Part shown: piece by piece, positions 1-64,000 of the stretch | How positions within the stretch are numbered: the first letter of the stretch is position 1 | Layout: the number at the start of each line of letters is the position of its first letter | Source: Roseimicrobium sp. ORNL1 | Lineage (GTDB): Bacteria; Verrucomicrobiota; Verrucomicrobiia; Verrucomicrobiales; Verrucomicrobiaceae | NCBI RefSeq assembly: GCF_011044495.1 | Contig: NZ_CP049143.1 | Location: 744,001 to 808,000 of the forward strand | Direction of reading: 5' to 3' | DNA: 64,000 nucleotides | Notes under the pieces: model-generated | The model's input: only the letters and a program-made list of their open reading frames with translations | Database searches by the model: none | What the model was told of the DNA's origin: nothing | Program-made: the position numbers and the translations under genes

Positions 1-8831: not shown

Positions 8832-9908
8832 ATGAACTACTCTGAGCTGCACCGCCTTTATCACCTGCCGTTCTTTGACCTGCTGAAGCAGGCCCGCACC
8901 GTGCATGAGGAGCATTGGCCCGAGCGTGAAGTGCAGCTTTGCACCCTGCTTTCCATCAAGACCGGCGGTTGCAGCGAAGACTGCGGCTACTGCGCCCAGA
9001 GCGCCCGCTACTCCACCGGCCTTCAGCGTGAGACGTTAATGCAGAAAGAGCAAGTCATGGAGCGTGCCCGCGCTGCCCGGGCGAATGGTTCCACCCGTTT
9101 TTGCATGGGTGCTGCTTGGAAGGGCGTGCGCATGGGCACCCAGAAGTTTGACCAGGTGCTGGATATCGTCCGTGATGTCAGCACGCTCGGCATGGAAGTC
9201 TGTGTGACCCTCGGCGAACTCGGCAATGAAGAAGCCGTGGCGCTGAAGGAAGCCGGTGTTACCGCGTACAATCACAACATCGACACCTCTCGCGAGCACT
9301 ACAAAAACATCGTCACCACTCACACGTTTGACGATCGCCTCCGCACCATTCGCAACGCGCAAGACGCGGGCATGAGCGTGTGCTCCGGCGGCATCCTCGG
9401 TCTCGGTGAGACCATCGAGGATCGCCTGAAGATGCTCGAGACCCTGAGCGAGTTCAACCCGCAGCCTGAGAGCGTGCCGATCAATTCGCTGATGCCCATC
9501 AAAGGCACGCCGATGGAGAACAACGAGCCGGTGGATGTCTTCTCCCTCGTGCGCATGATTGCCATCACCCGCATCGCGATTCCGAAGTCCAAGGTGCGTC
9601 TCAGCGCCGGTCGCTATTCCCTGAGCAAGGAAGCCCAGGCGCTGTGCTACTTCGCCGGCGCCAACTCGATTTTCTACGGAGATAAGCTGCTCACCACCGT
9701 GAACCCGCGTGCGAATGAGGACATGAAGCTCCTCGCCGAACTCGGCCTCACCCCACAGACTCCGAATCCGGCGATGACTGCTCCCGAGGTGAACTTGGAT
9801 AGGCCGCTGTCACCGTGCTGTGCTGAAGATCATGAGCATTATGGCCATGATCACGAGCATGCACATGAAGGCGTACCTGCGTGTGAGTCTTCGGGCTGCT
9901 GCCCGTAA
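8832..9908 (+). CDS. bioB: Biotin synthase with His/Cys-rich C-terminal tail
   Basis: The ATG at 8832 gives a 358-residue radical-SAM enzyme that inserts sulfur into dethiobiotin in the last step of biotin synthesis. The [4Fe-4S] motif is G-G-C-S-E-D-C-G-Y-C-A-Q-S (Cys47, Cys51, Cys54). The other cluster ligands are also visible: R-F-C-M-G-A-A-W, M-E-V-C-V-T-L-G, S-V-C-S-G-G-I-L-G-L-G-E and the Arg in V-R-L-S-A-G-R. Y-N-H-N-I-D-T-S follows family consensus. The last 30 residues are unusual: five Cys and six His in a C-C-x(n)-D-H-E-H-Y-G-H-D-H-E-H pattern ending G-C-C-P, which looks metal-binding. No other biotin gene is adjacent, so dethiobiotin synthesis genes must lie elsewhere. Confidence 0.95.
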   Translation: MNYSELHRLYHLPFFDLLKQARTVHEEHWPEREVQLCTLLSIKTGGCSEDCGYCAQSARYSTGLQRETLMQKEQVMERARAARANGSTRFCMGAAWKGVRMGTQKFDQVLDIVRDVSTLGMEVCVTLGELGNEEAVALKEAGVTAYNHNIDTSREHYKNIVTTHTFDDRLRTIRNAQDAGMSVCSGGILGLGETIEDRLKMLETLSEFNPQPESVPINSLMPIKGTPMENNEPVDVFSLVRMIAITRIAIPKSKVRLSAGRYSLSKEAQALCYFAGANSIFYGDKLLTTVNPRANEDMKLLAELGLTPQTPNPAMTAPEVNLDRPLSPCCAEDHEHYGHDHEHAHEGVPACESSGCCP

Positions 9909-9913
9909 CTTAA

Positions 9914-10139
9914 GGAGGTTAGGCGTCCCGCCTGACAGTGGTGGTTAGGCCTCTGGCCTGACCAATCCCAGACGCTTCATTTCGCCATCACGATGCGCCA
10001 AGGTACCGCGCTCGTATTTTGACACTTGCCCTCAGCAAACGGACGCTTGTTGGAAAGCATCCGAGTTCTTCCTCCTCCCTATGTCTGGGAGGAGTTGTAC
10101 GTGACAGGGAATGAACGTCAGGCCGGAGGCCTAACCTCC
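9914..10139. repeat. REP-like palindromes between bioB and glyA (two direct, one inverted)
   Basis: Three related units carry GGTTAGGC and GCCTGAC halves: 9914-9936, 9943-9963 and, inverted, 10117-10139 (GTCAGGCCGG then AGGCCTAACCTCC). The outer units begin or end with GGAGG/CCTCC. The ~150 bases between the second and third copies are unremarkable. The arrangement lies between convergent genes and resembles a bacterial interspersed mosaic element. Confidence 0.6.
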
Positions 10140-10152
10140 TTCCGCGCTCAGC

Positions 10153-11673
10153 TCATGCGAAATGCTTCTGCAGCACCCCAAGATCCAGCGTGGGATACAC
10201 CGGATACTTGGCCAGCAGCTTGTGCACGCGGTCGAGGGCTTCCTTCTCGGCGGCGGGCTCGATGGTGAACTTGGCCTTGCTGGGCGTGCCGACCTGTTCT
10301 CCTGACTGCACCGTCTCCGGCTTGGTGTTGGAGAGGATGAGCTTCAGCACGGCGGCGATTTCCTTCATCTCCTCCGGTCCCATGCCGAGGGTGGTGGTGG
10401 CAGGAGTGCCCACGCGCAGACCGCTGGTGTACCAGGGGCCGTTCGGGTCGAAGGGCAGGGAATTGCGATTCAGCGTGATGCCGCAGCGGCGCACGGCCGT
10501 TTCTGCCTGACGCCCCGTGAGGCCGAAGGAGCGGACGTCGATGAGCAGCAGGTGGTTGTCCGTGCCGCCCGTCGGAATGGTCATGCCCTCGGCGACGCAG
10601 GCCTCAGCCAGTGCGCGGGAGTTTTCGAGGATCTTTGCGGCGTAGTCTTTGAATGCGGGTTCGTTGGCCTCGGTGAAGGCCACGGCCTTGGCGGCCATCA
10701 CGTGCGGCAGCGGACCGCCGAGGACCATGGGGCAGCCCTTGTCGACGAACTCGGCAAATTCCTTGGTGCAGAATACAGCGCCGCCGCGAGGTCCGCGCAG
10801 CGTCTTGTGCGTGGTGGTGGTCAGCACGTGGGCAAAGGCGGCGGGATTGTAGTCTCCCTCGAACACGCCACCGGCTACGAGACCGGCGAAGTGGGCCATG
10901 TCCACCATGAGCACGGCGCCCACCTTGTCGGCGATTTCGCGCATGCGGCGGAAGTCGATCTTGCGCGGGTAGGCACTGTAGCCGGCCAGCAAGATGAGCG
11001 GCTTCAGCTCGGTGGCCTGCTTCTCAATGACATCGTAGTCCAGCAGGCCGGTTTCCTTGCTCACCGTGTACGAGTGCGCCTCGAACATCTGGGCAGAGAG
11101 ATTGTGGCGATACCCGTGGGTGAGGTGACCGCCGGAGTAGTAATCCAGGCCCAGCAGGCGCTGGTTGCCGCAGATGCCGCGGACCTTGTTCCAGTCTTCC
11201 ACGGAGAGCTTGGCCGGATTGGTCTCGCCCAGTTCCGCCAGGGCAGGGGTCAGCACACGGGCGCTGAGGATGGCCCAGTAGGCGACCATGTTCGCGTCCG
11301 CGCCGCTGTGAGGCTGCACATAGGCGTGCTCCACGCCGAAGAGTTTCCTGGCCTGCTCGCAGGCAGCGGCCTCGATGTCGTCCACGTTGTCGCAGCCGGC
11401 GTAGAATCGGGAGAAGGGGAAGCCTTCGGCGTACTTGTCCGTGAGCAGGTTCCCCATGGTGAGCTGCGTGGCGAGCGAGCAGTAGTTCTCGCTGGCGATG
11501 AGCTTCAGGTGACTGCGCTGGTCCGCGAGCTCCTTCACAACGGAACGGGCAATGCCCGGGGCGACGCGCGCGGTCTCCGTCAGGTTCGCCAGGTACGCGA
11601 CCGTGGCATTGTCGAGACGCTCAGCGGGCGTTTCCTTCAGGTAGGCGAGAAGTGGGGAGGAAGTTGCGGACAT
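10153..11673 (-). CDS. glyA: Serine hydroxymethyltransferase, extended form
   Basis: GlyA interconverts serine and glycine with tetrahydrofolate and needs PLP. The PLP-lysine site is clear as T-T-T-T-H-K-T-L-R-G-P-R-G-G. Other conserved segments are L-I-A-S-E-N-Y, D-K-Y-A-E-G, Q-P-H-S-G-A-D-A-N and D-M-A-H-F-A-G-L-V-A-G. At 506 residues it is ~85 longer than most bacterial GlyA (about 415-430); the extra sequence includes an N-terminal segment and an insertion after A-N-M-V-A-Y-W that contains L-S-V-E-D-W-N-K-V-R-G. As far as I recall, a similar long form occurs in Chlamydiae, fitting a PVC origin. The product starts at the ATG at 11673. A leader stem-loop lies at 11723-11762, and palindromes follow the gene. 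Confidence 0.95.
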   Translation of the reverse strand: MSATSSPLLAYLKETPAERLDNATVAYLANLTETARVAPGIARSVVKELADQRSHLKLIASENYCSLATQLTMGNLLTDKYAEGFPFSRFYAGCDNVDDIEAAACEQARKLFGVEHAYVQPHSGADANMVAYWAILSARVLTPALAELGETNPAKLSVEDWNKVRGICGNQRLLGLDYYSGGHLTHGYRHNLSAQMFEAHSYTVSKETGLLDYDVIEKQATELKPLILLAGYSAYPRKIDFRRMREIADKVGAVLMVDMAHFAGLVAGGVFEGDYNPAAFAHVLTTTTHKTLRGPRGGAVFCTKEFAEFVDKGCPMVLGGPLPHVMAAKAVAFTEANEPAFKDYAAKILENSRALAEACVAEGMTIPTGGTDNHLLLIDVRSFGLTGRQAETAVRRCGITLNRNSLPFDPNGPWYTSGLRVGTPATTTLGMGPEEMKEIAAVLKLILSNTKPETVQSGEQVGTPSKAKFTIEPAAEKEALDRVHKLLAKYPVYPTLDLGVLQKHFA

Positions 11674-11722
11674 GGGTCAAAAGGGAAAGGGTGAGATGCC
11701 GCACGGTGGCACGGAACGCACT

Positions 11723-11762
11723 TTCTGCGAATTCATCTTCTTGGGGATCTGCATTCGCAGAA
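11723..11762. promoter_or_regulatory. Inverted repeat in the upstream region of glyA
   Basis: TTCTGCGAAT and ATTCGCAGAA are perfect 10-base arms with a 20-base loop, ending about 50 bases before the glyA start. If transcribed it would make a stable leader stem-loop. I see no glycine, SAH or tetrahydrofolate riboswitch core around it; it could also be an operator or a stray palindromic repeat. Confidence 0.35.
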
Positions 11763-11911
11763 TTAATGCATCCCGGCCCAAGTGCCCCAATGTTGCTTTG
11801 GCCGGCGAGGTCAGGACATTTTAAGTAGTGGCCTAGCCACTCTCAGGTACTGACGAGATGCCACTGAGAGCACAGCCCATGATGCCGATTCAGGATGGCA
11901 TGGATGTTTCA

Positions 11912-12111
11912 GTCGCGGAGCGACGACCGTTTCGTAGCCCGGCCTTTCAAGGCCGGGTCGATGGTCGTTCGTCCCCGTGTCGCAGAGCGACACCCGAATC
12001 CGCGACCTCACCCAGGGTTCACCGTTTCGGGCGTCGCTCTGCGACGCAAATGCCACCACAGCCTACCCGGCCTTGAAAGGCCGGGCTACGAAACGGATGT
12101 CGCTCCGCGAC
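11912..12111. repeat. 200-base nested inverted-repeat element
   Basis: This gap of ~470 bases holds no gene but an elaborate palindrome. A perfect 30-base inverted repeat pairs 11929-11958 with 12065-12094; each arm also folds on itself through CCCGGCCTT and AAGGCCGGG. Outside it, GTCGCGGAGCGAC (11912) mirrors GTCGCTCCGCGAC (12099). Inside are two further hairpins, GTGTCGCAGAGCGACAC (11977) and GCGTCGCTCTGCGACGC (12031). The remaining parts of the gap, apart from the glyA leader, show nothing. The element resembles a REP doublet or a small non-autonomous mobile element. Confidence 0.75.
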
Positions 12112-12147
12112 AATGCTTCGGAAGGCTACAGTATAAATGAAACCGCC

Positions 12148-13311
12148 CTAGGACCGTGCCGCCGCGAGCTGGCGCATCTTTTCCAGGAGCTCCTGGCGCT
12201 TTTTGAGGGTCGCGGTCAGCTCCGCGCGTGCCTTGAGATAGGGTGTGGCCTGCTGTTCCCAGGTTTTGCCCGCCGGGGTGTCGGGCGTCATCTTCTTGTT
12301 CCGCTCCTCGATCCATGCTTTCACCGCCGCGTCATCTTTGGGATCGATATTGGCGCCGCGCATGGAGACTTCCATCCGGGCGATGGTGCGCAGGGGCATG
12401 CCCAGGGTAAAGCGCTCGGTGCTGAGCATGGCTATTTCTGCGGCTTTCTTGGTGCTGGCATCGGTTCCGACCGCAGGAGTGGTGCTGCCCATCAGTTCAG
12501 CGTTGGGCACGATCTTCGCCAGCACGGGGTCATTCACGCCGGTGGCGATGGGCAGCTTGCCGCTCTCATTCAAGGTGAAGCCCTGTGCGCGCAGGAAGAG
12601 GCTGGCCATGACCAGATGTCCGGGAAGGCCGGGATGCACGCGGTCGCGACCGACGAGGGCGAACCCGGGATCCAGCTTTTGTCCTTCGGTCATGAGCTTG
12701 GTCATCGGGCCGTGGAAGTCGACCACGGCGGTGTTGTATTTCTGAGCGAGTTCACCACAGATCTCTGAGCACTTGGCCAGGGCGCCGTTGGCTCCCTTGC
12801 GGGCCGGCTTGCCGTTGATTTCCGCCGTTTCGTCATAAGGCGACGGTTTCACGAGGATGATGGCGGCCTTACTGCGCTTCTGGATGGCTTCCACCAGCGC
12901 GGTCATGTTCTTGCGGTAGTCGGTGATGGATTTTTCGCGTCCTGCGAGCATCTCCGGCGTGGGATTTGAGCTGTCGTAGTTCCCGTGACCGATGTCATTC
13001 ATGCCCAGCATGATCACAATCACGGTGGGCTGATGTACGAGCACGTCCCAGTCGAGGCGCTTCAGTGCGCCGTCCGCGCGGTCGCCGCCGATGCCGCAGT
13101 TGATGATGTTGACCTTCTTCTCCGGCTCGCGGCTCACATAGAAGAGTTCGATGTAGCGGTGCCAGCTGCCGCCATGCGTGATGCTGTCCCCGAGGAAACA
13201 GACCGTGTCGCCATCTGCGAACGGCTTCGGCGCCGTCTGGGCCGTGACCGTGACGGGTGTCGCGATCGCAAATGCGAAGATGAACGTGAGGGAGAGGAGC
13301 AGTCGATGCAT
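12148..13311 (-). CDS. Secreted SGNH/GDSL-family hydrolase
   Basis: The 387-residue product begins with a signal peptide (M-H-R-L-L-L-S-L-T-F-I-F-A-F-A core, cleavage near V-T-A-Q at ~25). SGNH blocks are present in order: block I F-L-G-D-S-I-T-H-G (Ser43), block II around G-I-G-G-D-R, block III G-M-N-D, and block V D-R-V-H-P, where Asp and His complete the triad. The last ~120 residues are helical and charged (R-A-E-L-T-A-T-L-K-K-R-Q-E-L-L-E-K) and may pack against the core or mediate contacts. Such enzymes de-acylate or de-acetylate glycans. The next gene upstream encodes another esterase on the same strand, 63 bases away, so they probably form a unit. Confidence 0.85.
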   Translation of the reverse strand: MHRLLLSLTFIFAFAIATPVTVTAQTAPKPFADGDTVCFLGDSITHGGSWHRYIELFYVSREPEKKVNIINCGIGGDRADGALKRLDWDVLVHQPTVIVIMLGMNDIGHGNYDSSNPTPEMLAGREKSITDYRKNMTALVEAIQKRSKAAIILVKPSPYDETAEINGKPARKGANGALAKCSEICGELAQKYNTAVVDFHGPMTKLMTEGQKLDPGFALVGRDRVHPGLPGHLVMASLFLRAQGFTLNESGKLPIATGVNDPVLAKIVPNAELMGSTTPAVGTDASTKKAAEIAMLSTERFTLGMPLRTIARMEVSMRGANIDPKDDAAVKAWIEERNKKMTPDTPAGKTWEQQATPYLKARAELTATLKKRQELLEKMRQLAAARS

Positions 13312-13374
13312 GATGGGGTGTGATGGAAGATGACATATAAAACTGAACTCGAATTTGACCGGTGCGTGTGGCCG

Positions 13375-14292
13375 CTACTTCACCAGCTGCATGACCTTCA
13401 TCCACGCGGCGAGGCGCTGCGGCCAGTCGGTGGGGCAGGGGACATCCGCGGGACGCAGGCCGAATCCGTGGCCACCCTTGGCATAGAGATGGGCCTCCGT
13501 GGGCACTCCCGCAGCTTGAAGCTGGAGGAAGAGGAACAGGCTGCCCTCAATCTTGGCGCCCTTGTCATCCGCCGCATGAGCAATGAAGACAGGAGGCATG
13601 GTCTTGTCGACCTTGATGTCCGCACGCAGCTTTGACGCGTCCGCAGCGTCCTGAAGTTTCCAGGGATACACGAGTGCCAGGAAATCCGGACGGCAGGAGG
13701 CGGCGTCGATGTTCTCTGTGGTCTTATAGGTGGGACTCGCGTGATTGCTGGTGGCAATCACCGCCACCTGCCCGCCGGCGCTGATACCCAGCAGGCCGAT
13801 GCGAGCCGGGTCTACGCCAAATTCCGCTGCGCGCTTGCGCACCAGCGCCACCGAGCGTTGGGCATCCATCACGGGACCGAGTTGCGGATCCTTCGAGCCG
13901 CCGGGGGAGGTGCGGTACTTCAGCACGAAGGCGGTGACGCCGTTTTCATTGAGATTGGCCGCGACCTCGCCGCCTTCCAGATCCAGAGCCAGCTTGCTGA
14001 AGCCACCGCCGGGGCAGATGATCACGGCGGTGCCGTTGGCCTTGTCCTTCGGCGCGGGGTAGACTTGGAGCGTGGGTTCAGTCACGCCCTCCAATCGCAC
14101 GACCTTCTTCGAGTTCGGCACATCGGGAAGCACGCGCTCTGGGGCCTTGTCATTCACCGGCCCCTGTGCGCCATCCGGCCACACGGGAAGGGTTTGTGCC
14201 GGCTCAGGCGCCGTGGCGGCACCCAGGCCGGGGGCAATGCAGCAGCAGAAACCGAGACCGAGGCAGAGGAGGAGGGCGAGGTTGGTTTTCAT
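13375..14292 (-). CDS. Secreted alpha/beta hydrolase (acetylxylan esterase/HSL-like)
   Basis: The 305-residue product has a Cys-rich signal peptide (L-A-L-L-L-C-L-G-L-G-F-C-C-C-I-A, cleavage near residue 25). The oxyanion segment is C-P-G-G-G-F (in place of H-G-G-G-x in hormone-sensitive-lipase relatives), the nucleophile is G-I-S-A-G-G (Ser171), and the C-terminal G-G-H-G-F-G supplies the probable catalytic His. The order matches BD-FAE/Axe-type carbohydrate esterases, which remove acetyl or feruloyl groups from plant polysaccharides, although the exact substrate is unknown. The start codon overlaps nothing; the divergent TPR gene starts 128 bases away. Confidence 0.8.
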   Translation of the reverse strand: MKTNLALLLCLGLGFCCCIAPGLGAATAPEPAQTLPVWPDGAQGPVNDKAPERVLPDVPNSKKVVRLEGVTEPTLQVYPAPKDKANGTAVIICPGGGFSKLALDLEGGEVAANLNENGVTAFVLKYRTSPGGSKDPQLGPVMDAQRSVALVRKRAAEFGVDPARIGLLGISAGGQVAVIATSNHASPTYKTTENIDAASCRPDFLALVYPWKLQDAADASKLRADIKVDKTMPPVFIAHAADDKGAKIEGSLFLFLQLQAAGVPTEAHLYAKGGHGFGLRPADVPCPTDWPQRLAAWMKVMQLVK

Positions 14293-14420
14293 GAATGCGT
14301 GAGGAAGTCACAAGAACACGCCACCGGGGCACCATGTTTCAACGCAGACGCGCATCCCGCCGTCCAACTTTGCCTTGCCACCCGGTGGAACCGGCGGCAT
14401 CCGTTCGATTCTCCTTTCCC

Positions 14421-15572
14421 ATGCGCCTTTCTGTTTTCTGTACGCTGCTCATCGCGCTGCTCCTGAGTGTGAGGGGCGAACTCGCCGCCCAATCGTTTCG
14501 CGAAAAGGCTCTCGAAGCGGCCAAGGCTGGCGACTCAGCCACCGCCATCGATAACTACGAGAAGGCGCTGAACTCCACCCTCAAGGTATTCAAGGAGGAT
14601 CACGTGGAGGTCATTACGGCCCGGCTTGAGCTCGGCGAGGCCTATCGTGCTGCGGGACGGTGGACGGATGCCATCGGCCAGCTCGACTACGTGTGGCAGC
14701 GCGCGCGGTTCGATGCCGAGCAGAACAAGCGGTGGGATGGCGAGGAAGGACACCTCGCCTATGCGGCCGGTGAGAAACTGGGCAGGTCCCTTCAAGGGGC
14801 TGCGCGCTATCCGGAAGCCGCCACCGTATTTGCCACCGCCATCAGCGATGGAGAAAAGGGCGGTCGCGAGGTCACTCAACTGCTCACGCTTGATGCGCTG
14901 CTGGCAGACACGCTGCTCCTGCTGGACCGCGTGCAGGATGCGGAGAAGGGGCTGGCGCGTGCCCGCGAGCGTATCATGAGCAGTCAGGCGGACCGGCCGG
15001 AGGCCCAGGTGCGCATGCTGTCCACCCTGGTCACGCTCTATCATCACCATCGCCAGTACGCACTGGGTCTTCCCGTGGCGCAGCAGGTGGTGGACATTGC
15101 CAACAAGAATCTGGAACCCTATAACGAGCTGATTGGCCTGGCGTTTTCGAACCATGGCGCCATCGCCCTGCATGTGGACGGTCAGCTCAACGAAGCCATC
15201 AACTCACTCCAGGCCGCGGAGCAGATCTACGTGAAGAAGCTGGGGGCTGATGCGAGGGAATTGACGAATATCCAGGTCAATCTCAGCCAGGCGGAGGCGC
15301 TCAAGAAAAATGACAAGGAGGCAGAGCGGCATGGCCTGGAGGCGCTGCGCCTCGCGAGGCTTCACTCCGCTCCAGACTCGCTGGATGTCGCGCTGAGCCT
15401 GCACAACCTGGCCAACTGCTACATGACCCTGAAACAGCCTGGGAAAGCCGGTGATCTCCTTGAAAATGCCTTGAGCATCATGGAGAAAAATCTGGGCCAC
15501 GATCACCCGCAGACGGTGGAAGCCCGCAAGATGCTGGAAGCAGCGAAGAAGGCGGCGTCGGAGGGAGTGTGA
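14421..15572 (+). CDS. Secreted TPR-repeat protein
   Basis: The ATG at 14421 gives 383 residues with a signal peptide (M-R-L-S-V-F-C-T-L-L-I-A-L-L-L-S, cleavage near L-A-A-Q); the longer frame to 14295 overlaps the divergent esterase start and adds Arg-rich sequence, so I rejected it. The rest is helical with tetratricopeptide-type repeats, e.g. A-K-A-G-D-S-A-T-A-I-D-N-Y-E-K-A-L-N, and at the C-terminus A-L-S-L-H-N-L-A-N-C-Y-M-T-L-K-Q-P-G-K-A and H-P-Q-T-V-E-A-R of kinesin-light-chain-like TPR. TPR proteins are interaction scaffolds; no partner is indicated. It would act in the periplasm. Confidence 0.75.
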   Translation: MRLSVFCTLLIALLLSVRGELAAQSFREKALEAAKAGDSATAIDNYEKALNSTLKVFKEDHVEVITARLELGEAYRAAGRWTDAIGQLDYVWQRARFDAEQNKRWDGEEGHLAYAAGEKLGRSLQGAARYPEAATVFATAISDGEKGGREVTQLLTLDALLADTLLLLDRVQDAEKGLARARERIMSSQADRPEAQVRMLSTLVTLYHHHRQYALGLPVAQQVVDIANKNLEPYNELIGLAFSNHGAIALHVDGQLNEAINSLQAAEQIYVKKLGADARELTNIQVNLSQAEALKKNDKEAERHGLEALRLARLHSAPDSLDVALSLHNLANCYMTLKQPGKAGDLLENALSIMEKNLGHDHPQTVEARKMLEAAKKAASEGV

Positions 15573-15609
15573 GATCTGTCAGAGTCGTGTGGTGCTGGCC
15601 TTGGTTTCC

Positions 15610-15933
15610 ATGAAACAAAAGACCACCATTCGCGACTTCCTCATGGTCCTGGCTTTTGGAGCGACCGTGTCGTTGCTGTGGAAGGCGGCGATCCTGATCG
15701 TGGCGAGCCTGGTCGCTACTCTGCTCTGGTGGCTGGCTGGAGTGAACTGGCTTGTCGCTCTGCTGTTCTCGTATCTTGGGATCAACCTGGCGATTGAAAC
15801 CATCGATGTGCTTCTGGGGCTCCGTGGGATTCGATGTCCCAAATGCAAACGGCGCATCAAAACCAGCAGGGCCATCAAATGCACGGACTGTGGAGGAAGG
15901 GCCGAATTGACCGTGAAGCGGCTGGAAGAGTGA
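15610..15933 (+). CDS. Small membrane protein with C-terminal zinc ribbon
   Basis: The 107-residue product starts at the ATG at 15610; a GTG at 15589 is possible. Two or three hydrophobic helices span residues ~10-70 (F-L-M-V-L-A-F-G-A-T-V and W-L-V-A-L-L-F-S-Y-L-G). The C-terminus holds a C-P-x-C and a C-x-D-C pair spaced by ~12 residues (I-R-C-P-K-C-K-R-R-I-K then I-K-C-T-D-C-G-G), a typical zinc ribbon on the cytosolic side. I do not recognise a named family. It ends ~90 bases from the converging gene at 16026. Confidence 0.6.
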   Translation: MKQKTTIRDFLMVLAFGATVSLLWKAAILIVASLVATLLWWLAGVNWLVALLFSYLGINLAIETIDVLLGLRGIRCPKCKRRIKTSRAIKCTDCGGRAELTVKRLEE

Positions 15934-16025
15934 CTGGATAATCAAGCCGTGCGGAGGCGACATGCCGGTGACTTGCATGATGTGACACGCATCGCTGCAC
16001 TTGACGGCAGGCTGGCCGGGTTGCG

Positions 16026-16463
16026 TTATTCGAAACCCGCCGTCAGGGAACGCTTCAACAAGCCATCGTCGCCGATGAAAGCGATGGAGTAGGGCAAGGG
16101 GTGCCTGAGGCGTCGCATCCACCACAGTTTGTTTTCGTAACTGGTGATGCGGACAGTGCCGTCGCATTCCTGCAAGAGCGGGAAGTTGCGGGTGGAACCG
16201 GACTTGTAATGAAGCGTGAGTGCCGTGCCAGCGAAGGAATAGCGGATGAAGGTCAGGTCGCGGGCGCTATCAGGCCAATCCAGTTCCCAGTAGTTTCCGC
16301 CTTGGGAATCGAAGTGATAGATCATGGTGTCCGAGGAGCGAGCGACGCTGGCCCGGACGAAGAGCCATGAACCCACAAGACTGCTGATGGTGGGTGCACT
16401 CACGGAGGAGGCAACGAATGGGAAACTGAGATGTTGCAAGCGGGGATAACCGCGCAGAATCAC
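16026..16463 (-). CDS. Hypothetical protein, translationally coupled to the oxidoreductase
   Basis: I place the start at the GTG at 16463, which shares GTGA with the stop of the upstream oxidoreductase gene (16460-16463); the frame farther upstream only shadows that gene. The 145-residue product has a S-S-L-V-G-S-W-L-F-V entry and alternating hydrophobic strands (Y-H-F-D-S-Q-G-G-N-Y-W-E-L-D-W, T-A-L-T-L-H-Y-K-S-G-S), loosely like lipocalin-type domains. I would not assign a function. The overlap implies co-expression with the oxidoreductase. Confidence 0.5.
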   Translation of the reverse strand: MILRGYPRLQHLSFPFVASSVSAPTISSLVGSWLFVRASVARSSDTMIYHFDSQGGNYWELDWPDSARDLTFIRYSFAGTALTLHYKSGSTRNFPLLQECDGTVRITSYENKLWWMRRLRHPLPYSIAFIGDDGLLKRSLTAGFE

Positions 16464-17491
16464 GCCGCCACCCTCACCAACTCCCCGCTCTCCAGCGCCT
16501 CTGCGGCGGCTTGCACCACGCGCATGTACTTCATGCCTTCCAGGAAATCGGGCTTGGGACGCGGCGCTTTGGGGTTCATGACGGCATGCACAAAGTCGCT
16601 CTCGACGGTCCACTCCTTCACTTCGTCGCCGGGAATGGGTACCGACTGCATCTCGCTGCTGCCGCGTTTGCCCAAGTGGATTTCATCCGTGATGAAGTTG
16701 TAGGTGAGTGTGCCTTCGTGGCCGTAGATCTCGATGGAGTCCTGCGGGGGATGGGAGGCCACACCGCTGAAGCACAGGTTGCCGCGTGCGCCGTCGCGGA
16801 AGGTGCAGAGCACGTTGAGAAAATCGGGCACATCCACGGTGTAGCCGTCGCGCACGGGGGTGATGACCGCGCCATCGGCCTGCACGGAGACGATGTCTCC
16901 CAGCCAGCGCTGGATGACCTCCACATAGATGCCGAAGGTGAGCACCTGCAGGCCGCTGATTTCCACCCGCTGGCGCCAGTGGGCGGGAGCGGCGGGGTCC
17001 AGCCAGTTGCCGTTCAGGCTGTTCAGCCGCATCTGGTGCACCCGGCCAATCGCCCCCTCCGCCAGCAGTCGGCGCACGGTCCGGTCGCCCCGCATGCCCT
17101 GCGGAGGCGGGCAGAGAGCGGCGACGAGCTCGGAATTGCTGATGCTCGCCTCCCACATGAGCTGGGCCTCCGCCAGGCTCCGGGCCATGCGCGCCTGGCA
17201 GAAGACATGTTTCCCCGCCTTCAGGGCGTACACGCTGCAGTCGCTGTGCATGTAGGGCGTGGCACCGACCCAGACGACGTTGATGTCATCCCGGCTGGCC
17301 AGCTCCCACCATTTCTCCATGGGCTCAGCCTGAGGGACATGCTCCGCGCAGAAGCGGCGGCTGCTTTCCAAGGAGGAGTTGCACACGGCCACGATTTCCA
17401 CCTCCTCCGGCATGGCCAGGAGGGCGGGAAGATGGCGGGATTTCACGATGCCACCTGCTCCAATAATGCCGATACGCACGGGCTTGCTCAT
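16460..17491 (-). CDS. Gfo/Idh/MocA-family oxidoreductase with an atypical active-site motif
   Basis: The 343-residue product has the family architecture. An N-terminal Rossmann fold carries I-G-I-I-G-A-G-G-I (residues ~7-15), and the C-terminal beta-sheet domain contains E-I-Y-G-H-E-G-T-L. Relatives oxidise or reduce sugars, inositols and amino sugars with NAD(P). The usual E-K-P motif, whose Lys is catalytic in many members, reads C-Q-A-R-M-A here (after G-K-H-V-F), so the Lys is absent. G-T-P-Y-M-H-S-D takes the place of T-P-N-x-x-H. This suggests a subfamily with another chemistry or a non-catalytic role. The start is the ATG at 17491; the downstream gene overlaps by four bases. Confidence 0.85.
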   Translation of the reverse strand: MSKPVRIGIIGAGGIVKSRHLPALLAMPEEVEIVAVCNSSLESSRRFCAEHVPQAEPMEKWWELASRDDINVVWVGATPYMHSDCSVYALKAGKHVFCQARMARSLAEAQLMWEASISNSELVAALCPPPQGMRGDRTVRRLLAEGAIGRVHQMRLNSLNGNWLDPAAPAHWRQRVEISGLQVLTFGIYVEVIQRWLGDIVSVQADGAVITPVRDGYTVDVPDFLNVLCTFRDGARGNLCFSGVASHPPQDSIEIYGHEGTLTYNFITDEIHLGKRGSSEMQSVPIPGDEVKEWTVESDFVHAVMNPKAPRPKPDFLEGMKYMRVVQAAAEALESGELVRVAA

Positions 17492-17530
17492 GAGGCCAGT
17501 CTGGCGAGCGGGGGAAAGTTTTCAAAAGAT

Positions 17531-17558
17531 TTGACTCAGAGGCCTTGCTGGCTACCCT
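17531..17558 (+). promoter_or_regulatory. Candidate promoter for the L28 gene
   Basis: TTGACT (17531-17536) and TACCCT (17553-17558), spaced 16 bases, lie just before rpmB. The -35 matches well, the -10 only partly. The implied start near 17565 leaves a leader of about 28 bases. Confidence 0.35.
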
Positions 17559-17592
17559 CTCGGCCCCACGAATTTCCAACCCTCAGTAAGCC

Positions 17593-17859
17593 ATGCCGAA
17601 ATCCTGCCAAATCACCGGAGCCACCGTCACCACGGGGCATAAGATCCACCGTAGCGGTAAGGCCAAGAAAGAAGGCGGTATCGGTAAGCACATCACGAAG
17701 CGTGTGAAGCGCAAGATCTACCCGAACCTGCGTGACAAGCGCATCTGGGTTCCGGAAATCGGCAAGTGGGTGACCGTCCGCCTCACGGCCCGCGCTCTGA
17801 AGACCATGAACAAGAACGGCGCCTATCAGGTGCTGAAGAAGGCAGGCATTCTTTCCTAG
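17593..17859 (+). CDS. rpmB: 50S ribosomal protein L28
   Basis: The 88-residue basic protein follows L28: S-C-Q-I-T-G-A near the N-terminus, a Lys/Arg-rich loop (K-R-V-K-R-K-I-Y-P-N-L), then I-W-V-P-E-I-G-K-W-V-T-V-R-L-T-A-R-A-L-K-T. It binds 23S rRNA in the large subunit. It has a single Cys, so it is the form without the zinc-binding Cys pairs. It stands alone, not beside rpmG, with its own promoter-like sequence and a strong terminator. Confidence 0.95.
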   Translation: MPKSCQITGATVTTGHKIHRSGKAKKEGGIGKHITKRVKRKIYPNLRDKRIWVPEIGKWVTVRLTARALKTMNKNGAYQVLKKAGILS

Positions 17860-17893
17860 TCGGTCGTTCGACTTCTTCCTTTCTTTCTAAAAG

Positions 17894-17922
17894 GCTGCAC
17901 CTGAATCGGGTGCAGCTTTTTT
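17894..17922 (+). terminator. Intrinsic terminator of rpmB
   Basis: GCTGCACC and GGTGCAGC pair around a 7-base loop, directly followed by six T bases (17917-17922), about 35 bases after the stop codon. Confidence 0.85.
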
Positions 17923-18053
17923 GTTTGAGCGCGAGCCCTGACAGCGAAAGGGTGCCTGCGTGTTTCTCCATCAGTTGCCTGCGATTTCGCCTTGGATTTT
18001 TCGCGCAATTCCGTTTCGCTGTGGTTCTTTTCCGTCCCTCTCCCTCCAAAGCC

Positions 18054-19511
18054 ATGAACGACCCCTGGCAGATCCTGATTCTCGATCGGCACACCGCTAC
18101 GGAGAAGGACGTGAAGGCAGCCTATGCGCGCCTGCTGAAGCAGCATCGTCCGGACAGCGACCCCGAGGGCTTCCGCCGGGTGCGTGGGGCGTATGAGGCG
18201 GCGCTCGACTGGCTGCGGAATCGGGCCACCAATTACAATCTGCCTGAAGTTTCCTACGCAGACGCGGGAACGACCGACCCAAACGCCGCTGCCGGGACCG
18301 AGGGGAAAGATGGAAATCAGGGGAACCGCCTGGATCTGCCAGTGGTGTTCGAAGATTTTCCGCTGCCTGCGGATGCAAAGGAGGCGCTGGCCGAAGTCGA
18401 GCACGCCGCTCAGACGGGCAATGTGGAACAGCTGGAGGCGGCGCTGAAGACCTTCCAGGAGCGTTGTGAGGCCGGCAGTGTCTCCGGCGCATCCCGCACC
18501 ACCGCGCTGGAGCGGGCCTTTAACGGACGCATCAATGACCTGGCCTCGGCAGTGACGAACAGTTTCCTCATCCGCTTGGCGGAGCTGGGGCAGACCAACA
18601 TTTCACATCTGGTGATCTCCGCCTGGCAGGAGAGGGATGATCGGGGACGTCTGGTGCAGTTCAGCCGGGCGCTGATGGACCATGCACGTACCCTGGCCAC
18701 GCCGGACGGTGCCTTTTTGCTGGCGCGCGTGGGTGTGCTGACCGGGCTGGAGCAGCCGGAAATGGCGAGCACCCTCGCGAATGCCGCCTACCCCCACCTG
18801 CCGGTGGATGCGCGCAATCACCTCATGGCGCAGCTCGAGCAGGAGGCGGCTCTGGGAAAAATCTTCGCGGAAGTGTCCCCGTCCATGAAGCCTTTCTGGT
18901 TCAGGCGGGTGCGTCAGGCTGGGGAAAAGTTTGACTGGAACAGCCCGGAGGCGCGCAAGGCCCTGAACGACGTCATCGAGCGCAACCGCTATGTGTGGGA
19001 AGGCTGGGGCGTGGTGAGGCAGCTCATGCCGCCGGCGAACTGGGCACTGGTCGAGCACCGGCTGAACAATCAAGTGCAGCAGGTGCACCGACAGACCGGA
19101 CCCAAGAAAGTTCCCGGCTGGGCGCTTGCGATGGGCGTGCTGTTTTTCATCAACATGCTTCGCTTCATGGCGACCGACAGGCCGTCGTCTTCATACTCTA
19201 GCCCGGATACATCCCGCCGGCCGGAGCGGGTGCATATAGTGGGGAGCAACGCCACGGACTGGACCCATCGCCAGCCGCTGACGACGACATCGTCGTCTCC
19301 CTCAGGTGGCGAGGGGACTCGCATGCCGCTTGGCGGGATGCCCCCCCTTTTGCCAACCACTCCTATGGTGGATCCTCTGCTGCCGCCGCCGAGTAGCGAG
19401 ACTCAGAAGAAGCAGGAGGTCCGGGATTTGCTGGAGAAAGGGGTGATGCAGGACAGTGTGCTGCAAATGCCACCGGCACCGCAGCCCTCACCGCTTTTCC
19501 CAACGCGGTAG
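18054..19511 (+). CDS. Membrane-bound J-domain protein
   Basis: The ATG at 18054 begins the J domain directly (M-N-D-P-W-Q-I-L-I-L); an open stretch back to 17766 overlaps rpmB and is noise. Residues 1-50 read D-V-K-A-A-Y-A-R-L-L-K-Q-H-R-P-D-S-D-P-E-G-F-like, with H-R-P-D in place of the canonical H-P-D, followed by R-R-V-R-G-A-Y-E-A-A-L as in DjlC-like proteins. A long helical region spans ~90-350. A hydrophobic segment at ~354-374 (G-W-A-L-A-M-G-V-L-F-F-I-N-M-L) anchors it. The tail is Pro/Ser-rich. J-proteins stimulate DnaK/HscC-type Hsp70 ATPases through HPD; the altered tripeptide leaves that open. It is 485 residues. Confidence 0.65.
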   Translation: MNDPWQILILDRHTATEKDVKAAYARLLKQHRPDSDPEGFRRVRGAYEAALDWLRNRATNYNLPEVSYADAGTTDPNAAAGTEGKDGNQGNRLDLPVVFEDFPLPADAKEALAEVEHAAQTGNVEQLEAALKTFQERCEAGSVSGASRTTALERAFNGRINDLASAVTNSFLIRLAELGQTNISHLVISAWQERDDRGRLVQFSRALMDHARTLATPDGAFLLARVGVLTGLEQPEMASTLANAAYPHLPVDARNHLMAQLEQEAALGKIFAEVSPSMKPFWFRRVRQAGEKFDWNSPEARKALNDVIERNRYVWEGWGVVRQLMPPANWALVEHRLNNQVQQVHRQTGPKKVPGWALAMGVLFFINMLRFMATDRPSSSYSSPDTSRRPERVHIVGSNATDWTHRQPLTTTSSSPSGGEGTRMPLGGMPPLLPTTPMVDPLLPPPSSETQKKQEVRDLLEKGVMQDSVLQMPPAPQPSPLFPTR

Positions 19512-19592
19512 GTAGGTAGGCTCCTGCAAAGCAAAGCGAGGCGCAACATGGCGCTGGCTGCTCGCGTTTGTCTCTGCTCCATTGATTCTTCC

Positions 19593-20468
19593 ATGAAGCC
19601 ACGCCTCTTTGCCATCGCCCTTGTCTCCCTCGCCCTCGGCGGGGGTATGCTGCTCAAATCTGCCGCCGCTCCTGCCGAAGCCCCCAAGCCCCTGCGCGTG
19701 CTCCTGGTCACCGGTGGCTGCTGCCATGACTATGCCAAGCAGCGCCTCATCCTCGCAGAAGGATTGGGCAGCCGTGCGAACATCGAGGTGGAATTCGCCC
19801 ACACGGATGACAAGAAGACCACTGCGGCCTTCCCCATTTACAACAACGCTGACTGGGCCAAGGGCTACGACGTGGTGATTCACGATGAGTGCTCCGCGGA
19901 CGTGATGGACCAGCCGTACGTGAACAACATCGTCAACGCGCACAAGGACGGCGTGCCCGCGGTGAACCTGCACTGCGCCATGCACTCCTACCGCAAGGGC
20001 TTCAAGGTCGGCGAACCCATCGCTCCCGGCTCGGAGCAGGCCATCTGGTTTGACATGCTCGGCCTCCAGTCCAACCGCCACGGCCCGCAGGAGCCCATCG
20101 ACATCAGCTACACGGACAAGGAGCATCCCATCACGAAGGGCTTTGAGAACTGGACCACCATCAAGGAAGAGCTCTATAACAATGTGCAGGATCCGAAGAA
20201 CTTCCCTGGCCACCACTCACTGGCGACTGGCAAGCAACTCGTGAAGAACAAGGACGGCACCACCAAGGAAGAGCAGTCCGTCATCATCTGGACCAACAAC
20301 TACGGCCCCAAGAAGACCCGTATCTTCAGCACCACGATTGGCCACAACAACGACACCGTGGGAGATGCCCGCTACCTTGACCTCGTCACCCGTGGCGTGC
20401 TCTGGGCGGCCGGCAAGCTGGGCGATGACGGCAAGCCCGCTCCCGGGTACGGGCCGAAGAGCAAGTAA
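19593..20468 (+). CDS. Secreted ThuA-domain protein (first of a tandem pair)
   Basis: The ATG at 19593 gives 291 residues with a signal peptide (R-L-F-A-I-A-L-V-S-L-A-L-G-G-G-M-L-L, cleavage near S-A-A-A). The rest is a ThuA-like, class-I glutamine-amidotransferase-fold domain: L-R-V-L-L-V-T-G-G-C-C-H-D-Y, Y-D-V-V-I-H-D-E-C-S, G-V-P-A-V-N-L-H-C-A-M-H-S-Y, and late T-T-I-G-H-N-N-D-T. ThuA was named for trehalose utilization, but most secreted Verrucomicrobia and Planctomycetes members have no known substrate. The second copy follows 123 bases downstream, with about half the residues identical by eye. Confidence 0.85.
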   Translation: MKPRLFAIALVSLALGGGMLLKSAAAPAEAPKPLRVLLVTGGCCHDYAKQRLILAEGLGSRANIEVEFAHTDDKKTTAAFPIYNNADWAKGYDVVIHDECSADVMDQPYVNNIVNAHKDGVPAVNLHCAMHSYRKGFKVGEPIAPGSEQAIWFDMLGLQSNRHGPQEPIDISYTDKEHPITKGFENWTTIKEELYNNVQDPKNFPGHHSLATGKQLVKNKDGTTKEEQSVIIWTNNYGPKKTRIFSTTIGHNNDTVGDARYLDLVTRGVLWAAGKLGDDGKPAPGYGPKSK

Positions 20469-20591
20469 TCATACGTGGAATAAACACCCTGCAGCCCTGG
20501 GAGCGCTGGCCTCTGGCCGGCTGCCGGGTGATAAGCACCTTCGGTGCCCCATTTCTATACAAGCCTTTCCCAAGACCAAGTTCACTTCTTC

Positions 20592-21431
20592 ATGAAACGT
20601 TTCATCCTCCTCTTCCCCGCCTTCGCGGCGATGGTCACCACCGCACTGCTCGTCGCTGCCGGCGAAGCCAAGCCGGCAGCCGCAGCCGAAGCTGCCAAAG
20701 CAAAGCCGCTCAAGGTCTTGATGGTCTGCGGCGGCTGTTGCCACGATTACGAGAACCAGAAGCGCATCCTCGCGGAAGGTCTCAGTGCCCGTGCGAATGT
20801 CGAGTTCACCATCGTGCATGAAGAAGGGCCCGAAGGAAAGAAGGACAAGAACCACCGCATCAGCATCTACGAAAAGGAAGACTGGGCGAAGGGTTATGAC
20901 CTCGTGCTGCACAACGAGTGCTTCGGCGCGATTGAAGATGTGGCCTTCGTGGAGCGCATCGCCAAGCCACACAAGGACGGCGTGCCTGCCGTGGTGCTGC
21001 ACTGCTCCGCGCACAGCTATCGTGCTGCGAAGACCGACGAGTGGCGCAAGGTGATTGGCCAGAAGAGCATGAGCCACGAGAAAAATCGTGACCTGCTCGT
21101 GAAGAACACCGCCCCTGAACATCCCGTGATGAAGGGCTTCCCCACGGAGTGGCTCGACAAGGCAGATGAGCTCTACAAGAACGAAGAGCTCTATCCCGGC
21201 TTCGTCCCGCTCGCCAAGGCCTACGGCGAAGACACCAAGAAGGAACACCACGTGATCTGGGTGAACACCTACGGCAAGGGCAAGGTCTTCGGCACCACGC
21301 TGGGGCACAACAACTCCACCATGGAATCCCCCGAGTACCTCGACCTCGTCGCCCGCGGCCTCCTCTGGGCCTGCGACAAGCTCGATGACAGCGGCAAGCC
21401 GGTGCCGGGATACGGGCCGACGCAGAAGTAA
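20592..21431 (+). CDS. Secreted ThuA-domain protein (second of a tandem pair)
   Basis: The 279-residue product starts at the ATG at 20592 with a signal peptide (F-I-L-L-F-P-A-F-A-A-M-V) and an Ala/Glu/Lys-rich linker. The domain repeats its neighbour's motifs: L-K-V-L-M-V-C-G-G-C-C-H-D-Y, Y-D-L-V-L-H-N-E-C-F-G, G-V-P-A-V-V-L-H-C-S-A-H-S-Y and T-T-L-G-H-N-N-S-T. It is a tandem duplicate with the same gene order and orientation. It lacks the longer middle segment (G-P-Q-E-P-I-D-I) of the first copy, so the two may differ in substrate. A bidirectional terminator follows. Confidence 0.85.
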   Translation: MKRFILLFPAFAAMVTTALLVAAGEAKPAAAAEAAKAKPLKVLMVCGGCCHDYENQKRILAEGLSARANVEFTIVHEEGPEGKKDKNHRISIYEKEDWAKGYDLVLHNECFGAIEDVAFVERIAKPHKDGVPAVVLHCSAHSYRAAKTDEWRKVIGQKSMSHEKNRDLLVKNTAPEHPVMKGFPTEWLDKADELYKNEELYPGFVPLAKAYGEDTKKEHHVIWVNTYGKGKVFGTTLGHNNSTMESPEYLDLVARGLLWACDKLDDSGKPVPGYGPTQK

Positions 21432-21465
21432 TCTCTGCGGGTAGTTCGTTACATTCGATGATGAC

Positions 21466-21494
21466 AAATAGGCGCTGGTTTCAGCGCCTATTTT
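21466..21494. terminator. Bidirectional terminator between convergent genes
   Basis: AAATAGGCGCTG and CAGCGCCTATTT form a perfect 12-base stem with a GTTT loop, and A/T-rich ends give short T-runs on both strands. It ends the ThuA transcript and overlaps the last codons and stop of the converging small gene at 21488. Confidence 0.8.
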
Positions 21495-21871
21495 CGTTCG
21501 GTGACCTTTCGTGTGCTCACATCGAGCGTATACTTGTCGCCACGCTCATTCTCAATCAGGAGTGTTCCTCCACTGACCACCAGCGAAGTGATGAAGACAT
21601 GCTGCACGTCCTCTTCCAAGATAGGATTGATCTGCACCGAGTAAATGCGCACACGCCAGAGCTCCTTGCCGTTATTGGTGTTTGTGGCCACCACGTATCC
21701 CATCTTGTCCGAGGGAGCTGAATATTTGACGCCGCCGATGGTGACGGGCGGGACCGGGGTGGGCGCCAGCCTTTTGGCATGGGAGATTGCCGCTGTGAGA
21801 AGCACACCGAGCACCAGAAAAGTGCGCAGCCATGCGAGCAAGGGGACGGTGATCTGAGAAGGCTGAGTCAT
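21488..21871 (-). CDS. Small secreted hypothetical protein
   Basis: The 127-residue product starts at the ATG at 21871, with a signal peptide or anchor (L-L-A-W-L-R-T-F-L-V-L-G-V-L-L-T-A-A, near residues 10-30). The remainder is a short beta-rich sequence: Y-V-V-A-T-N-T-N-N-G-K-E-L-W-R-V-R-I-Y resembles one blade of a PQQ/beta-propeller repeat and is followed by I-E-N-E-R-G-D-K-Y-T-L-D-V. I know no named family. It sits 30 bases after the larger gene upstream, so both may share a transcript. Confidence 0.6.
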   Translation of the reverse strand: MTQPSQITVPLLAWLRTFLVLGVLLTAAISHAKRLAPTPVPPVTIGGVKYSAPSDKMGYVVATNTNNGKELWRVRIYSVQINPILEEDVQHVFITSLVVSGGTLLIENERGDKYTLDVSTRKVTERK

Positions 21872-21900
21872 GACTGGAGCATGACGCGCACGCTGGAGTT

Positions 21901-23112
21901 TTATTTTTTCACTGTCAGCATTTCCGGCCCGTCGATCCAGCACGCGAGGTAAGGCCACTCGGCGCCTTCACGCCAGAAGCTGGCGATGAAGGGGCGGTCA
22001 AACACGAAGCGTTTGGGATAGGGCGGCAATTGCTCCACGGGAACGGAGGCACCAGCACTGCCGTCGGCAGCGCTCGAGGCGCTAAGGAAGGTGGCTGGCA
22101 CCTTGAAGGTGGACTCCACCAGGGCGCCTTCATGGTTCAGCTTCATGCTAAGCAACTGCTGTACCGCGCCCAGTTCCCACCACATTAGTCCGTCTGGGGA
22201 CTCCAGGTACTTTTTGCGAGAGAGATCTGGATACTCGCAGAGCGTCGTGGTCTGGAAGTATGGAAGCCACAACACGTCATCCGTAGAGAATATATCCTCG
22301 TAGCGCCACCTCCTGCCATCCTTCTCCACCGCCCTCGTGGGGACACGCTCTTTGGCGAGTAGCTCGCGAACTTCCTTCAAGGCACTGTCCAGATTCTGGT
22401 GGATGCCGGGAGTAGAAAGCACCAGGCACTGGCGGTCATTGGCATCCCCCGTGTAGAAGGTGAAGCGCAGGGCATGCTGGCCCTTCAGATCGTCGGTCAG
22501 CACACGCACGTTGTCACCCTGGGAGGCGGCTAGTTTCCCCTGCGCACCGAACCCGAGGGCGAGATAGCTGCCGCCTTTCCTGTCCCGGAATACCTTGGGG
22601 GAAGCATCCGGCACGAAGTGGTTGGGAAATCTCGGGCGAGCTGCGATGGAGGTGACAATGAGCGCCTTCTTGATCTCGACGATAGGAGGGTTGGCCTGTC
22701 GCACTCGCAATGGCTGGTAGGGCTCGATCAGCTGCGCAGCACGCTCGCCCACCTGCTTGCGAAGGGCGGTGCGGATGCGCTCGCGAAATTCCGGGGAATC
22801 ATCCTCGGCGAAGATGAGGGTATCGGGTGGAAGCACCTTGCCCTTGTCCAACTGGAAGGCATCGAGGGCTTCTGCGGTCACCGAGCGCGGTCGCATCACA
22901 ATCTTGTCCACCTTGTGATAAGCCTTCAGCGTATCCCACGCTGCCTGACCATTCGGACTCCACACAAGGCTTACACCATCGCGAAAAGTCTCCGCGACAT
23001 CGAGGGTGGCCTCGACAGCTCCGCCGGCGAGAGCCTGGGCATGCGCGAATCCCAGCGCCATCTGGAGTGCCAATGCCAACCCCGTCCAAGGAAGAAACGA
23101 TCGTCCGGCCAT
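21901..23112 (-). CDS. Secreted serpin-like protein (divergent)
   Basis: The 403-residue product has a signal peptide (L-A-L-A-L-Q-M-A-L-G-F-A-H-A). I do not see a textbook family, but the order of segments tracks the serpin fold: L-V-W-S-P-N-G-Q-A-A-W near residue 50 (serpin N-V-V-F-S-P-x-S-I), K-A-L-I-V-T-S-I-A-A-R then F-P-N-H-F (strand before the N-A-x-Y-F-K-G-x-W-x-x-x-F site), F-Y-T-G-D-A-N-D-R-Q-C-L-V-L-S-T-P (P-Y-K-G-x-x-x-S-M-x-x-x-L-P), L-P-Y-F-Q-T (L-P-K-F-x), L-N-H-E-G-A-L-V-E-S-T (hinge N-E-E-G-T-E-A-A-A) and F-V-F-D-R-P-F-I-A-S-F-W (F-x-A-D-H-P-F-x-F). The hinge lacks the short alanine run of inhibitory serpins, so it is probably non-inhibitory. The call is an inference from pattern, not a search. 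Confidence 0.5.
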   Translation of the reverse strand: MAGRSFLPWTGLALALQMALGFAHAQALAGGAVEATLDVAETFRDGVSLVWSPNGQAAWDTLKAYHKVDKIVMRPRSVTAEALDAFQLDKGKVLPPDTLIFAEDDSPEFRERIRTALRKQVGERAAQLIEPYQPLRVRQANPPIVEIKKALIVTSIAARPRFPNHFVPDASPKVFRDRKGGSYLALGFGAQGKLAASQGDNVRVLTDDLKGQHALRFTFYTGDANDRQCLVLSTPGIHQNLDSALKEVRELLAKERVPTRAVEKDGRRWRYEDIFSTDDVLWLPYFQTTTLCEYPDLSRKKYLESPDGLMWWELGAVQQLLSMKLNHEGALVESTFKVPATFLSASSAADGSAGASVPVEQLPPYPKRFVFDRPFIASFWREGAEWPYLACWIDGPEMLTVKK

Positions 23113-23188
23113 TTCCCGGAAGTGTGCCCGAGATCAGGTAGCATCGTCAATCTTTCGGAAGGCGATTGAGCTGCGGCAGAAACTTCGT

Positions 23189-25096
23189 ATGGCTTTGCCC
23201 ATGCTGAATCGCTGTCTCAAAACCATCCTTCTTGGGGTTGCCCTCGCTGTCTCGGGGCTGGCTTCTTCCCCTGCTGCCGAAATCGCCCCCTACACCATGC
23301 GTGGGGGATTGCCGAACTTCTGGAGGAAGGTGGTGGAGAAGGGGCCGGAGCCGGTGCGCATCAGTTACTTTGGTGGGTCCATCACGGCAGGTGCGGGCGC
23401 CAGCAAGCCGCAGTTTTGCTATCGCGAACTCCTCACCGAATGGCTGAAGAAGGAAAATCCCGGCGTGCCCTTCCAGCCTTACAATGCGGCGATTGGTGGC
23501 ACGGGTTCGTGGCTCGGCGCGTTCCGTTGCTGGAATGACGTGGGCTACCAGCGCCCGGACCTCGTGATCGTGGAGTTCGCGGTGAATGATGGCGGCGTGC
23601 CGGAGGAGCAAGCCATCGCCAGCATGGAGGGCATCGTGCGCCAGCTCCGCACGAAGACCCCATCGAAGCCGGACATCCTCTTTGTGTACACGATGGTGAA
23701 GGACCATCTGGAGAGCTTCAAGGCGGGTAAGCTGCCGCCCACCATGCAGTATCATGAGAAGGTGGCAGAGCACTACGGTATCCCCAGCGTGGTGATGGCG
23801 AAGCATGCCGCGGAGCAAATCCTCGGCGGGAAGATGACCATGGAGGAATTCGCGAAGGACAACGTGCACCCCACGGATGCCGGCTATGCCTTGTACCTCG
23901 AAGCGTTGAAGCCCTTCTTCGCGGCGGTGAAGAGCGCGCCAGTAGCCAAGGAAGAGGTGAAAGCTTCGGTGCCTGCGCCCCTGTCTCCGAAGGCCATGGA
24001 GAATGCGCGCCTCGTACCCTACGATTGGGCGCAGATGGATGACGGTTGGCTCGGCTGGCAGCTCAGCACCGTGGGCAACCTTCCTCACGTGGCGGTGAGC
24101 GACAAGGCCGGCGCCACCATCACGCTGAAGTTCAAAGGTTCGCAAATCGGCATCTACGACATCATTGGTCCCGACACGGGCAACCTGGAATACACCCTCG
24201 ACGGTAGCGAGTGGACGCTGAAGGAGAACTTCGACAAGTACTGCCTCAAATTTGCCCGCGCCGCCTCCACGGTCATTGCCCGCGATCTCGACCCGAAGGT
24301 GGAACACGAGCTGAAGCTCCGTATCGCCGCTGAGCCGCCGAAGGACAGCAAGGGGCGCTTCACACGCCTCGGCTGGTTCCTCGTGGATGGCGAGGTGAAG
24401 GACCCCATGGCCAGCATGGACCCGCTGGCGCGCATTGATTCCATCTACGCTGGCATGAAGCCTGTGACATGGAAGGCACCCGAGACCCGCTGGAAGAATC
24501 TGGAGAAGACCAAGGCCAAGCTGGAGAACGGTCCTGCGCTTACCATGGTGATGCTCGGTGATAGCATCATCGGCGATACCAGCACCTCAAACTTCGAATT
24601 GCTGGTGGGCCGTGACTATCCGAAGTGCGCCGTGAAGAAGGTCATGAGCGTGCGCGGTTCCACGGGCTGCTGGTATTACAAGGATGCGGAACCGCTTGAG
24701 CAGTACGTGCTGCGTCATTCGCCCGACCTCCTCGTGATTGGCGGTATCAGCCAGCGTGGTGACATCGAGGCCATCCGCTCCGTCATCCAGCAGACACGTG
24801 CAAAGTTCCCCAATGTGGAAGTCCTCCTGCTCACGCCGACCTTCGGCGGTCCGCAGTCCGACTACGTGAAGAACTTCACGCCCCAACCGGACAAGAGTAA
24901 ATACTCCTACCGCGCCGACCTTCAGGAACTCGCCGTGCAGGAGAAGTGCGGCTTCTTCGATATGACCGCACCGTGGTATGACTACATGAAGAACAGCGGC
25001 TATGCGCAGGATTCGTTCAAGAGAGATCCCATTCACGCAAATCAGCGTGGCATGCAGATCCTGGGGAGGTTGATGCGGGAGTTTTTGAAGCCGTGA
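23189..25096 (+). CDS. Secreted protein with two SGNH hydrolase domains
   Basis: The ATG at 23189 gives 635 residues with a signal peptide (L-N-R-C-L-K-T-I-L-L-G-V-A-L-A, cleavage near residue 30). Residues ~50-245 form one SGNH domain: F-G-G-S-I-T-A-G-A-G (Ser64), I-G-G-T-G-S, V-N-D-G-G and D-N-V-H-P. Residues ~280-410 form a beta-sandwich linker (A-T-I-T-L-K-F-K-G-S-Q-I-G-I-Y-D, Y-T-L-D-G-S-E-W) like NPCBM or galactose-binding modules. From ~450, M-L-G-D-S-I-I-G-D-T (Ser459) starts a second domain ending D-P-I-H-A-N-Q-R-G. Proteins with one such domain are common; two in one chain could act on two ester positions. The divergent serpin-like gene begins 77 bases away. Confidence 0.8.
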   Translation: MALPMLNRCLKTILLGVALAVSGLASSPAAEIAPYTMRGGLPNFWRKVVEKGPEPVRISYFGGSITAGAGASKPQFCYRELLTEWLKKENPGVPFQPYNAAIGGTGSWLGAFRCWNDVGYQRPDLVIVEFAVNDGGVPEEQAIASMEGIVRQLRTKTPSKPDILFVYTMVKDHLESFKAGKLPPTMQYHEKVAEHYGIPSVVMAKHAAEQILGGKMTMEEFAKDNVHPTDAGYALYLEALKPFFAAVKSAPVAKEEVKASVPAPLSPKAMENARLVPYDWAQMDDGWLGWQLSTVGNLPHVAVSDKAGATITLKFKGSQIGIYDIIGPDTGNLEYTLDGSEWTLKENFDKYCLKFARAASTVIARDLDPKVEHELKLRIAAEPPKDSKGRFTRLGWFLVDGEVKDPMASMDPLARIDSIYAGMKPVTWKAPETRWKNLEKTKAKLENGPALTMVMLGDSIIGDTSTSNFELLVGRDYPKCAVKKVMSVRGSTGCWYYKDAEPLEQYVLRHSPDLLVIGGISQRGDIEAIRSVIQQTRAKFPNVEVLLLTPTFGGPQSDYVKNFTPQPDKSKYSYRADLQELAVQEKCGFFDMTAPWYDYMKNSGYAQDSFKRDPIHANQRGMQILGRLMREFLKP

Positions 25097-25230
25097 GGGG
25101 CCTCACCTATTAGGGTGTATCATTGATCATTCACAAAGGGCGCAGCGCTGAAGGGCATTGCGCCCTGTGTTTTTTTTCAGAGCCGTCTCGGGACAAGATT
25201 AACCCAGAGAATCATGTCGAGACACTTGAG

Positions 25231-25263
25231 GGCACCACCTTGCGCTACGCGCAAGGTGGTGCC
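25231..25263. repeat. Strong hairpin in a gap between convergent genes
   Basis: GGCACCACCTTGCGC and its exact complement form a 15-base stem with a 3-base loop (TAC). No T-run follows. It is about 135 bases after the double-SGNH stop and 65 before the end of the ceramidase gene; the rest of the ~230-base gap has no gene. It may terminate or stabilise transcripts, or be a palindromic repeat. Confidence 0.6.
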
Positions 25264-25326
25264 TGCATGAGACGATTTTGGGACTGTAGTTTTGGCCAAG
25301 TCACGAGACGTTCGTTGTTCCTCGTC

Positions 25327-26778
25327 TCACTTCCCCGCCTTCAACTCCGCCAGCATCTCCATCAGATGCTTCGTCATGATCTCCGAGGCATCCTTCTGCA
25401 CATTGTTCGTGCCCAGCCAAGTTTCATAACCTCCGAGTTCATGCTGCGCTGGTGTCGGCAGATAACCGCCAGCACCATTCGCCAGCTCAATCATGAAGGT
25501 GCGGGGGAAGGGGCTCTTCTTTTTGATCTCCAGCCCAATCTCCACAAACACCTCGAATGGCATCGTCACGATGGACTGGTCGCCGATGCACAGGGCCTGA
25601 AGCAGCACCGGCATGGTCTCCGGGGCTTCGGCGGCACTCAGGGTGCGGTAGGCGTAGTTCTCTGTGCGACCTTCAAGCTTCGCTTTCTCCTCCTTGGTCA
25701 TGGCGACGATTTTCTTTGCTCGCTCCAGCATCTCCGGTGTGGGCTTGCGGCGTTGCAGGATCACTTCACGCTGTACGATGGCGATGCGCGGATTCTCCTG
25801 GCGCTCGGCGCTCTTCGTCGCGCGCCATGAGGCATCGGCGCACTTGGCGGCCACAAGGCGGATCTGCTCAAAGGGTTCACGCGGTGGACGTGTCTGGTCG
25901 AAGTCGATGTTATTGATGTCGCCACTGGTACCGTTGGACATCATGGCGACGAATTCCTCCTCGGGCTTGCTCCCCACACGGGAGGGCATGATGCGGGCAT
26001 ACTCACCAAAGTAGTCGGCGGAGACCGTGCCTTCCTTCATGCCGCCCACGTAGTGCAGTGAGTAGTTGGCGAGGAATGCCAGCGGGCGTCTCTTGCGCGT
26101 GCGCACATCCAGCACCGCCACTTCCGGGTCCGTGGGACCGGCGGGTTTCAAGATGTCAGCGCGGCCCGCGTTCGTCTTCACCTTGTCATACTCGCCAAAA
26201 GGATTCACCGGCATGGTGCCTTCCTTCAGGAAATGGCGGCGATTCTTCACTTCATCTGGTACATTGTCCGAGCCGAAGGCAATCGTCGCGGGCTGGAGCT
26301 TTGCCACCGCATCGACAATGGCTTTCACAATGCCGCCTTGAGACTTGTCACGATATGCCGCCTGCGCGCCAATGGCGCTGGTGCTGGAAATGGAAGGCGC
26401 GGTATGCGTGTGCGTGGCCGCAATGAGCATTTCTTCCGGCTTCCATCCCGTGGCCTCTGCGGCGCGTTTCTTCACCTCATCGAGTGTCTCACGACCGATG
26501 CCGAGGTTGTCCACAATCACGATGACCACCTTGCCCTCACCGTTCTTCAATGCGACGGCGCGCGCGTGAAGAGGGTCATTCACTCCCGCCGAGGAGCGCG
26601 GCGAGAAGGAACCTCGTAACGAAAGCGGCCATTGGTCCGGCGTGATGTCCACCGCGGCTGCACCGGCTTGCAGTCCGGTGGCCTCCGCCGCTTTCAGCGG
26701 TGCTGCTGCATGGAGCAGGGAGGTGGTGGCGAGGGTAAACGCGGTGCACTTCGAGAGGAGGGAAAAGCGAAGTTTCAT
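25327..26778 (-). CDS. Secreted neutral/alkaline ceramidase-family protein
   Basis: The 483-residue product has a signal peptide (C-T-A-F-T-L-A-T-T-S-L-L-H-A-A-A) and the N-terminal pattern of neutral, non-lysosomal ceramidases: A-A-V-D-I-T-P, a conserved N-D-P-L-H-A-R-A-V-A-L, then A-A-T-H-T-H-T-A-P (zinc-binding His) and N-Y-S-L-H-Y-V-G-G. S-N-G-T-S-G-D-I-N-N is also typical. True neutral ceramidases (about 650 residues) hydrolyse ceramide amides using zinc and an active-site Ser in S-N-x-G-D-x-S-P-N. Here that site reads S-N-G-T-S-G-D-I, so the substrate of this shorter form is open. Such short members are common in Planctomycetes and Verrucomicrobia beside glycan genes. Confidence 0.8.
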   Translation of the reverse strand: MKLRFSLLSKCTAFTLATTSLLHAAAPLKAAEATGLQAGAAAVDITPDQWPLSLRGSFSPRSSAGVNDPLHARAVALKNGEGKVVIVIVDNLGIGRETLDEVKKRAAEATGWKPEEMLIAATHTHTAPSISSTSAIGAQAAYRDKSQGGIVKAIVDAVAKLQPATIAFGSDNVPDEVKNRRHFLKEGTMPVNPFGEYDKVKTNAGRADILKPAGPTDPEVAVLDVRTRKRRPLAFLANYSLHYVGGMKEGTVSADYFGEYARIMPSRVGSKPEEEFVAMMSNGTSGDINNIDFDQTRPPREPFEQIRLVAAKCADASWRATKSAERQENPRIAIVQREVILQRRKPTPEMLERAKKIVAMTKEEKAKLEGRTENYAYRTLSAAEAPETMPVLLQALCIGDQSIVTMPFEVFVEIGLEIKKKSPFPRTFMIELANGAGGYLPTPAQHELGGYETWLGTNNVQKDASEIMTKHLMEMLAELKAGK

Positions 26779-26890
26779 GAGGAGGAAGATGAGAAACGCG
26801 TGAGTCTCAGAAACGGTGATCGATGGAGAAATCTTCGGTTAGATGACTGTGTGAATGCTTTTCCACGTGTGGATCGCGGATCGATGGGCT

Positions 26891-26984
26891 GCCCCAAAGT
26901 AGTTTCGGCTTCATCCGAAGTGGAAACGTCTCCAGCGTTCGCCACCCCTTCCTGATTCGACTGGAGTCGAAGCTACTTTGGGGC
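26891..26984. repeat. Inverted pair of GCCCCAAAGTAG palindromic units upstream of proC
   Basis: GCCCCAAAGTAG (26891-26902) and CTACTTTGGGGC (26973-26984) are perfect 12-base arms. Each arm is followed, toward the centre, by a further mini-hairpin (TTCGGCTTCATCCGAA on the left and TTCGACTGGAGTCGAA on the right), so the unit is a REP-like half placed in inverted orientation. A shorter third piece (CTACTTTGGG) follows at ~26990. Confidence 0.55.
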
Positions 26985-27047
26985 TTCGCTACTTTGGGAA
27001 ACATCCCCCTTTGCGGCATCGCCCTGCCCGGCTATGCTCGCCCTCGC

Positions 27048-27860
27048 ATGAAACTCGGACTGATTGGTTGCGGTAAGATGGGCGGTGCGCTTCTCAAGGG
27101 CGCGCTGAAGGCCTCGCTCGTGAAAGCGAAAGACATCTCCCTGTATGACAAGGTACCCGCTGCTGTGAAAGCCCTGCAATTCGAAGCTCCCACAGCGAAG
27201 GCAGCCAAAGACCCCAGCGAACTCGTGGCTGCCTCCCAGGTCATCGTGCTTGCCGTGAAACCACAGGACATGCCGGCGCTGCTTCAAGGCCTGGTAAAAG
27301 ATACCAAGCTCAAGCTGGAGAAGTGCCTCTTCCTTTCCATCGCCGCCGGCATCACGCTGAAGCAGCTTGAGTCCTGGCTCGGTGGTCAGGCTCGTGTGAT
27401 TCGCTCTATGCCGAATACACCCGCGCTGGTGCTTTCCGGAGCCGCTGCGTTTGCCCGTGGCCAGCATGCCACGGAGGAAGATGCCGCACTCGCCGCCAAG
27501 GTGCTTGGTGCCGTGGGTGTCGCCCAGGAAGTGCCGGAGAAGCTGCTGGATGCCGTGACCGGCTTGAGCGGCAGCGGTCCCGCGTATGTGTATACCGTCA
27601 TTGAAGCCTTGGCAGACGGCGGCGTGCTGATGGGCCTGCCCCGTGCCACCGCTCTCCAACTTGCCGCACAAACTGTGGCTGGTGCTGCACAGATGGTGCT
27701 GGAGACGGGCAAGCATCCCGGTGTGCTGCGGGATGAAGTCACCAGTCCGGGTGGTACTACCATCGCGGGCCTTGAGCAGCTTGAGGCGAATGGATTGCGG
27801 AATGCGCTGATTCAAGCCGTGCGGAAGGCGACGGAGCGGAGCAAGGAGTTGGCGGGGTAG
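27048..27860 (+). CDS. proC: Pyrroline-5-carboxylate reductase
   Basis: The ATG at 27048 gives 270 residues, a normal ProC length, with the NADPH-binding start K-L-G-L-I-G-C-G-K-M-G-G-A-L. Family hallmarks are present: V-I-L-A-V-K-P-Q, S-I-A-A-G-I-T-L, R-S-M-P-N-T-P-A and, near the end, D-A-V-T-G-L-S-G-S-G-P-A-Y and D-E-V-T-S-P-G-G-T-T-I-A-G-L. It catalyses the last step of proline synthesis. It stands alone among secreted-protein genes, flanked on both sides by palindromic repeats. An open frame runs upstream to 26994 but adds only repeat sequence. Confidence 0.95.
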   Translation: MKLGLIGCGKMGGALLKGALKASLVKAKDISLYDKVPAAVKALQFEAPTAKAAKDPSELVAASQVIVLAVKPQDMPALLQGLVKDTKLKLEKCLFLSIAAGITLKQLESWLGGQARVIRSMPNTPALVLSGAAAFARGQHATEEDAALAAKVLGAVGVAQEVPEKLLDAVTGLSGSGPAYVYTVIEALADGGVLMGLPRATALQLAAQTVAGAAQMVLETGKHPGVLRDEVTSPGGTTIAGLEQLEANGLRNALIQAVRKATERSKELAG

Positions 27861-27918
27861 GATTCCAATTTGGGGCTGAAGTAGTGGATTGCCGCGTGGT
27901 GTAGCAGCTGATCGTAGC

Positions 27919-27998
27919 CGACTTTCTCCGAAAGTCGCTGCGCGCCGACAGTACCCTATGAGAGTGTTTTCACCCGCTTCGACTTTCGGAGAAAGTCG
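27919..27998. repeat. Inverted pair of CGACTTTC...GAAAGTCG mini-palindromes
   Basis: CGACTTTCTCCGAAAGTCG (27919-27937) and CGACTTTCGGAGAAAGTCG (27980-27998) are each a small hairpin and also complement each other. They lie in the gap between proC and the end of the converging propeller gene. The pattern is a REP doublet. Confidence 0.6.
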
Positions 27999-28022
27999 GC
28001 CACGATGTTGCGGACTACGTTG

Positions 28023-29498
28023 TCACTTCGCCTGAATCGCAAACACGTCCGCATCCTTCATCACGAAGCGCAGCTTCACCGGCTGGCCGACGAGCTTGCT
28101 GATGTCGTTGCCACTCTTCCAGGACACGGTGCGCTCGATCTCATCACCGATCTGTTCCACCGCGTCTTCCAGCGCATAGCCAGGCATTGGCTTGCCTTGC
28201 GCATCTTGAATCTCCACCTGCACGCCGCCAGTGGCGCCGGTTGCGAAGTTCATGGTGAGCTTGCTGCCGGTGAAGGTAATAGATTTGGTGGTGAACTCAC
28301 CGCCGCGATAGGGGGCGTTCACACTCGCGAAGCCATCCGTGCGCAGGGTGTAGCGCAGCAGGTGGGTGCTGGGTTGTGCATAGTGGGCCTGCTTGTAGAG
28401 GCTCATCTCGGCAGGACCGGTGGGTACCACGCCGCAGGCAGTAAGTCCGGCACGCGAAGCCCAATTGCCCAAGTCAGTGCCGGGGCGAATCCACGCTTCC
28501 ATGAAGGTGCGGTCGTAGTTGTTCCCGCCACGTGAGGAGATGAAGACAGCCTCCGCGCAGCCGCCTGAGTATCCCTTCTTCACGCCAAGCGCAGCGGCCT
28601 GTTCATCCGTGAGCACCTTGCGGCTGGGCATGAAGCGCATGGGCGTGCTGATGTAGAGATGCGGCGCGCGGAAGTAGGCATGCGTGTTGTTCGTGTAGAG
28701 ATGCTCCGCGGGTGTATCACCAAAACTCATGCGCTCCGGCTCGGTCCAGTTGATGAAATCCTTGGATGTGGTGCGCGCCACAGTACGGAAGCCCTTCGGC
28801 TGCCACACCTTTTCATCCACCGTACCGCCGGTGAAGACGCGGAAGTAGAGCAGGTAGCACTGTTCCGCCTCCGACCAGAAGGCGACATTCTGCGAGTCGA
28901 AGGCGCCTTTGCGGAACACCGCCTCATCACGCAGTTTCTTCCAGTGGATGCCATCGGGTGATACCCATGCCACGAGTCCCGACTTTGCGGTGCCGGCTAC
29001 GGCCTTGTACTTTTGATCAGGAGCGCAGGCCGGATTGGTATCGAGGAAGGGCGCAAAGTTGTGGGTGAAGGGCGACTCATCGAGGATGATGTTGTTGTCC
29101 TTGCTGCCGCCGGATTCATGGAGACCGAGGTTAGGCTTCGTCCAGGTGATGCCATCCTTGCTCTCGGCCATGCAGGTGACTTCGCCCTTGGTGCCATCCG
29201 CGCCAAGGTCAGGTCGAGCGCGGTAGTACAGGCGATACGTGCCGCCATCCTTGAGCGCCGTGAAGTACCCGCAGAAGGAGCCCTCCCAGGGCGCGTTCAG
29301 CGTCAGCGCGGTCCCGGCCAGCACGGGCTCATGGAGCTTCAACTCACAGCGATCCAGCTTCTCGATAAGGTAATTGTCCACGAACAATTCGAGCCGTGAA
29401 CCAAGGGCGATGGGATCGGCGGCAGGTGCCGGCGAAACCATCGCGAGGCTCAAAGCAACGGCGGGAATAGCAAGAAGCGAGGTGAGCGTGCGTGTCAT
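28023..29498 (-). CDS. Secreted five-bladed beta-propeller (glycoside-hydrolase-like)
   Basis: The 491-residue product starts at the ATG at 29498 with a signal peptide (L-T-S-L-L-A-I-P-A-V-A-L-S-L-A). The body has blade-like W/Y-rich repeats: L-Y-Y-R-A-R-P-D, D-G-I-T-W-T-K-P, S-P-D-G-I-H-W-K-K, S-K-D-F-I-N-W-T-E-P and S-R-G-G-N-N-Y-D-R-T-F. These match the GH32/43/62/68-type five-bladed propeller fold found widely in secreted Planctomycetes and Verrucomicrobia proteins. The opening P-I-A-L-G-S-R-L-E-L-F-V-D-N-Y-L-I-E is characteristic of that group. No proven catalytic residues can be named, so the substrate is unknown. The next gene upstream is on the same strand. Confidence 0.75.
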   Translation of the reverse strand: MTRTLTSLLAIPAVALSLAMVSPAPAADPIALGSRLELFVDNYLIEKLDRCELKLHEPVLAGTALTLNAPWEGSFCGYFTALKDGGTYRLYYRARPDLGADGTKGEVTCMAESKDGITWTKPNLGLHESGGSKDNNIILDESPFTHNFAPFLDTNPACAPDQKYKAVAGTAKSGLVAWVSPDGIHWKKLRDEAVFRKGAFDSQNVAFWSEAEQCYLLYFRVFTGGTVDEKVWQPKGFRTVARTTSKDFINWTEPERMSFGDTPAEHLYTNNTHAYFRAPHLYISTPMRFMPSRKVLTDEQAAALGVKKGYSGGCAEAVFISSRGGNNYDRTFMEAWIRPGTDLGNWASRAGLTACGVVPTGPAEMSLYKQAHYAQPSTHLLRYTLRTDGFASVNAPYRGGEFTTKSITFTGSKLTMNFATGATGGVQVEIQDAQGKPMPGYALEDAVEQIGDEIERTVSWKSGNDISKLVGQPVKLRFVMKDADVFAIQAK

Positions 29499-29590
29499 GG
29501 CTTGAACCACTACGCAAACAACCTGCGGCTGCTTTCCGCCGTTCGACAATCAGCAGTAGCCTGACGCGAACTCGAACTTCGTGCTGCGCA

Positions 29591-30811
29591 CTATTTCGAG
29601 TCGTTCCAGTAGATCTTCACATTCTTCGTGCGACGGCCAGCGGCGATGATGTCCAGCTTCTTGTCGCCATTCAGATCCGCGAGCACGAGGTCTTCACAGG
29701 CCATGGTGTTGTCATCCACCACATAAGGGGTCCACTTCTTGCCGGTGGCGTCATCGGGCATGTAGAGACGAATGCCCACCTTAGCGAGCTTGTTGGCATT
29801 GGCGCGCCAGCCCACGACGATTTGGTCGCGTCCGAGATTGAGCAAGTCACCGCATGCGAGAGCGTGACCGTCCTGCAGGTCATCCGTGATCACGTTGCGC
29901 TCGGGATTGGGATTATTCGGCTTGGTGAGGTCGATAGGATAGGTCGTGAGGTGGGTGCCATGCATAGGCTCGATGCCGGCAACGAAGATAGTCTTCGGAT
30001 CCAGCCTGCCAAGACGCACTTCGCCGAAGCCGGGCAACGGTTCCTTGTACGTGAGGTGTTCCAGGCTGTGCACGGAGGCGACTTTGCCCTTCTCCCAAAG
30101 CGCGGTGGTCAGACCCTCGCGTCCCCCGATGACCAGGGCTTCCTTCTTCCGGTCATCGAGGCGGCGGATCACATCGAAGTTATGGGTGGCGTGCATGTCG
30201 TCGCTGATGACTTCCGTCTTCCACTCGTCCTTCGGGTTCTCCGGCATTTGGTAGGCCAGCACTTTCACGCCCTCGCCTTCGCCGTTCTTGTTGCCGCGGC
30301 CATGCAGGGGTACCACGACGAGGTCATACTTGTTTGGTTCGCGCTTCACCCACTTCATGCGGTGCACCGTGGGCTCGTGATGCAGCTTCACCGGCTCCCA
30401 CTTTTGCGTGCGGTCCGCAGGCGGGATGAGGTAGAAGACCGCGCCGCTGTTCACCGTGTCGCCAGGATTCCACTCCGCGCCCACGGCGATTTCGCACTTG
30501 CCGTCGCCGTTGATGTCACGCGCTGCGATACAGACGTTGTCCTTCGGCGTGAGGTTCTCCGCGATGATGTGTTTCTTCCACGTCGGGTTCTCGTACCAGA
30601 CGATTTGCGTCTTGTCCGCGAGCAGGATGTCCAGCTTGCCGTCCCCCTGCACATCCGCGATGGCCAGGCCGTAACCGATCTCGATCTGGGTATCCACATC
30701 CTGCGCGGTGAAGGCAGGGGATCGGGGGCTGGGCTTCACCTCCTCGGCGACACAGGCTTCGAAGCACAGAGTCAGCGGCAGGAGCAGGCAGAGAAAGGAC
30801 GAGCGGTGCAT
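29591..30811 (-). CDS. Secreted FG-GAP/VCBS-repeat protein
   Basis: The ATG at 30811 gives 406 residues with a signal peptide (S-S-F-L-C-L-L-L-P-L-T-L-C-F-E-A-C, possibly a lipobox-like L-C-F-E-A-C). The longer frame to 31039 overlaps the divergent sulfatase gene and was rejected. The chain is a beta-propeller with calcium-loop repeats: A-D-V-Q-G-D-G-K-L-D-I-L, A-R-D-I-N-G-D-G-K-C-E-I-A-V-G and L-A-D-L-N-G-D-K-K-L-D-I-I-A-A-G. Such proteins are common exported binding or scaffold proteins; a ligand cannot be assigned. The start is 134 bases from the divergent sulfatase start. Confidence 0.75.
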   Translation of the reverse strand: MHRSSFLCLLLPLTLCFEACVAEEVKPSPRSPAFTAQDVDTQIEIGYGLAIADVQGDGKLDILLADKTQIVWYENPTWKKHIIAENLTPKDNVCIAARDINGDGKCEIAVGAEWNPGDTVNSGAVFYLIPPADRTQKWEPVKLHHEPTVHRMKWVKREPNKYDLVVVPLHGRGNKNGEGEGVKVLAYQMPENPKDEWKTEVISDDMHATHNFDVIRRLDDRKKEALVIGGREGLTTALWEKGKVASVHSLEHLTYKEPLPGFGEVRLGRLDPKTIFVAGIEPMHGTHLTTYPIDLTKPNNPNPERNVITDDLQDGHALACGDLLNLGRDQIVVGWRANANKLAKVGIRLYMPDDATGKKWTPYVVDDNTMACEDLVLADLNGDKKLDIIAAGRRTKNVKIYWNDSK

Positions 30812-30944
30812 GGGGAATGATTCTTGTAACAAAACGTCACGGGAGCGGGAACGCCTTTCTTTGGGCGGAAACGAAAAAAATCCGCGACGAAAAAGCCTCC
30901 GACACCCGCAACATGCACGCTCCCAGCGACGTTGCCGCAGGAAC

Positions 30945-32465
30945 ATGTCACGCTTTCTCCTCATCGCAGCCCTCCATCTTGCCGCTTCTGCCGCGTTCCT
31001 CAGCGCCGCGGAGACCGCCCGGCCGAACATCGTGCTCATCTACGCAGACGACCTGGGGTATGGGGACATCAGCTGCCAGGGAGCCACGCGCGTGAGCACG
31101 CCGAATATCGACCGCCTGGCCAAGGAAGGTCTGCGCTTCACGGATGGCCATTCCTCCTCTGCGACCTGCACTCCCTCGCGCTTCTCCATGCTCACGGGGG
31201 AGTATGCCTTCCGGCAGAAGGGCACTGGCGTGCTGCCCGGAGATGCGGGTCTCATCATCAAGCCGGGCCGCACCACGCTGCCCTCCATGCTGCAGAAGGC
31301 GGGCTACAAGACTGCGGTGGTGGGCAAGTGGCACCTCGGGCTGGGCGAGGGGAATGTGGACTGGAACACGGATGTAAAGCCCGGGCCGATGGAGGTGGGC
31401 TTTGATTCCAGCTACATCATGGCCGCCACCGGAGACCGCGTCCCGTGCGTCTATGTGAAGGATCACAAGGTGGTGGGCCTGGACCCGAACGACCCCATCA
31501 AGGTCAGCTACAAGGAGCCGTTCCCCGGTGAGCCCACGGGCAAGGCGAATCCCGACATGCTCAAGCTGCATCCCAGCCACGGTCATGACATGGCGCTCAT
31601 CAATGGCATCAGCCGCATCGGCTACATGACCGGAGGCAAGTCCGCGCGCTGGGTAGATGAAGACTTCGCCGATGTCATCACGCGTGAGGCGGTGTCCTTC
31701 ATCGAAGCGAACAAGAACAATGCCCAGCCCTTCTTCCTTTTCTTCGCCACGCATGACATCCACGTGCCTCGTGTGCCGAATTCGCGTTTCGTGGGGAAGA
31801 CGCCCATGGGTCCGCGTGGCGATGCCATTGCGCAGCTCGACTGGTCCGTGGGCGAGGTTCTCGACGCGCTGGAGCGACTGAAGCTCGCGGAGAATACGCT
31901 CATCATCTTCAGCAGCGACAATGGCCCCGTGGTGGATGACGGCTACAAGGATGGCGCCGTGGAAAAGCTCGGCGACCACAAGCCCGCTGGCGAATATCGT
32001 GGTGGAAAGTATTCCCGCTTCGAAGGTGCCACCCGCGTGCCATTCATCGTGCGCTGGCCTGCGAAGGTGAAGCCCGGCACCTCCGATGCACTCGTGTGCC
32101 AGGTAGACTTGTCTGCAAGCTTTGCCGCATTGACCGGGCAGACCCTTGCCAAGGGCGATGCACCGGACAGCCTCAATGTTCTCCCCGCGTTGCTGGGCGA
32201 GAGCAAGGAAGGCCGCAATCACCTTGTGGAGCATGCCGCCGGACTCTCGCTGCGAAAGGGGCCGTGGAAACTCATCACACCCGCGAATGGCCCCAAGGTG
32301 AGCAAGTTTACCAATACCGAAACCGGCGCCGATCCTCAGATGCAGCTTTTCGATCTCACCAAGGACCCCGGTGAAAAGACCAATGTCGCGTCTTCGCATC
32401 CCGAGATGGTGGCGGAGATGAAGGCACTGCTCGACAAGGTCGCGACCGAGGGCACTCCGCACTGA
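30945..32465 (+). CDS. Secreted type I sulfatase (arylsulfatase family)
   Basis: The ATG at 30945 gives 506 residues. The signal peptide is F-L-L-I-A-A-L-H-L-A-A-S-A-A-F-L, and the mature protein begins R-P-N-I-V-L-I-Y-A-D-D-L-G-Y-G-D with the metal-binding Asp pair (35, 36). The sulfatase signature C-T-P-S-R is at Cys75, which must become formylglycine. Later elements are V-V-G-K-W-H-L-G, S-S-D-N-G-P and a C-terminal domain ending Q-L-F-D-L-T-K-D-P-G-E-K-T-N. It hydrolyses sulfate esters, probably of sulfated polysaccharides or glycans. No formylglycine-generating enzyme is visible here, so maturation depends on a distant gene. It is divergent from the VCBS gene. Confidence 0.9.
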   Translation: MSRFLLIAALHLAASAAFLSAAETARPNIVLIYADDLGYGDISCQGATRVSTPNIDRLAKEGLRFTDGHSSSATCTPSRFSMLTGEYAFRQKGTGVLPGDAGLIIKPGRTTLPSMLQKAGYKTAVVGKWHLGLGEGNVDWNTDVKPGPMEVGFDSSYIMAATGDRVPCVYVKDHKVVGLDPNDPIKVSYKEPFPGEPTGKANPDMLKLHPSHGHDMALINGISRIGYMTGGKSARWVDEDFADVITREAVSFIEANKNNAQPFFLFFATHDIHVPRVPNSRFVGKTPMGPRGDAIAQLDWSVGEVLDALERLKLAENTLIIFSSDNGPVVDDGYKDGAVEKLGDHKPAGEYRGGKYSRFEGATRVPFIVRWPAKVKPGTSDALVCQVDLSASFAALTGQTLAKGDAPDSLNVLPALLGESKEGRNHLVEHAAGLSLRKGPWKLITPANGPKVSKFTNTETGADPQMQLFDLTKDPGEKTNVASSHPEMVAEMKALLDKVATEGTPH

Positions 32466-32512
32466 TACTGGAGGCTTGGCAATGGGGTGGGGTTTTGCTA
32501 AGCTCCAATATT

Positions 32513-33637
32513 ATGAACGCTAAAAAAAGGCATGCGTGGTGGCTGGCCTTGTTCTTCGGCTGCGTCACTGTCGCGGCACAGGAGCCTCTCTCGACGCCGC
32601 TGGCCAGCCTCCCGGCAGATATCCCTGTGCAGAAGGGGAGCGTGAGCCTCCATGCCCACGTTGGGAGCCCGGATGACGAGGCAATTGCCCTGTATCTGAT
32701 CAATGACACAAATCAGGATGCCGACTTTCCGCTGACTGATAACGACACCCTGCTGAAACGTGAGGCTTTGGTGCCACCCAAAGACTGGCGCCGCACGGAA
32801 CCCTTCACCCGCACGGATGTGGACTGCATCACGCCGCCGCCAGCGAGTGGTAATCGCATCAAATACTTGCCAGCGAAACACTTTGTGGTGTGGTGGGTAA
32901 TCTTCAATGACCCCGGAGACTTCCCCAAGCACAAGGTCCGCTACCGGTTTGTGAATGACAGATGGGGAAAACTGAAGTCTAACGAGGTGGAAGCCCGCAT
33001 CGACCCCTTCTGGTTCGAATGGTGCGCCAGGGATGCGTTGGCCATCATGACTGCGCCCACGGATGTGCTTTGCGACGTGGCGTTGAATGGCATGCCAAAA
33101 CTGCCGGGTCACATCAGGAAGCGCATCAAGAAGGATGAGTTCTCGCTCTACGGCGGCTGGCCTGAGAATGCTCAACGGAGCGCCTGTGGTGAACTGGCCA
33201 GCCGTTCCTGGGAGTCCAGTGCTCCCACCTTGTGGAAAATCGCGCAAACGCATCCCACAGAATCCCGGGTGCGGGAGACCGCCATCCATGCTCTGAGCGC
33301 GGAAGGGAATCTCCTGCACACCGCAGAATGGCTCACCGATCCCGCCCGGGGTGCGAGCAAGGGCATGCAGCAAAGCCTGCTGGAAGCCATGAATCGCCCA
33401 GCCAGTTTCAAGCAGCAAAAGTGGCCGGAGAGCTTTCGTTCTTTTCTTGAAAGCAGACTCTCTGACCCGAATCACATGCCCACCGCCGCGGAGGTCACTC
33501 TCTACGCGGTTGGTTCGCCGATGAAGAAGAGTGTTCAACGTCTGCAGGAGATTTTCAATGCCGACCAGAATCCTGAGCGTCGCAAAGTGTTTGCCATGGT
33601 GCTGAAATCCGAGCCGGTGCTCTCGGGATTGAAATGA
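32513..33637 (+). CDS. Secreted hypothetical protein
   Basis: The ATG at 32513 gives 374 residues with a signal peptide (W-W-L-A-L-F-F-G-C-V-T-V-A-A). Residues ~45-160 look like a beta-sandwich (D-D-E-A-I-A-L-Y-L-I-N-D-T-N) and ~190-370 like helical repeats in the HEAT/armadillo style (R-V-R-E-T-A-I-H-A-L-S-A-E-G). I recognise no family. It lies 47 bases after the sulfatase stop, same strand, so it may be co-transcribed with it. Confidence 0.55.
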   Translation: MNAKKRHAWWLALFFGCVTVAAQEPLSTPLASLPADIPVQKGSVSLHAHVGSPDDEAIALYLINDTNQDADFPLTDNDTLLKREALVPPKDWRRTEPFTRTDVDCITPPPASGNRIKYLPAKHFVVWWVIFNDPGDFPKHKVRYRFVNDRWGKLKSNEVEARIDPFWFEWCARDALAIMTAPTDVLCDVALNGMPKLPGHIRKRIKKDEFSLYGGWPENAQRSACGELASRSWESSAPTLWKIAQTHPTESRVRETAIHALSAEGNLLHTAEWLTDPARGASKGMQQSLLEAMNRPASFKQQKWPESFRSFLESRLSDPNHMPTAAEVTLYAVGSPMKKSVQRLQEIFNADQNPERRKVFAMVLKSEPVLSGLK

Positions 33638-33729
33638 AGCGTCGTTAAAATGCTAGATGCTCGCAGGAAGCGGCGAGGTAGTCACTGCAAGCTGCCGGTA
33701 GATGGAGCGGTGGAACGCGTATTGATGGC

Positions 33730-34866
33730 ATGCTCATTTCCCGGCATCACTTCCTCTCGCTACTCGCGCTGCTGTCTCTGCCTGCCATCGCCACGTCCTT
33801 GTATGCGCAGGATCCCGGTCCACCGCCATCATCCATCGCGAAGTTCTTCCAGCCGCCGGCGGAGTTCGCAGGGAAGCTCAGCCCGCACCGTTCACCCTTG
33901 CTCTTCAAGGATGGACGTGAGGTGAAGACACCAGAGGACTGGGCGAAGCGACGTGCGGAGATTCGTGAGACATGGGAGTCGGTCATTGGCAAATGGCCGG
34001 CGGTGATTGAGCATCCAAAGCTGGAAAAGCTGGAGACGAAGCAGCGGGAGAACTTCATGCAGCATCGCATCCGCCTCGAAATCGGACCGGGGCAAACGGG
34101 CATGGGTTATCTCCTCGTACCTGAGGGCAAGGGGCCGTTCCCCGCGGTGTTCGTGCCTTATTATGACCCGGAGACGAGTGCCGGCCTCACGGATAAACCG
34201 TTGCGTGACTTTGCTTATCAGCTCACCAAGCGCGGCTTCGTGAGTCTGTGCATTGGATCACCCGGTGGCGATGCGCGCAAGCCGGTGCTCGGTGATGGCG
34301 TGGCCTGCCAGCCGTTGCATTACCTCGGCTACATCTGTGCGAATGCATGGCAGGCCCTCGCGGATTTGCCTGAGGTGGACAGCAAGCGCATTGGCGTGGT
34401 GGGCCATTCGTATGGCGGGAAGTGGTCCATGTTCGGCTCGTGCTTCTGGGACAAGTATGCCTGCGCCGTGTGGTCGGACGGCGGCGTGGTCTTTGATGAA
34501 GCGCGTCCCAGTGTGAACTATTGGGAGCCGTGGTACCTCGGCTTGGATGCGAAGCTCACGCGCAAACCGGGTCTCATCACGAAGGAAAGCCCCCGTACTG
34601 GTGCGTACACGAAGCTGGTCGAGCAGGGGATGGACTTGCAGGAACTGCATGCTTTGATGGCTCCGCGCCCGTTCCTTGTGTCCGGTGGTTCGGAAGACTT
34701 TCCTGCGCGCTGGATGGCGCTCAATCATGCTGTGGCGGTGAACAAACTGCTCGGTTATGAGAACCGTGTGGCCATGACCAATCGGCCAGACCACAGCCCG
34801 AATGAGGAATCGAACGCGCAGGTCTATGCGTTCTTTGAGTGGTGGTTGAAGCCGGGTGGGAAGTAG
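33730..34866 (+). CDS. Secreted alpha/beta hydrolase
   Basis: The 378-residue product has a signal peptide (L-I-S-R-H-H-F-L-S-L-L-A-L-L-S-L-P-A-I-A, cleavage near residue 25). The domain has the nucleophile G-H-S-Y-G-G-K-W and a D-D-at-blade pattern, P-D-H-S-P near the C-terminus holding the probable catalytic His, and upstream G-Y-L-L-V-P-E-G-K-G-P-F-P. It resembles dienelactone-hydrolase or glucuronoyl/acetylxylan esterase relatives common in polysaccharide loci. The elbow is not the CE15 G-C-S-R-x-G-K-G form, so I leave the activity open. The stop codon overlaps a palindromic repeat. Confidence 0.75.
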   Translation: MLISRHHFLSLLALLSLPAIATSLYAQDPGPPPSSIAKFFQPPAEFAGKLSPHRSPLLFKDGREVKTPEDWAKRRAEIRETWESVIGKWPAVIEHPKLEKLETKQRENFMQHRIRLEIGPGQTGMGYLLVPEGKGPFPAVFVPYYDPETSAGLTDKPLRDFAYQLTKRGFVSLCIGSPGGDARKPVLGDGVACQPLHYLGYICANAWQALADLPEVDSKRIGVVGHSYGGKWSMFGSCFWDKYACAVWSDGGVVFDEARPSVNYWEPWYLGLDAKLTRKPGLITKESPRTGAYTKLVEQGMDLQELHALMAPRPFLVSGGSEDFPARWMALNHAVAVNKLLGYENRVAMTNRPDHSPNEESNAQVYAFFEWWLKPGGK

Positions 34867-35252
34867 AAGGTTTCTCCTGAAGCCTTTCAGGGGCGAAACA
34901 CCTCCCGAAATCAATCGTGCTGAAATAACCTATACAGCTCGACGAAGCGCTTTGCAGCTTGGAGTGCGGTGGCAAGCTTCAAGCGCGACACCGCTTTGAG
35001 CGGAGGATTGTGGTGTCTCAATAGCTGGCCGTCACTCCAACACTCTTGGATCATCAAGGGAGCCTGGGGTATTTGTGGCTTCCGTCGATCGAGGGAACTT
35101 TGTCGCTTCGGTCAAAGCGGTGTCGTGGCCTCAAGGGAGGCCACTGCCACCGCACTCCACGACGCAAAGCGCAGATCGGGAGCCGGTATGGATGACGACG
35201 CTTCCTGGGAGGTCGATTGTGATAGGGCAAGGCTTCTGGAAAAGCCTTCTAC
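34863..35252. repeat. 390-base nested inverted-repeat element in a gene-free gap
   Basis: Two layers of palindromes fill the gap between the hydrolase and the DedA gene. The outer pair is a GTAGAAGG-type unit at 34863 and its inverse near 35228-35252 (AAGGCTTCT, loop, AAGCCTTCTAC). The inner pair has arms of ~57 bases (34947-35003 and 35113-35174) sharing CAAAGCGGTGTCG, GCCACCGCACTCCA and GCAAAGCGC, separated by ~110 bases. The right inner arm has an extra hairpin, TGGCCTC-AAGG-GAGGCCA. No transposase is present; it looks like a REP cluster or a MITE-like relic. Confidence 0.7.
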
Positions 35253-35260
35253 CTTCCAAC

Positions 35261-36007
35261 TCAGTTCGACGTCGGCTCCACCTTCACTTCGGCGACGGCG
35301 GGAATGCCTGCACCAGCGCCAGTGCCCTTGTCAGGCGCAGGCGTCTTGGCGGCATGCGCAGATTCCTTGCGTGCCTTCCACCATTCGAACACGATCGGCA
35401 GGAGGGACACGAAGATGATCAGGATGATGGTCGCTTCGAAGTTCTTTTTGATGACCGGGATATTGCCCAGGAAGTAGCCTGCCAATGTGAGGCTTACCAC
35501 CCACACGATCGCGCCCATGATGTTGTAGTAGGCGAAGGAGGTGTAGCGCATGCGGCCGATACCGGCCACGAAGGGGGCGAAGGTGCGGACGATGGGAACG
35601 AAGCGGGCGAGCACAATGGCCTTGCCACCATGCTTCTCATAGAAGGCCTGCGCCTTCAGGAGGTAGTCCTTGCGAAGGAAGCGACCGCCCTCGCGATTGA
35701 AGACAGCAGGACCCAGCCGCCGACCAATGGAATAGTTCACGGCGTCTCCCAAGATGCCTGCCACACACATGAGCGGAATCACGAACCAGAGGTTCAATTC
35801 ATTGCCAATCGCTTCATTCGCAGCCACGGCGCCCACGGCGAAGAGAAGGGAGTCGCCCGGCAGGAAGGGGGTCACGACCAGGCCGGTCTCACAGAAAATG
35901 ATGAGGAACAGCAGGCCATAGATCCACACGCCATGCTGACGGATGAAGTCCGGCAGGCTCTCATCGAGATGCATCACGAAGTGGAGGAAGTCCTTAAGCA
36001 TTTCCAT
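35261..36007 (-). CDS. DedA-family membrane protein
   Basis: The ATG at 36007 gives 248 residues; an upstream start would add Pro-rich sequence. Several hydrophobic helices, F-C-E-T-G-L-V-V-T-P-F-L-P-G-D-S and G-R-R-L-G-P, then A-R-F-V-P-I-V-R-T-F-A-P-F-V-A-G, are the DedA (SNARE-associated, VTT) hallmarks; the F-x-R-x-x-P-x-x-R segment is required in E. coli YqjA. DedA proteins support membrane homeostasis, drug tolerance and probably lipid flipping; undecaprenyl-phosphate translocation is reported for some. The soluble C-terminus is Ala/Pro-rich. The gene lies between the palindromic gap and the HAD gene. Confidence 0.9.
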   Translation of the reverse strand: MEMLKDFLHFVMHLDESLPDFIRQHGVWIYGLLFLIIFCETGLVVTPFLPGDSLLFAVGAVAANEAIGNELNLWFVIPLMCVAGILGDAVNYSIGRRLGPAVFNREGGRFLRKDYLLKAQAFYEKHGGKAIVLARFVPIVRTFAPFVAGIGRMRYTSFAYYNIMGAIVWVVSLTLAGYFLGNIPVIKKNFEATIILIIFVSLLPIVFEWWKARKESAHAAKTPAPDKGTGAGAGIPAVAEVKVEPTSN

Positions 36008-36062
36008 AGGCGGGGCGGACTCTACACCCGGAGTCAGGGGGGGAAACTGAAAATTGCGTCGC

Positions 36063-36665
36063 TCAAACCCGCTGTTCAAAGGCGGTCAGGGCGGGTTCAA
36101 ACTCCTCGTGACGGTCCGGGTGGTACTGGTGGCATTGGAACCCAAGACGCCTGCCGGTTGCGATGTTGTCCGGCAGGTCATCGATGTACAGCGTCCGCTC
36201 AGGCTCCAGGCCGAAGACGTTGATGGCCTCATGAAAGATGGGCTCGTGCGGCTTCATGCAGCGGGCCTCATGGGAGTAGATGCCTCCTGCAAAAAGCCCG
36301 AACACATCAAACTTCTCGAAGAGCCAAGCCTTGTGCAGGCCGCTGGTGTTGGAGAAGAGGTACAGCGGCATTTGGCCGGAGAGCTGTTTCACCCGCGCAA
36401 TCATCGGATCATTCGCGGTGAAGATGTCCCCCCAGATCTGCACGAAGTCCTCGCGTGTCCCGCGGAAGCCGATGCGCTCCACGCTCTGCGCGATGAAGTC
36501 ATCATCCGCGATGCGCCCGCTCTCCAGGTCATCCTTGAAGGGGGCCAGCAGGGACAGCACTTCCTGGGCGGTGGCTTTGCTCAGCGTGGCAAACTTCTGG
36601 GCGGCAGGCGAGAAGTCGAAGCGCACCAGCACATTTCCAATGTCAAACAGCAGGGCCCGGGACAT
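36063..36665 (-). CDS. HAD-family hydrolase (subfamily IA)
   Basis: The ATG at 36665 gives 200 residues beginning with the catalytic motif L-L-F-D-I-G-N-V-L (Asp8). Motif II is L-F-S-N-T-S-G and motif III Y-I-D-D-L-P-D-N, preceded by K-P-H-E-P-I-F. These are typical of HAD-IA phosphatases with an alpha-helical cap (YihX- or epoxide-hydrolase-N-like). The longer frame shadows the glycosyltransferase gene and is rejected. Its start is 15 bases downstream of the glycosyltransferase stop, so the two genes form an operon. Confidence 0.85.
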   Translation of the reverse strand: MSRALLFDIGNVLVRFDFSPAAQKFATLSKATAQEVLSLLAPFKDDLESGRIADDDFIAQSVERIGFRGTREDFVQIWGDIFTANDPMIARVKQLSGQMPLYLFSNTSGLHKAWLFEKFDVFGLFAGGIYSHEARCMKPHEPIFHEAINVFGLEPERTLYIDDLPDNIATGRRLGFQCHQYHPDRHEEFEPALTAFEQRV

Positions 36666-36679
36666 GTGGTCCTTAGAAT

Positions 36680-37846
36680 TCAGGCAGGCTGGGAATTGTC
36701 CAGCACCACTTGCGCGATGCGCATGGCGGCATCCGGCATGCTGTGGGCCAGCATGTTGGCCTTCATGCGGCGGGCCTCGGCACGGTTGTGCTCCAGCATC
36801 TTCGCGGCTTCCCGGCCTGTTTCCTCGGCGGACCGGGTGGTCACGCCGCACCCATGGCTGGTGAGCAGTTCGGCATTTCCCTCCTCCTGACCGGGCACCA
36901 CGTAGTCGATGATGGCCGGGCACGTGGCGGCGAGTGACTCGTGGAGGATCGCGCCGCCCGCCTTGCAGATCACGAAGTCGTGCGTCTGCAGCAGCTTGGG
37001 AATCTGATTTGTCCAGCCCAGCACTTCAATGTCCGCCCCCGGCAGGGAGTCGGTGAAGTTGCGCACCACATGATGCAGGCGGGAGGCGTGCTTGCCCACG
37101 GGCAGGGTCAGTCGCACCCCGGCGCTCACCAGCGGGCGCAGGGACTCCAGCGTTTTGGCCACGTGGCTGACTCCCGTGGAGGGCAGGTAGAGCATGCGTC
37201 CGTGCTTGGAGATGCTCTCCTCCGGCTTTGGAGGTGTCATGAAATCCAGGCTCACCGGGAATCCGGTCACGTGCACCCGCTCGGGCTCTGCGCCCAGCTT
37301 CAGCGCGCTGTCCCGGGAGGCATCATCTGCCACGCAGTAGCCTTCACTCGGGGCAATCAACCACAGCGGATGAATGCTGATGGAGTCCGTGATGACCGTG
37401 TAGACCGGCGGCACGCGGTGCCCCATGGTGCGGAGCTGGCCCAGCAACTTCGAGTAGATGGGATAGGTGCAGACGATGGCGCGAGGCTGGTGCTTCCTCA
37501 GCAGTTCCCCGATGGCATTGCGAAGACCGGCGGTGACGTCCGGCTTGCTGTCGAACTTGAGTCCTCCGCTGTTCCGGTAGAACCACGCCCATGCCTTCGG
37601 GACACGCGTGATCATCATCTGGTAGTTCTGCTTCATCAGCGGCGCGAAGACCGGATGCGCCTCATCAAAGACGTCCACCACCAGATGTTCCTCTTGTGGG
37701 GAAAGACGTTCCAGCGCGTGGCGCACATTGCGCGCCGCCGTGTTGTGCCCGTCGCCGAAGCCTGCCGTGAGTAGAAGTATCACCGTGAGAAAAGGGAAAT
37801 AGCCGTGTCGCAAAAGAGTGCGAAGGAAAAATGACAAATTAGACAC
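36680..37846 (-). CDS. MGDG-synthase/UgtP-like glycosyltransferase
   Basis: The 388-residue product begins with a hydrophobic segment (H-G-Y-F-P-F-L-T-V-I-L-L-L-T-A-G-F-G) followed by G-D-G-H-N-T-A-A-R-N, the N-terminal pattern of the monogalactosyldiacylglycerol synthase and UgtP family. The C-terminal half has K-A-G-G-A-I-L-H-E-S-L-A and P-G-Q-E-E-G-N-A of GT28 nucleotide-sugar binding. The family adds galactose or glucose to diacylglycerol, or acts as MurG-like transferases; lipid glycosylation is likely but the sugar is unknown. The downstream HAD gene is probably co-expressed and may dephosphorylate a lipid or sugar phosphate. Confidence 0.75.
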   Translation of the reverse strand: MSNLSFFLRTLLRHGYFPFLTVILLLTAGFGDGHNTAARNVRHALERLSPQEEHLVVDVFDEAHPVFAPLMKQNYQMMITRVPKAWAWFYRNSGGLKFDSKPDVTAGLRNAIGELLRKHQPRAIVCTYPIYSKLLGQLRTMGHRVPPVYTVITDSISIHPLWLIAPSEGYCVADDASRDSALKLGAEPERVHVTGFPVSLDFMTPPKPEESISKHGRMLYLPSTGVSHVAKTLESLRPLVSAGVRLTLPVGKHASRLHHVVRNFTDSLPGADIEVLGWTNQIPKLLQTHDFVICKAGGAILHESLAATCPAIIDYVVPGQEEGNAELLTSHGCGVTTRSAEETGREAAKMLEHNRAEARRMKANMLAHSMPDAAMRIAQVVLDNSQPA

Positions 37847-38003
37847 ACCCCCAGTTTTGTATACTGCTCATAAAGAAAGGCGCATCCCGGGGAGCTGGAG
37901 AAAGTTGCTCGACTGTGGATTGGAAAAGGCTTGTCAGCGGGTGGCGTTTTAGTTTAGGCGTGATTTGCCGGGAGGCGACTGCTCTCGCTATCATTCCACC
38001 CCT

Positions 38004-38636
38004 ATGAAAATCACGGTCGGTATCATCATTGCCCTGTCCCTTGGGGGGATGTTCTGGGTGCTCCGGCCAAAGCAGAGCGTGTTGCCCTCCCCGCCTGCAG
38101 CGGCAGCCAGCTCCGCTTCGAAGCCTTCTCCCGTGGATGCGGGCTGGGCAGTCGACCCCTCCCTCTTCCCGACCACGGACACGTTGGTGCTGGATCCGGC
38201 GATTGGCCCGTCCCTGGCTGATCCGCTCCCACCGGCGGACCTAGTCATCATCGGTGGTCCTTCCGTGCTCCCAGCGGCCAAGCCGGCTCAGACGCAGCTG
38301 GAGGAGTTTGCGGATCCCGTGAAGTTCGTGGAAGACAGGACCAAAGGAGGCATTGGTGTCCTGTTGTTCGACATCGGAGGTAAGGCGAAAGTAGGTGGGA
38401 TCGCAGTAGGTTCTTCTGCGGAGACTTCGGGAATTCAGGTGGGAGATATCATCCTGTCTGTGGAAGGGCACCCCGTCAGCGGACTTTCCATCAAGGACAT
38501 CTCCGCCCGCGTCCGTGGACTTGTCGGCACGAAGGTGACTCTGGAGGTCGAAAAGTCAGACAAGAGCGTGGTGAGTTATACCTTGGCGCGCATCGCCCGG
38601 CGGGACCTTCAGGCTGCCCCCACCAAAGTGCGATGA
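38004..38636 (+). CDS. Membrane-anchored PDZ-domain protein
   Basis: The ATG at 38004 gives 210 residues. An N-terminal hydrophobic helix (I-T-V-G-I-I-I-A-L-S-L-G-G-M-F-W-V-L) anchors it, followed by a Pro/Ala/Ser-rich linker (~45-110). Residues ~125-200 are a PDZ domain: I-G-V-L-L-F-D-I, V-G-S-S-A-E-T-S-G-I-Q-V-G-D-I-I-L-S-V-E-G, and G-L-V-G-T-K-V-T-L-E-V. Extracytoplasmic PDZ domains bind C-termini and usually couple to proteases or scaffolds. No protease lies next to it. Confidence 0.75.
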   Translation: MKITVGIIIALSLGGMFWVLRPKQSVLPSPPAAAASSASKPSPVDAGWAVDPSLFPTTDTLVLDPAIGPSLADPLPPADLVIIGGPSVLPAAKPAQTQLEEFADPVKFVEDRTKGGIGVLLFDIGGKAKVGGIAVGSSAETSGIQVGDIILSVEGHPVSGLSIKDISARVRGLVGTKVTLEVEKSDKSVVSYTLARIARRDLQAAPTKVR

Positions 38637-38693
38637 ATGCGTGTGTGAATCGGTTTTGGCTTGTGTCTTCCCGGCCAGAACCTTGAATCAGGC

Positions 38694-39590
38694 ATGGTCA
38701 TCGGCATCACGGGAGCATCGGGATTCATTGGCAAGGCACTGGCCCTCGCGGCGAAGGAACGAGGGCACCGCATCGTGGCCTATTCCCGCAAGAAAAACGG
38801 GAACGTGCCCCATGCCGATGAGACCCGCCCCATCCAGCCCACGGGGGACAAACCGGCGCTGGATCCCTCTGGTCTGGATGCACTCGTGCACCTCGCCGGG
38901 GAGACCGTGTATGGCTACTGGACTGCGGCGAAGAAGCAGCGCATCCGCGACAGCCGCGTGGACCTCACCCGCCGCGTGGTGGATGCGATCCAGAATTGCA
39001 AGGAGGATGGTCCCAAGACCCTCCTCTGCGCCAGCGGCACGGGGGCGTATGGCGATCGTGGCGATGAAATCCTCACGGAATCCTCGAAACGTGGCTGGGG
39101 ATTTCTCGCCGATGTTTGCGCGGAGTGGGAACGTGAAGCGGGCCGCGCGGCCACCTTCGGCGTGCGGGTCGTGTACCTGCGCACCGGCATGGTCGTAGGC
39201 CAAGGCGGGGGAGCGTGGCCGCTCCTGCGTCGTGTTTTCAGCCTGCGCTTGGGCTCCCGCATCGGGGATGGGCGGCAGTGGGTGCCCTGGATCCACATCG
39301 ATGACGAGGTCGGCCTTATTCTCGATGCCATTGAAAATCTTGGCTACAACGGACCCATCAATCTCACCGCACCCAATCCGGTGACGAATGCGGAAATGAC
39401 CCGCACCATCGCCAATCTGCTGAACACCTCCACCTTCATCCCCGTGCCGGGCTTTGCCCTGAAGCTGGTCCTGGGTGAGTTGGGCAGCATCGCGCTCGAG
39501 AGCGCCCGGGCGAAGCCGGAAGTAGCGCTGAGAAACGGCTACGAGTTCAAATACACCGACCTGGAGCACGCCCTTGCCATGTGCGTGTGA
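38694..39590 (+). CDS. TIGR01777-family NAD-dependent epimerase-like protein
   Basis: The ATG at 38694 starts the Rossmann motif I-G-I-T-G-A-S-G-F-I-G at once. The 298-residue chain carries the family's L-V-H-L-A-G-E-T-V, S-G-T-G-A-Y-G-D-R-G and F-L-A-D-V-C-A-E-W-E-R-E, then P-W-I-H-I-D-D-E-V and N-L-T-A-P-N-P-V-T-N. These match YfcH-type epimerases of the extended SDR group. The substrate of this family is not established. Confidence 0.9.
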   Translation: MVIGITGASGFIGKALALAAKERGHRIVAYSRKKNGNVPHADETRPIQPTGDKPALDPSGLDALVHLAGETVYGYWTAAKKQRIRDSRVDLTRRVVDAIQNCKEDGPKTLLCASGTGAYGDRGDEILTESSKRGWGFLADVCAEWEREAGRAATFGVRVVYLRTGMVVGQGGGAWPLLRRVFSLRLGSRIGDGRQWVPWIHIDDEVGLILDAIENLGYNGPINLTAPNPVTNAEMTRTIANLLNTSTFIPVPGFALKLVLGELGSIALESARAKPEVALRNGYEFKYTDLEHALAMCV

Positions 39591-39698
39591 GGTGAGCGGT
39601 GGGTTCAAGGTTGCCCCAAGCATCATTCTCGTGTTCGATGAGGTTGCAACTCGCCGCCTGACCCAGCCGTCAGCCGATTTCGCTTCCCTCCTCCCTGC

Positions 39699-40577
39699 AT
39701 GTCCGCCGCTCAGACCACCATTGGCCTCGTCTACGATTTTGATCAGACACTCAGTCCCGGCTACATGACGGATGACGTCGTGTTCCCGCACTACGGCATC
39801 AGCGTGGAGCAATTCTGGAAGCGCAGTCAGTCGCTTGTGGATGACCAGGGGTATGACAATGAGCTGGCCTATCTGAAGACCATGCTGGATCTGCTCACGC
39901 CGGACCCGCCCACCAATGCCGAGCTGCGCGCGCTTGGACCGAAGCTGCGCCTTTATCCCGGCCTGCCGGACATGTTCACCGAGCTGGAGTCCCTGCTGGG
40001 GCCCGATCATCGTGCGTTGGGCGTGCGGCTTGAGCACTACATCATCAGCTCCGGACTCCGCGAGCTGCTGGAGGGCAGCGTGCTCCGCCCGCATGTGAAG
40101 GCCGTGTTCGGTTGCGAATTCGCGGAGGATCGCGAAGGACGCATCAGCTTCCCGAAACGCGTCATCGGACACACCACCAAGACGCAGTTCCTCTTCCGCA
40201 TCAACAAGGGCATGCTGGAGCCGCATGAGGATGTGAATGATCACATGCCCTCAGACATGCGGCCCATTCCCTTCCAGCACATGGTCTATCTCGGGGACGG
40301 TCCCACGGATGTGCCCTGCTTCACCCTCATGCGCCGCTACGGTGGCAATGCCATCGCCGTGTACAGCCCGGATGACGCCACCCGCAAGAGCTTCCGCAAG
40401 TGCTGGCAGCTCAGCGCGCACGCGGATCGCGTGAAGCACATCGCCCCCGCGGATTATAGGAAGGGCAGCCACCTCCGCCTCATGCTGGAGGAAATGATTT
40501 CCGAAATCGCCGATGGCATCGTGCGCCGGAAACGCGCTGAAGTGGACAACTCCATGGTGAGTGCGCCGGGGTTTTAG
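39699..40577 (+). CDS. HAD-superfamily phosphatase
   Basis: The 292-residue product starts at the ATG at 39699. The nucleophile motif is V-Y-D-F-D-Q-T-L (Asp13, Asp15), motif II is I-I-S-S-G-L-R-E, and motif IV is Y-L-G-D-G-P-T-D-V-P-C-F, as in phosphoserine-phosphatase-like (subfamily IB) HADs. It has a long cap insert (~25-130). The small phosphatase subfamily with D-x-D-x-T-x-S and a G-D-G-x-T-D-V loop occurs widely, mostly with an unknown substrate. The last residues overlap nothing; the next gene starts 10 bases later. Confidence 0.8.
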   Translation: MSAAQTTIGLVYDFDQTLSPGYMTDDVVFPHYGISVEQFWKRSQSLVDDQGYDNELAYLKTMLDLLTPDPPTNAELRALGPKLRLYPGLPDMFTELESLLGPDHRALGVRLEHYIISSGLRELLEGSVLRPHVKAVFGCEFAEDREGRISFPKRVIGHTTKTQFLFRINKGMLEPHEDVNDHMPSDMRPIPFQHMVYLGDGPTDVPCFTLMRRYGGNAIAVYSPDDATRKSFRKCWQLSAHADRVKHIAPADYRKGSHLRLMLEEMISEIADGIVRRKRAEVDNSMVSAPGF

Positions 40578-40587
40578 GGAGGGCGCA

Positions 40588-41157
40588 ATGAAAATTTTTC
40601 GCGTCGACGCCGACTACGACTTCTGGAGCTTGTTGGTGGAGCCGAAGGATCCATTTTGGACAATTCCAAATGCGTTCCAGTTGCAAAGCATGCGAGCAAC
40701 ATGGACGTCTCCGAACTTTTATCCGCGTGATCCGGTCCGCACCGCGCGTGGAGATTTTTTCAACGTAACGCTCGGCGCCTTGGGTTATTCGAAGGATGTT
40801 GCGAAGAGCGCTTTGGGTGAAATCATCGGCTACAGTGGGGAAGTGTTGCCCGCAAAGCTGGATGAGACTGGTGAAGATATCTATGTCTTCAATCCCATGG
40901 TCTGCTACAATTGCCTGGACCGGAGCGCCACAGAGGCTAGATGGACCCCCGACGGAAAGCTCGCCATTACTGTGAAAAGATACGGCTTCCATGTCGACCG
41001 GATCGGCGACTGGAATCTGTTCAAGATACCTGAGACTCACAGAGTCGCCATTTATGCTCTTGCAGGGAGAGATGAACCAGAAGACGAGTTTTATGCCCAA
41101 TACCTCGCTCTAGGTTTCAAGGGGTTGAAGTTTGAAGAGGTTTGGAGCAACGAATGA
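40588..41157 (+). CDS. Imm11/DUF1629-like protein (orphan immunity-like)
   Basis: The ATG at 40588 follows an A/G-rich GGGAGGG-type ribosome site and gives 189 residues. The body, with A-R-G-D-F-F-N-V-T-L-G-A-L-G-Y-S-K-D, F-N-P-M-V-C-Y-N-C-L-D-R-S and the closing A-Q-Y-L-A-L-G-F-K-G-L-K-F-E-E-V-W, resembles Imm11/DUF1629 proteins. These are annotated as immunity proteins of contact-dependent toxins. No toxin or secretion gene is nearby. GC content is lower than its neighbours, suggesting lateral gain. Function is inferred from resemblance only. Confidence 0.5.
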   Translation: MKIFRVDADYDFWSLLVEPKDPFWTIPNAFQLQSMRATWTSPNFYPRDPVRTARGDFFNVTLGALGYSKDVAKSALGEIIGYSGEVLPAKLDETGEDIYVFNPMVCYNCLDRSATEARWTPDGKLAITVKRYGFHVDRIGDWNLFKIPETHRVAIYALAGRDEPEDEFYAQYLALGFKGLKFEEVWSNE

Positions 41158-41185
41158 AAGGTGAGTGACTGTCTCCTGTGTATGA

Positions 41186-41293
41186 CGGGATTGCACAGCG
41201 CGAGCGAACCTGAAGTTCCAGGGAAACCTCACCTTCAATTTCGGTCTGGCTGCGCTCTTCATGCGCCGCCGCCGTCCGTGCAAGCGCTGCTGA
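41186..41293 (+). pseudogene. Decayed C-terminal tail of a PEP-CTERM protein
   Basis: An open stretch after an in-frame TGA at 41183 ends at TGA 41291-41293. It encodes F-N-F-G-L-A-A-L-F-M-R-R-R-R-P, nearly matching the last residues of the giant gene (F-V-F-G-V-A-A-L-F-M-R-R-R-R-A-G-R); 17 bases around the Met/Arg run are identical. The P-E-P box and the upstream protein are missing. I read it as the end of a former sorting-signal gene, left after deletion or rearrangement next to the intact giant gene. Confidence 0.55.
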
Positions 41294-41451
41294 ACTCAGG
41301 CAAAGCGGGGCCGTGCTAGGGCGCAAGCGAGCTCAGTGCCCCGCGGCACGCAATCCGCCCGAAGCCTATCGTAATCGCCGTGCAGGATGCAGGAGGATCG
41401 CAAAGAATTCTCTAGGACGCACCTTTAGGCTTGTCTGGCGGATCGTGAAAT

Positions 41452-41471
41452 GGCAACTTTGTTGCCTTTTT
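41452..41471 (+). terminator. Terminator-like hairpin 20 bases before the giant gene
   Basis: GGCAAC-TTT-GTTGCC followed by five T bases forms a compact intrinsic-terminator shape, flanked by A-rich sequence on the left that extends the stem. Only 19 bases separate the T-run from the ATG at 41491, too little for a promoter, so transcripts of the giant gene must read through it unless it works as an attenuator. The rest of the ~330-base gap, apart from the decayed PEP-CTERM tail, shows no gene. Confidence 0.6.
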
Positions 41472-41490
41472 CGCCCCTTAAAAACCCCCT

Positions 41491-44400
41491 ATGAAGTGCC
41501 CCAAGTTGCTCTTGGGCGCCGCGTTGCTGGCGTCCACCTGTCTTCTCAACCCTCGCGCGCATGCAGCGGACGCCTACTGGGACGTCAATGGGACCACCGC
41601 TGGATCGGGGGCCGTCGATGGATCCACCGTAATCTGGAATACCAACCCCTTGTGGAACGCCGCCTCGGACGGCACCGGGTCCACCGCCGCGTGGACCAGT
41701 GGAAATACGGCAGTGTTTGCCGCGGGGACGGATGCCAGTGGTACCTACATTATTACCGTTTCAGGCACTCAGAATATTTCCGGGCTGAGGTTTGAAGAGG
41801 GAACCTTCTCGCTGACAGGCGGTACCCTGAGCATTGCCAGCGCGGCCGGGGGCACGGGGGACATCAATGTGGCGGCGGGGTTGACTGCCACCATCGACTC
41901 CATCATTGCTGGCAGCCCTTCCGGCACCACGGTGCTTACCAAGACGGGCTCAGGAACGCTGGTGCTGAACGGCGTCAATACCTTCGGTGGCACCGGCAAG
42001 CGATTTGCCATCCGGGAAGGTACGCTCTCGTTCTCCAACAACAGCGCCTTGGGCAGTACCTCTAACTCTTTGGACCTGGGGACGGCAACTACCACAGCCA
42101 CGCTGCGCTACACTGGCGCCACAGCCACGATCAGCCGCGCCATCGCCCTGGCTGCACCCGCTGCCAGCTCGGTGGGCAATGTTATCGAAATCACAAACGC
42201 CAGCACGGTGCTCACCTTGAGCGGTGTCATCAGCGGGGGGCCCGGCAACTCCACCCAAGCTGCTCCCGGTACCAATACGGCCCTGACCATCCGCGGCGCC
42301 GGCACGCTGGACCTGAGCGGTACGAACACCTTCACCGGTGATATTGTGGTCGATGGAGCCACTTTCAATGTAAACGCCCTTACGGACTGGGGCGGCGCCA
42401 CGGTGGCCAGTTCCACCTCGCACACCATCACCCTGACCAACGGCGGCAAGATGGCCATCACTACGACCACCGCGGTGAATCCGGGCGCCACCACCACCAC
42501 CACGCACAACCTGCTGCAAATCGGCACGGGTGGCGGCACGGTCGATGTCATGGCCGCAGGCACCCTGCAGTTGGATGACGCGGGCCAGTTCTTCGGTTCC
42601 GGCACCCTCACCAAGACGGGCGCCGGCACGTTGTGGCTTGGCAATGCCTTCACGAACTACACGGGCACCCAGATCAATGTCAACGGAGGTATCCTCCAGT
42701 TGCAGAATGCCCAGGCTACTGGAGCGACGGGTGCGTCGGCAGCCATCACCATGGCGGGTGGCACCACGCTGAACCTCCGTACCACGGGAAATACCAACTT
42801 CGGTAGCAACGTCACCCTGACGGGAAATGTCACTATCGCCCCGGGGCGTTCCACTGGTTCCGCCACCAGCATCACCCACACGATGGGCACGCTGACGATG
42901 GGTTCCCACACCCTCACCGTTTCCCTGGGAGCCAACCTCCAGACGAATGCCGTGGGTAACCTCGTCTTTGGCGCTACCACGCTGACCGGAAACCCCATTT
43001 TCCAGCTCGACGCTCTCCAGGGTACGGGCGTTGGCAGCCTCACCTTGGGTGCTGTGGATGGTGGCGCCTCGGCCCGCACGATTACCAAACTGGGATTGGG
43101 CACGCTGATCTTCGGGGCCGATGCGACCAGCCTGGTGGCGGGCTCGGAACTGCTCGTCAAGGCGGGCAATGCCCAGGTGAATACCAGCTCTGCCCTCGGC
43201 TCTGCCTCCGTGCAGGTGGGAGACACCTCAGGCACGACGGCCGCCGGATTCTTGCTCGGTGCGGATGGCGTCAACTTCAGCAATACCCTCACCGTCAACT
43301 CCGGCTCCACCGGTGTGATGACCGTGGGTGGCTCCAACACCACCGGCACGGCGACCTTCCTGACCAACATCTCCTTCGCCAACAATCTCACCCTCACCGC
43401 CGCTACCGGAGGTACGGTGCGGTTTGACGCGAACCTCCTGGAGAGCGGTGGGGCGCGCAATATCAATAAGGTCGGTGGTGGCGTCGTGGAGCTCCGCGGC
43501 GCGAACAACTACACCGGCACCACCACCATCACCGCAGGCGTGCTGGCAGTTACCACCATCGGAGACGTGAACACCGGGATTACTTCCCTCGGTGCTCCTA
43601 CCACGGCAGCGGCGGGCACCATCGCTCTCGCGGGAGGCACTCTGCGCTACATTGGCACCGCGGTGGGTGGGCATTCGACCAATCGGGACTTTACCATGTC
43701 CGCCTCCAGCGGCATTGAGGCGAGCGGTGTGGGCGAACTCACGCTCACAGGTACCCTCACTGTCACTGACGGGTCTATGAGCCTGGGCGGCACGGGTGTG
43801 GGCAATCTCAACAATACGACCCTGTGGGCGGCTGGCCCTGGGGATGACTTCAACAAGAACGGAACCGGCACCTGGAATCTTAATGGCGCCACCTCCGCGC
43901 CGGACGACTGGAACATCAATGAAGGTGTCATCAACGCCAATGTCATGGATGCGCTCAATGCAACCGATGACGTCATCATCGACGGCACGGGTCTCGCGGA
44001 CAGCGTCATCGTGAACCTCAAGGCGGCAGATGTGTTCAGCGGAAATGAATTCTACATCCGCAATGGCGGCCGGGTGAACGTGTACGTAGACGATGCGTTC
44101 TTCGGCACGGATGTGAACCAATTGCTCATCGGCGACAGTGCCTCCACCGGTACGGGGGCCGCGTTTCTCCACCTTGGCAACCCAGCCAACCCGAGCGCAA
44201 CGGCAAACATCAGCCTCGGAGCGAATGGTCTTCAGTTGGGCGCTTCCGGTGGCAACACGGGCAGCATTACGGGGAAGGGCATCATCACCAGCGCCGGCAC
44301 GTTCTCCTTGAGAAATGGCAGCATCGGGTCTGACATCACTTTGGCTGGCGCAGGTGGCATCACAAAGGTGGGCAATGGTGTGGTGACCTTCTCAGGCACC

Positions 44401-47400
44401 CGCACTGCGACGGGCGCCACCGCCATCCAGGAAGGCGAACTGATTCTGGATTATTCCACGAACAACAGCAGCAAGATTGGCGGAGCTTTGACCTTGGGCA
44501 CGGCTCAGCCCAATGTGGTGGGTGGAGGCAAGCTGACGATGAACGGCATTGCCGGCGGCGCGTCGGCGGAAACGGTGACGGGCACCACGGTTCTGGCGGG
44601 GGCGTCCGAGGTGGCGCTCAATGCGGGTGCGGGCGCAGGCAGCAGTGTCACGCTGAATCTGGGCGGGCTCACGCGAACCGCGCTGGGCGGCACGGTGGCC
44701 TTCACGTATGGCACGGCCAATGTGATGGCCAACAGCACGACGCTGAACACGTTCCTCAACTATGCCACCCTCACGACGGGAGGCACCACGCGCTTCGCCG
44801 CCACGAATGCACTGGGCAACATCGTCCAGGCTTCCGAGGCACTGAAATCGGACATCGGCACGTGGGTAGGAACGGACAATGTGGTCAGCACGGGGGCGTT
44901 CACCGGTCAGATTGGCAATCGTGCCTCGGTCATCAACAGCCTCACCTTTGACACCCCGTCCTCCTCCATCAGTGCACTCCCCAACCGCCGGCTTACCATC
45001 AGCAGCGGCGGCATCTTGGTGAGCTCCGCCGTAGGCGCGAGCAACATCGTCATCAGCGGTGGTCAGATCGCAGGTTCTGCCACGGCCCCCCTGGGTGAAC
45101 TCATCATTCATCAGAACAACACGCTGGGCAGTCTTGAGATTGCCTCGAACATCGTGAACAGCGCCGGCCTCACGAAGAGCGGGCTGGGTGAGTTGATCCT
45201 CTCAGGCAACAACAGCTTCGCCGCCACCAGCACCTTGGTCATCAATGAAGGCACCCTCACGGCTCGTGGTGGCAATGCCATTGGCGACACCACCGTCGTG
45301 CACCTGAAGCAGGGCGCTACTCTCGCCATTGGTGACGGCGATACCGAAACCGTTGGCCGCCTGGGCGTGGATACCACCAATATCTCGAGTGGTACCGTCG
45401 CTCTTGGAAACGGCAGCCGGCTGAATATCAATCAGGGCACGACCAACACGGTTTATGCGGGTGTGTTCACCGGCGGAGCCAACACGACCATTACCAAGAC
45501 GGGGAACGGCAACCTCCAACTCACGGGAAACACTACTACGGGTTTCTCCGGCACGCTGGCAGTGAATGGAGGCCTGGTTTATATAGCGGGCTCGACAGGA
45601 CGCCTGAGCAGTGCCGCCGAAATCATCGTGAACAAGGGTGGTTCGTTCATGATTGATAACAATGATGACAGTTCCCCGAACGATCGCCTTTCCAATACAG
45701 CCGCCATCACCCTGCACTCGGCAGACGGCGCCTGGAGTGGGGAGACCCGTCCCAAGGGTCTCATGATTCGCACGGACAACAACGGGGACGAAACAGAAAG
45801 CGTCGGTGTGCTCACCATCGCCAGCGGCTCCAACTATGCCACGCTGGAGGGCACCGGCACTGGCACCAACGTCAGCATTGCCAGCATCATCGCCTCGAAC
45901 TTTGTCCGCAATGTGGGCACCACTCTCGATGTGCGTGGCATCAATCTGGGCGGTACCACGAACTCCCGTGGCCAGCTCAAGATTGCCGATGGCGCCAATG
46001 AAGTCGCCTTCCTCGCCAGCACGAATCTCGTGGGCGGCGGCGCTGCCGTCGGTGCGGGCAACAAGAATGTGAGCATCGTTCCTTGGGCCATCGGTGAAAA
46101 CACCACAATTGCCCTGGTGGATACCAACATGGGCAACACGTTCCTCACGTATGTGGACAACCGGGGCTTTGTGGCCCTCGATCTCGCCACGGAATATCGG
46201 GCCTACGCCACCGCGGGCACGGCTCAGGACAACGTGCGTGAAGTGCTGAATGCCAGCGTCGCCAACTTGACCGGCAATACCGTCAATTCCCTGATTTTGC
46301 ATGACAACACCACCGACGCGGGCACGCTCGCCTTTACCGGCACGGGTGCAGGACAGGCTCTCACGGTGACCAGTGGCGCCTTCCTCTTCACCTTGAATAC
46401 CGGTGCTACTACCTCATCCGCCCACACCATCAACGTGGGTGGTTTCGATGACGGTATCAAGGTGGGCTCCACCAATGAGTATCTCTTCTTCGTGGTGAAT
46501 CCCTCGTCCGCGACCAATACGCCCACGCTCACGGTCAATGTCGCTTCGCCCTTGAACTCCACGACCGCCTCACTGACGAAGGCGGGACGCGGCACGCTGG
46601 TTCTGTCCGGCACGAATACCTACGGCGGCGGCACCTACCTCAACGAAGGTGTGCTGCAGATTTCGAATCTGACCAATCTTGGGACCGGCGCCATCAACTT
46701 TGCCGGCGGTACGCTACGCCTCGGCGCTGGCTTTGCCGAGGATCTTTCCACCCGCGCGCTCACTACCACAGCAACCGGCGGATTCATTGATACCAACGGT
46801 ATTAACACCGTATGGGCAAACGGCCTGGACATCACCGGCACCGGTCCCGTGGCGAAGACTGGAAACGGCCTGATGACCATTCAGGGCGCATCCACCTACA
46901 CGGGCACGTTTGTCGCAGGACACTCCTCCAGCACCACAGGGGCGAACACCGGTGTCTCCCAGGGCGTGGTACTGAATGGCATTACGAACCAGACCATCAC
47001 TGGCAACCTGCAGGTGGGCTCCACCGTCGTCCCTGCTGCTGGTATTGCCGGCGTGGCCTTGGGTGCGGATGAGCAGATCGCCAATACCAGCGTCATCATC
47101 TTCAATGGCTCCACCAGCTCCAGCAGGTGGGCCTATTTCAAAATGCTTGGCCACAATGAGACCGTGGCCGGCATCTCGGACTCCACCGGTGCGGGCGTTC
47201 TTGAAAACCGCGAATCTGACGTGGTCACCAGCGGGGCCACGCTGACGCTGAACAGTGACGATGACTACAGTTACAACGGCTACCTGCGCGACAACTCTTC
47301 AGGCACCGCAGACGTGAATCCGCTCTCCCTCGTGAAGCTGGGCAGTGGCACGCAGACTCTCAGCGGCAATCAGATTCGCTACACGGGCGGCACCACGGTT

Positions 47401-50400
47401 TCGGGCGGTGTGCTCTACTTGCTGAATACAACCGTCTTCAACAGTGCCATCACGAACAACGCCTCGGTTGTCTTCGACTACACCTCCGGCACGGCATTGA
47501 CGCTTACGCGCGACATGGCCGGCTCTGGCACCTACATCAAGCGTGGCACGGGAACGGTCGAGTGGAATGGCAACAACACCTTCTCCGGCCAGTTGGCGAT
47601 TGAGGAAGGCGTGCTGAGCTTCAGCTCCAGCCTGGGAAACAATGCGGTGGGCAACTTCATCCGCATCCATGAAAATGCCACGCTGCGCAGCACCGGGGCA
47701 GACAACACCTTGGGCAACAACCAGGCCATCGATCTGGGTGGCAGTGTGGTGAATATCGATGTCGCGGGAGCCGCTGCGAACAAGCTGACTGTCCGTGGTG
47801 TGATCAGCGGTGGTGCACAGACCGCGCTGCAGAAGCAGGGTGCGGGACGTCTCATACTTTCCGGCGCCAACACGTATGCAGGACAGACCCGCGTGCTGGC
47901 AGGTGCGCTTGAGCTTCGCAATACCGCGGCGCTGGGAGCCTCCAGCAGCACGACCGTGGCCAATGGCGCGTCCCTGGTCTTCAATGCTTCCGCCGCCGGC
48001 CCGGCTGGCAACTTCACCCTCAACGGTACCGGGAGTGTGCTGTCGCTGGGCAGTGCCGGTGGTTCTGCCACCCTGGGATTTGGCATCAATGGTGCGACCA
48101 ATGACAAGCTGATTCTTGCCTCGGGTCAGACCCTCACCATCGGGGGAAACAGTGTGCTGACGGATATCTTCATCAACGGAATGCCCACGCTCTCCAGCTA
48201 CAATCTGATCCAGAGCGCGGACACGATGGACTTCAGCAAATTCACGCTGGGTACCATCTTCAATCCGGGCAGCTTCACCTATTCGCTCAATACTTCCGGC
48301 ACGAACAATCTGGTGCTGAATGTCACCGCGGCAGCGGCGCCTTCCGTAGCCTACTGGAAGGGCGACTTGGGTGGCACTGGCACAGGTGTGTGGTCAGCTT
48401 ATCAAATCGCACCCAACTCCACCAACTGGGATACGACTGCCACCAGTGGCGTCGACACGGGAGTCGCTCCAGGCGCGAACACGGATGTGTTCTTTGCGGC
48501 GAATGGTGCGGCCAACTATGCCACCACCCTTGGCGCTGATATCGCCGTGCGTGGTGTGACCTTCATGTCCGGATCCGGCACCGGTGGAAACAACACCACC
48601 GTGGGCGGTCCGCACACCCTCACGCTGGGAGCAGGCGGCATTACCCTTGCCGCCGGTTCCGGCAGCATCAACATCAGCGCGGCGATTGCCATGGCCACCA
48701 GCCAGACCTGGCACGTGGCGGATGCGGGTGCCACGCTCACCGCTTCGGGAGGTCTCTCGGGAACGGGTGACTTTGCGAAGTCCGGCGCGGGTACGGTTGT
48801 CCTTTCGGGGAACAGCACTTACAGCGGCACCACGACCATCAATCTAGGTACTCTTCAGATTGGTGCAGGTGGCACCACGGGGACGCTGGGTGCGGGCAAC
48901 GTCGTGAACAATGGCGTCCTGATCATCAACCGCGCCGGTACGTACGTGGTAAATCAGAACATCAGCGGCTCGGGTTCGCTCGTGAAGACCGGAAGTGGCG
49001 CCGTCACCTTCAACGGTACGCTCAACTACTTCGGTTCGACGACACTCGATGGAGGCACCACGGTGTTCGGCGTTTCGCAAACCGCCTTCGTTCTCACCAG
49101 CAACTCGCTGATCTTCGGCGCCACGGCTGGCAGTGCCACCGCCAGCAATCTCGATCTGAGCTCGGCAAGCGCCAAGTTTGGTGGAGCCATGACGGTGCAG
49201 ACCAACAGTGCCACCGCCAATACCATCACCATCGGCGCTGGTCAGTCGTTGGAGGTCGAAGGCAACGTGATGGTGGGCTATGCGCCGGCCACCGGTGTGG
49301 GTACTACTTCTCTCGATGTCGACGGTGCAGGTTCGTTCAACGTGACCAACCTTACCAGCGGCGCCTTTTTCCGGGTGGGCGGCTATGATGCAGGCACTGC
49401 AGGCATTGGCAACCGTGCCATCGCCGACTTCAGCGGCCTGGCCAGTATGAATGTGTCGCTCAATACGACCAATGGCCTCGTGCGCGTGAGCAACCTCTCA
49501 AGTGGAAACACCACTGGCTCGTACAGCACACTCTTGCTCGCGCAAAACTCGACGCTTACCGCGCATCAATTGATCATCGGTGATGGTGGCCAGTTCAACA
49601 ATCCTGCCGATCAGATTAACGAAATGAGATTGGGTTCGGGAGTGAACACGCTGAACTTCAATCAGATCCTCATCGGCAATGGTACGCGTGACTACGGTGC
49701 CCTGGTGTTCAACACGGCGTCCGGCAGTCTCTTCATCCGCAACGCCGCCGGAACAGGTCGCGCAACCTTTAACATGGCCACCGCAGGCGGCACCAGCACC
49801 GGCACGACGAACATCGCGGGCAATACTTTCAGCACCGTGGGACACAACGCGGATCTCTTCCTCGGAGTCGTCACCATTGGCTCGCAGAATCGCGGCAACG
49901 CCCTTTTGAACACGTTCTCCTTTGATCAGGGCACGCTCGACATGCAGAGGCTGGTCATGTCCACAAGGTCCGCCAATCCGTCGACGGGTACGGCGACGAA
50001 CTGGACCACCAACAGCATCATGAACCTCGGTGGCGGCACGGTGAACATCGTAGAGGGCATTACGAATTTCGCCGGGACCTCGGGCACCCTCACGGCAGGC
50101 ACGGCAGTCACCGCCACCCTGAATCTCACGGGCGGAAACATCACTGTCGGCACCACGGGGGGCACCTCCGTCACGATGGCCACGGCCGCTGCCAGCACGG
50201 CCGCCACGGCCGCCATCAACATCTCCGGAACGGCGAATGTCACCATGAACGGCAACATCGTCCGGGGCGGCGGCGCAGGCACCAGCACGGCCACAGTCAC
50301 GCTGAATGGCGGTACGCTGAACATGACTGGCAAGGCCATCGGTGGTTCTGCGGCCGACAAGACGATTGTCTTCAACCTGCAGCAGGGCACGCTCCGCAAC

Positions 50401-51276
50401 CTGGGTGAGTACAACGGCGGTGGCACCCTGGTGAAGACCACCTCGGGCGTGGTGAACATGGAAGGCACGCACTCCTACACCGGTCAGACGCAGGTGAATG
50501 ACGGCACCATGCACTTCAACAGTGCCACGTACTCCGGTGCTGGCAGCTTCACCGTGGCGAAGACTGCGCCGCTCTCCAGCACCGCAGTGCTCTCCGGTAC
50601 TGGCACCATTGCGTCGTCGGTGACGTTGGGCAGCACCACGGCGGGTGTCTCCGGCATCCTCAAACCCGGCACCAATCTCGGCACGGGTCATGGCACGCTG
50701 ACCATCGGTGGAGATCTGACGGTGAACACTGGTTCGCAGATCCAGATGACCCTGGGTATTGCCACCCTGAATAGCGCGGGCTTCAGGAATGCCCTCATGA
50801 ACGGCACGGCGGTCAATGCGTTGGATTATCTCCAGCAGAACAGCAGTGAAGTGGCGGTGTGGAATGTGGCGCCTGCGGTAGAAGGCGACAGTGACTACAT
50901 CAAGATCACCGGTGCCCTCTCCACGCCTACCGTGGGCGACCGTGCCACCGGTGCTTATGGCGACGGTTCCATTGTGGTGTCCCTCGGCACCGGTTTCAAC
51001 GGCGGGTTTGGCAGTGTGTTCAACCTCGTTGACTGGCTGACCCTGTCGAACATCTCCGGCACCTTCGATGTGGGCTCGTTTACCGTGTACGACGCTTCCG
51101 GCAACGTGATCGCCGGTGACCTCGACCTTCCGACGCTTGGCACCGGCCTGTCCTGGGACGTGAGCGCCTTCTCGCAGTACGGCGTCCTCGTGGTCGTTCC
51201 GGAACCGGGCCGCGCGATGCTCTTCGTCTTCGGCGTGGCCGCTCTCTTCATGCGCCGCCGTCGTGCGGGGAGGTAG
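41491..51276 (+). CDS. Giant PATR (autotransporter-associated beta-strand repeat) surface protein with PEP-CTERM tail
   Basis: The 3261-residue protein has a signal peptide (L-L-L-G-A-A-L-L-A-S-T-C-L-L, cleavage near A-H-A). It is Gly/Thr/Asn/Ser-rich, with at least 17 copies of the PATR core, K-x-G-x-G-x-L-x-L-x-G-x-N-x-Y-x-G (e.g. L-T-K-T-G-S-G-T-L-V-L-N-G at ~residue 150), spread along a probable beta-helix. There is no C-terminal autotransporter barrel. Instead the end reads V-V-P-E-P-G-R, a hydrophobic helix and R-R-R-R-A-G-R, the exosortase/PEP-CTERM sorting layout. It should be cut and placed at the surface or in the matrix by an exosortase not in this window. The start has no visible Shine-Dalgarno sequence and lies behind a terminator-like hairpin. 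Confidence 0.9.
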   Translation: MKCPKLLLGAALLASTCLLNPRAHAADAYWDVNGTTAGSGAVDGSTVIWNTNPLWNAASDGTGSTAAWTSGNTAVFAAGTDASGTYIITVSGTQNISGLRFEEGTFSLTGGTLSIASAAGGTGDINVAAGLTATIDSIIAGSPSGTTVLTKTGSGTLVLNGVNTFGGTGKRFAIREGTLSFSNNSALGSTSNSLDLGTATTTATLRYTGATATISRAIALAAPAASSVGNVIEITNASTVLTLSGVISGGPGNSTQAAPGTNTALTIRGAGTLDLSGTNTFTGDIVVDGATFNVNALTDWGGATVASSTSHTITLTNGGKMAITTTTAVNPGATTTTTHNLLQIGTGGGTVDVMAAGTLQLDDAGQFFGSGTLTKTGAGTLWLGNAFTNYTGTQINVNGGILQLQNAQATGATGASAAITMAGGTTLNLRTTGNTNFGSNVTLTGNVTIAPGRSTGSATSITHTMGTLTMGSHTLTVSLGANLQTNAVGNLVFGATTLTGNPIFQLDALQGTGVGSLTLGAVDGGASARTITKLGLGTLIFGADATSLVAGSELLVKAGNAQVNTSSALGSASVQVGDTSGTTAAGFLLGADGVNFSNTLTVNSGSTGVMTVGGSNTTGTATFLTNISFANNLTLTAATGGTVRFDANLLESGGARNINKVGGGVVELRGANNYTGTTTITAGVLAVTTIGDVNTGITSLGAPTTAAAGTIALAGGTLRYIGTAVGGHSTNRDFTMSASSGIEASGVGELTLTGTLTVTDGSMSLGGTGVGNLNNTTLWAAGPGDDFNKNGTGTWNLNGATSAPDDWNINEGVINANVMDALNATDDVIIDGTGLADSVIVNLKAADVFSGNEFYIRNGGRVNVYVDDAFFGTDVNQLLIGDSASTGTGAAFLHLGNPANPSATANISLGANGLQLGASGGNTGSITGKGIITSAGTFSLRNGSIGSDITLAGAGGITKVGNGVVTFSGTRTATGATAIQEGELILDYSTNNSSKIGGALTLGTAQPNVVGGGKLTMNGIAGGASAETVTGTTVLAGASEVALNAGAGAGSSVTLNLGGLTRTALGGTVAFTYGTANVMANSTTLNTFLNYATLTTGGTTRFAATNALGNIVQASEALKSDIGTWVGTDNVVSTGAFTGQIGNRASVINSLTFDTPSSSISALPNRRLTISSGGILVSSAVGASNIVISGGQIAGSATAPLGELIIHQNNTLGSLEIASNIVNSAGLTKSGLGELILSGNNSFAATSTLVINEGTLTARGGNAIGDTTVVHLKQGATLAIGDGDTETVGRLGVDTTNISSGTVALGNGSRLNINQGTTNTVYAGVFTGGANTTITKTGNGNLQLTGNTTTGFSGTLAVNGGLVYIAGSTGRLSSAAEIIVNKGGSFMIDNNDDSSPNDRLSNTAAITLHSADGAWSGETRPKGLMIRTDNNGDETESVGVLTIASGSNYATLEGTGTGTNVSIASIIASNFVRNVGTTLDVRGINLGGTTNSRGQLKIADGANEVAFLASTNLVGGGAAVGAGNKNVSIVPWAIGENTTIALVDTNMGNTFLTYVDNRGFVALDLATEYRAYATAGTAQDNVREVLNASVANLTGNTVNSLILHDNTTDAGTLAFTGTGAGQALTVTSGAFLFTLNTGATTSSAHTINVGGFDDGIKVGSTNEYLFFVVNPSSATNTPTLTVNVASPLNSTTASLTKAGRGTLVLSGTNTYGGGTYLNEGVLQISNLTNLGTGAINFAGGTLRLGAGFAEDLSTRALTTTATGGFIDTNGINTVWANGLDITGTGPVAKTGNGLMTIQGASTYTGTFVAGHSSSTTGANTGVSQGVVLNGITNQTITGNLQVGSTVVPAAGIAGVALGADEQIANTSVIIFNGSTSSSRWAYFKMLGHNETVAGISDSTGAGVLENRESDVVTSGATLTLNSDDDYSYNGYLRDNSSGTADVNPLSLVKLGSGTQTLSGNQIRYTGGTTVSGGVLYLLNTTVFNSAITNNASVVFDYTSGTALTLTRDMAGSGTYIKRGTGTVEWNGNNTFSGQLAIEEGVLSFSSSLGNNAVGNFIRIHENATLRSTGADNTLGNNQAIDLGGSVVNIDVAGAAANKLTVRGVISGGAQTALQKQGAGRLILSGANTYAGQTRVLAGALELRNTAALGASSSTTVANGASLVFNASAAGPAGNFTLNGTGSVLSLGSAGGSATLGFGINGATNDKLILASGQTLTIGGNSVLTDIFINGMPTLSSYNLIQSADTMDFSKFTLGTIFNPGSFTYSLNTSGTNNLVLNVTAAAAPSVAYWKGDLGGTGTGVWSAYQIAPNSTNWDTTATSGVDTGVAPGANTDVFFAANGAANYATTLGADIAVRGVTFMSGSGTGGNNTTVGGPHTLTLGAGGITLAAGSGSINISAAIAMATSQTWHVADAGATLTASGGLSGTGDFAKSGAGTVVLSGNSTYSGTTTINLGTLQIGAGGTTGTLGAGNVVNNGVLIINRAGTYVVNQNISGSGSLVKTGSGAVTFNGTLNYFGSTTLDGGTTVFGVSQTAFVLTSNSLIFGATAGSATASNLDLSSASAKFGGAMTVQTNSATANTITIGAGQSLEVEGNVMVGYAPATGVGTTSLDVDGAGSFNVTNLTSGAFFRVGGYDAGTAGIGNRAIADFSGLASMNVSLNTTNGLVRVSNLSSGNTTGSYSTLLLAQNSTLTAHQLIIGDGGQFNNPADQINEMRLGSGVNTLNFNQILIGNGTRDYGALVFNTASGSLFIRNAAGTGRATFNMATAGGTSTGTTNIAGNTFSTVGHNADLFLGVVTIGSQNRGNALLNTFSFDQGTLDMQRLVMSTRSANPSTGTATNWTTNSIMNLGGGTVNIVEGITNFAGTSGTLTAGTAVTATLNLTGGNITVGTTGGTSVTMATAAASTAATAAINISGTANVTMNGNIVRGGGAGTSTATVTLNGGTLNMTGKAIGGSAADKTIVFNLQQGTLRNLGEYNGGGTLVKTTSGVVNMEGTHSYTGQTQVNDGTMHFNSATYSGAGSFTVAKTAPLSSTAVLSGTGTIASSVTLGSTTAGVSGILKPGTNLGTGHGTLTIGGDLTVNTGSQIQMTLGIATLNSAGFRNALMNGTAVNALDYLQQNSSEVAVWNVAPAVEGDSDYIKITGALSTPTVGDRATGAYGDGSIVVSLGTGFNGGFGSVFNLVDWLTLSNISGTFDVGSFTVYDASGNVIAGDLDLPTLGTGLSWDVSAFSQYGVLVVVPEPGRAMLFVFGVAALFMRRRRAGR

Positions 51277-51404
51277 GCGCCCTGACCCCAGAATCAATGT
51301 AAGTGGGCACTTGCACTGGCTCCGAGGTGCACTTAGGGAGTCGCGCGTCCGCCTGCCGGATTTGCACGCTCCTTTCCTGCTCCATTTTCTTCAGTCTATT
51401 GTAA

Positions 51405-52787
51405 ATGTCTCAAGCCAAGCACTTTCATTTCCTCGGCATCTGTGGCACGGCCATGGGGTCCACGGCGGCTGCGTTGCGCAAGCAGGGCCACAAGATCACC
51501 GGCTCTGACAATGCGGTGTACCCTCCCATGTCCACCATGCTGGAGCAGTGCGGCATTGAGCTCATGAGCGGGTACAAGCCGGAGAACCTTCCGGCTGGCG
51601 CAGATGAATTTGTGGTGGGCAATGCCATCTCCCGGGGCAATCCCGAGGTGGAGGCACTGCTGGACCGCAAGCTGCCTTATACCTCCATGGCGGAGCTGCT
51701 GCGCCGCGAGGTGATGCAGGGCAAGCGCAACTTCGTGGTCACCGGCACGCATGGGAAGACCACCACGACCTCCATCCTGGCGTGGCTGCTGGAGGCGAAT
51801 GGGAAGGATCCTGGCTACCTCATTGGTGGGGTGCCCGCGAACTTTGAAGTGGGTGCGCGTTTTACCGATTCCGAGTTCTTCGTGATTGAAGGGGACGAGT
51901 ATGACACGGCCTTCTTCGACAAGCGTTCCAAGTTCCTGCACTACCTCCCGGAGGCGGTGATCGTGAACAACATCGAGTTTGACCACGCGGACATCTTCAA
52001 TTCGCTGGATGACATCCTGCTCTCCTTCTCACGCCTGCTGCGCATCGTGCCGCGGAATGGGAAGGTGTTCGTGAATGGCGACGAAGCCACCTGCCGCAGC
52101 CTCATCAAGGACTGCCCGGCGCCGATTGTCACCGTGGGCACGGGCGAGGGGAATGACATCCGCCTGCGCGTGACGGCGGGCACCCCGGAGTACACGGATT
52201 TCGAATTGAACGGCGTCTCCTTCCGCCTGCCCATGGTGGGTGAGTTCAATGCGCGCAATGCCGCCATGGCCGTATGTGTGGCCCGTTTCGCTGGCCTCAC
52301 CGATGACGAGATTCGCGCGGCGCTCCTGACCTTCGGTGGCATCAAGCGCCGCCAGACCGAGCGTGGCAAGGTGCGCGGCATCACCATCATTGATGACTTC
52401 GGTCACCATCCCACGGCCATCCGCGAGACCCTGCGTGGCCTGCGCCAGCGCTATGCGGGCTCACGCCTGTGGGCGCTCTTCGAGCCGCGGTCGAACACCA
52501 GCCGTCGCAATGCCCTCCAGCCCGACCTCATCGAAGCTCTCAAGGAGGCGGATGGCAGCATCGTCGCTGCCGTGAACCAGCCTGAAAAGGTGCCCGCAGG
52601 CCAGCTTCTGGATGTGGATGCCGTGGTCGCCGCGGTGCGCGAAGCGGGCCGGCAGTCTTACCACGAGGCCAACGTGGATGCCATCATCGCCCGCCTGAAG
52701 CCGCTCGCCCAGGAGGGTGATGTGGTCATCGTCTTCAGCAACGGTGGATTCGACGGCATCCACCAGAAGCTGTTGGAAAGGCTGTAG
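51405..52787 (+). CDS. mpl: UDP-MurNAc:L-alanyl-gamma-D-glutamyl-meso-DAP ligase
   Basis: The 460-residue product follows Mpl rather than MurC-F. F-H-F-L-G-I-C-G-T-A-M-G-S (residues 7-19) starts the Rossmann domain; the ATP loop is G-T-H-G-K-T-T (114-120); and E-G-D-E-Y-D-T-A-F-F-D-K-R-S-K-F and N-N-I-E-F-D-H-A-D-I-F are Mpl signatures. Mpl joins recycled murein tripeptide to UDP-MurNAc in the cytosol. The next gene is an MpaA-like amidase, which could supply the tripeptide substrate. It starts at the ATG at 51405, about 130 bases after the giant gene. Confidence 0.95.
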   Translation: MSQAKHFHFLGICGTAMGSTAAALRKQGHKITGSDNAVYPPMSTMLEQCGIELMSGYKPENLPAGADEFVVGNAISRGNPEVEALLDRKLPYTSMAELLRREVMQGKRNFVVTGTHGKTTTTSILAWLLEANGKDPGYLIGGVPANFEVGARFTDSEFFVIEGDEYDTAFFDKRSKFLHYLPEAVIVNNIEFDHADIFNSLDDILLSFSRLLRIVPRNGKVFVNGDEATCRSLIKDCPAPIVTVGTGEGNDIRLRVTAGTPEYTDFELNGVSFRLPMVGEFNARNAAMAVCVARFAGLTDDEIRAALLTFGGIKRRQTERGKVRGITIIDDFGHHPTAIRETLRGLRQRYAGSRLWALFEPRSNTSRRNALQPDLIEALKEADGSIVAAVNQPEKVPAGQLLDVDAVVAAVREAGRQSYHEANVDAIIARLKPLAQEGDVVIVFSNGGFDGIHQKLLERL

Positions 52788-52864
52788 GCCAAATCTGACC
52801 GCCATCTCCGGAGTCCATGGTCCTCTGGCAGACGAATTAAAGGACGCGTCTTCTTCCCTCAACC

Positions 52865-53647
52865 ATGGCCCAAGCCCAAGCTCACGCTCAGCCCACCGAC
52901 CATCGCTGCCACGACTACCGGCTTCTCGTGAAGCGATGGAAGGCATTCTGCAGGGGCGCGAAGTTGAAGCTCCAGCCCTTTGCGTGCTCCGCCGAGGAGC
53001 ACATCTACTATCTGGAAACAGGGCGCGAGCATGCGGCACAGGGGCAGCCGTGGATTTATGTCTCCGCCGGCGTGCATGGAGACGAGGCGGCGCCACCGTG
53101 GGGTCTGCTGGAGTGGGCGGAGGCGCACGTGGACCTGCTGCAGCGGCATCCGTTTCTCATCTTTCCCGTGCTGAATCCCACCGGTCTCATCTTGAATACC
53201 CGGGTGGACTACGCGGGCATGGACCTCAACCGGAATTTCAACCACCCCTCCGAGCCCGTCGTCGTCGCATGGCGCAAGGTCATCGAGGGAAGGAAGCTCG
53301 CCCTCGGCATCTGCCTGCATGAGGACTACGATGGCCAGGGCTGCTACCTGTATGAGCTCAATGGCGGAAAACACGTGCTGGGGCAGCGCATCCTCGCAGA
53401 TACCTCCGCCATCATTCCCAAGGACCACCGGCGTCGCATCGATGGCCGGGCGGCCAAGGCGGGGCTCATCCGGCGGAAGGTGATTCCGGAAATGGCTGGC
53501 CAGCCGGAGGCGATTGTGTTGCACTTACAAGGTGCCCCAATCACCCTCACGTTCGAGTCACCCTCCGAGTTCAGCATCACCGAGCGCATCGCGGTGCAGA
53601 AGCGGTTCATCGAATCCTCCCTGAAGCATGCGCTTGGTCTTCCGTAG
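52865..53647 (+). CDS. MpaA-like M14-type zinc carboxypeptidase/amidase
   Basis: The 260-residue product has the M14/AstE-like fold without a signal peptide. Zinc ligands are H-G-D-E (His71, Glu74) and H-E-D (His152); N-P-T-G then N-x-R-x-D-Y-A-G-M-D-L-N-R-N-F (Arg123) binds the substrate carboxylate, and the C-terminal T-F-E-S (Glu231) is the catalytic base. It resembles MpaA murein peptide amidase A, which cleaves gamma-D-Glu-meso-DAP in the cytosol, although succinylglutamate desuccinylase-type relatives are possible. It lies 77 bases after mpl on the same strand, which favours a murein-recycling role. Its end overlaps the next gene by 20 bases. Confidence 0.75.
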   Translation: MAQAQAHAQPTDHRCHDYRLLVKRWKAFCRGAKLKLQPFACSAEEHIYYLETGREHAAQGQPWIYVSAGVHGDEAAPPWGLLEWAEAHVDLLQRHPFLIFPVLNPTGLILNTRVDYAGMDLNRNFNHPSEPVVVAWRKVIEGRKLALGICLHEDYDGQGCYLYELNGGKHVLGQRILADTSAIIPKDHRRRIDGRAAKAGLIRRKVIPEMAGQPEAIVLHLQGAPITLTFESPSEFSITERIAVQKRFIESSLKHALGLP

Positions 53648-54641
53648 GACAGCCGATGCTGCCAAACGCCTTCCATCTGTCCTCGCGGCCCTGAGCCTTG
53701 CCGCCAGCATGGCGCTGTCCAGTTGCGCTTCGGCACTTTCGAAACCTGTGAAACCCTCCCTCGGAAAGGACACCTGGCAGAGCTATGACGGCAAGGTCAT
53801 GCCCTACCATGACAAGCCGGTGCCGGGCACGAAGAAGCCCAAGGCCGTGGTCATCACCGTGCACGGCCTCAGCGGTGCAGCCATGGATTTCTGGATGCTG
53901 GAGGATGAGTGGCCGCGGCGGAACATGGCTGTCTATGGCATGCAACTGCGCGGGCAGGGAAATGACCCGGTGAAGCGCGACCGCGGCAACATCCGGAGCG
54001 CAGGAGTCTGGCAGCAGGACCTGGTCACCTTTCACCGGCTCGTGCAGGAGCGGTACCCCGGCGTGCCCGTCTTCTGGTACGCCGAGAGCCTGGGCACGCT
54101 CATCGCCCTGCACACGTTGACGGACAAGATGCCGGACCCGAACGAGTGGCCCGCAGGCATCATCATGTCCTCACCGGCGGCGGGACTGCGACTGCGGCCC
54201 AAGGGCTTGCGCGCGAATATGCTGTATACCGCCATCGCGACCATGCCTTTCCTCCGGGTGAATCTGGAGAAGCTCGGCGGGGTGAATGACAAGGACATCC
54301 GCGTGACGCATGACACCACGCACGGCGCCCAGATGGCGGTGACCTCCCACTACGTGTCCCACTTCAGCCTCCGTCTTCTGGGCCAGGTGGATGACATGAT
54401 GCGCTCCCTGCCGGATGCCGCCCCGCGGGTCAGGGTGCCCGTCCTCATGCTGGCCAGCCCGAATGACGTCATCGCCAGCCAGGAGCAGATTCACGCTTTC
54501 TTCGAAATCCTCGGCAGCCCCGACAAGACCATCCACTGGTACCTGGAGTCCTACCACCTGCTCCTGCACGACACACAGCGCCAGCAGGTGCTGAAGGATG
54601 CGACGGAGTGGGTGGAGGCGAGGGCGAAAAGGCAGCAATAG
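53628..54641 (+). CDS. Lipoprotein alpha/beta hydrolase (monoacylglycerol-lipase-like)
   Basis: The 337-residue product begins with a lipoprotein signal (L-S-L-A-A-S-M-A-L-S-S-C, lipobox Cys33). Its hydrolase domain has V-H-G-L-S-G (oxyanion), L-R-G-Q-G-N-D (lipase-like loop) and a nucleophile elbow A-E-S-L-G-T in place of G-x-S-x-G. P-N-D-V-I and Y-H-L-L-L-H-D supply Asp and His candidates. It resembles lysophospholipase or monoglyceride lipase. The gene overlaps the MpaA-like end by 20 bases, so translation is probably coupled. Confidence 0.75.
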   Translation: MRLVFRRTADAAKRLPSVLAALSLAASMALSSCASALSKPVKPSLGKDTWQSYDGKVMPYHDKPVPGTKKPKAVVITVHGLSGAAMDFWMLEDEWPRRNMAVYGMQLRGQGNDPVKRDRGNIRSAGVWQQDLVTFHRLVQERYPGVPVFWYAESLGTLIALHTLTDKMPDPNEWPAGIIMSSPAAGLRLRPKGLRANMLYTAIATMPFLRVNLEKLGGVNDKDIRVTHDTTHGAQMAVTSHYVSHFSLRLLGQVDDMMRSLPDAAPRVRVPVLMLASPNDVIASQEQIHAFFEILGSPDKTIHWYLESYHLLLHDTQRQQVLKDATEWVEARAKRQQ

Positions 54642-54656
54642 GTGCAAATGCCTCCA

Positions 54657-55643
54657 TCAGGGAGGTGACATCAATCCCGGCGGGACTGGCAGCTTCCGCT
54701 GATTGCTCTTGGTCCCCGTCAAAGCATCAATTGCTTGAGCGGCTTCGCACCGGACCCATTCGCTCGAATGCGTCAAGAATGGCTGTATATCCTGAACATT
54801 GGTCTGGTCGCCAGTGGCGCGCAGTGCGGGAATGACACAACACGGATTGGCCCGTTCGGGTTGTTTGAGCAGCGCCACCAAATCCGGAACCGCCGCGTGC
54901 GCCGCCTTGCCAATGTCGTAAAGACTCAAAACCACCTCATCCAGGGAATCGCCTGCGCGCCATTTCCCGATTTGATTTCTGAGTGCGGGTACTGCCGCAT
55001 CGCCGAGCTGACTGAGCGCTCCGCGTGTCCGGAGACGGAAAGTGTGTCTGGGCGGCGATTCCGGCGAGGTGCTTGCCATGGTGTAGGCGACGACCGCCTC
55101 CGCCCGGCGGGCAGGGTCTTCAAGCTTGAGTGCTGTGTTCCAGGCAGCAGCTTCCTTCAATCCCACTTCAATCTCGCGCAGCAGGTCAGCTTCGGTTTTC
55201 GGGCCAACAGACACCTCAGAGAGGTCATAGGGGCTTGGATTGTTTGACTGTTGATACCAATAGCAGCGTCCCTTCTGAATCCAGATCACCCCACAGCTGC
55301 CGTCTCCAAGTGTTTCCATGGATTGCCATCTGCCTTCCCGGTGTTGAAGAAACGAGATGAAATGACGACTCTCAATGTGAAGTGAGGGTTCGCCGCCGGC
55401 GGGGTACCAGGCAGACTGTCGTGTCTTTGAATGCTTGGAGATATCAGCAATCTCGATGGCATCAGGCGGAGCATTCTCCACGGCTTTAATCCATCGGGTA
55501 ACCTTCACGTTATCCCCTTGAAGGTGGTCGCCAATGATGATGGCGTCTGCATCGGCACACATGTGGTGCACACTCCAGCGCGGAAAGATCTCTCCGCGAC
55601 ACAACCCTGTGGTCAAAAGCAGCAGCAGGACAACCAGACGCAT
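54657..55643 (-). CDS. Secreted HEAT-repeat protein
   Basis: The 328-residue product has a signal peptide (L-V-V-L-L-L-L-L-T-T-G-L-C). The first half (~20-180) is beta/alpha mixed with no family I recognise (A-D-A-I-I-I-G-D-H, W-Y-P-A-G-G-E-P). The second half has HEAT-type helices: G-D-A-A-V-P-A-L-R-N-Q-I, A-A-H-A-A-V-P-D-L-V-A-L-L, and S-S-E-W-V-R-C-E-A-A-Q-A-I-D-A-L. It is convergent with the lipoprotein hydrolase, 15 bases apart. Confidence 0.7.
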   Translation of the reverse strand: MRLVVLLLLLTTGLCRGEIFPRWSVHHMCADADAIIIGDHLQGDNVKVTRWIKAVENAPPDAIEIADISKHSKTRQSAWYPAGGEPSLHIESRHFISFLQHREGRWQSMETLGDGSCGVIWIQKGRCYWYQQSNNPSPYDLSEVSVGPKTEADLLREIEVGLKEAAAWNTALKLEDPARRAEAVVAYTMASTSPESPPRHTFRLRTRGALSQLGDAAVPALRNQIGKWRAGDSLDEVVLSLYDIGKAAHAAVPDLVALLKQPERANPCCVIPALRATGDQTNVQDIQPFLTHSSEWVRCEAAQAIDALTGTKSNQRKLPVPPGLMSPP

Positions 55644-55769
55644 ACGAATTGCACTGATAATAGATCAGACTCCAAGAAATGGGAAGCCTGAGCAAAGCCA
55701 CACGGACGCCGGAAGCGCCGGTGATGCACAGGAATATCCAAGGGATTCGGGCGCCTCAAAGGCGAGGCC

Positions 55770-56459
55770 TCACATCGGCACGCCGAGCTTCTGGTTCTCC
55801 ACCCAGCGTACGGCGTAGCGGACCACGGCGGCGCCGTTTTCCAGCTTCAGGCGGTCGCGGATGTGAGCGCGGTGTACTTCCACGGTCTTGGGGCTGATGT
55901 TGAGCGCCTCGGCGATGCCTTCGGTGCTCTTGCCTTCGCCGAGGAGTTGGAAGACTTCGAACTCACGGTCGCTCAGGCCCTGCACGCCGTCGGCGGAACG
56001 GCCGGAGGACTTGCCGGAGAAGGCATCCATCACGTACTCGCTCATGGCGGGGCTCAGGTAGCGGCCGCCGTTCAGCACGGTGCGCATGGCATGCAGCAGC
56101 GTGGCGCCGTCCGCGTCCTTCATCACGTAGCCGCGGGCACCTGCCTTGAGCACGCGCTGGGCGTAGAAGCCCTCGTCATGCATGGAGATGACCAGGATGG
56201 CGAGGTCGGGGTAGAGGGTGAGGGCGTCCTTGATGAGCTCCAGACCGTTGCGACCGGGCATGGATATGTCCACCGCCAGCAGGTCGGGCTTGTCCTTTTC
56301 CAGGGCGCGCAGGGCGTCCTGCGTGTTGGATGCGGTGCTGCAACAGGTGAGGTCGGACTGGCTGTCGACGAGTTGTTGCAGGCCTTCGCGCAGCATGGTG
56401 TGGTCATCCACCATCGCGATACGGCGTTTCTGGGTCTGGGTAGCGTCTGAGTTGCTCAT
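55770..56459 (-). CDS. NarL/FixJ-type response regulator
   Basis: The 229-residue product has a receiver domain (V-D-D-H-T-M-L, Asp18/19; phosphoacceptor Asp64 in A-V-D-I-S-M-P-G; V-M-K-D-A-D-G with the conserved Lys) and a LuxR-type HTH at the C-terminus (L-S-D-R-E-F-E-V-F-Q-L-L-G-E-G-K-S-T-E-G-I-A-E-A-L-N-I-S-P-K-T-V-E-V-H split across the usual helices). It binds DNA when phosphorylated, probably by the kinase whose stop codon overlaps its start (ATGA, 56456-56459). Targets cannot be read from sequence. Confidence 0.95.
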   Translation of the reverse strand: MSNSDATQTQKRRIAMVDDHTMLREGLQQLVDSQSDLTCCSTASNTQDALRALEKDKPDLLAVDISMPGRNGLELIKDALTLYPDLAILVISMHDEGFYAQRVLKAGARGYVMKDADGATLLHAMRTVLNGGRYLSPAMSEYVMDAFSGKSSGRSADGVQGLSDREFEVFQLLGEGKSTEGIAEALNISPKTVEVHRAHIRDRLKLENGAAVVRYAVRWVENQKLGVPM

Positions 56460-58210
56460 GGCGTGGAAGGAGTGTCCGGATTGCAGGAAGAGTGGGGGGC
56501 GATGCAGGTGGCCACGGTGCCGTCCACCCCATCGCTGCGGGGCTGGATTTGAATCATGGCGCCGATGGCTGCCGCCCGGTATTTCTGAATCTTGAGGCCC
56601 ATGCCTTGATTTGCAGGTCCCGGCCCTTGGAAAGATTTCCCGTCGTTGGTCACTTCAATACGGACAAATTCTGTGTTCATCTCAAGCCGGACCTCAATGC
56701 TGGTGGGATTTCCATGACGAACGGCGTTGTTTAAAAACTCCTGGCTGATGCGGTAAAGGTGCACGGCGGCGCTCGGGCTTTCCACCATCACGGAGTGGGG
56801 ACAATAAAAGAAACACGGGATATCATAAAGCGATTCTGTAGCTTTGACCAGCTTGTTCATGCCCACCATAAATCCTTCACCTATGAGATCAACGGGGGAT
56901 AGGCCTCGGGCAATCCCCCGGCAGAGCTTGGTGGACTCGCCCATGAGGAAGCAGATTTCGCTCGCCTGGGCCGCCAGCGGGGACTCGGAATTCTTCAGGT
57001 GGTTGGCGATGAATTCGGACTTGAACTTGATGGCCGCGAGTCGCTGGCAGAGGTCGTCGTGAATGTCGTTGCCGATGCGGCGGCGCTCCCGCTCGCTAAT
57101 GTTCAGAATCTCCTGTTCCAGCTCCTTGCGCTCCGTCACATCCCGCGAAAGACCAGCCATATTAATCAGCCCACCGCGTTCATCCCGAACGGGAAACATG
57201 CGGAGCTCCACCCAGCGGATTTTCCCGTCTGCGCGGCGGATGCGGAACTCGCACTGCACCTCTGGGGCACCCTCCAGGAGGGGGTCGGAAACGTGCCAGA
57301 GCATGTCATGGTACTCCTCCAGAATCGAGTGCCGCCACGCTTCGAATGAGTCCCGGAGCAGCTCGGTATGGGGGCGGCCAAAGAGCCGGCCGTAAGCGGG
57401 GCTCACGTACACCACCTTTTTGTCCAAGGTGGTCAGGAAGAAGACGTCCTCGATGTTGTCCGCAATTTGGTCGAGCCGGTTGCCACTCTCCTTCAGGACG
57501 CGGAAAATTTCGGTAAATTCGTCGGTATTGCTGTTGAAGGTGGGCTTGGCGCCGACGGCGTGGAGCAGGGTAGTGCCGTCATTTTCAAACAACTGGTCCA
57601 TCCGTTTGCGCAGAAATCGGCTTAGAAGCCACCAAAGGATGCCACAACCCAGAATCTGGACGAGCGCTGTGAGCAGGGCGTGCTCCAATACCAAGCCGCG
57701 CTCGTGCTGGAAGGGGCCGGTGAGGTCGTGCTCCACAATCGCCAGGCGTTGGTGGCCTTCGGCGTCCGGCGCGTCAATGGGGTACACGGCCCACGCGTAG
57801 GTGTCGTCCTCAGTCTCGTTGCGGGCTTTCCCGTCCTGCAGGGTCTTGTCTACCAGAGCGAGCGCGTTCGCTGGCAGCACCGCCCGGAATTTTTTGTTCA
57901 TCCAATCGGGATTGCTGCTGTAGATGATGGTGCCGTTCTGGTCTGCCACCACTTTCCAGCTCAGTCCCTTGAGCCGGTCAGACTCCGCCATCATGGCGTC
58001 CCGAAGTTCGGAATTCTGCAGCAGCGAGGAGCTGGCCAAGCGTTCCGAAACACGGGAGATACGGTTGAGGACCCGATTCTCCGCCTCTCGCAGCTCACGG
58101 TGCATGTGGAGCCAGGTGCTAAAGGCCGTCCACACCAGACCGAAGACAAGGACAATCAGCGGGATGGCGTGCCGTAGCGGAAGAGGGGCGCGAAGCAAGG
58201 GAAGCTTCAT
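56456..58210 (-). CDS. Membrane sensor histidine kinase with PAS domain (HisKA_3 type)
   Basis: The 584-residue product has two N-terminal transmembrane helices (14-35 and roughly 180-205) around a periplasmic sensor domain. A PAS domain follows (I-A-D-N-I-E-D-V-F-F-L-T-T, Y-V-S-P-A-Y-G-R-L-F-G), then a NarX/DesK-type HisKA_3 H-box (E-R-E-R-R-R-I-G-N-D-I-H-D-D-L, His384) and an ATPase domain with the N-box-like R-I-S-Q-E-F-L-N-N-A-V-R-H and G-M-G-L. It phosphorylates the regulator encoded next. The periplasmic sensor is not one I recognise, so the stimulus is unknown. Stop and start overlap by four bases. Confidence 0.92.
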   Translation of the reverse strand: MKLPLLRAPLPLRHAIPLIVLVFGLVWTAFSTWLHMHRELREAENRVLNRISRVSERLASSSLLQNSELRDAMMAESDRLKGLSWKVVADQNGTIIYSSNPDWMNKKFRAVLPANALALVDKTLQDGKARNETEDDTYAWAVYPIDAPDAEGHQRLAIVEHDLTGPFQHERGLVLEHALLTALVQILGCGILWWLLSRFLRKRMDQLFENDGTTLLHAVGAKPTFNSNTDEFTEIFRVLKESGNRLDQIADNIEDVFFLTTLDKKVVYVSPAYGRLFGRPHTELLRDSFEAWRHSILEEYHDMLWHVSDPLLEGAPEVQCEFRIRRADGKIRWVELRMFPVRDERGGLINMAGLSRDVTERKELEQEILNISERERRRIGNDIHDDLCQRLAAIKFKSEFIANHLKNSESPLAAQASEICFLMGESTKLCRGIARGLSPVDLIGEGFMVGMNKLVKATESLYDIPCFFYCPHSVMVESPSAAVHLYRISQEFLNNAVRHGNPTSIEVRLEMNTEFVRIEVTNDGKSFQGPGPANQGMGLKIQKYRAAAIGAMIQIQPRSDGVDGTVATCIAPHSSCNPDTPSTP

Positions 58211-58343
58211 GGCTCGGACGACACCACATTGCCCTTAATACGCAAGCAGGGATTTTCGCAATCGAGGCAGGGAATTCCGCAGGGACCCGGGAATGGAAAG
58301 CTGGCTCGTGGATGTAGCAAGGGAAGGGAGATGCCGGGTACGC

Positions 58344-58403
58344 GAATAGTGGAAGTGTGGAACCCTGGAATAGTGGGAAGGAGCATGCCCCTCCCGTATT
58401 CCA
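58344..58403. repeat. Imperfect GGAATAGTGG repeats and inverted copies
   Basis: Two GAATAGTGG(G)AAG copies (58344 and 58368) are followed by the inverse, TATTCCA (58397-58403), and by more CATTCC/TATTCCC elements. The TGGAATA...TATTCCA stem also includes GGGA..TCCC. The ~240-base gap between the kinase and lactonase genes shows no other feature. Confidence 0.4.
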
Positions 58404-58449
58404 TCATTCCAGCCATCCCATATTCCCGCCCGTGCTCAGAGTGGACTGC

Positions 58450-59358
58450 CTATTTGCCAAGCCACGCGCCCTGAGTCTGGGTTTTGCGTTTGAAAATCTT
58501 GTCTCCAGCGCACACGAAAAGCCACTCGTGATTGGGTCCGGCGAATTCCACGCTCACGATCTTCGCGCCCTGGAAGGGGAGAGCGATGGTGCCTGAGTGC
58601 CGCCCGGTGGCATCGAAGACCTGGATCCCCGACTCCGTGGTCACGTAGTAGCGGCCTGCGGCGTCCGTGGTGCTGCCGTCGCCGAGAGCCTCGCCCTTCG
58701 CATTGTTGGGTGAGACCAGCATGGTCATGTTAGGCGCGCCGCCGGTGAGGGTGCCATCGGGTTGAATCTGCCAGCTCCACACATGCTTTCCTCCGTGCTC
58801 GGATACCGCGAGCGTGGTCTGGTCCGCGGAGAGCGTGATGCCATTCGGGCGCAGCACGTGGCCTTCATCCGCGACAAAGGTCTTTCCATCTGGAGCGATG
58901 CCGTGGATGCGCTTCGTACCAGTCTCCGTGAAGTAGACATAGCCCTTCTTGGTCACGATGAGATCGTTTGGCTTCACATCCTTGATGAGTTCCTTCACCG
59001 TGCCGTCCTTTTCGAACACGACCACGCGCGAGGCCTTGTTCTGGCAGGCAAAGATGCGACCCTCGGGACCCAAGGCCAGGCCGCTGATGCCGGGTTGCTC
59101 ATCGATGAGCATCGTCACCTTGCCATCGAGCCCGAGCTTGTAGATGCCCTTGCCCACGCGCACATCAGTGAAGAGCAGGCTGCCATCTTCCGTGGCGCAC
59201 AGACCATCCGTGAAGGTCTGGCCGGTGACGGCTTCCTTCCAGTCTTCGCCATCGATGAGGATGGCGTGTGTGGAGGTGTCTTGCGCTGAGAGTTGATGAG
59301 GAGTGGCCGCGAGGAGCGATGCAGCCAGAGCGATGAAGGAGGTGCGGAACAGGTTCAT
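58450..59358 (-). CDS. Secreted SMP-30/gluconolactonase-like protein
   Basis: The 302-residue product has a signal peptide (F-R-T-S-F-I-A-L-A-A-S-L-L-A, cleavage near L-S-A-Q). The propeller repeats follow the SMP-30/gluconolactonase/LRE family: D-G-L-C-A-T-E-D-G-S-L-L-F-T-D-V, G-L-A-L-G-P-E-G-R-I-F-A-C, P-N-D-L-I-V-T-K-K-G-Y-V-Y-F-T-E-T and R-P-N-G-I-T-L-S-A-D-Q-T, with the calcium-loop Asn and Asp residues at the usual places. Family members hydrolyse sugar lactones using a divalent cation. It is probably periplasmic; the substrate is unknown. It lies upstream of an esterase gene on the same strand. Confidence 0.85.
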   Translation of the reverse strand: MNLFRTSFIALAASLLAATPHQLSAQDTSTHAILIDGEDWKEAVTGQTFTDGLCATEDGSLLFTDVRVGKGIYKLGLDGKVTMLIDEQPGISGLALGPEGRIFACQNKASRVVVFEKDGTVKELIKDVKPNDLIVTKKGYVYFTETGTKRIHGIAPDGKTFVADEGHVLRPNGITLSADQTTLAVSEHGGKHVWSWQIQPDGTLTGGAPNMTMLVSPNNAKGEALGDGSTTDAAGRYYVTTESGIQVFDATGRHSGTIALPFQGAKIVSVEFAGPNHEWLFVCAGDKIFKRKTQTQGAWLGK

Positions 59359-59431
59359 GAGATGCGTGTGTGTGGAATGAAGTCAGATGCGAGTGAGCGA
59401 GTGCAAAAACAGAAGGAGTCAATGGCGCGCG

Positions 59432-60304
59432 CTATTTCCGCCACAGCCACTTCATTGCCTCGGGGAAGATGGAGCCGCCGTGCTTCGAGTTGTGCTGGCC
59501 ATCACCGAGTTCAAACTTCACGTCGTACTTCATGTACGTGAGTGCGGCGAACATCATCTTGTTCGCCAGCGGCCAGTTGCCATAGGGATTGTCGAGATCG
59601 TTTTCACCGTCCTGCAGGTAGATGCGGATGGGCTTCCGCTCGTGCACGCGGATGAGATAAGGATAGGCATTGCCGCCGGCGAGGTCCACATAACTGCCGA
59701 TGGTGGAGAAGACCTTGCGGAACTTGTCGGGTCGCTCCCACGCCACGGTGAAGGCGCAGATGGCTCCGCTGCTCGCGCCACCGATGGCCCAGCCTTCAGG
59801 GTCCTCGGTGAGCTTGTAATCCTTCTGCACTTGCGGCAGTACTTCTTCCAGAAGGAAGCGCGTATAGGCATTGCCCAACGAGTTGTATTCTTTGCCGCGA
59901 TTGCTCACGCGCCAGGCATTCTCAGGCTTGTAGCTGCCATTGTGCCCGGGATTGATGAAGACTGCGATGGTCACCGGCATGTCGCCACTGGCGATGAGAT
60001 TGTCGAACACGATGGGCACACGCCAGTTTCCAGTCGTCTTCACGTAGTCGTGCCCGTCCTGGAACACCATGAGGTTCGCAGGCTTCTCAGGTGTGTATTG
60101 TGCGGGCACGTAGATCCACCAGTCGCGCGTGGTGCCGGGGAAAATCTTCGAGTCCGTGATGGCCGGCATGGCGATGACCTTGCCCTTGGGCGCCGCAGCG
60201 TTCTCCTGCGAAAGCGGCCCCGGCTTGTAATCGTCAATCGCGGGCGCATTGGCGCAAAGCAGGAGCAAGAGAAGAAGTGAAAACGAAAGCAGTGATGGGC
60301 GCAT
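59432..60304 (-). CDS. Secreted CE1-like esterase (first of two paralogs)
   Basis: The ATG at 60304 gives 290 residues with a signal peptide (L-L-S-F-S-L-L-L-L-L-L-L-C). The domain resembles the esterase-D/enterochelin-esterase CE1 group: [15 protein letters not shown], nucleophile G-G-A-S-S-G, and C-terminal G-Q-H-N-S-K-H-G-G. It is paralogous to the gene at 60986 (same opening T[12 protein letters not shown] and same [10 protein letters not shown] after the elbow). It may remove acyl or feruloyl groups from polysaccharides; the exact substrate is unknown. Confidence 0.85.
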   Translation of the reverse strand: MRPSLLSFSLLLLLLLCANAPAIDDYKPGPLSQENAAAPKGKVIAMPAITDSKIFPGTTRDWWIYVPAQYTPEKPANLMVFQDGHDYVKTTGNWRVPIVFDNLIASGDMPVTIAVFINPGHNGSYKPENAWRVSNRGKEYNSLGNAYTRFLLEEVLPQVQKDYKLTEDPEGWAIGGASSGAICAFTVAWERPDKFRKVFSTIGSYVDLAGGNAYPYLIRVHERKPIRIYLQDGENDLDNPYGNWPLANKMMFAALTYMKYDVKFELGDGQHNSKHGGSIFPEAMKWLWRK

Positions 60305-60412
60305 GAATGAATATTCCGTTGAGTGTGTCAGGCAACGAACGGACAAGGTGACGGCAATGTTTCGTGACTAATACGGTGTATCACACGAACACACACGCCC
60401 CCGCCTTCACCC

Positions 60413-60433
60413 GATGTGAAGGCACTGATGACA
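60413..60433. repeat. Hairpin upstream of the HTH gene
   Basis: GCCTTCAC-CCGAT-GTGAAGGC is an 8-base perfect stem without a T-run, preceded by a small GTGTATCACAC palindrome at ~60375. It could be an operator or a structural element in the ~235-base gap between the divergent genes. Confidence 0.35.
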
Positions 60434-60540
60434 CAAATGGACGCATGCTCCAGACATTCCGAGGTATCTGCGGTGAGGAATCACCGGGGAATGGCCCGGA
60501 TCATGCGGACTGAGTGGCACACAAACACCCCCCCCAGTGA

Positions 60541-60885
60541 ATGTCCCGAAAAACCCCCACCTTTAATCTCCTCATAGATCGTTATCGAGAGCAGCTAGAA
60601 CTCATGTCCATCGGAGCCAAGTGCTCGCAGAAAGTGGTGCAGCCCGCGCGGGCGATGCTGCTTCTGTCGCATGGTCTCACGTGGAAGCAGGTCTCCCAGG
60701 CCACTGGTCTGAGTGTCTGCCGCGTGGAGTATTTCCGCAGGCGCTTCGTGTGCCTCGGTCCTCCCGGGCTGGTTGCAGCGCCGCCGCTGAAGCGTACGTC
60801 CTCTCTCGCGGAGGCTGCGCCCATCGTGCAGCAGCAGCGGCGGTTGTCGCCGAAGCAGCAGCAACAACAGCAGCGCGCCGCGTAG
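60541..60885 (+). CDS. Small IS630-like helix-turn-helix protein with Gln-rich tail
   Basis: The 114-residue product has one homeodomain-like HTH: A-R-A-M-L-L-L-S-H-G-L-T-W-K-Q-V-S-Q-A-T-G-L-S with V-E-Y-F-R-R-R-F, close to the N-terminal HTH of IS630-type transposases, then G-P-P-G-L. No catalytic DDE domain follows; instead the C-terminus is Pro/Leu and a run of six Gln (Q-Q-Q-Q-Q-Q-R-A-A). This is a remnant or a domesticated DNA-binding protein, and it sits exactly between the two esterase paralogs. A complete hairpin follows the stop. Confidence 0.55.
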   Translation: MSRKTPTFNLLIDRYREQLELMSIGAKCSQKVVQPARAMLLLSHGLTWKQVSQATGLSVCRVEYFRRRFVCLGPPGLVAAPPLKRTSSLAEAAPIVQQQRRLSPKQQQQQQRAA

Positions 60886-60941
60886 TTGTCTAACACTGCA
60901 ACGGCAGGCGAATGAAGCTCGCCTGGAGCTAATCCAATCCC

Positions 60942-60971
60942 TAACCAGCAGGACAGACATCCTGCTGGTTA
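60942..60971. terminator. Strong hairpin between the HTH gene and the converging esterase
   Basis: TAACCAGCAGGA and TCCTGCTGGTTA form a perfect 12-base stem around CAGACA. No T-run follows, but the convergent position suggests a bidirectional terminator. Confidence 0.55.
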
Positions 60972-60985
60972 TAGGGTGCCGCATC

Positions 60986-61930
60986 TCACTTCGCTGCATC
61001 GCTCCACAGCCAGCGTAGCGTCTCCGGCAGCATCATGGCGCCATGCTTGCCGTTGTGCGTGCCTTCACCGAGCTCGAACTTGTAATCCCATCCGGCGAAC
61101 TTCAGTGCTGCGGCCATGTCCTGGTTTGCCAGAGGCCAGTTGCCGAACTGGTTGTCGAGATCGTTCTTCCCATCTTGAAGGAACACGCGGATGCCGCGGC
61201 GCTTTTCCAGCAGCGCCTTCTGCTCCGGAGTGGTATAGCTCGCGTCTGAGACCTTCGGTGCTGTCTTGCGGATGAGGGCCGGATAAATGTATCCGCCACG
61301 GATGTTCGTGAAGCTGCCGATATGGCTCACCACTTTGGAGAAGGCATCGGGACGTTCCCATGCCACGGTGAAGGCGCAGATGCCGCCACTGCTGTTGCCA
61401 CAGATGGCGCGTTCCGCAGCCTTGTCCGTGAGTTTGTAGTTCTTCGCCACTTCGGGAAGAATCTCTTCCATGAGGAACTTCGCATAGGTGCCATCCGGTG
61501 TGTCGTACTCAAAGCTGCGATTGCTGCGCGGCTTGCCGTTGTCGAGTTGCGTGGGGAAATTCCCGGGACTGATGAAGATGCCAATCGTCACTGGCATTTG
61601 TTTCGAATGAATAAGATTATCGAAGGCGAAGATAGCGTTGTGCGGTCCCGCGAACTTCGGGTCCTCAGGCTTCGCCTTACCTCCATCTTGGAACACCATT
61701 ACTGCAGCGGGCTTGCTTCCATCATATTGCGCGGGGACATAGATCCACCAGTCACGCACGGTGCCGTCATAGATCTTCGACTTCCATGGTTCCATGGCCA
61801 CGACCTTCCCGTGAGGCACGCCTTCCTTGGGAAGTGAATCGGGAGTCAGTACATATTGATCATCCTGAGGCGCAGCCAGCAGGACGGAGGAGGTGAGACT
61901 AAGCAGGAGAGCGATGAGATGGATGCGCAT
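60986..61930 (-). CDS. Secreted CE1-like esterase (second of two paralogs)
   Basis: The 314-residue product starts at the ATG at 61930 with a signal peptide ([18 protein letters not shown]). It shares [16 protein letters not shown], the elbow [16 protein letters not shown] and the end [12 protein letters not shown] with the esterase at 59432, but has a 24-residue insertion (K-T-A-P-K-V-S-D-A) before the late strand. Gene duplication probably produced the pair, with the HTH gene between them. The role is again a polysaccharide or xenobiotic ester hydrolase. Confidence 0.85.
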
Positions 61931-62104
61931 GGATGGGTTGAATGGATGGCTGAATAGAAGGGTCGTAAAGGAGTTGCTTAGGTGGAACGTGGTAGAAAGT
62001 CCTACTCTTACGATTAGTTCCGAAGTGGATTATATGACGTTATCGATAAAGTCCGTGCATAACGCCTAGATAACGCGTTTGCGCTGCAAGTTTTGATACT
62101 TTTG

Positions 62105-62145
62105 AATCGAAATTCTTGCCGTTCGATTTTAGATCGCGCTAAAAT
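62105..62145 (+). promoter_or_regulatory. Candidate promoter with overlapping inverted repeat upstream of the second PATR gene
   Basis: TTGCCG (62116-62121) and TAAAAT (62140-62145) are spaced 18 bases, giving a promoter of moderate fit. AATCGAA (62105-62111) and TTCGATT (62122-62128) are 7-base inverted arms that bracket the -35, which is the position expected of a repressor or activator site. The rest of the ~255-base gap is AT-rich and featureless. Confidence 0.4.
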
Positions 62146-62186
62146 ATACACCGTCTTTACATCCGAAACGCTCTCCCCCAGCGGAC

Positions 62187-64000
62187 ATGCAAATCCCCTA
62201 CGTGTTCAGGGCTACCGGTGCCCTCCTCCTCGCCGGCCTCAGCTTCACCGCCGAAACCTTTGCCCAGACCACCTACACGTGGGATGGGAGTTCTGATGGC
62301 AACTGGGGCACCGCCGCAAACTGGACGGGTAACGTTGCACCTGTGGATGCTGGAACCGCACCGGAGAACATTGTCCGGTTCGACAACAACAGCACAGCGA
62401 ACCTGCTGACGACGATGAACCTCACGAGCGGGTTCGACTTGAGCCAGATTATCGTCACCAATCCCACAGGCACGATCACGATTCGCGCCGTGAACAACTC
62501 AAGTCGTGTCATCGACCTTTGGGCGAATGGTTCGAATCCAACCATCGACATGTCGACAGCGACGCAGGATCTGATTTTTGCGAATCAAGGCTCTGGGACC
62601 ATGACTCTGAATGTGGCCAACACCAGCCAGACCTGGAACGTGGGTGGCGGACGTACGCTTACCACTTCGGATGTGGATGGCAGTACTGCCCAGATCCTGA
62701 CGCTGACCGGCGGTGGAACAATCATCCTTGGCGGTACTACTGACAACGCCAGTCTGCGGGTCACCGTGTCGGGCAATACTCTGGTGACACTTGGCAAGAC
62801 CGCTTCGACTGCCGCCATCCATGCTCTTGGTGGGAATGCCACATCAGTCATCGACAATGGATCCACGATGCGCATCACGGGCACCGGTGGAGACCAGGTC
62901 TTCTTCCAGCATGACCTTCAGGTGGACGGTGTGTTTGATTTGAACGGGCAGTCGGAGGGTATCGATGCACTTTCCTCCGCCGCAGGTTCCGCAACCGGCA
63001 TCATCACCAGCGGCGCAGTCGGCAACGTGACGTTGCGTATCAACGAGAACGGCGCTGGGGGCACCTATGGCGGCATCATCCAGGATGGCGGGGGTGTCGT
63101 TTCTGTATTGAAGGCGCACACCGGCACGCAGGTCTTTGCCGGGAACAACACTTACAACGGCTCCACCACCGTTTCGCGCGGCATCCTGCAACTTCTAGGC
63201 GCCTCCGGTGCTTTGAGTGGTACCAGCAGCATCATCCTGGATGGAACGGGCGAGCTGCGTCTCGACAGTCGTTCCACCTCGGGCGGGTTTGCCGCGGCGG
63301 TGAACAACAACCGCGTTGCGGATGATGCCACGGTCGACATGCGTGGCGGCATCTTCTCCGTCTATGGTGTCAGCACGGCGGACGTCAGCGAGACGGTTGG
63401 TGCCCTGAGTATTACCTCGGGCTTCAACGTGATTCGCCTGTCATCCGATACTGTGGCCGGCACCACGACCACTGGCCTCACGTTGTCTGGTCTGAGCCGC
63501 AGCATCGGCGCCACCTTGGGTGTCATGGCAGACAACCTCACCGTGGCCACGGATTTTGGCACGGTGACGACCGGTGCTGATGCCGCGTATCTCCGCGTCG
63601 TCACTGGGAACATCGCTTCGTCCATGATCTCCGGTGCCAGCGGCACGGGTACGGAGCGAGATATCCTCATCGGCGTCTTCGGTAGCGGAAGCACGACGAA
63701 TGCGAATGCCAGCGACTTCATGACGGTGGAGAGCGGGATAGGTGGCTATGACTATCTCCGGCCGCTGCTTGCTTCTGAGTATGCCACCGCCACCAGCGGA
63801 GAGATTGGGCAGAAGAACGCGCTCAGCACGGCGAATACCACGCTGAACCTTTCCACCGCGTACAATGCCTTGAAGATTTCTGGCGGAGCATTGAGCATCG
63901 GGGCGAACAAGACCCTTTTCCTTGGTGGTCATGCTGGTTCCGGCTCGGAAGGCTCGGGCATGCTGCTGATCACAGGGGGCACGGGTATCACCGGCGGATT
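62187..64000 (+). CDS. PATR (autotransporter-associated beta-strand repeat) surface protein, N-terminal part (runs off the window)
   Basis: The ATG at 62187 starts a signal peptide (F-R-A-T-G-A-L-L-L-A-G-L-S-F-T-A-E-T-F-A-Q) and an open frame of 604 codons to the window end with no stop. The opening T-Y-T-W-D-G-S-S-D-G-N-W-G-T-A-A-N-W is the W-D-G-x-x-x-x-W-x-x-x-x-N-W start typical of PATR proteins. Long Gly/Thr/Asn/Ser-rich beta-strand repeats follow, e.g. G-T-Q-V-F-A-G-N-N-T-Y-N-G-S-T-T-V. It is a second member of the giant-gene family, 10.9 kb after the first ends. The C-terminus and its sorting signal are outside the window. Confidence 0.85.
   Translation, partial: MQIPYVFRATGALLLAGLSFTAETFAQTTYTWDGSSDGNWGTAANWTGNVAPVDAGTAPENIVRFDNNSTANLLTTMNLTSGFDLSQIIVTNPTGTITIRAVNNSSRVIDLWANGSNPTIDMSTATQDLIFANQGSGTMTLNVANTSQTWNVGGGRTLTTSDVDGSTAQILTLTGGGTIILGGTTDNASLRVTVSGNTLVTLGKTASTAAIHALGGNATSVIDNGSTMRITGTGGDQVFFQHDLQVDGVFDLNGQSEGIDALSSAAGSATGIITSGAVGNVTLRINENGAGGTYGGIIQDGGGVVSVLKAHTGTQVFAGNNTYNGSTTVSRGILQLLGASGALSGTSSIILDGTGELRLDSRSTSGGFAAAVNNNRVADDATVDMRGGIFSVYGVSTADVSETVGALSITSGFNVIRLSSDTVAGTTTTGLTLSGLSRSIGATLGVMADNLTVATDFGTVTTGADAAYLRVVTGNIASSMISGASGTGTERDILIGVFGSGSTTNANASDFMTVESGIGGYDYLRPLLASEYATATSGEIGQKNALSTANTTLNLSTAYNALKISGGALSIGANKTLFLGGHAGSGSEGSGMLLITGGTGITGG

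What the first reader, a model, noticed from the sequence alone, without database searches (positions are those of the whole stretch)
41491..51276. A 3261-residue PATR protein sorted by PEP-CTERM instead of an autotransporter barrel
PATR repeats are named from autotransporters, yet this protein has none of the barrel and ends in a clear P-E-P, hydrophobic helix and Arg cluster. At least 17 repeat cores are visible. It should be sorted by an exosortase and may build a matrix or adhesion layer. With the second family member at 62187 and the ghost tail, the region looks like a small array of such proteins.
Basis: partly seen in the sequence, partly recalled or inferred. Interest (0 to 1): 0.6.

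Follow-up and report, generated by a model that had tools for sequence, protein, structure and literature searches.

The report
Autotransporter passenger with exosortase sorting tail
A giant bacterial protein is built like the exported part of an autotransporter, but the pore that normally carries such a protein out is replaced by a short tail of the kind read by a different sorting enzyme; its genome holds both designs, so the two export routes can be compared directly.

Summary
ORF 41491-51276 (3261 aa) has a Sec-type leader, 12 Pfam PATR stretches, no barrel match, and ends V-P-E-P, hydrophobic stretch, RRRR. Of 39 PATR ORFs examined in this genome, 34 end in PEP-CTERM, 3 in an autotransporter barrel, 2 in neither. 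The cap before the PEP tail matches, end to end, the cap before the barrel in those 3 barrel proteins (hhalign E 2.3e-7); its model (pLDDT 92.7) fits the C-terminal part of autotransporter passengers (Ssp, IcsA, pertactin). In 7 related genomes with PATR but no exosortase, 17 of 22 PATR frames carry the barrel, 5 run off contig ends, none shows PEP-CTERM. Best reading: an autotransporter-type passenger whose barrel is exchanged for an exosortase signal, probably served by the family-wide EpsI-fused exosortase, and probably ending up on the surface or in matrix. Cleavage, outer-membrane route and function are untested. The 'small array' is weak: the family is dispersed with slight clustering. 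PATR/PEP-CTERM proteins are annotated widely; the module-exchange evidence is what is new.

The parts
41491..51276 (+). 3261-aa PATR / PEP-CTERM protein, about 322 kDa, pI about 4.7; T 15%, G 16%, N 9%; its only two Cys lie at residues 3 and 17, in the leader
41491..41565 (+). Sec-type signal peptide, residues 1-25 (MKCPK + hydrophobic core + AHA|AD; cleavage place by eye)
   Evidence: sequence and leader heuristic; no dedicated predictor was available
41935..50511 (+). PATR repeat region, residues 149-3007: 12 Pfam stretches, 13-17 cores by an independent HMM, irregular spacing
   Evidence: a single-sequence model of residues 1690-2161 was poor (pLDDT 47), so beta-helix here is inferred from the family
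50893..51195 (+). C-terminal cap (residues 3135-3235: D-x-[IL]-x-I-x-G ... G-D-x-F-N-L-x-D-W ... L-D-L-P-x-L ... W-D-x-S ... G-[IV]-[IL]-x-V-V), like the region before an autotransporter barrel
51196..51273 (+). PEP-CTERM tail VPEPGRAMLFVFGVAALFMRRRRAGR (residues 3236-3261)
41234..41293 (+). remnant tail FNFGLAALFMRRRRPCKRC*, no PEP, between the preceding ORF and this gene
62187..64000 (+). second PATR / PEP-CTERM gene, cut by the window end (ends at genome 812378)

Best explanation
The protein is an autotransporter-type passenger (leader, PATR beta-helix stalk, passenger-terminal cap) in which the outer-membrane barrel that should follow the cap is absent and a PEP-CTERM signal sits at that junction. 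Proposed working: Sec exports it; the tail helix with its Arg cluster holds it in the inner membrane; an exosortase, most likely the EpsI-fused one at genome 1327365-1329440, cuts at or near the PEP motif and hands the chain on; the Cys-free chain is then moved to or through the outer membrane by a route not yet known and stands as a long rod on the surface or in exopolysaccharide, serving adhesion or matrix building. Shown here: anatomy, family, exosortases, junction homology, barrel-only pattern in exosortase-less relatives. Inferred: which exosortase, cleavage, surface location, function.
For: Anatomy. Three exosortases in the genome; Cys (CSG/CAG) and Arg (N..R) align in all three. Tail class PEP[SGTD][RK] in 36 of 46 ORFs examined, 33 of them PATR; two exosortases have an oddly tailed secreted neighbour of their own (PEPAAVM beside L061, PEPATTLLL beside L047), which leaves the third for the main class. 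That third exosortase matches in 59 of 59 genomes of the family at E<=1e-10 and has a 57%/46% identical counterpart in the other genus G066. Cap before PEP vs cap before the barrel of the genome's own three barrel-type PATR proteins: hhalign prob 93.5%, E 2.3e-7, aligned to the last column; with one more barrel protein added, E 2.2e-9. Model of the last 302 residues: pLDDT 92.7; VIA-align Z 16.8 to Ssp (188 residues, 2.8 A), 13.8 IcsA, 12.7 EspC, 12.5 pertactin, 11.7 Hap. Exosortase-less PATR genomes: barrel in 17 of 22 PATR frames, the other 5 cut by contig ends, PEP 0; exosortase-bearing sample: 31 PEP, 14 barrel, 6 neither, 4 cut, of 55. Cys depletion: 5 Cys in 70,657 residues of 35 ORFs, 0 in 5,072 of the three barrel passengers, 66 in 5,415 of 12 window ORFs.
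Against: This gene's own tail is below the TIGR02595 and PF07589 cut-offs. Within the Akkermansia-like family f2 alone the exosortase contrast is not significant (3 of 12 PEP vs 0 of 15, p 0.075), and none of the Fisher tests corrects for relatedness. Pre-barrel regions of the 11 other barrel proteins compared gave no end-to-end cap match (PATR part only in A7 and A9, nothing in A8). Foldseek alone had no match at E<=0.001 (best 0.036). Genome G113 has 12 PEP-CTERM proteins and no exosortase found, so a PEP tail does not prove an enzyme. Six of 51 complete PATR proteins in exosortase-bearing genomes have neither tail nor barrel. Nothing shows cleavage or surface location.
Confidence: 0.7

Rival explanations
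1. The tail is only an inner-membrane anchor: the protein stays in the periplasm as an uncleaved, membrane-tethered beta-helix rod and no sorting takes place.
For: Cleavage is untested; the tail is weak by HMM score; G113 keeps PEP-CTERM proteins without a detectable exosortase; Akkermansia proteomics found higher PEP-CTERM protein levels in intracellular than in outer-membrane fractions (PMC4960237, passages seen).
Against: Exosortases are present and the L062 type is found in 59 of 59 family genomes; PATR frames in exosortase-less relatives show barrels instead; [quoted passage not shown]
Confidence: 0.15
2. A standard autotransporter whose barrel is encoded elsewhere (two-partner secretion or a split gene), with the PEP tail incidental.
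For: Passenger-type fold and cap; three PATR+barrel proteins and further barrel ORFs exist in the genome.
Against: No barrel and no TPS-type N-terminal domain matched in the protein; next-door genes are a Mur ligase and a gene without a Pfam match; the tail pattern recurs in 33 PATR ORFs. Genome-wide TpsB was not searched.
Confidence: 0.05
3. Same sorting, other role: a surface polysaccharide-binding or nutrient-capturing layer rather than adhesion or matrix.
For: Nothing in the protein names a function; one of the exosortases sits in an exopolysaccharide gene cluster.
Against: No carbohydrate-binding or enzyme domain matched; long beta-helix stalks in known autotransporters often adhere or self-associate (PMC9977779, passages seen).
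Confidence: 0.2

Closest known systems
PEP-CTERM / exosortase (EpsH) system, Haft et al. 2006 (PMC1569441, passages seen)
   Same: Leader, PEP motif, hydrophobic helix, Arg cluster, many substrates per genome, exosortase, exopolysaccharide genes; first seen in Verrucomicrobium spinosum, which has 65 such proteins.
   Different: That paper describes substrates with little homology to known proteins and its text never uses the word 'autotransporter' (0 occurrences); here most substrates examined share one passenger architecture and cap.
Type Va autotransporters with PATR repeats (Ssp, pertactin, IcsA; PF12951 + PF03797)
   Same: PATR repeats, Cys-poor passenger, passenger-terminal cap with the fold of the region just before the barrel.
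   Different: No barrel; PEP-CTERM instead.
Autochaperone domain of beta-helical autotransporters, Rojas-Lopez et al. (PMC5767081, passages and section 12 seen)
   Same: The fitted stretches in pertactin (326-538), IcsA (526-740) and Hap (759-976) take in most or all of the autochaperone regions given there (D444-L556, D606-L720, D830-L964).
   Different: There it is described only in autotransporters; here it stands before an exosortase signal. No Pfam autochaperone match appeared.
PATR+barrel proteins of the same genome (L054, L056, L057)
   Same: PATR repeats; homologous cap ending in G-[IV]-L-[IL]-V.
   Different: The cap is followed by a linker (AP-S-Y-T-L-V-A...) and a PF03797 barrel.

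Membership tests
PEP-CTERM proteins | Sec signal peptide | tested here: met
   charged N-terminus, hydrophobic core, AHA|AD; heuristic, not SignalP
PEP-CTERM proteins | C-terminal PEP motif, hydrophobic helix, basic cluster | tested here: met
   VPEPGRAMLFVFGVAALFMRRRRAGR; P-E-P invariant in 25 of 25 aligned paralogues
PEP-CTERM proteins | score over the curated cut-off of TIGR02595 / PF07589 | tested here: inconclusive
   14.8 vs 16 bits and 16.0 vs 20.7 bits, just under both; 35 other places in the genome are over TIGR02595's cut-off
PEP-CTERM proteins | exosortase in the genome | tested here: met
   three PF09721 matches over the cut-off
PEP-CTERM proteins | exopolysaccharide genes in the genome | tested here: met
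   glycosyltransferases, WecG/TagA-like enzyme and PEP-CTERM-associated outer-membrane protein (weak) beside one exosortase
PEP-CTERM proteins | processing of the tail by exosortase | not testable with these tools
   needs proteomics and an exosortase deletion
Type Va autotransporter | PATR / beta-helical passenger | tested here: met
   PATR; C-terminal 302 residues modelled as beta-helix; the middle is not modelled
Type Va autotransporter | C-terminal barrel (PF03797) | tested here: not met
   no match; so it is not filed as an autotransporter
Autochaperone-type cap | fold of the passenger end before the barrel | tested here: met
   VIA-align Z 11.7-16.8 to five autotransporter passengers; hhalign with the own-genome pre-barrel region
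Autochaperone-type cap | nucleates folding from the C-terminus during export | not testable with these tools
   biochemical
Exosortase, named types (XrtA, XrtD, XrtQ ...) | score over the curated cut-off of one type | tested here: not met
   L062: best 133.8 (XrtD, cut-off 400), general TIGR02602 107.9 over 105.55; L047: XrtQ 153.6 of 270; L061: XrtD 107.2 of 400

The most novel reading that the evidence does not exclude
A whole passenger class has moved between secretion systems: the bacterium exports autotransporter passengers, autochaperone cap included, without their barrel, using exosortase release plus an undiscovered outer-membrane exit in which the cap still drives C-to-N folding outside. 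If so, some thirty barrel-less autotransporters of this genome form an export class next to type Va.
Probability: 0.25. Interest if true: 0.75.

Novelty: new variant of a known kind. Interest (0 to 1): 0.5.

Why it matters
How PEP-CTERM proteins cross the outer membrane is called unclear in a 2025 paper (PMC12188702, passages seen). Here one genome holds the same passenger type with both endings, joined at the same cap. Comparing a native barrel passenger with a native PEP passenger would tell which part of export belongs to the passenger and which to the sorting end. The literature searches run here showed no paper making this link: 'exosortase' with 'autotransporter' gave one paper, an Akkermansia outer-membrane proteome; 'PEP-CTERM' with 'beta-helix' gave none. 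The library is open-licence PMC only. That databases name many such proteins with both terms is recalled, not looked up.

Tried and rejected
Shared promoter: a GG-N10-GC (sigma-54-like) site lies 40 bp before this gene, but over 42 family upstream regions only 3 have a site with at most 2 mismatches, and k-mer counts barely pass shuffles (7-mers 7 vs 6-7, gapped 6 vs 5). The consensus is recalled; Haft 2006 reports such a motif for proteobacterial PEP-CTERM genes. The site is also part of a GGCAAC-TTT-GTTGCC inverted repeat. Rejected.

Full-protein search of genome contigs: 7 pattern matches, no relative by tblastn. Single-sequence model of residues 1690-2161: pLDDT 47.1, not used. Foldseek against the PDB: 22 matches, none at E<=0.001. 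Pfam autochaperone: no match in 25 C-termini or 4 pre-barrel regions. Pre-barrel regions of the other barrel groups: no end-to-end match (A7 PATR part only, E 6.4e-6; A8 E 0.25; A9 PATR part only, E 1.4e-4). Controls: cap vs barrel domain E 0.91; cap vs the six 'neither' C-termini PATR part only.

Not evidence: that all 58 of the 80 relatives read carry PEP[SG]R tails, because the search pattern demanded it. My first automatic typing chose wrong frames for three G078 loci and missed barrels and long tails; redid it with exact frames; its one wrong 'PEP' (L097) was moved to barrel by hand and confirmed by Pfam. One of the 31 'PEP' ORFs (L070) reads PES. Dropped or limited: PATR scoring stopped at 150 of 451 candidates, so the PATR census is a lower bound; the 10,060-aa ORF was counted by its second half; structure alignment A4 uses 45 of 80 relatives plus the window, A6 22 of 80 plus the window, A5 four barrel proteins, A10 three. 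The 60 external PATR regions were picked by me from the listed matches. The 12 control ORFs were picked by hand and not all checked as genes.

Full report
What is there. The ORF 41491-51276 is a single open frame of 3261 aa. It starts with a Sec-type leader (heuristic), carries 12 PATR stretches by Pfam and 14 by TIGR02601, and matches no barrel. An HMM trained only on repeats from other genomes gives 13 cores at >=10 bits, 17 at iE<0.05, and none at >=10 bits in 20 shuffles. It ends in VPEPGRAMLFVFGVAALFMRRRRAGR. Taken alone this tail is slightly under the curated cut-offs (14.8 vs 16 bits; 16.0 vs 20.7). In an alignment with 24 paralogues the P-E-P is invariant and the Arg run nearly so.

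Where it is. The window is G000:C1:744001-808000 of a 7.96-Mb single-contig genome. A search with the C-terminal alignment gave 145 relatives, of which the 80 kept carry titles such as Prosthecobacter, Verrucomicrobium, Brevifollis, Akkermansia and Verrucomicrobiaceae or Verrucomicrobia MAGs. I take the host to be in or near Verrucomicrobiaceae; this is inference, since its own record may be left out.

The sorting enzyme exists. Three exosortases pass the PF09721 cut-off. All three keep an aligned Cys (CSG/CAG) and Arg; a His follows at similar distance but did not fall in one column (the triad is recalled, with a passage on it in PMC1569441). None reaches the cut-off of a named type. The exosortase in L061 lies in an exopolysaccharide cluster next to a 431-aa secreted protein with the tail PVPEPAAVMSVLLLVGVVFW. 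The one in L047 starts one base after a protein resembling the marine sortase-target family (396.5 bits, cut-off 551.65) with the tail VPEPATTLLLFLALAAVLFHRHR. The third, L062, carries a C-terminal EpsI-like DUF3485 domain and has no such partner. It matches in 59 of 59 genomes of the family at E<=1e-10 (in a few the best match may be a paralogue), and G066, another genus, has a counterpart with 57% and 46% identity over its two halves. G066 also has an exosortase match beside a protein with a similar odd tail and the same neighbour gene as in L047 (judged by eye), while its exopolysaccharide-cluster exosortase gave no match to L061's. By elimination the L062 enzyme is the likeliest partner of the main tail class. 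This is inference.

The family. I read 46 ORFs of this genome: the 35 hits, this gene, nine PATR ORFs without such a hit, and the L061 protein. 39 have at least one PATR core at >=10 bits. Of these, 33 end in PEP[SGTD][RK] tails, one in the other PEP type, three in a PF03797 barrel, two in neither. One of the two, in L052, stops at the cap, beside an intact paralogue. PATR counting is a lower bound, since 150 of 451 candidates were scored.

Same passenger, two endings. The three barrel-type PATR proteins (L054, L056, L057) have, before the barrel, a cap that aligns with the cap before the PEP tail. Comparing 23 PEP-type caps without their tails with these three gives prob 93.5%, E 2.3e-7, running to the last column, so that the PEP signal begins about where the linker to the barrel begins; with L097 added, E 2.2e-9. 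Comparison with the barrel domain itself gives E 0.91. Against this, 11 pre-barrel regions from other families gave only a PATR-part match (7) or none (4); the end-to-end homology is shown for 4 of 15 barrel proteins compared.

Structure. The last 302 residues, aligned with 45 relatives, model at pLDDT 92.7, pTM 0.89: beta-helix, cap, then a helix at 280-300 of the model. Foldseek alone lists autotransporters and other beta-helices without significance. VIA-align on those chains gives Z 16.8 to Ssp 423-642 (188 residues, 2.8 A), 15.4 to a gut-metagenome beta-helix, 13.8 to IcsA 526-740, 12.7 to EspC, 12.5 to pertactin 326-538, 11.7 to Hap 759-976. The published autochaperone regions of pertactin, IcsA and Hap (PMC5767081, passages) lie mostly or wholly within those ranges, and the last three rungs of the Ssp helix are said to resemble an autochaperone (PMC9977779, passages). 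I saw ranges only, not a residue map. A single-sequence model of residues 1690-2161 failed.

Natural experiment. In 115 genomes of the phylum at least 90% complete, exosortase is found in 79, PATR in 62, PEP-CTERM in 66. Seven PATR genomes lack exosortase. Their 22 PATR frames (several under Pfam's cut-off, all four of G105 among them) include 17 with a barrel in the same frame and 5 that run off a contig end. None shows PEP-CTERM; six of the seven genomes have no PEP-CTERM hit at all, and the twelve of G113 are frames of 219-294 aa, none of them a PATR frame. From 30 exosortase-bearing genomes I took 55 PATR regions: 31 PEP, 14 barrel (14 of 14 by Pfam), 6 neither, 4 cut. Fisher p is 6e-6 for all resolved ORFs, but 0.075 within family f2, and 6e-7 at genome level; none corrects for relatedness.

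Cysteine. The 34 PATR/PEP ORFs plus the tail-less paralogue have 5 Cys in 70,657 residues beyond the first 110 codons; the three barrel passengers 0 in 5,072; 12 window ORFs 66 in 5,415. This fits export in an unfolded state, but Cys poverty may simply be usual in such repeats.

How it most likely works. Sec export; tail helix held in the inner membrane; exosortase cut near PEP; transfer to an unknown acceptor; passage to or through the outer membrane by an unknown way; a long rod on the surface or in polysaccharide. [quoted passage not shown] Function in adhesion or matrix is a guess from architecture.

The array. The 62187 gene and the remnant tail at 41234-41293 are real. The remnant's best DNA match among the fetched loci is this gene's own tail (39 bp, 84.6%), which fits loss of an older copy. 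But the family is spread over the chromosome with mild clustering (10 pairs within 12 kb, 4.5 expected).

Verdict. PEP-CTERM with PATR is common in these bacteria. New here is the evidence that barrel and PEP signal are alternative ends of one passenger. Papers read: passages of PMC1569441, PMC4960237, PMC3048395, PMC12188702, PMC9977779 and PMC5767081, and section 12 of the last.

Noticed in passing
genome G000:C1:3976177-3979913 (L047:4199-7918): A VIT/VWA protein like the marine sortase-target family ends in a PEP-CTERM tail and is followed one base later by an XrtQ-like exosortase; a similar pair, judged by eye, lies in L205 of the other genus G066. It looks like a sortase substrate moved to an exosortase.
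   Followed up: partly
G113 (unnamed, single contig, 2.7 Mb): 12 PEP-CTERM proteins but no exosortase by Pfam or by the exosortase of the related genome G024; an exception to the co-occurrence rule.
   Followed up: partly
   Followed up: no
G102:C2; G005:C1: PATR frames of 17,232 aa (G102) and 21,153 aa (G005, with a barrel in the same frame) in genomes of only 2.3-2.4 Mb.
   Followed up: no
L052:1622-4732 (genome 4348121-4351231): A 1036-codon PATR frame ends exactly at the cap without PEP tail, beside an intact 1069-codon paralogue.
   Followed up: no
L082, L083, L092, L098, L109, L112: Six PATR proteins of exosortase-bearing genomes end with neither PEP-CTERM nor barrel; a third ending may exist.
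   Followed up: partly
window 41452-41471: Inverted repeat GGCAAC-TTT-GTTGCC followed by TTTTT, about 25 bp before the start codon; terminator-like or operator-like.
   Followed up: no
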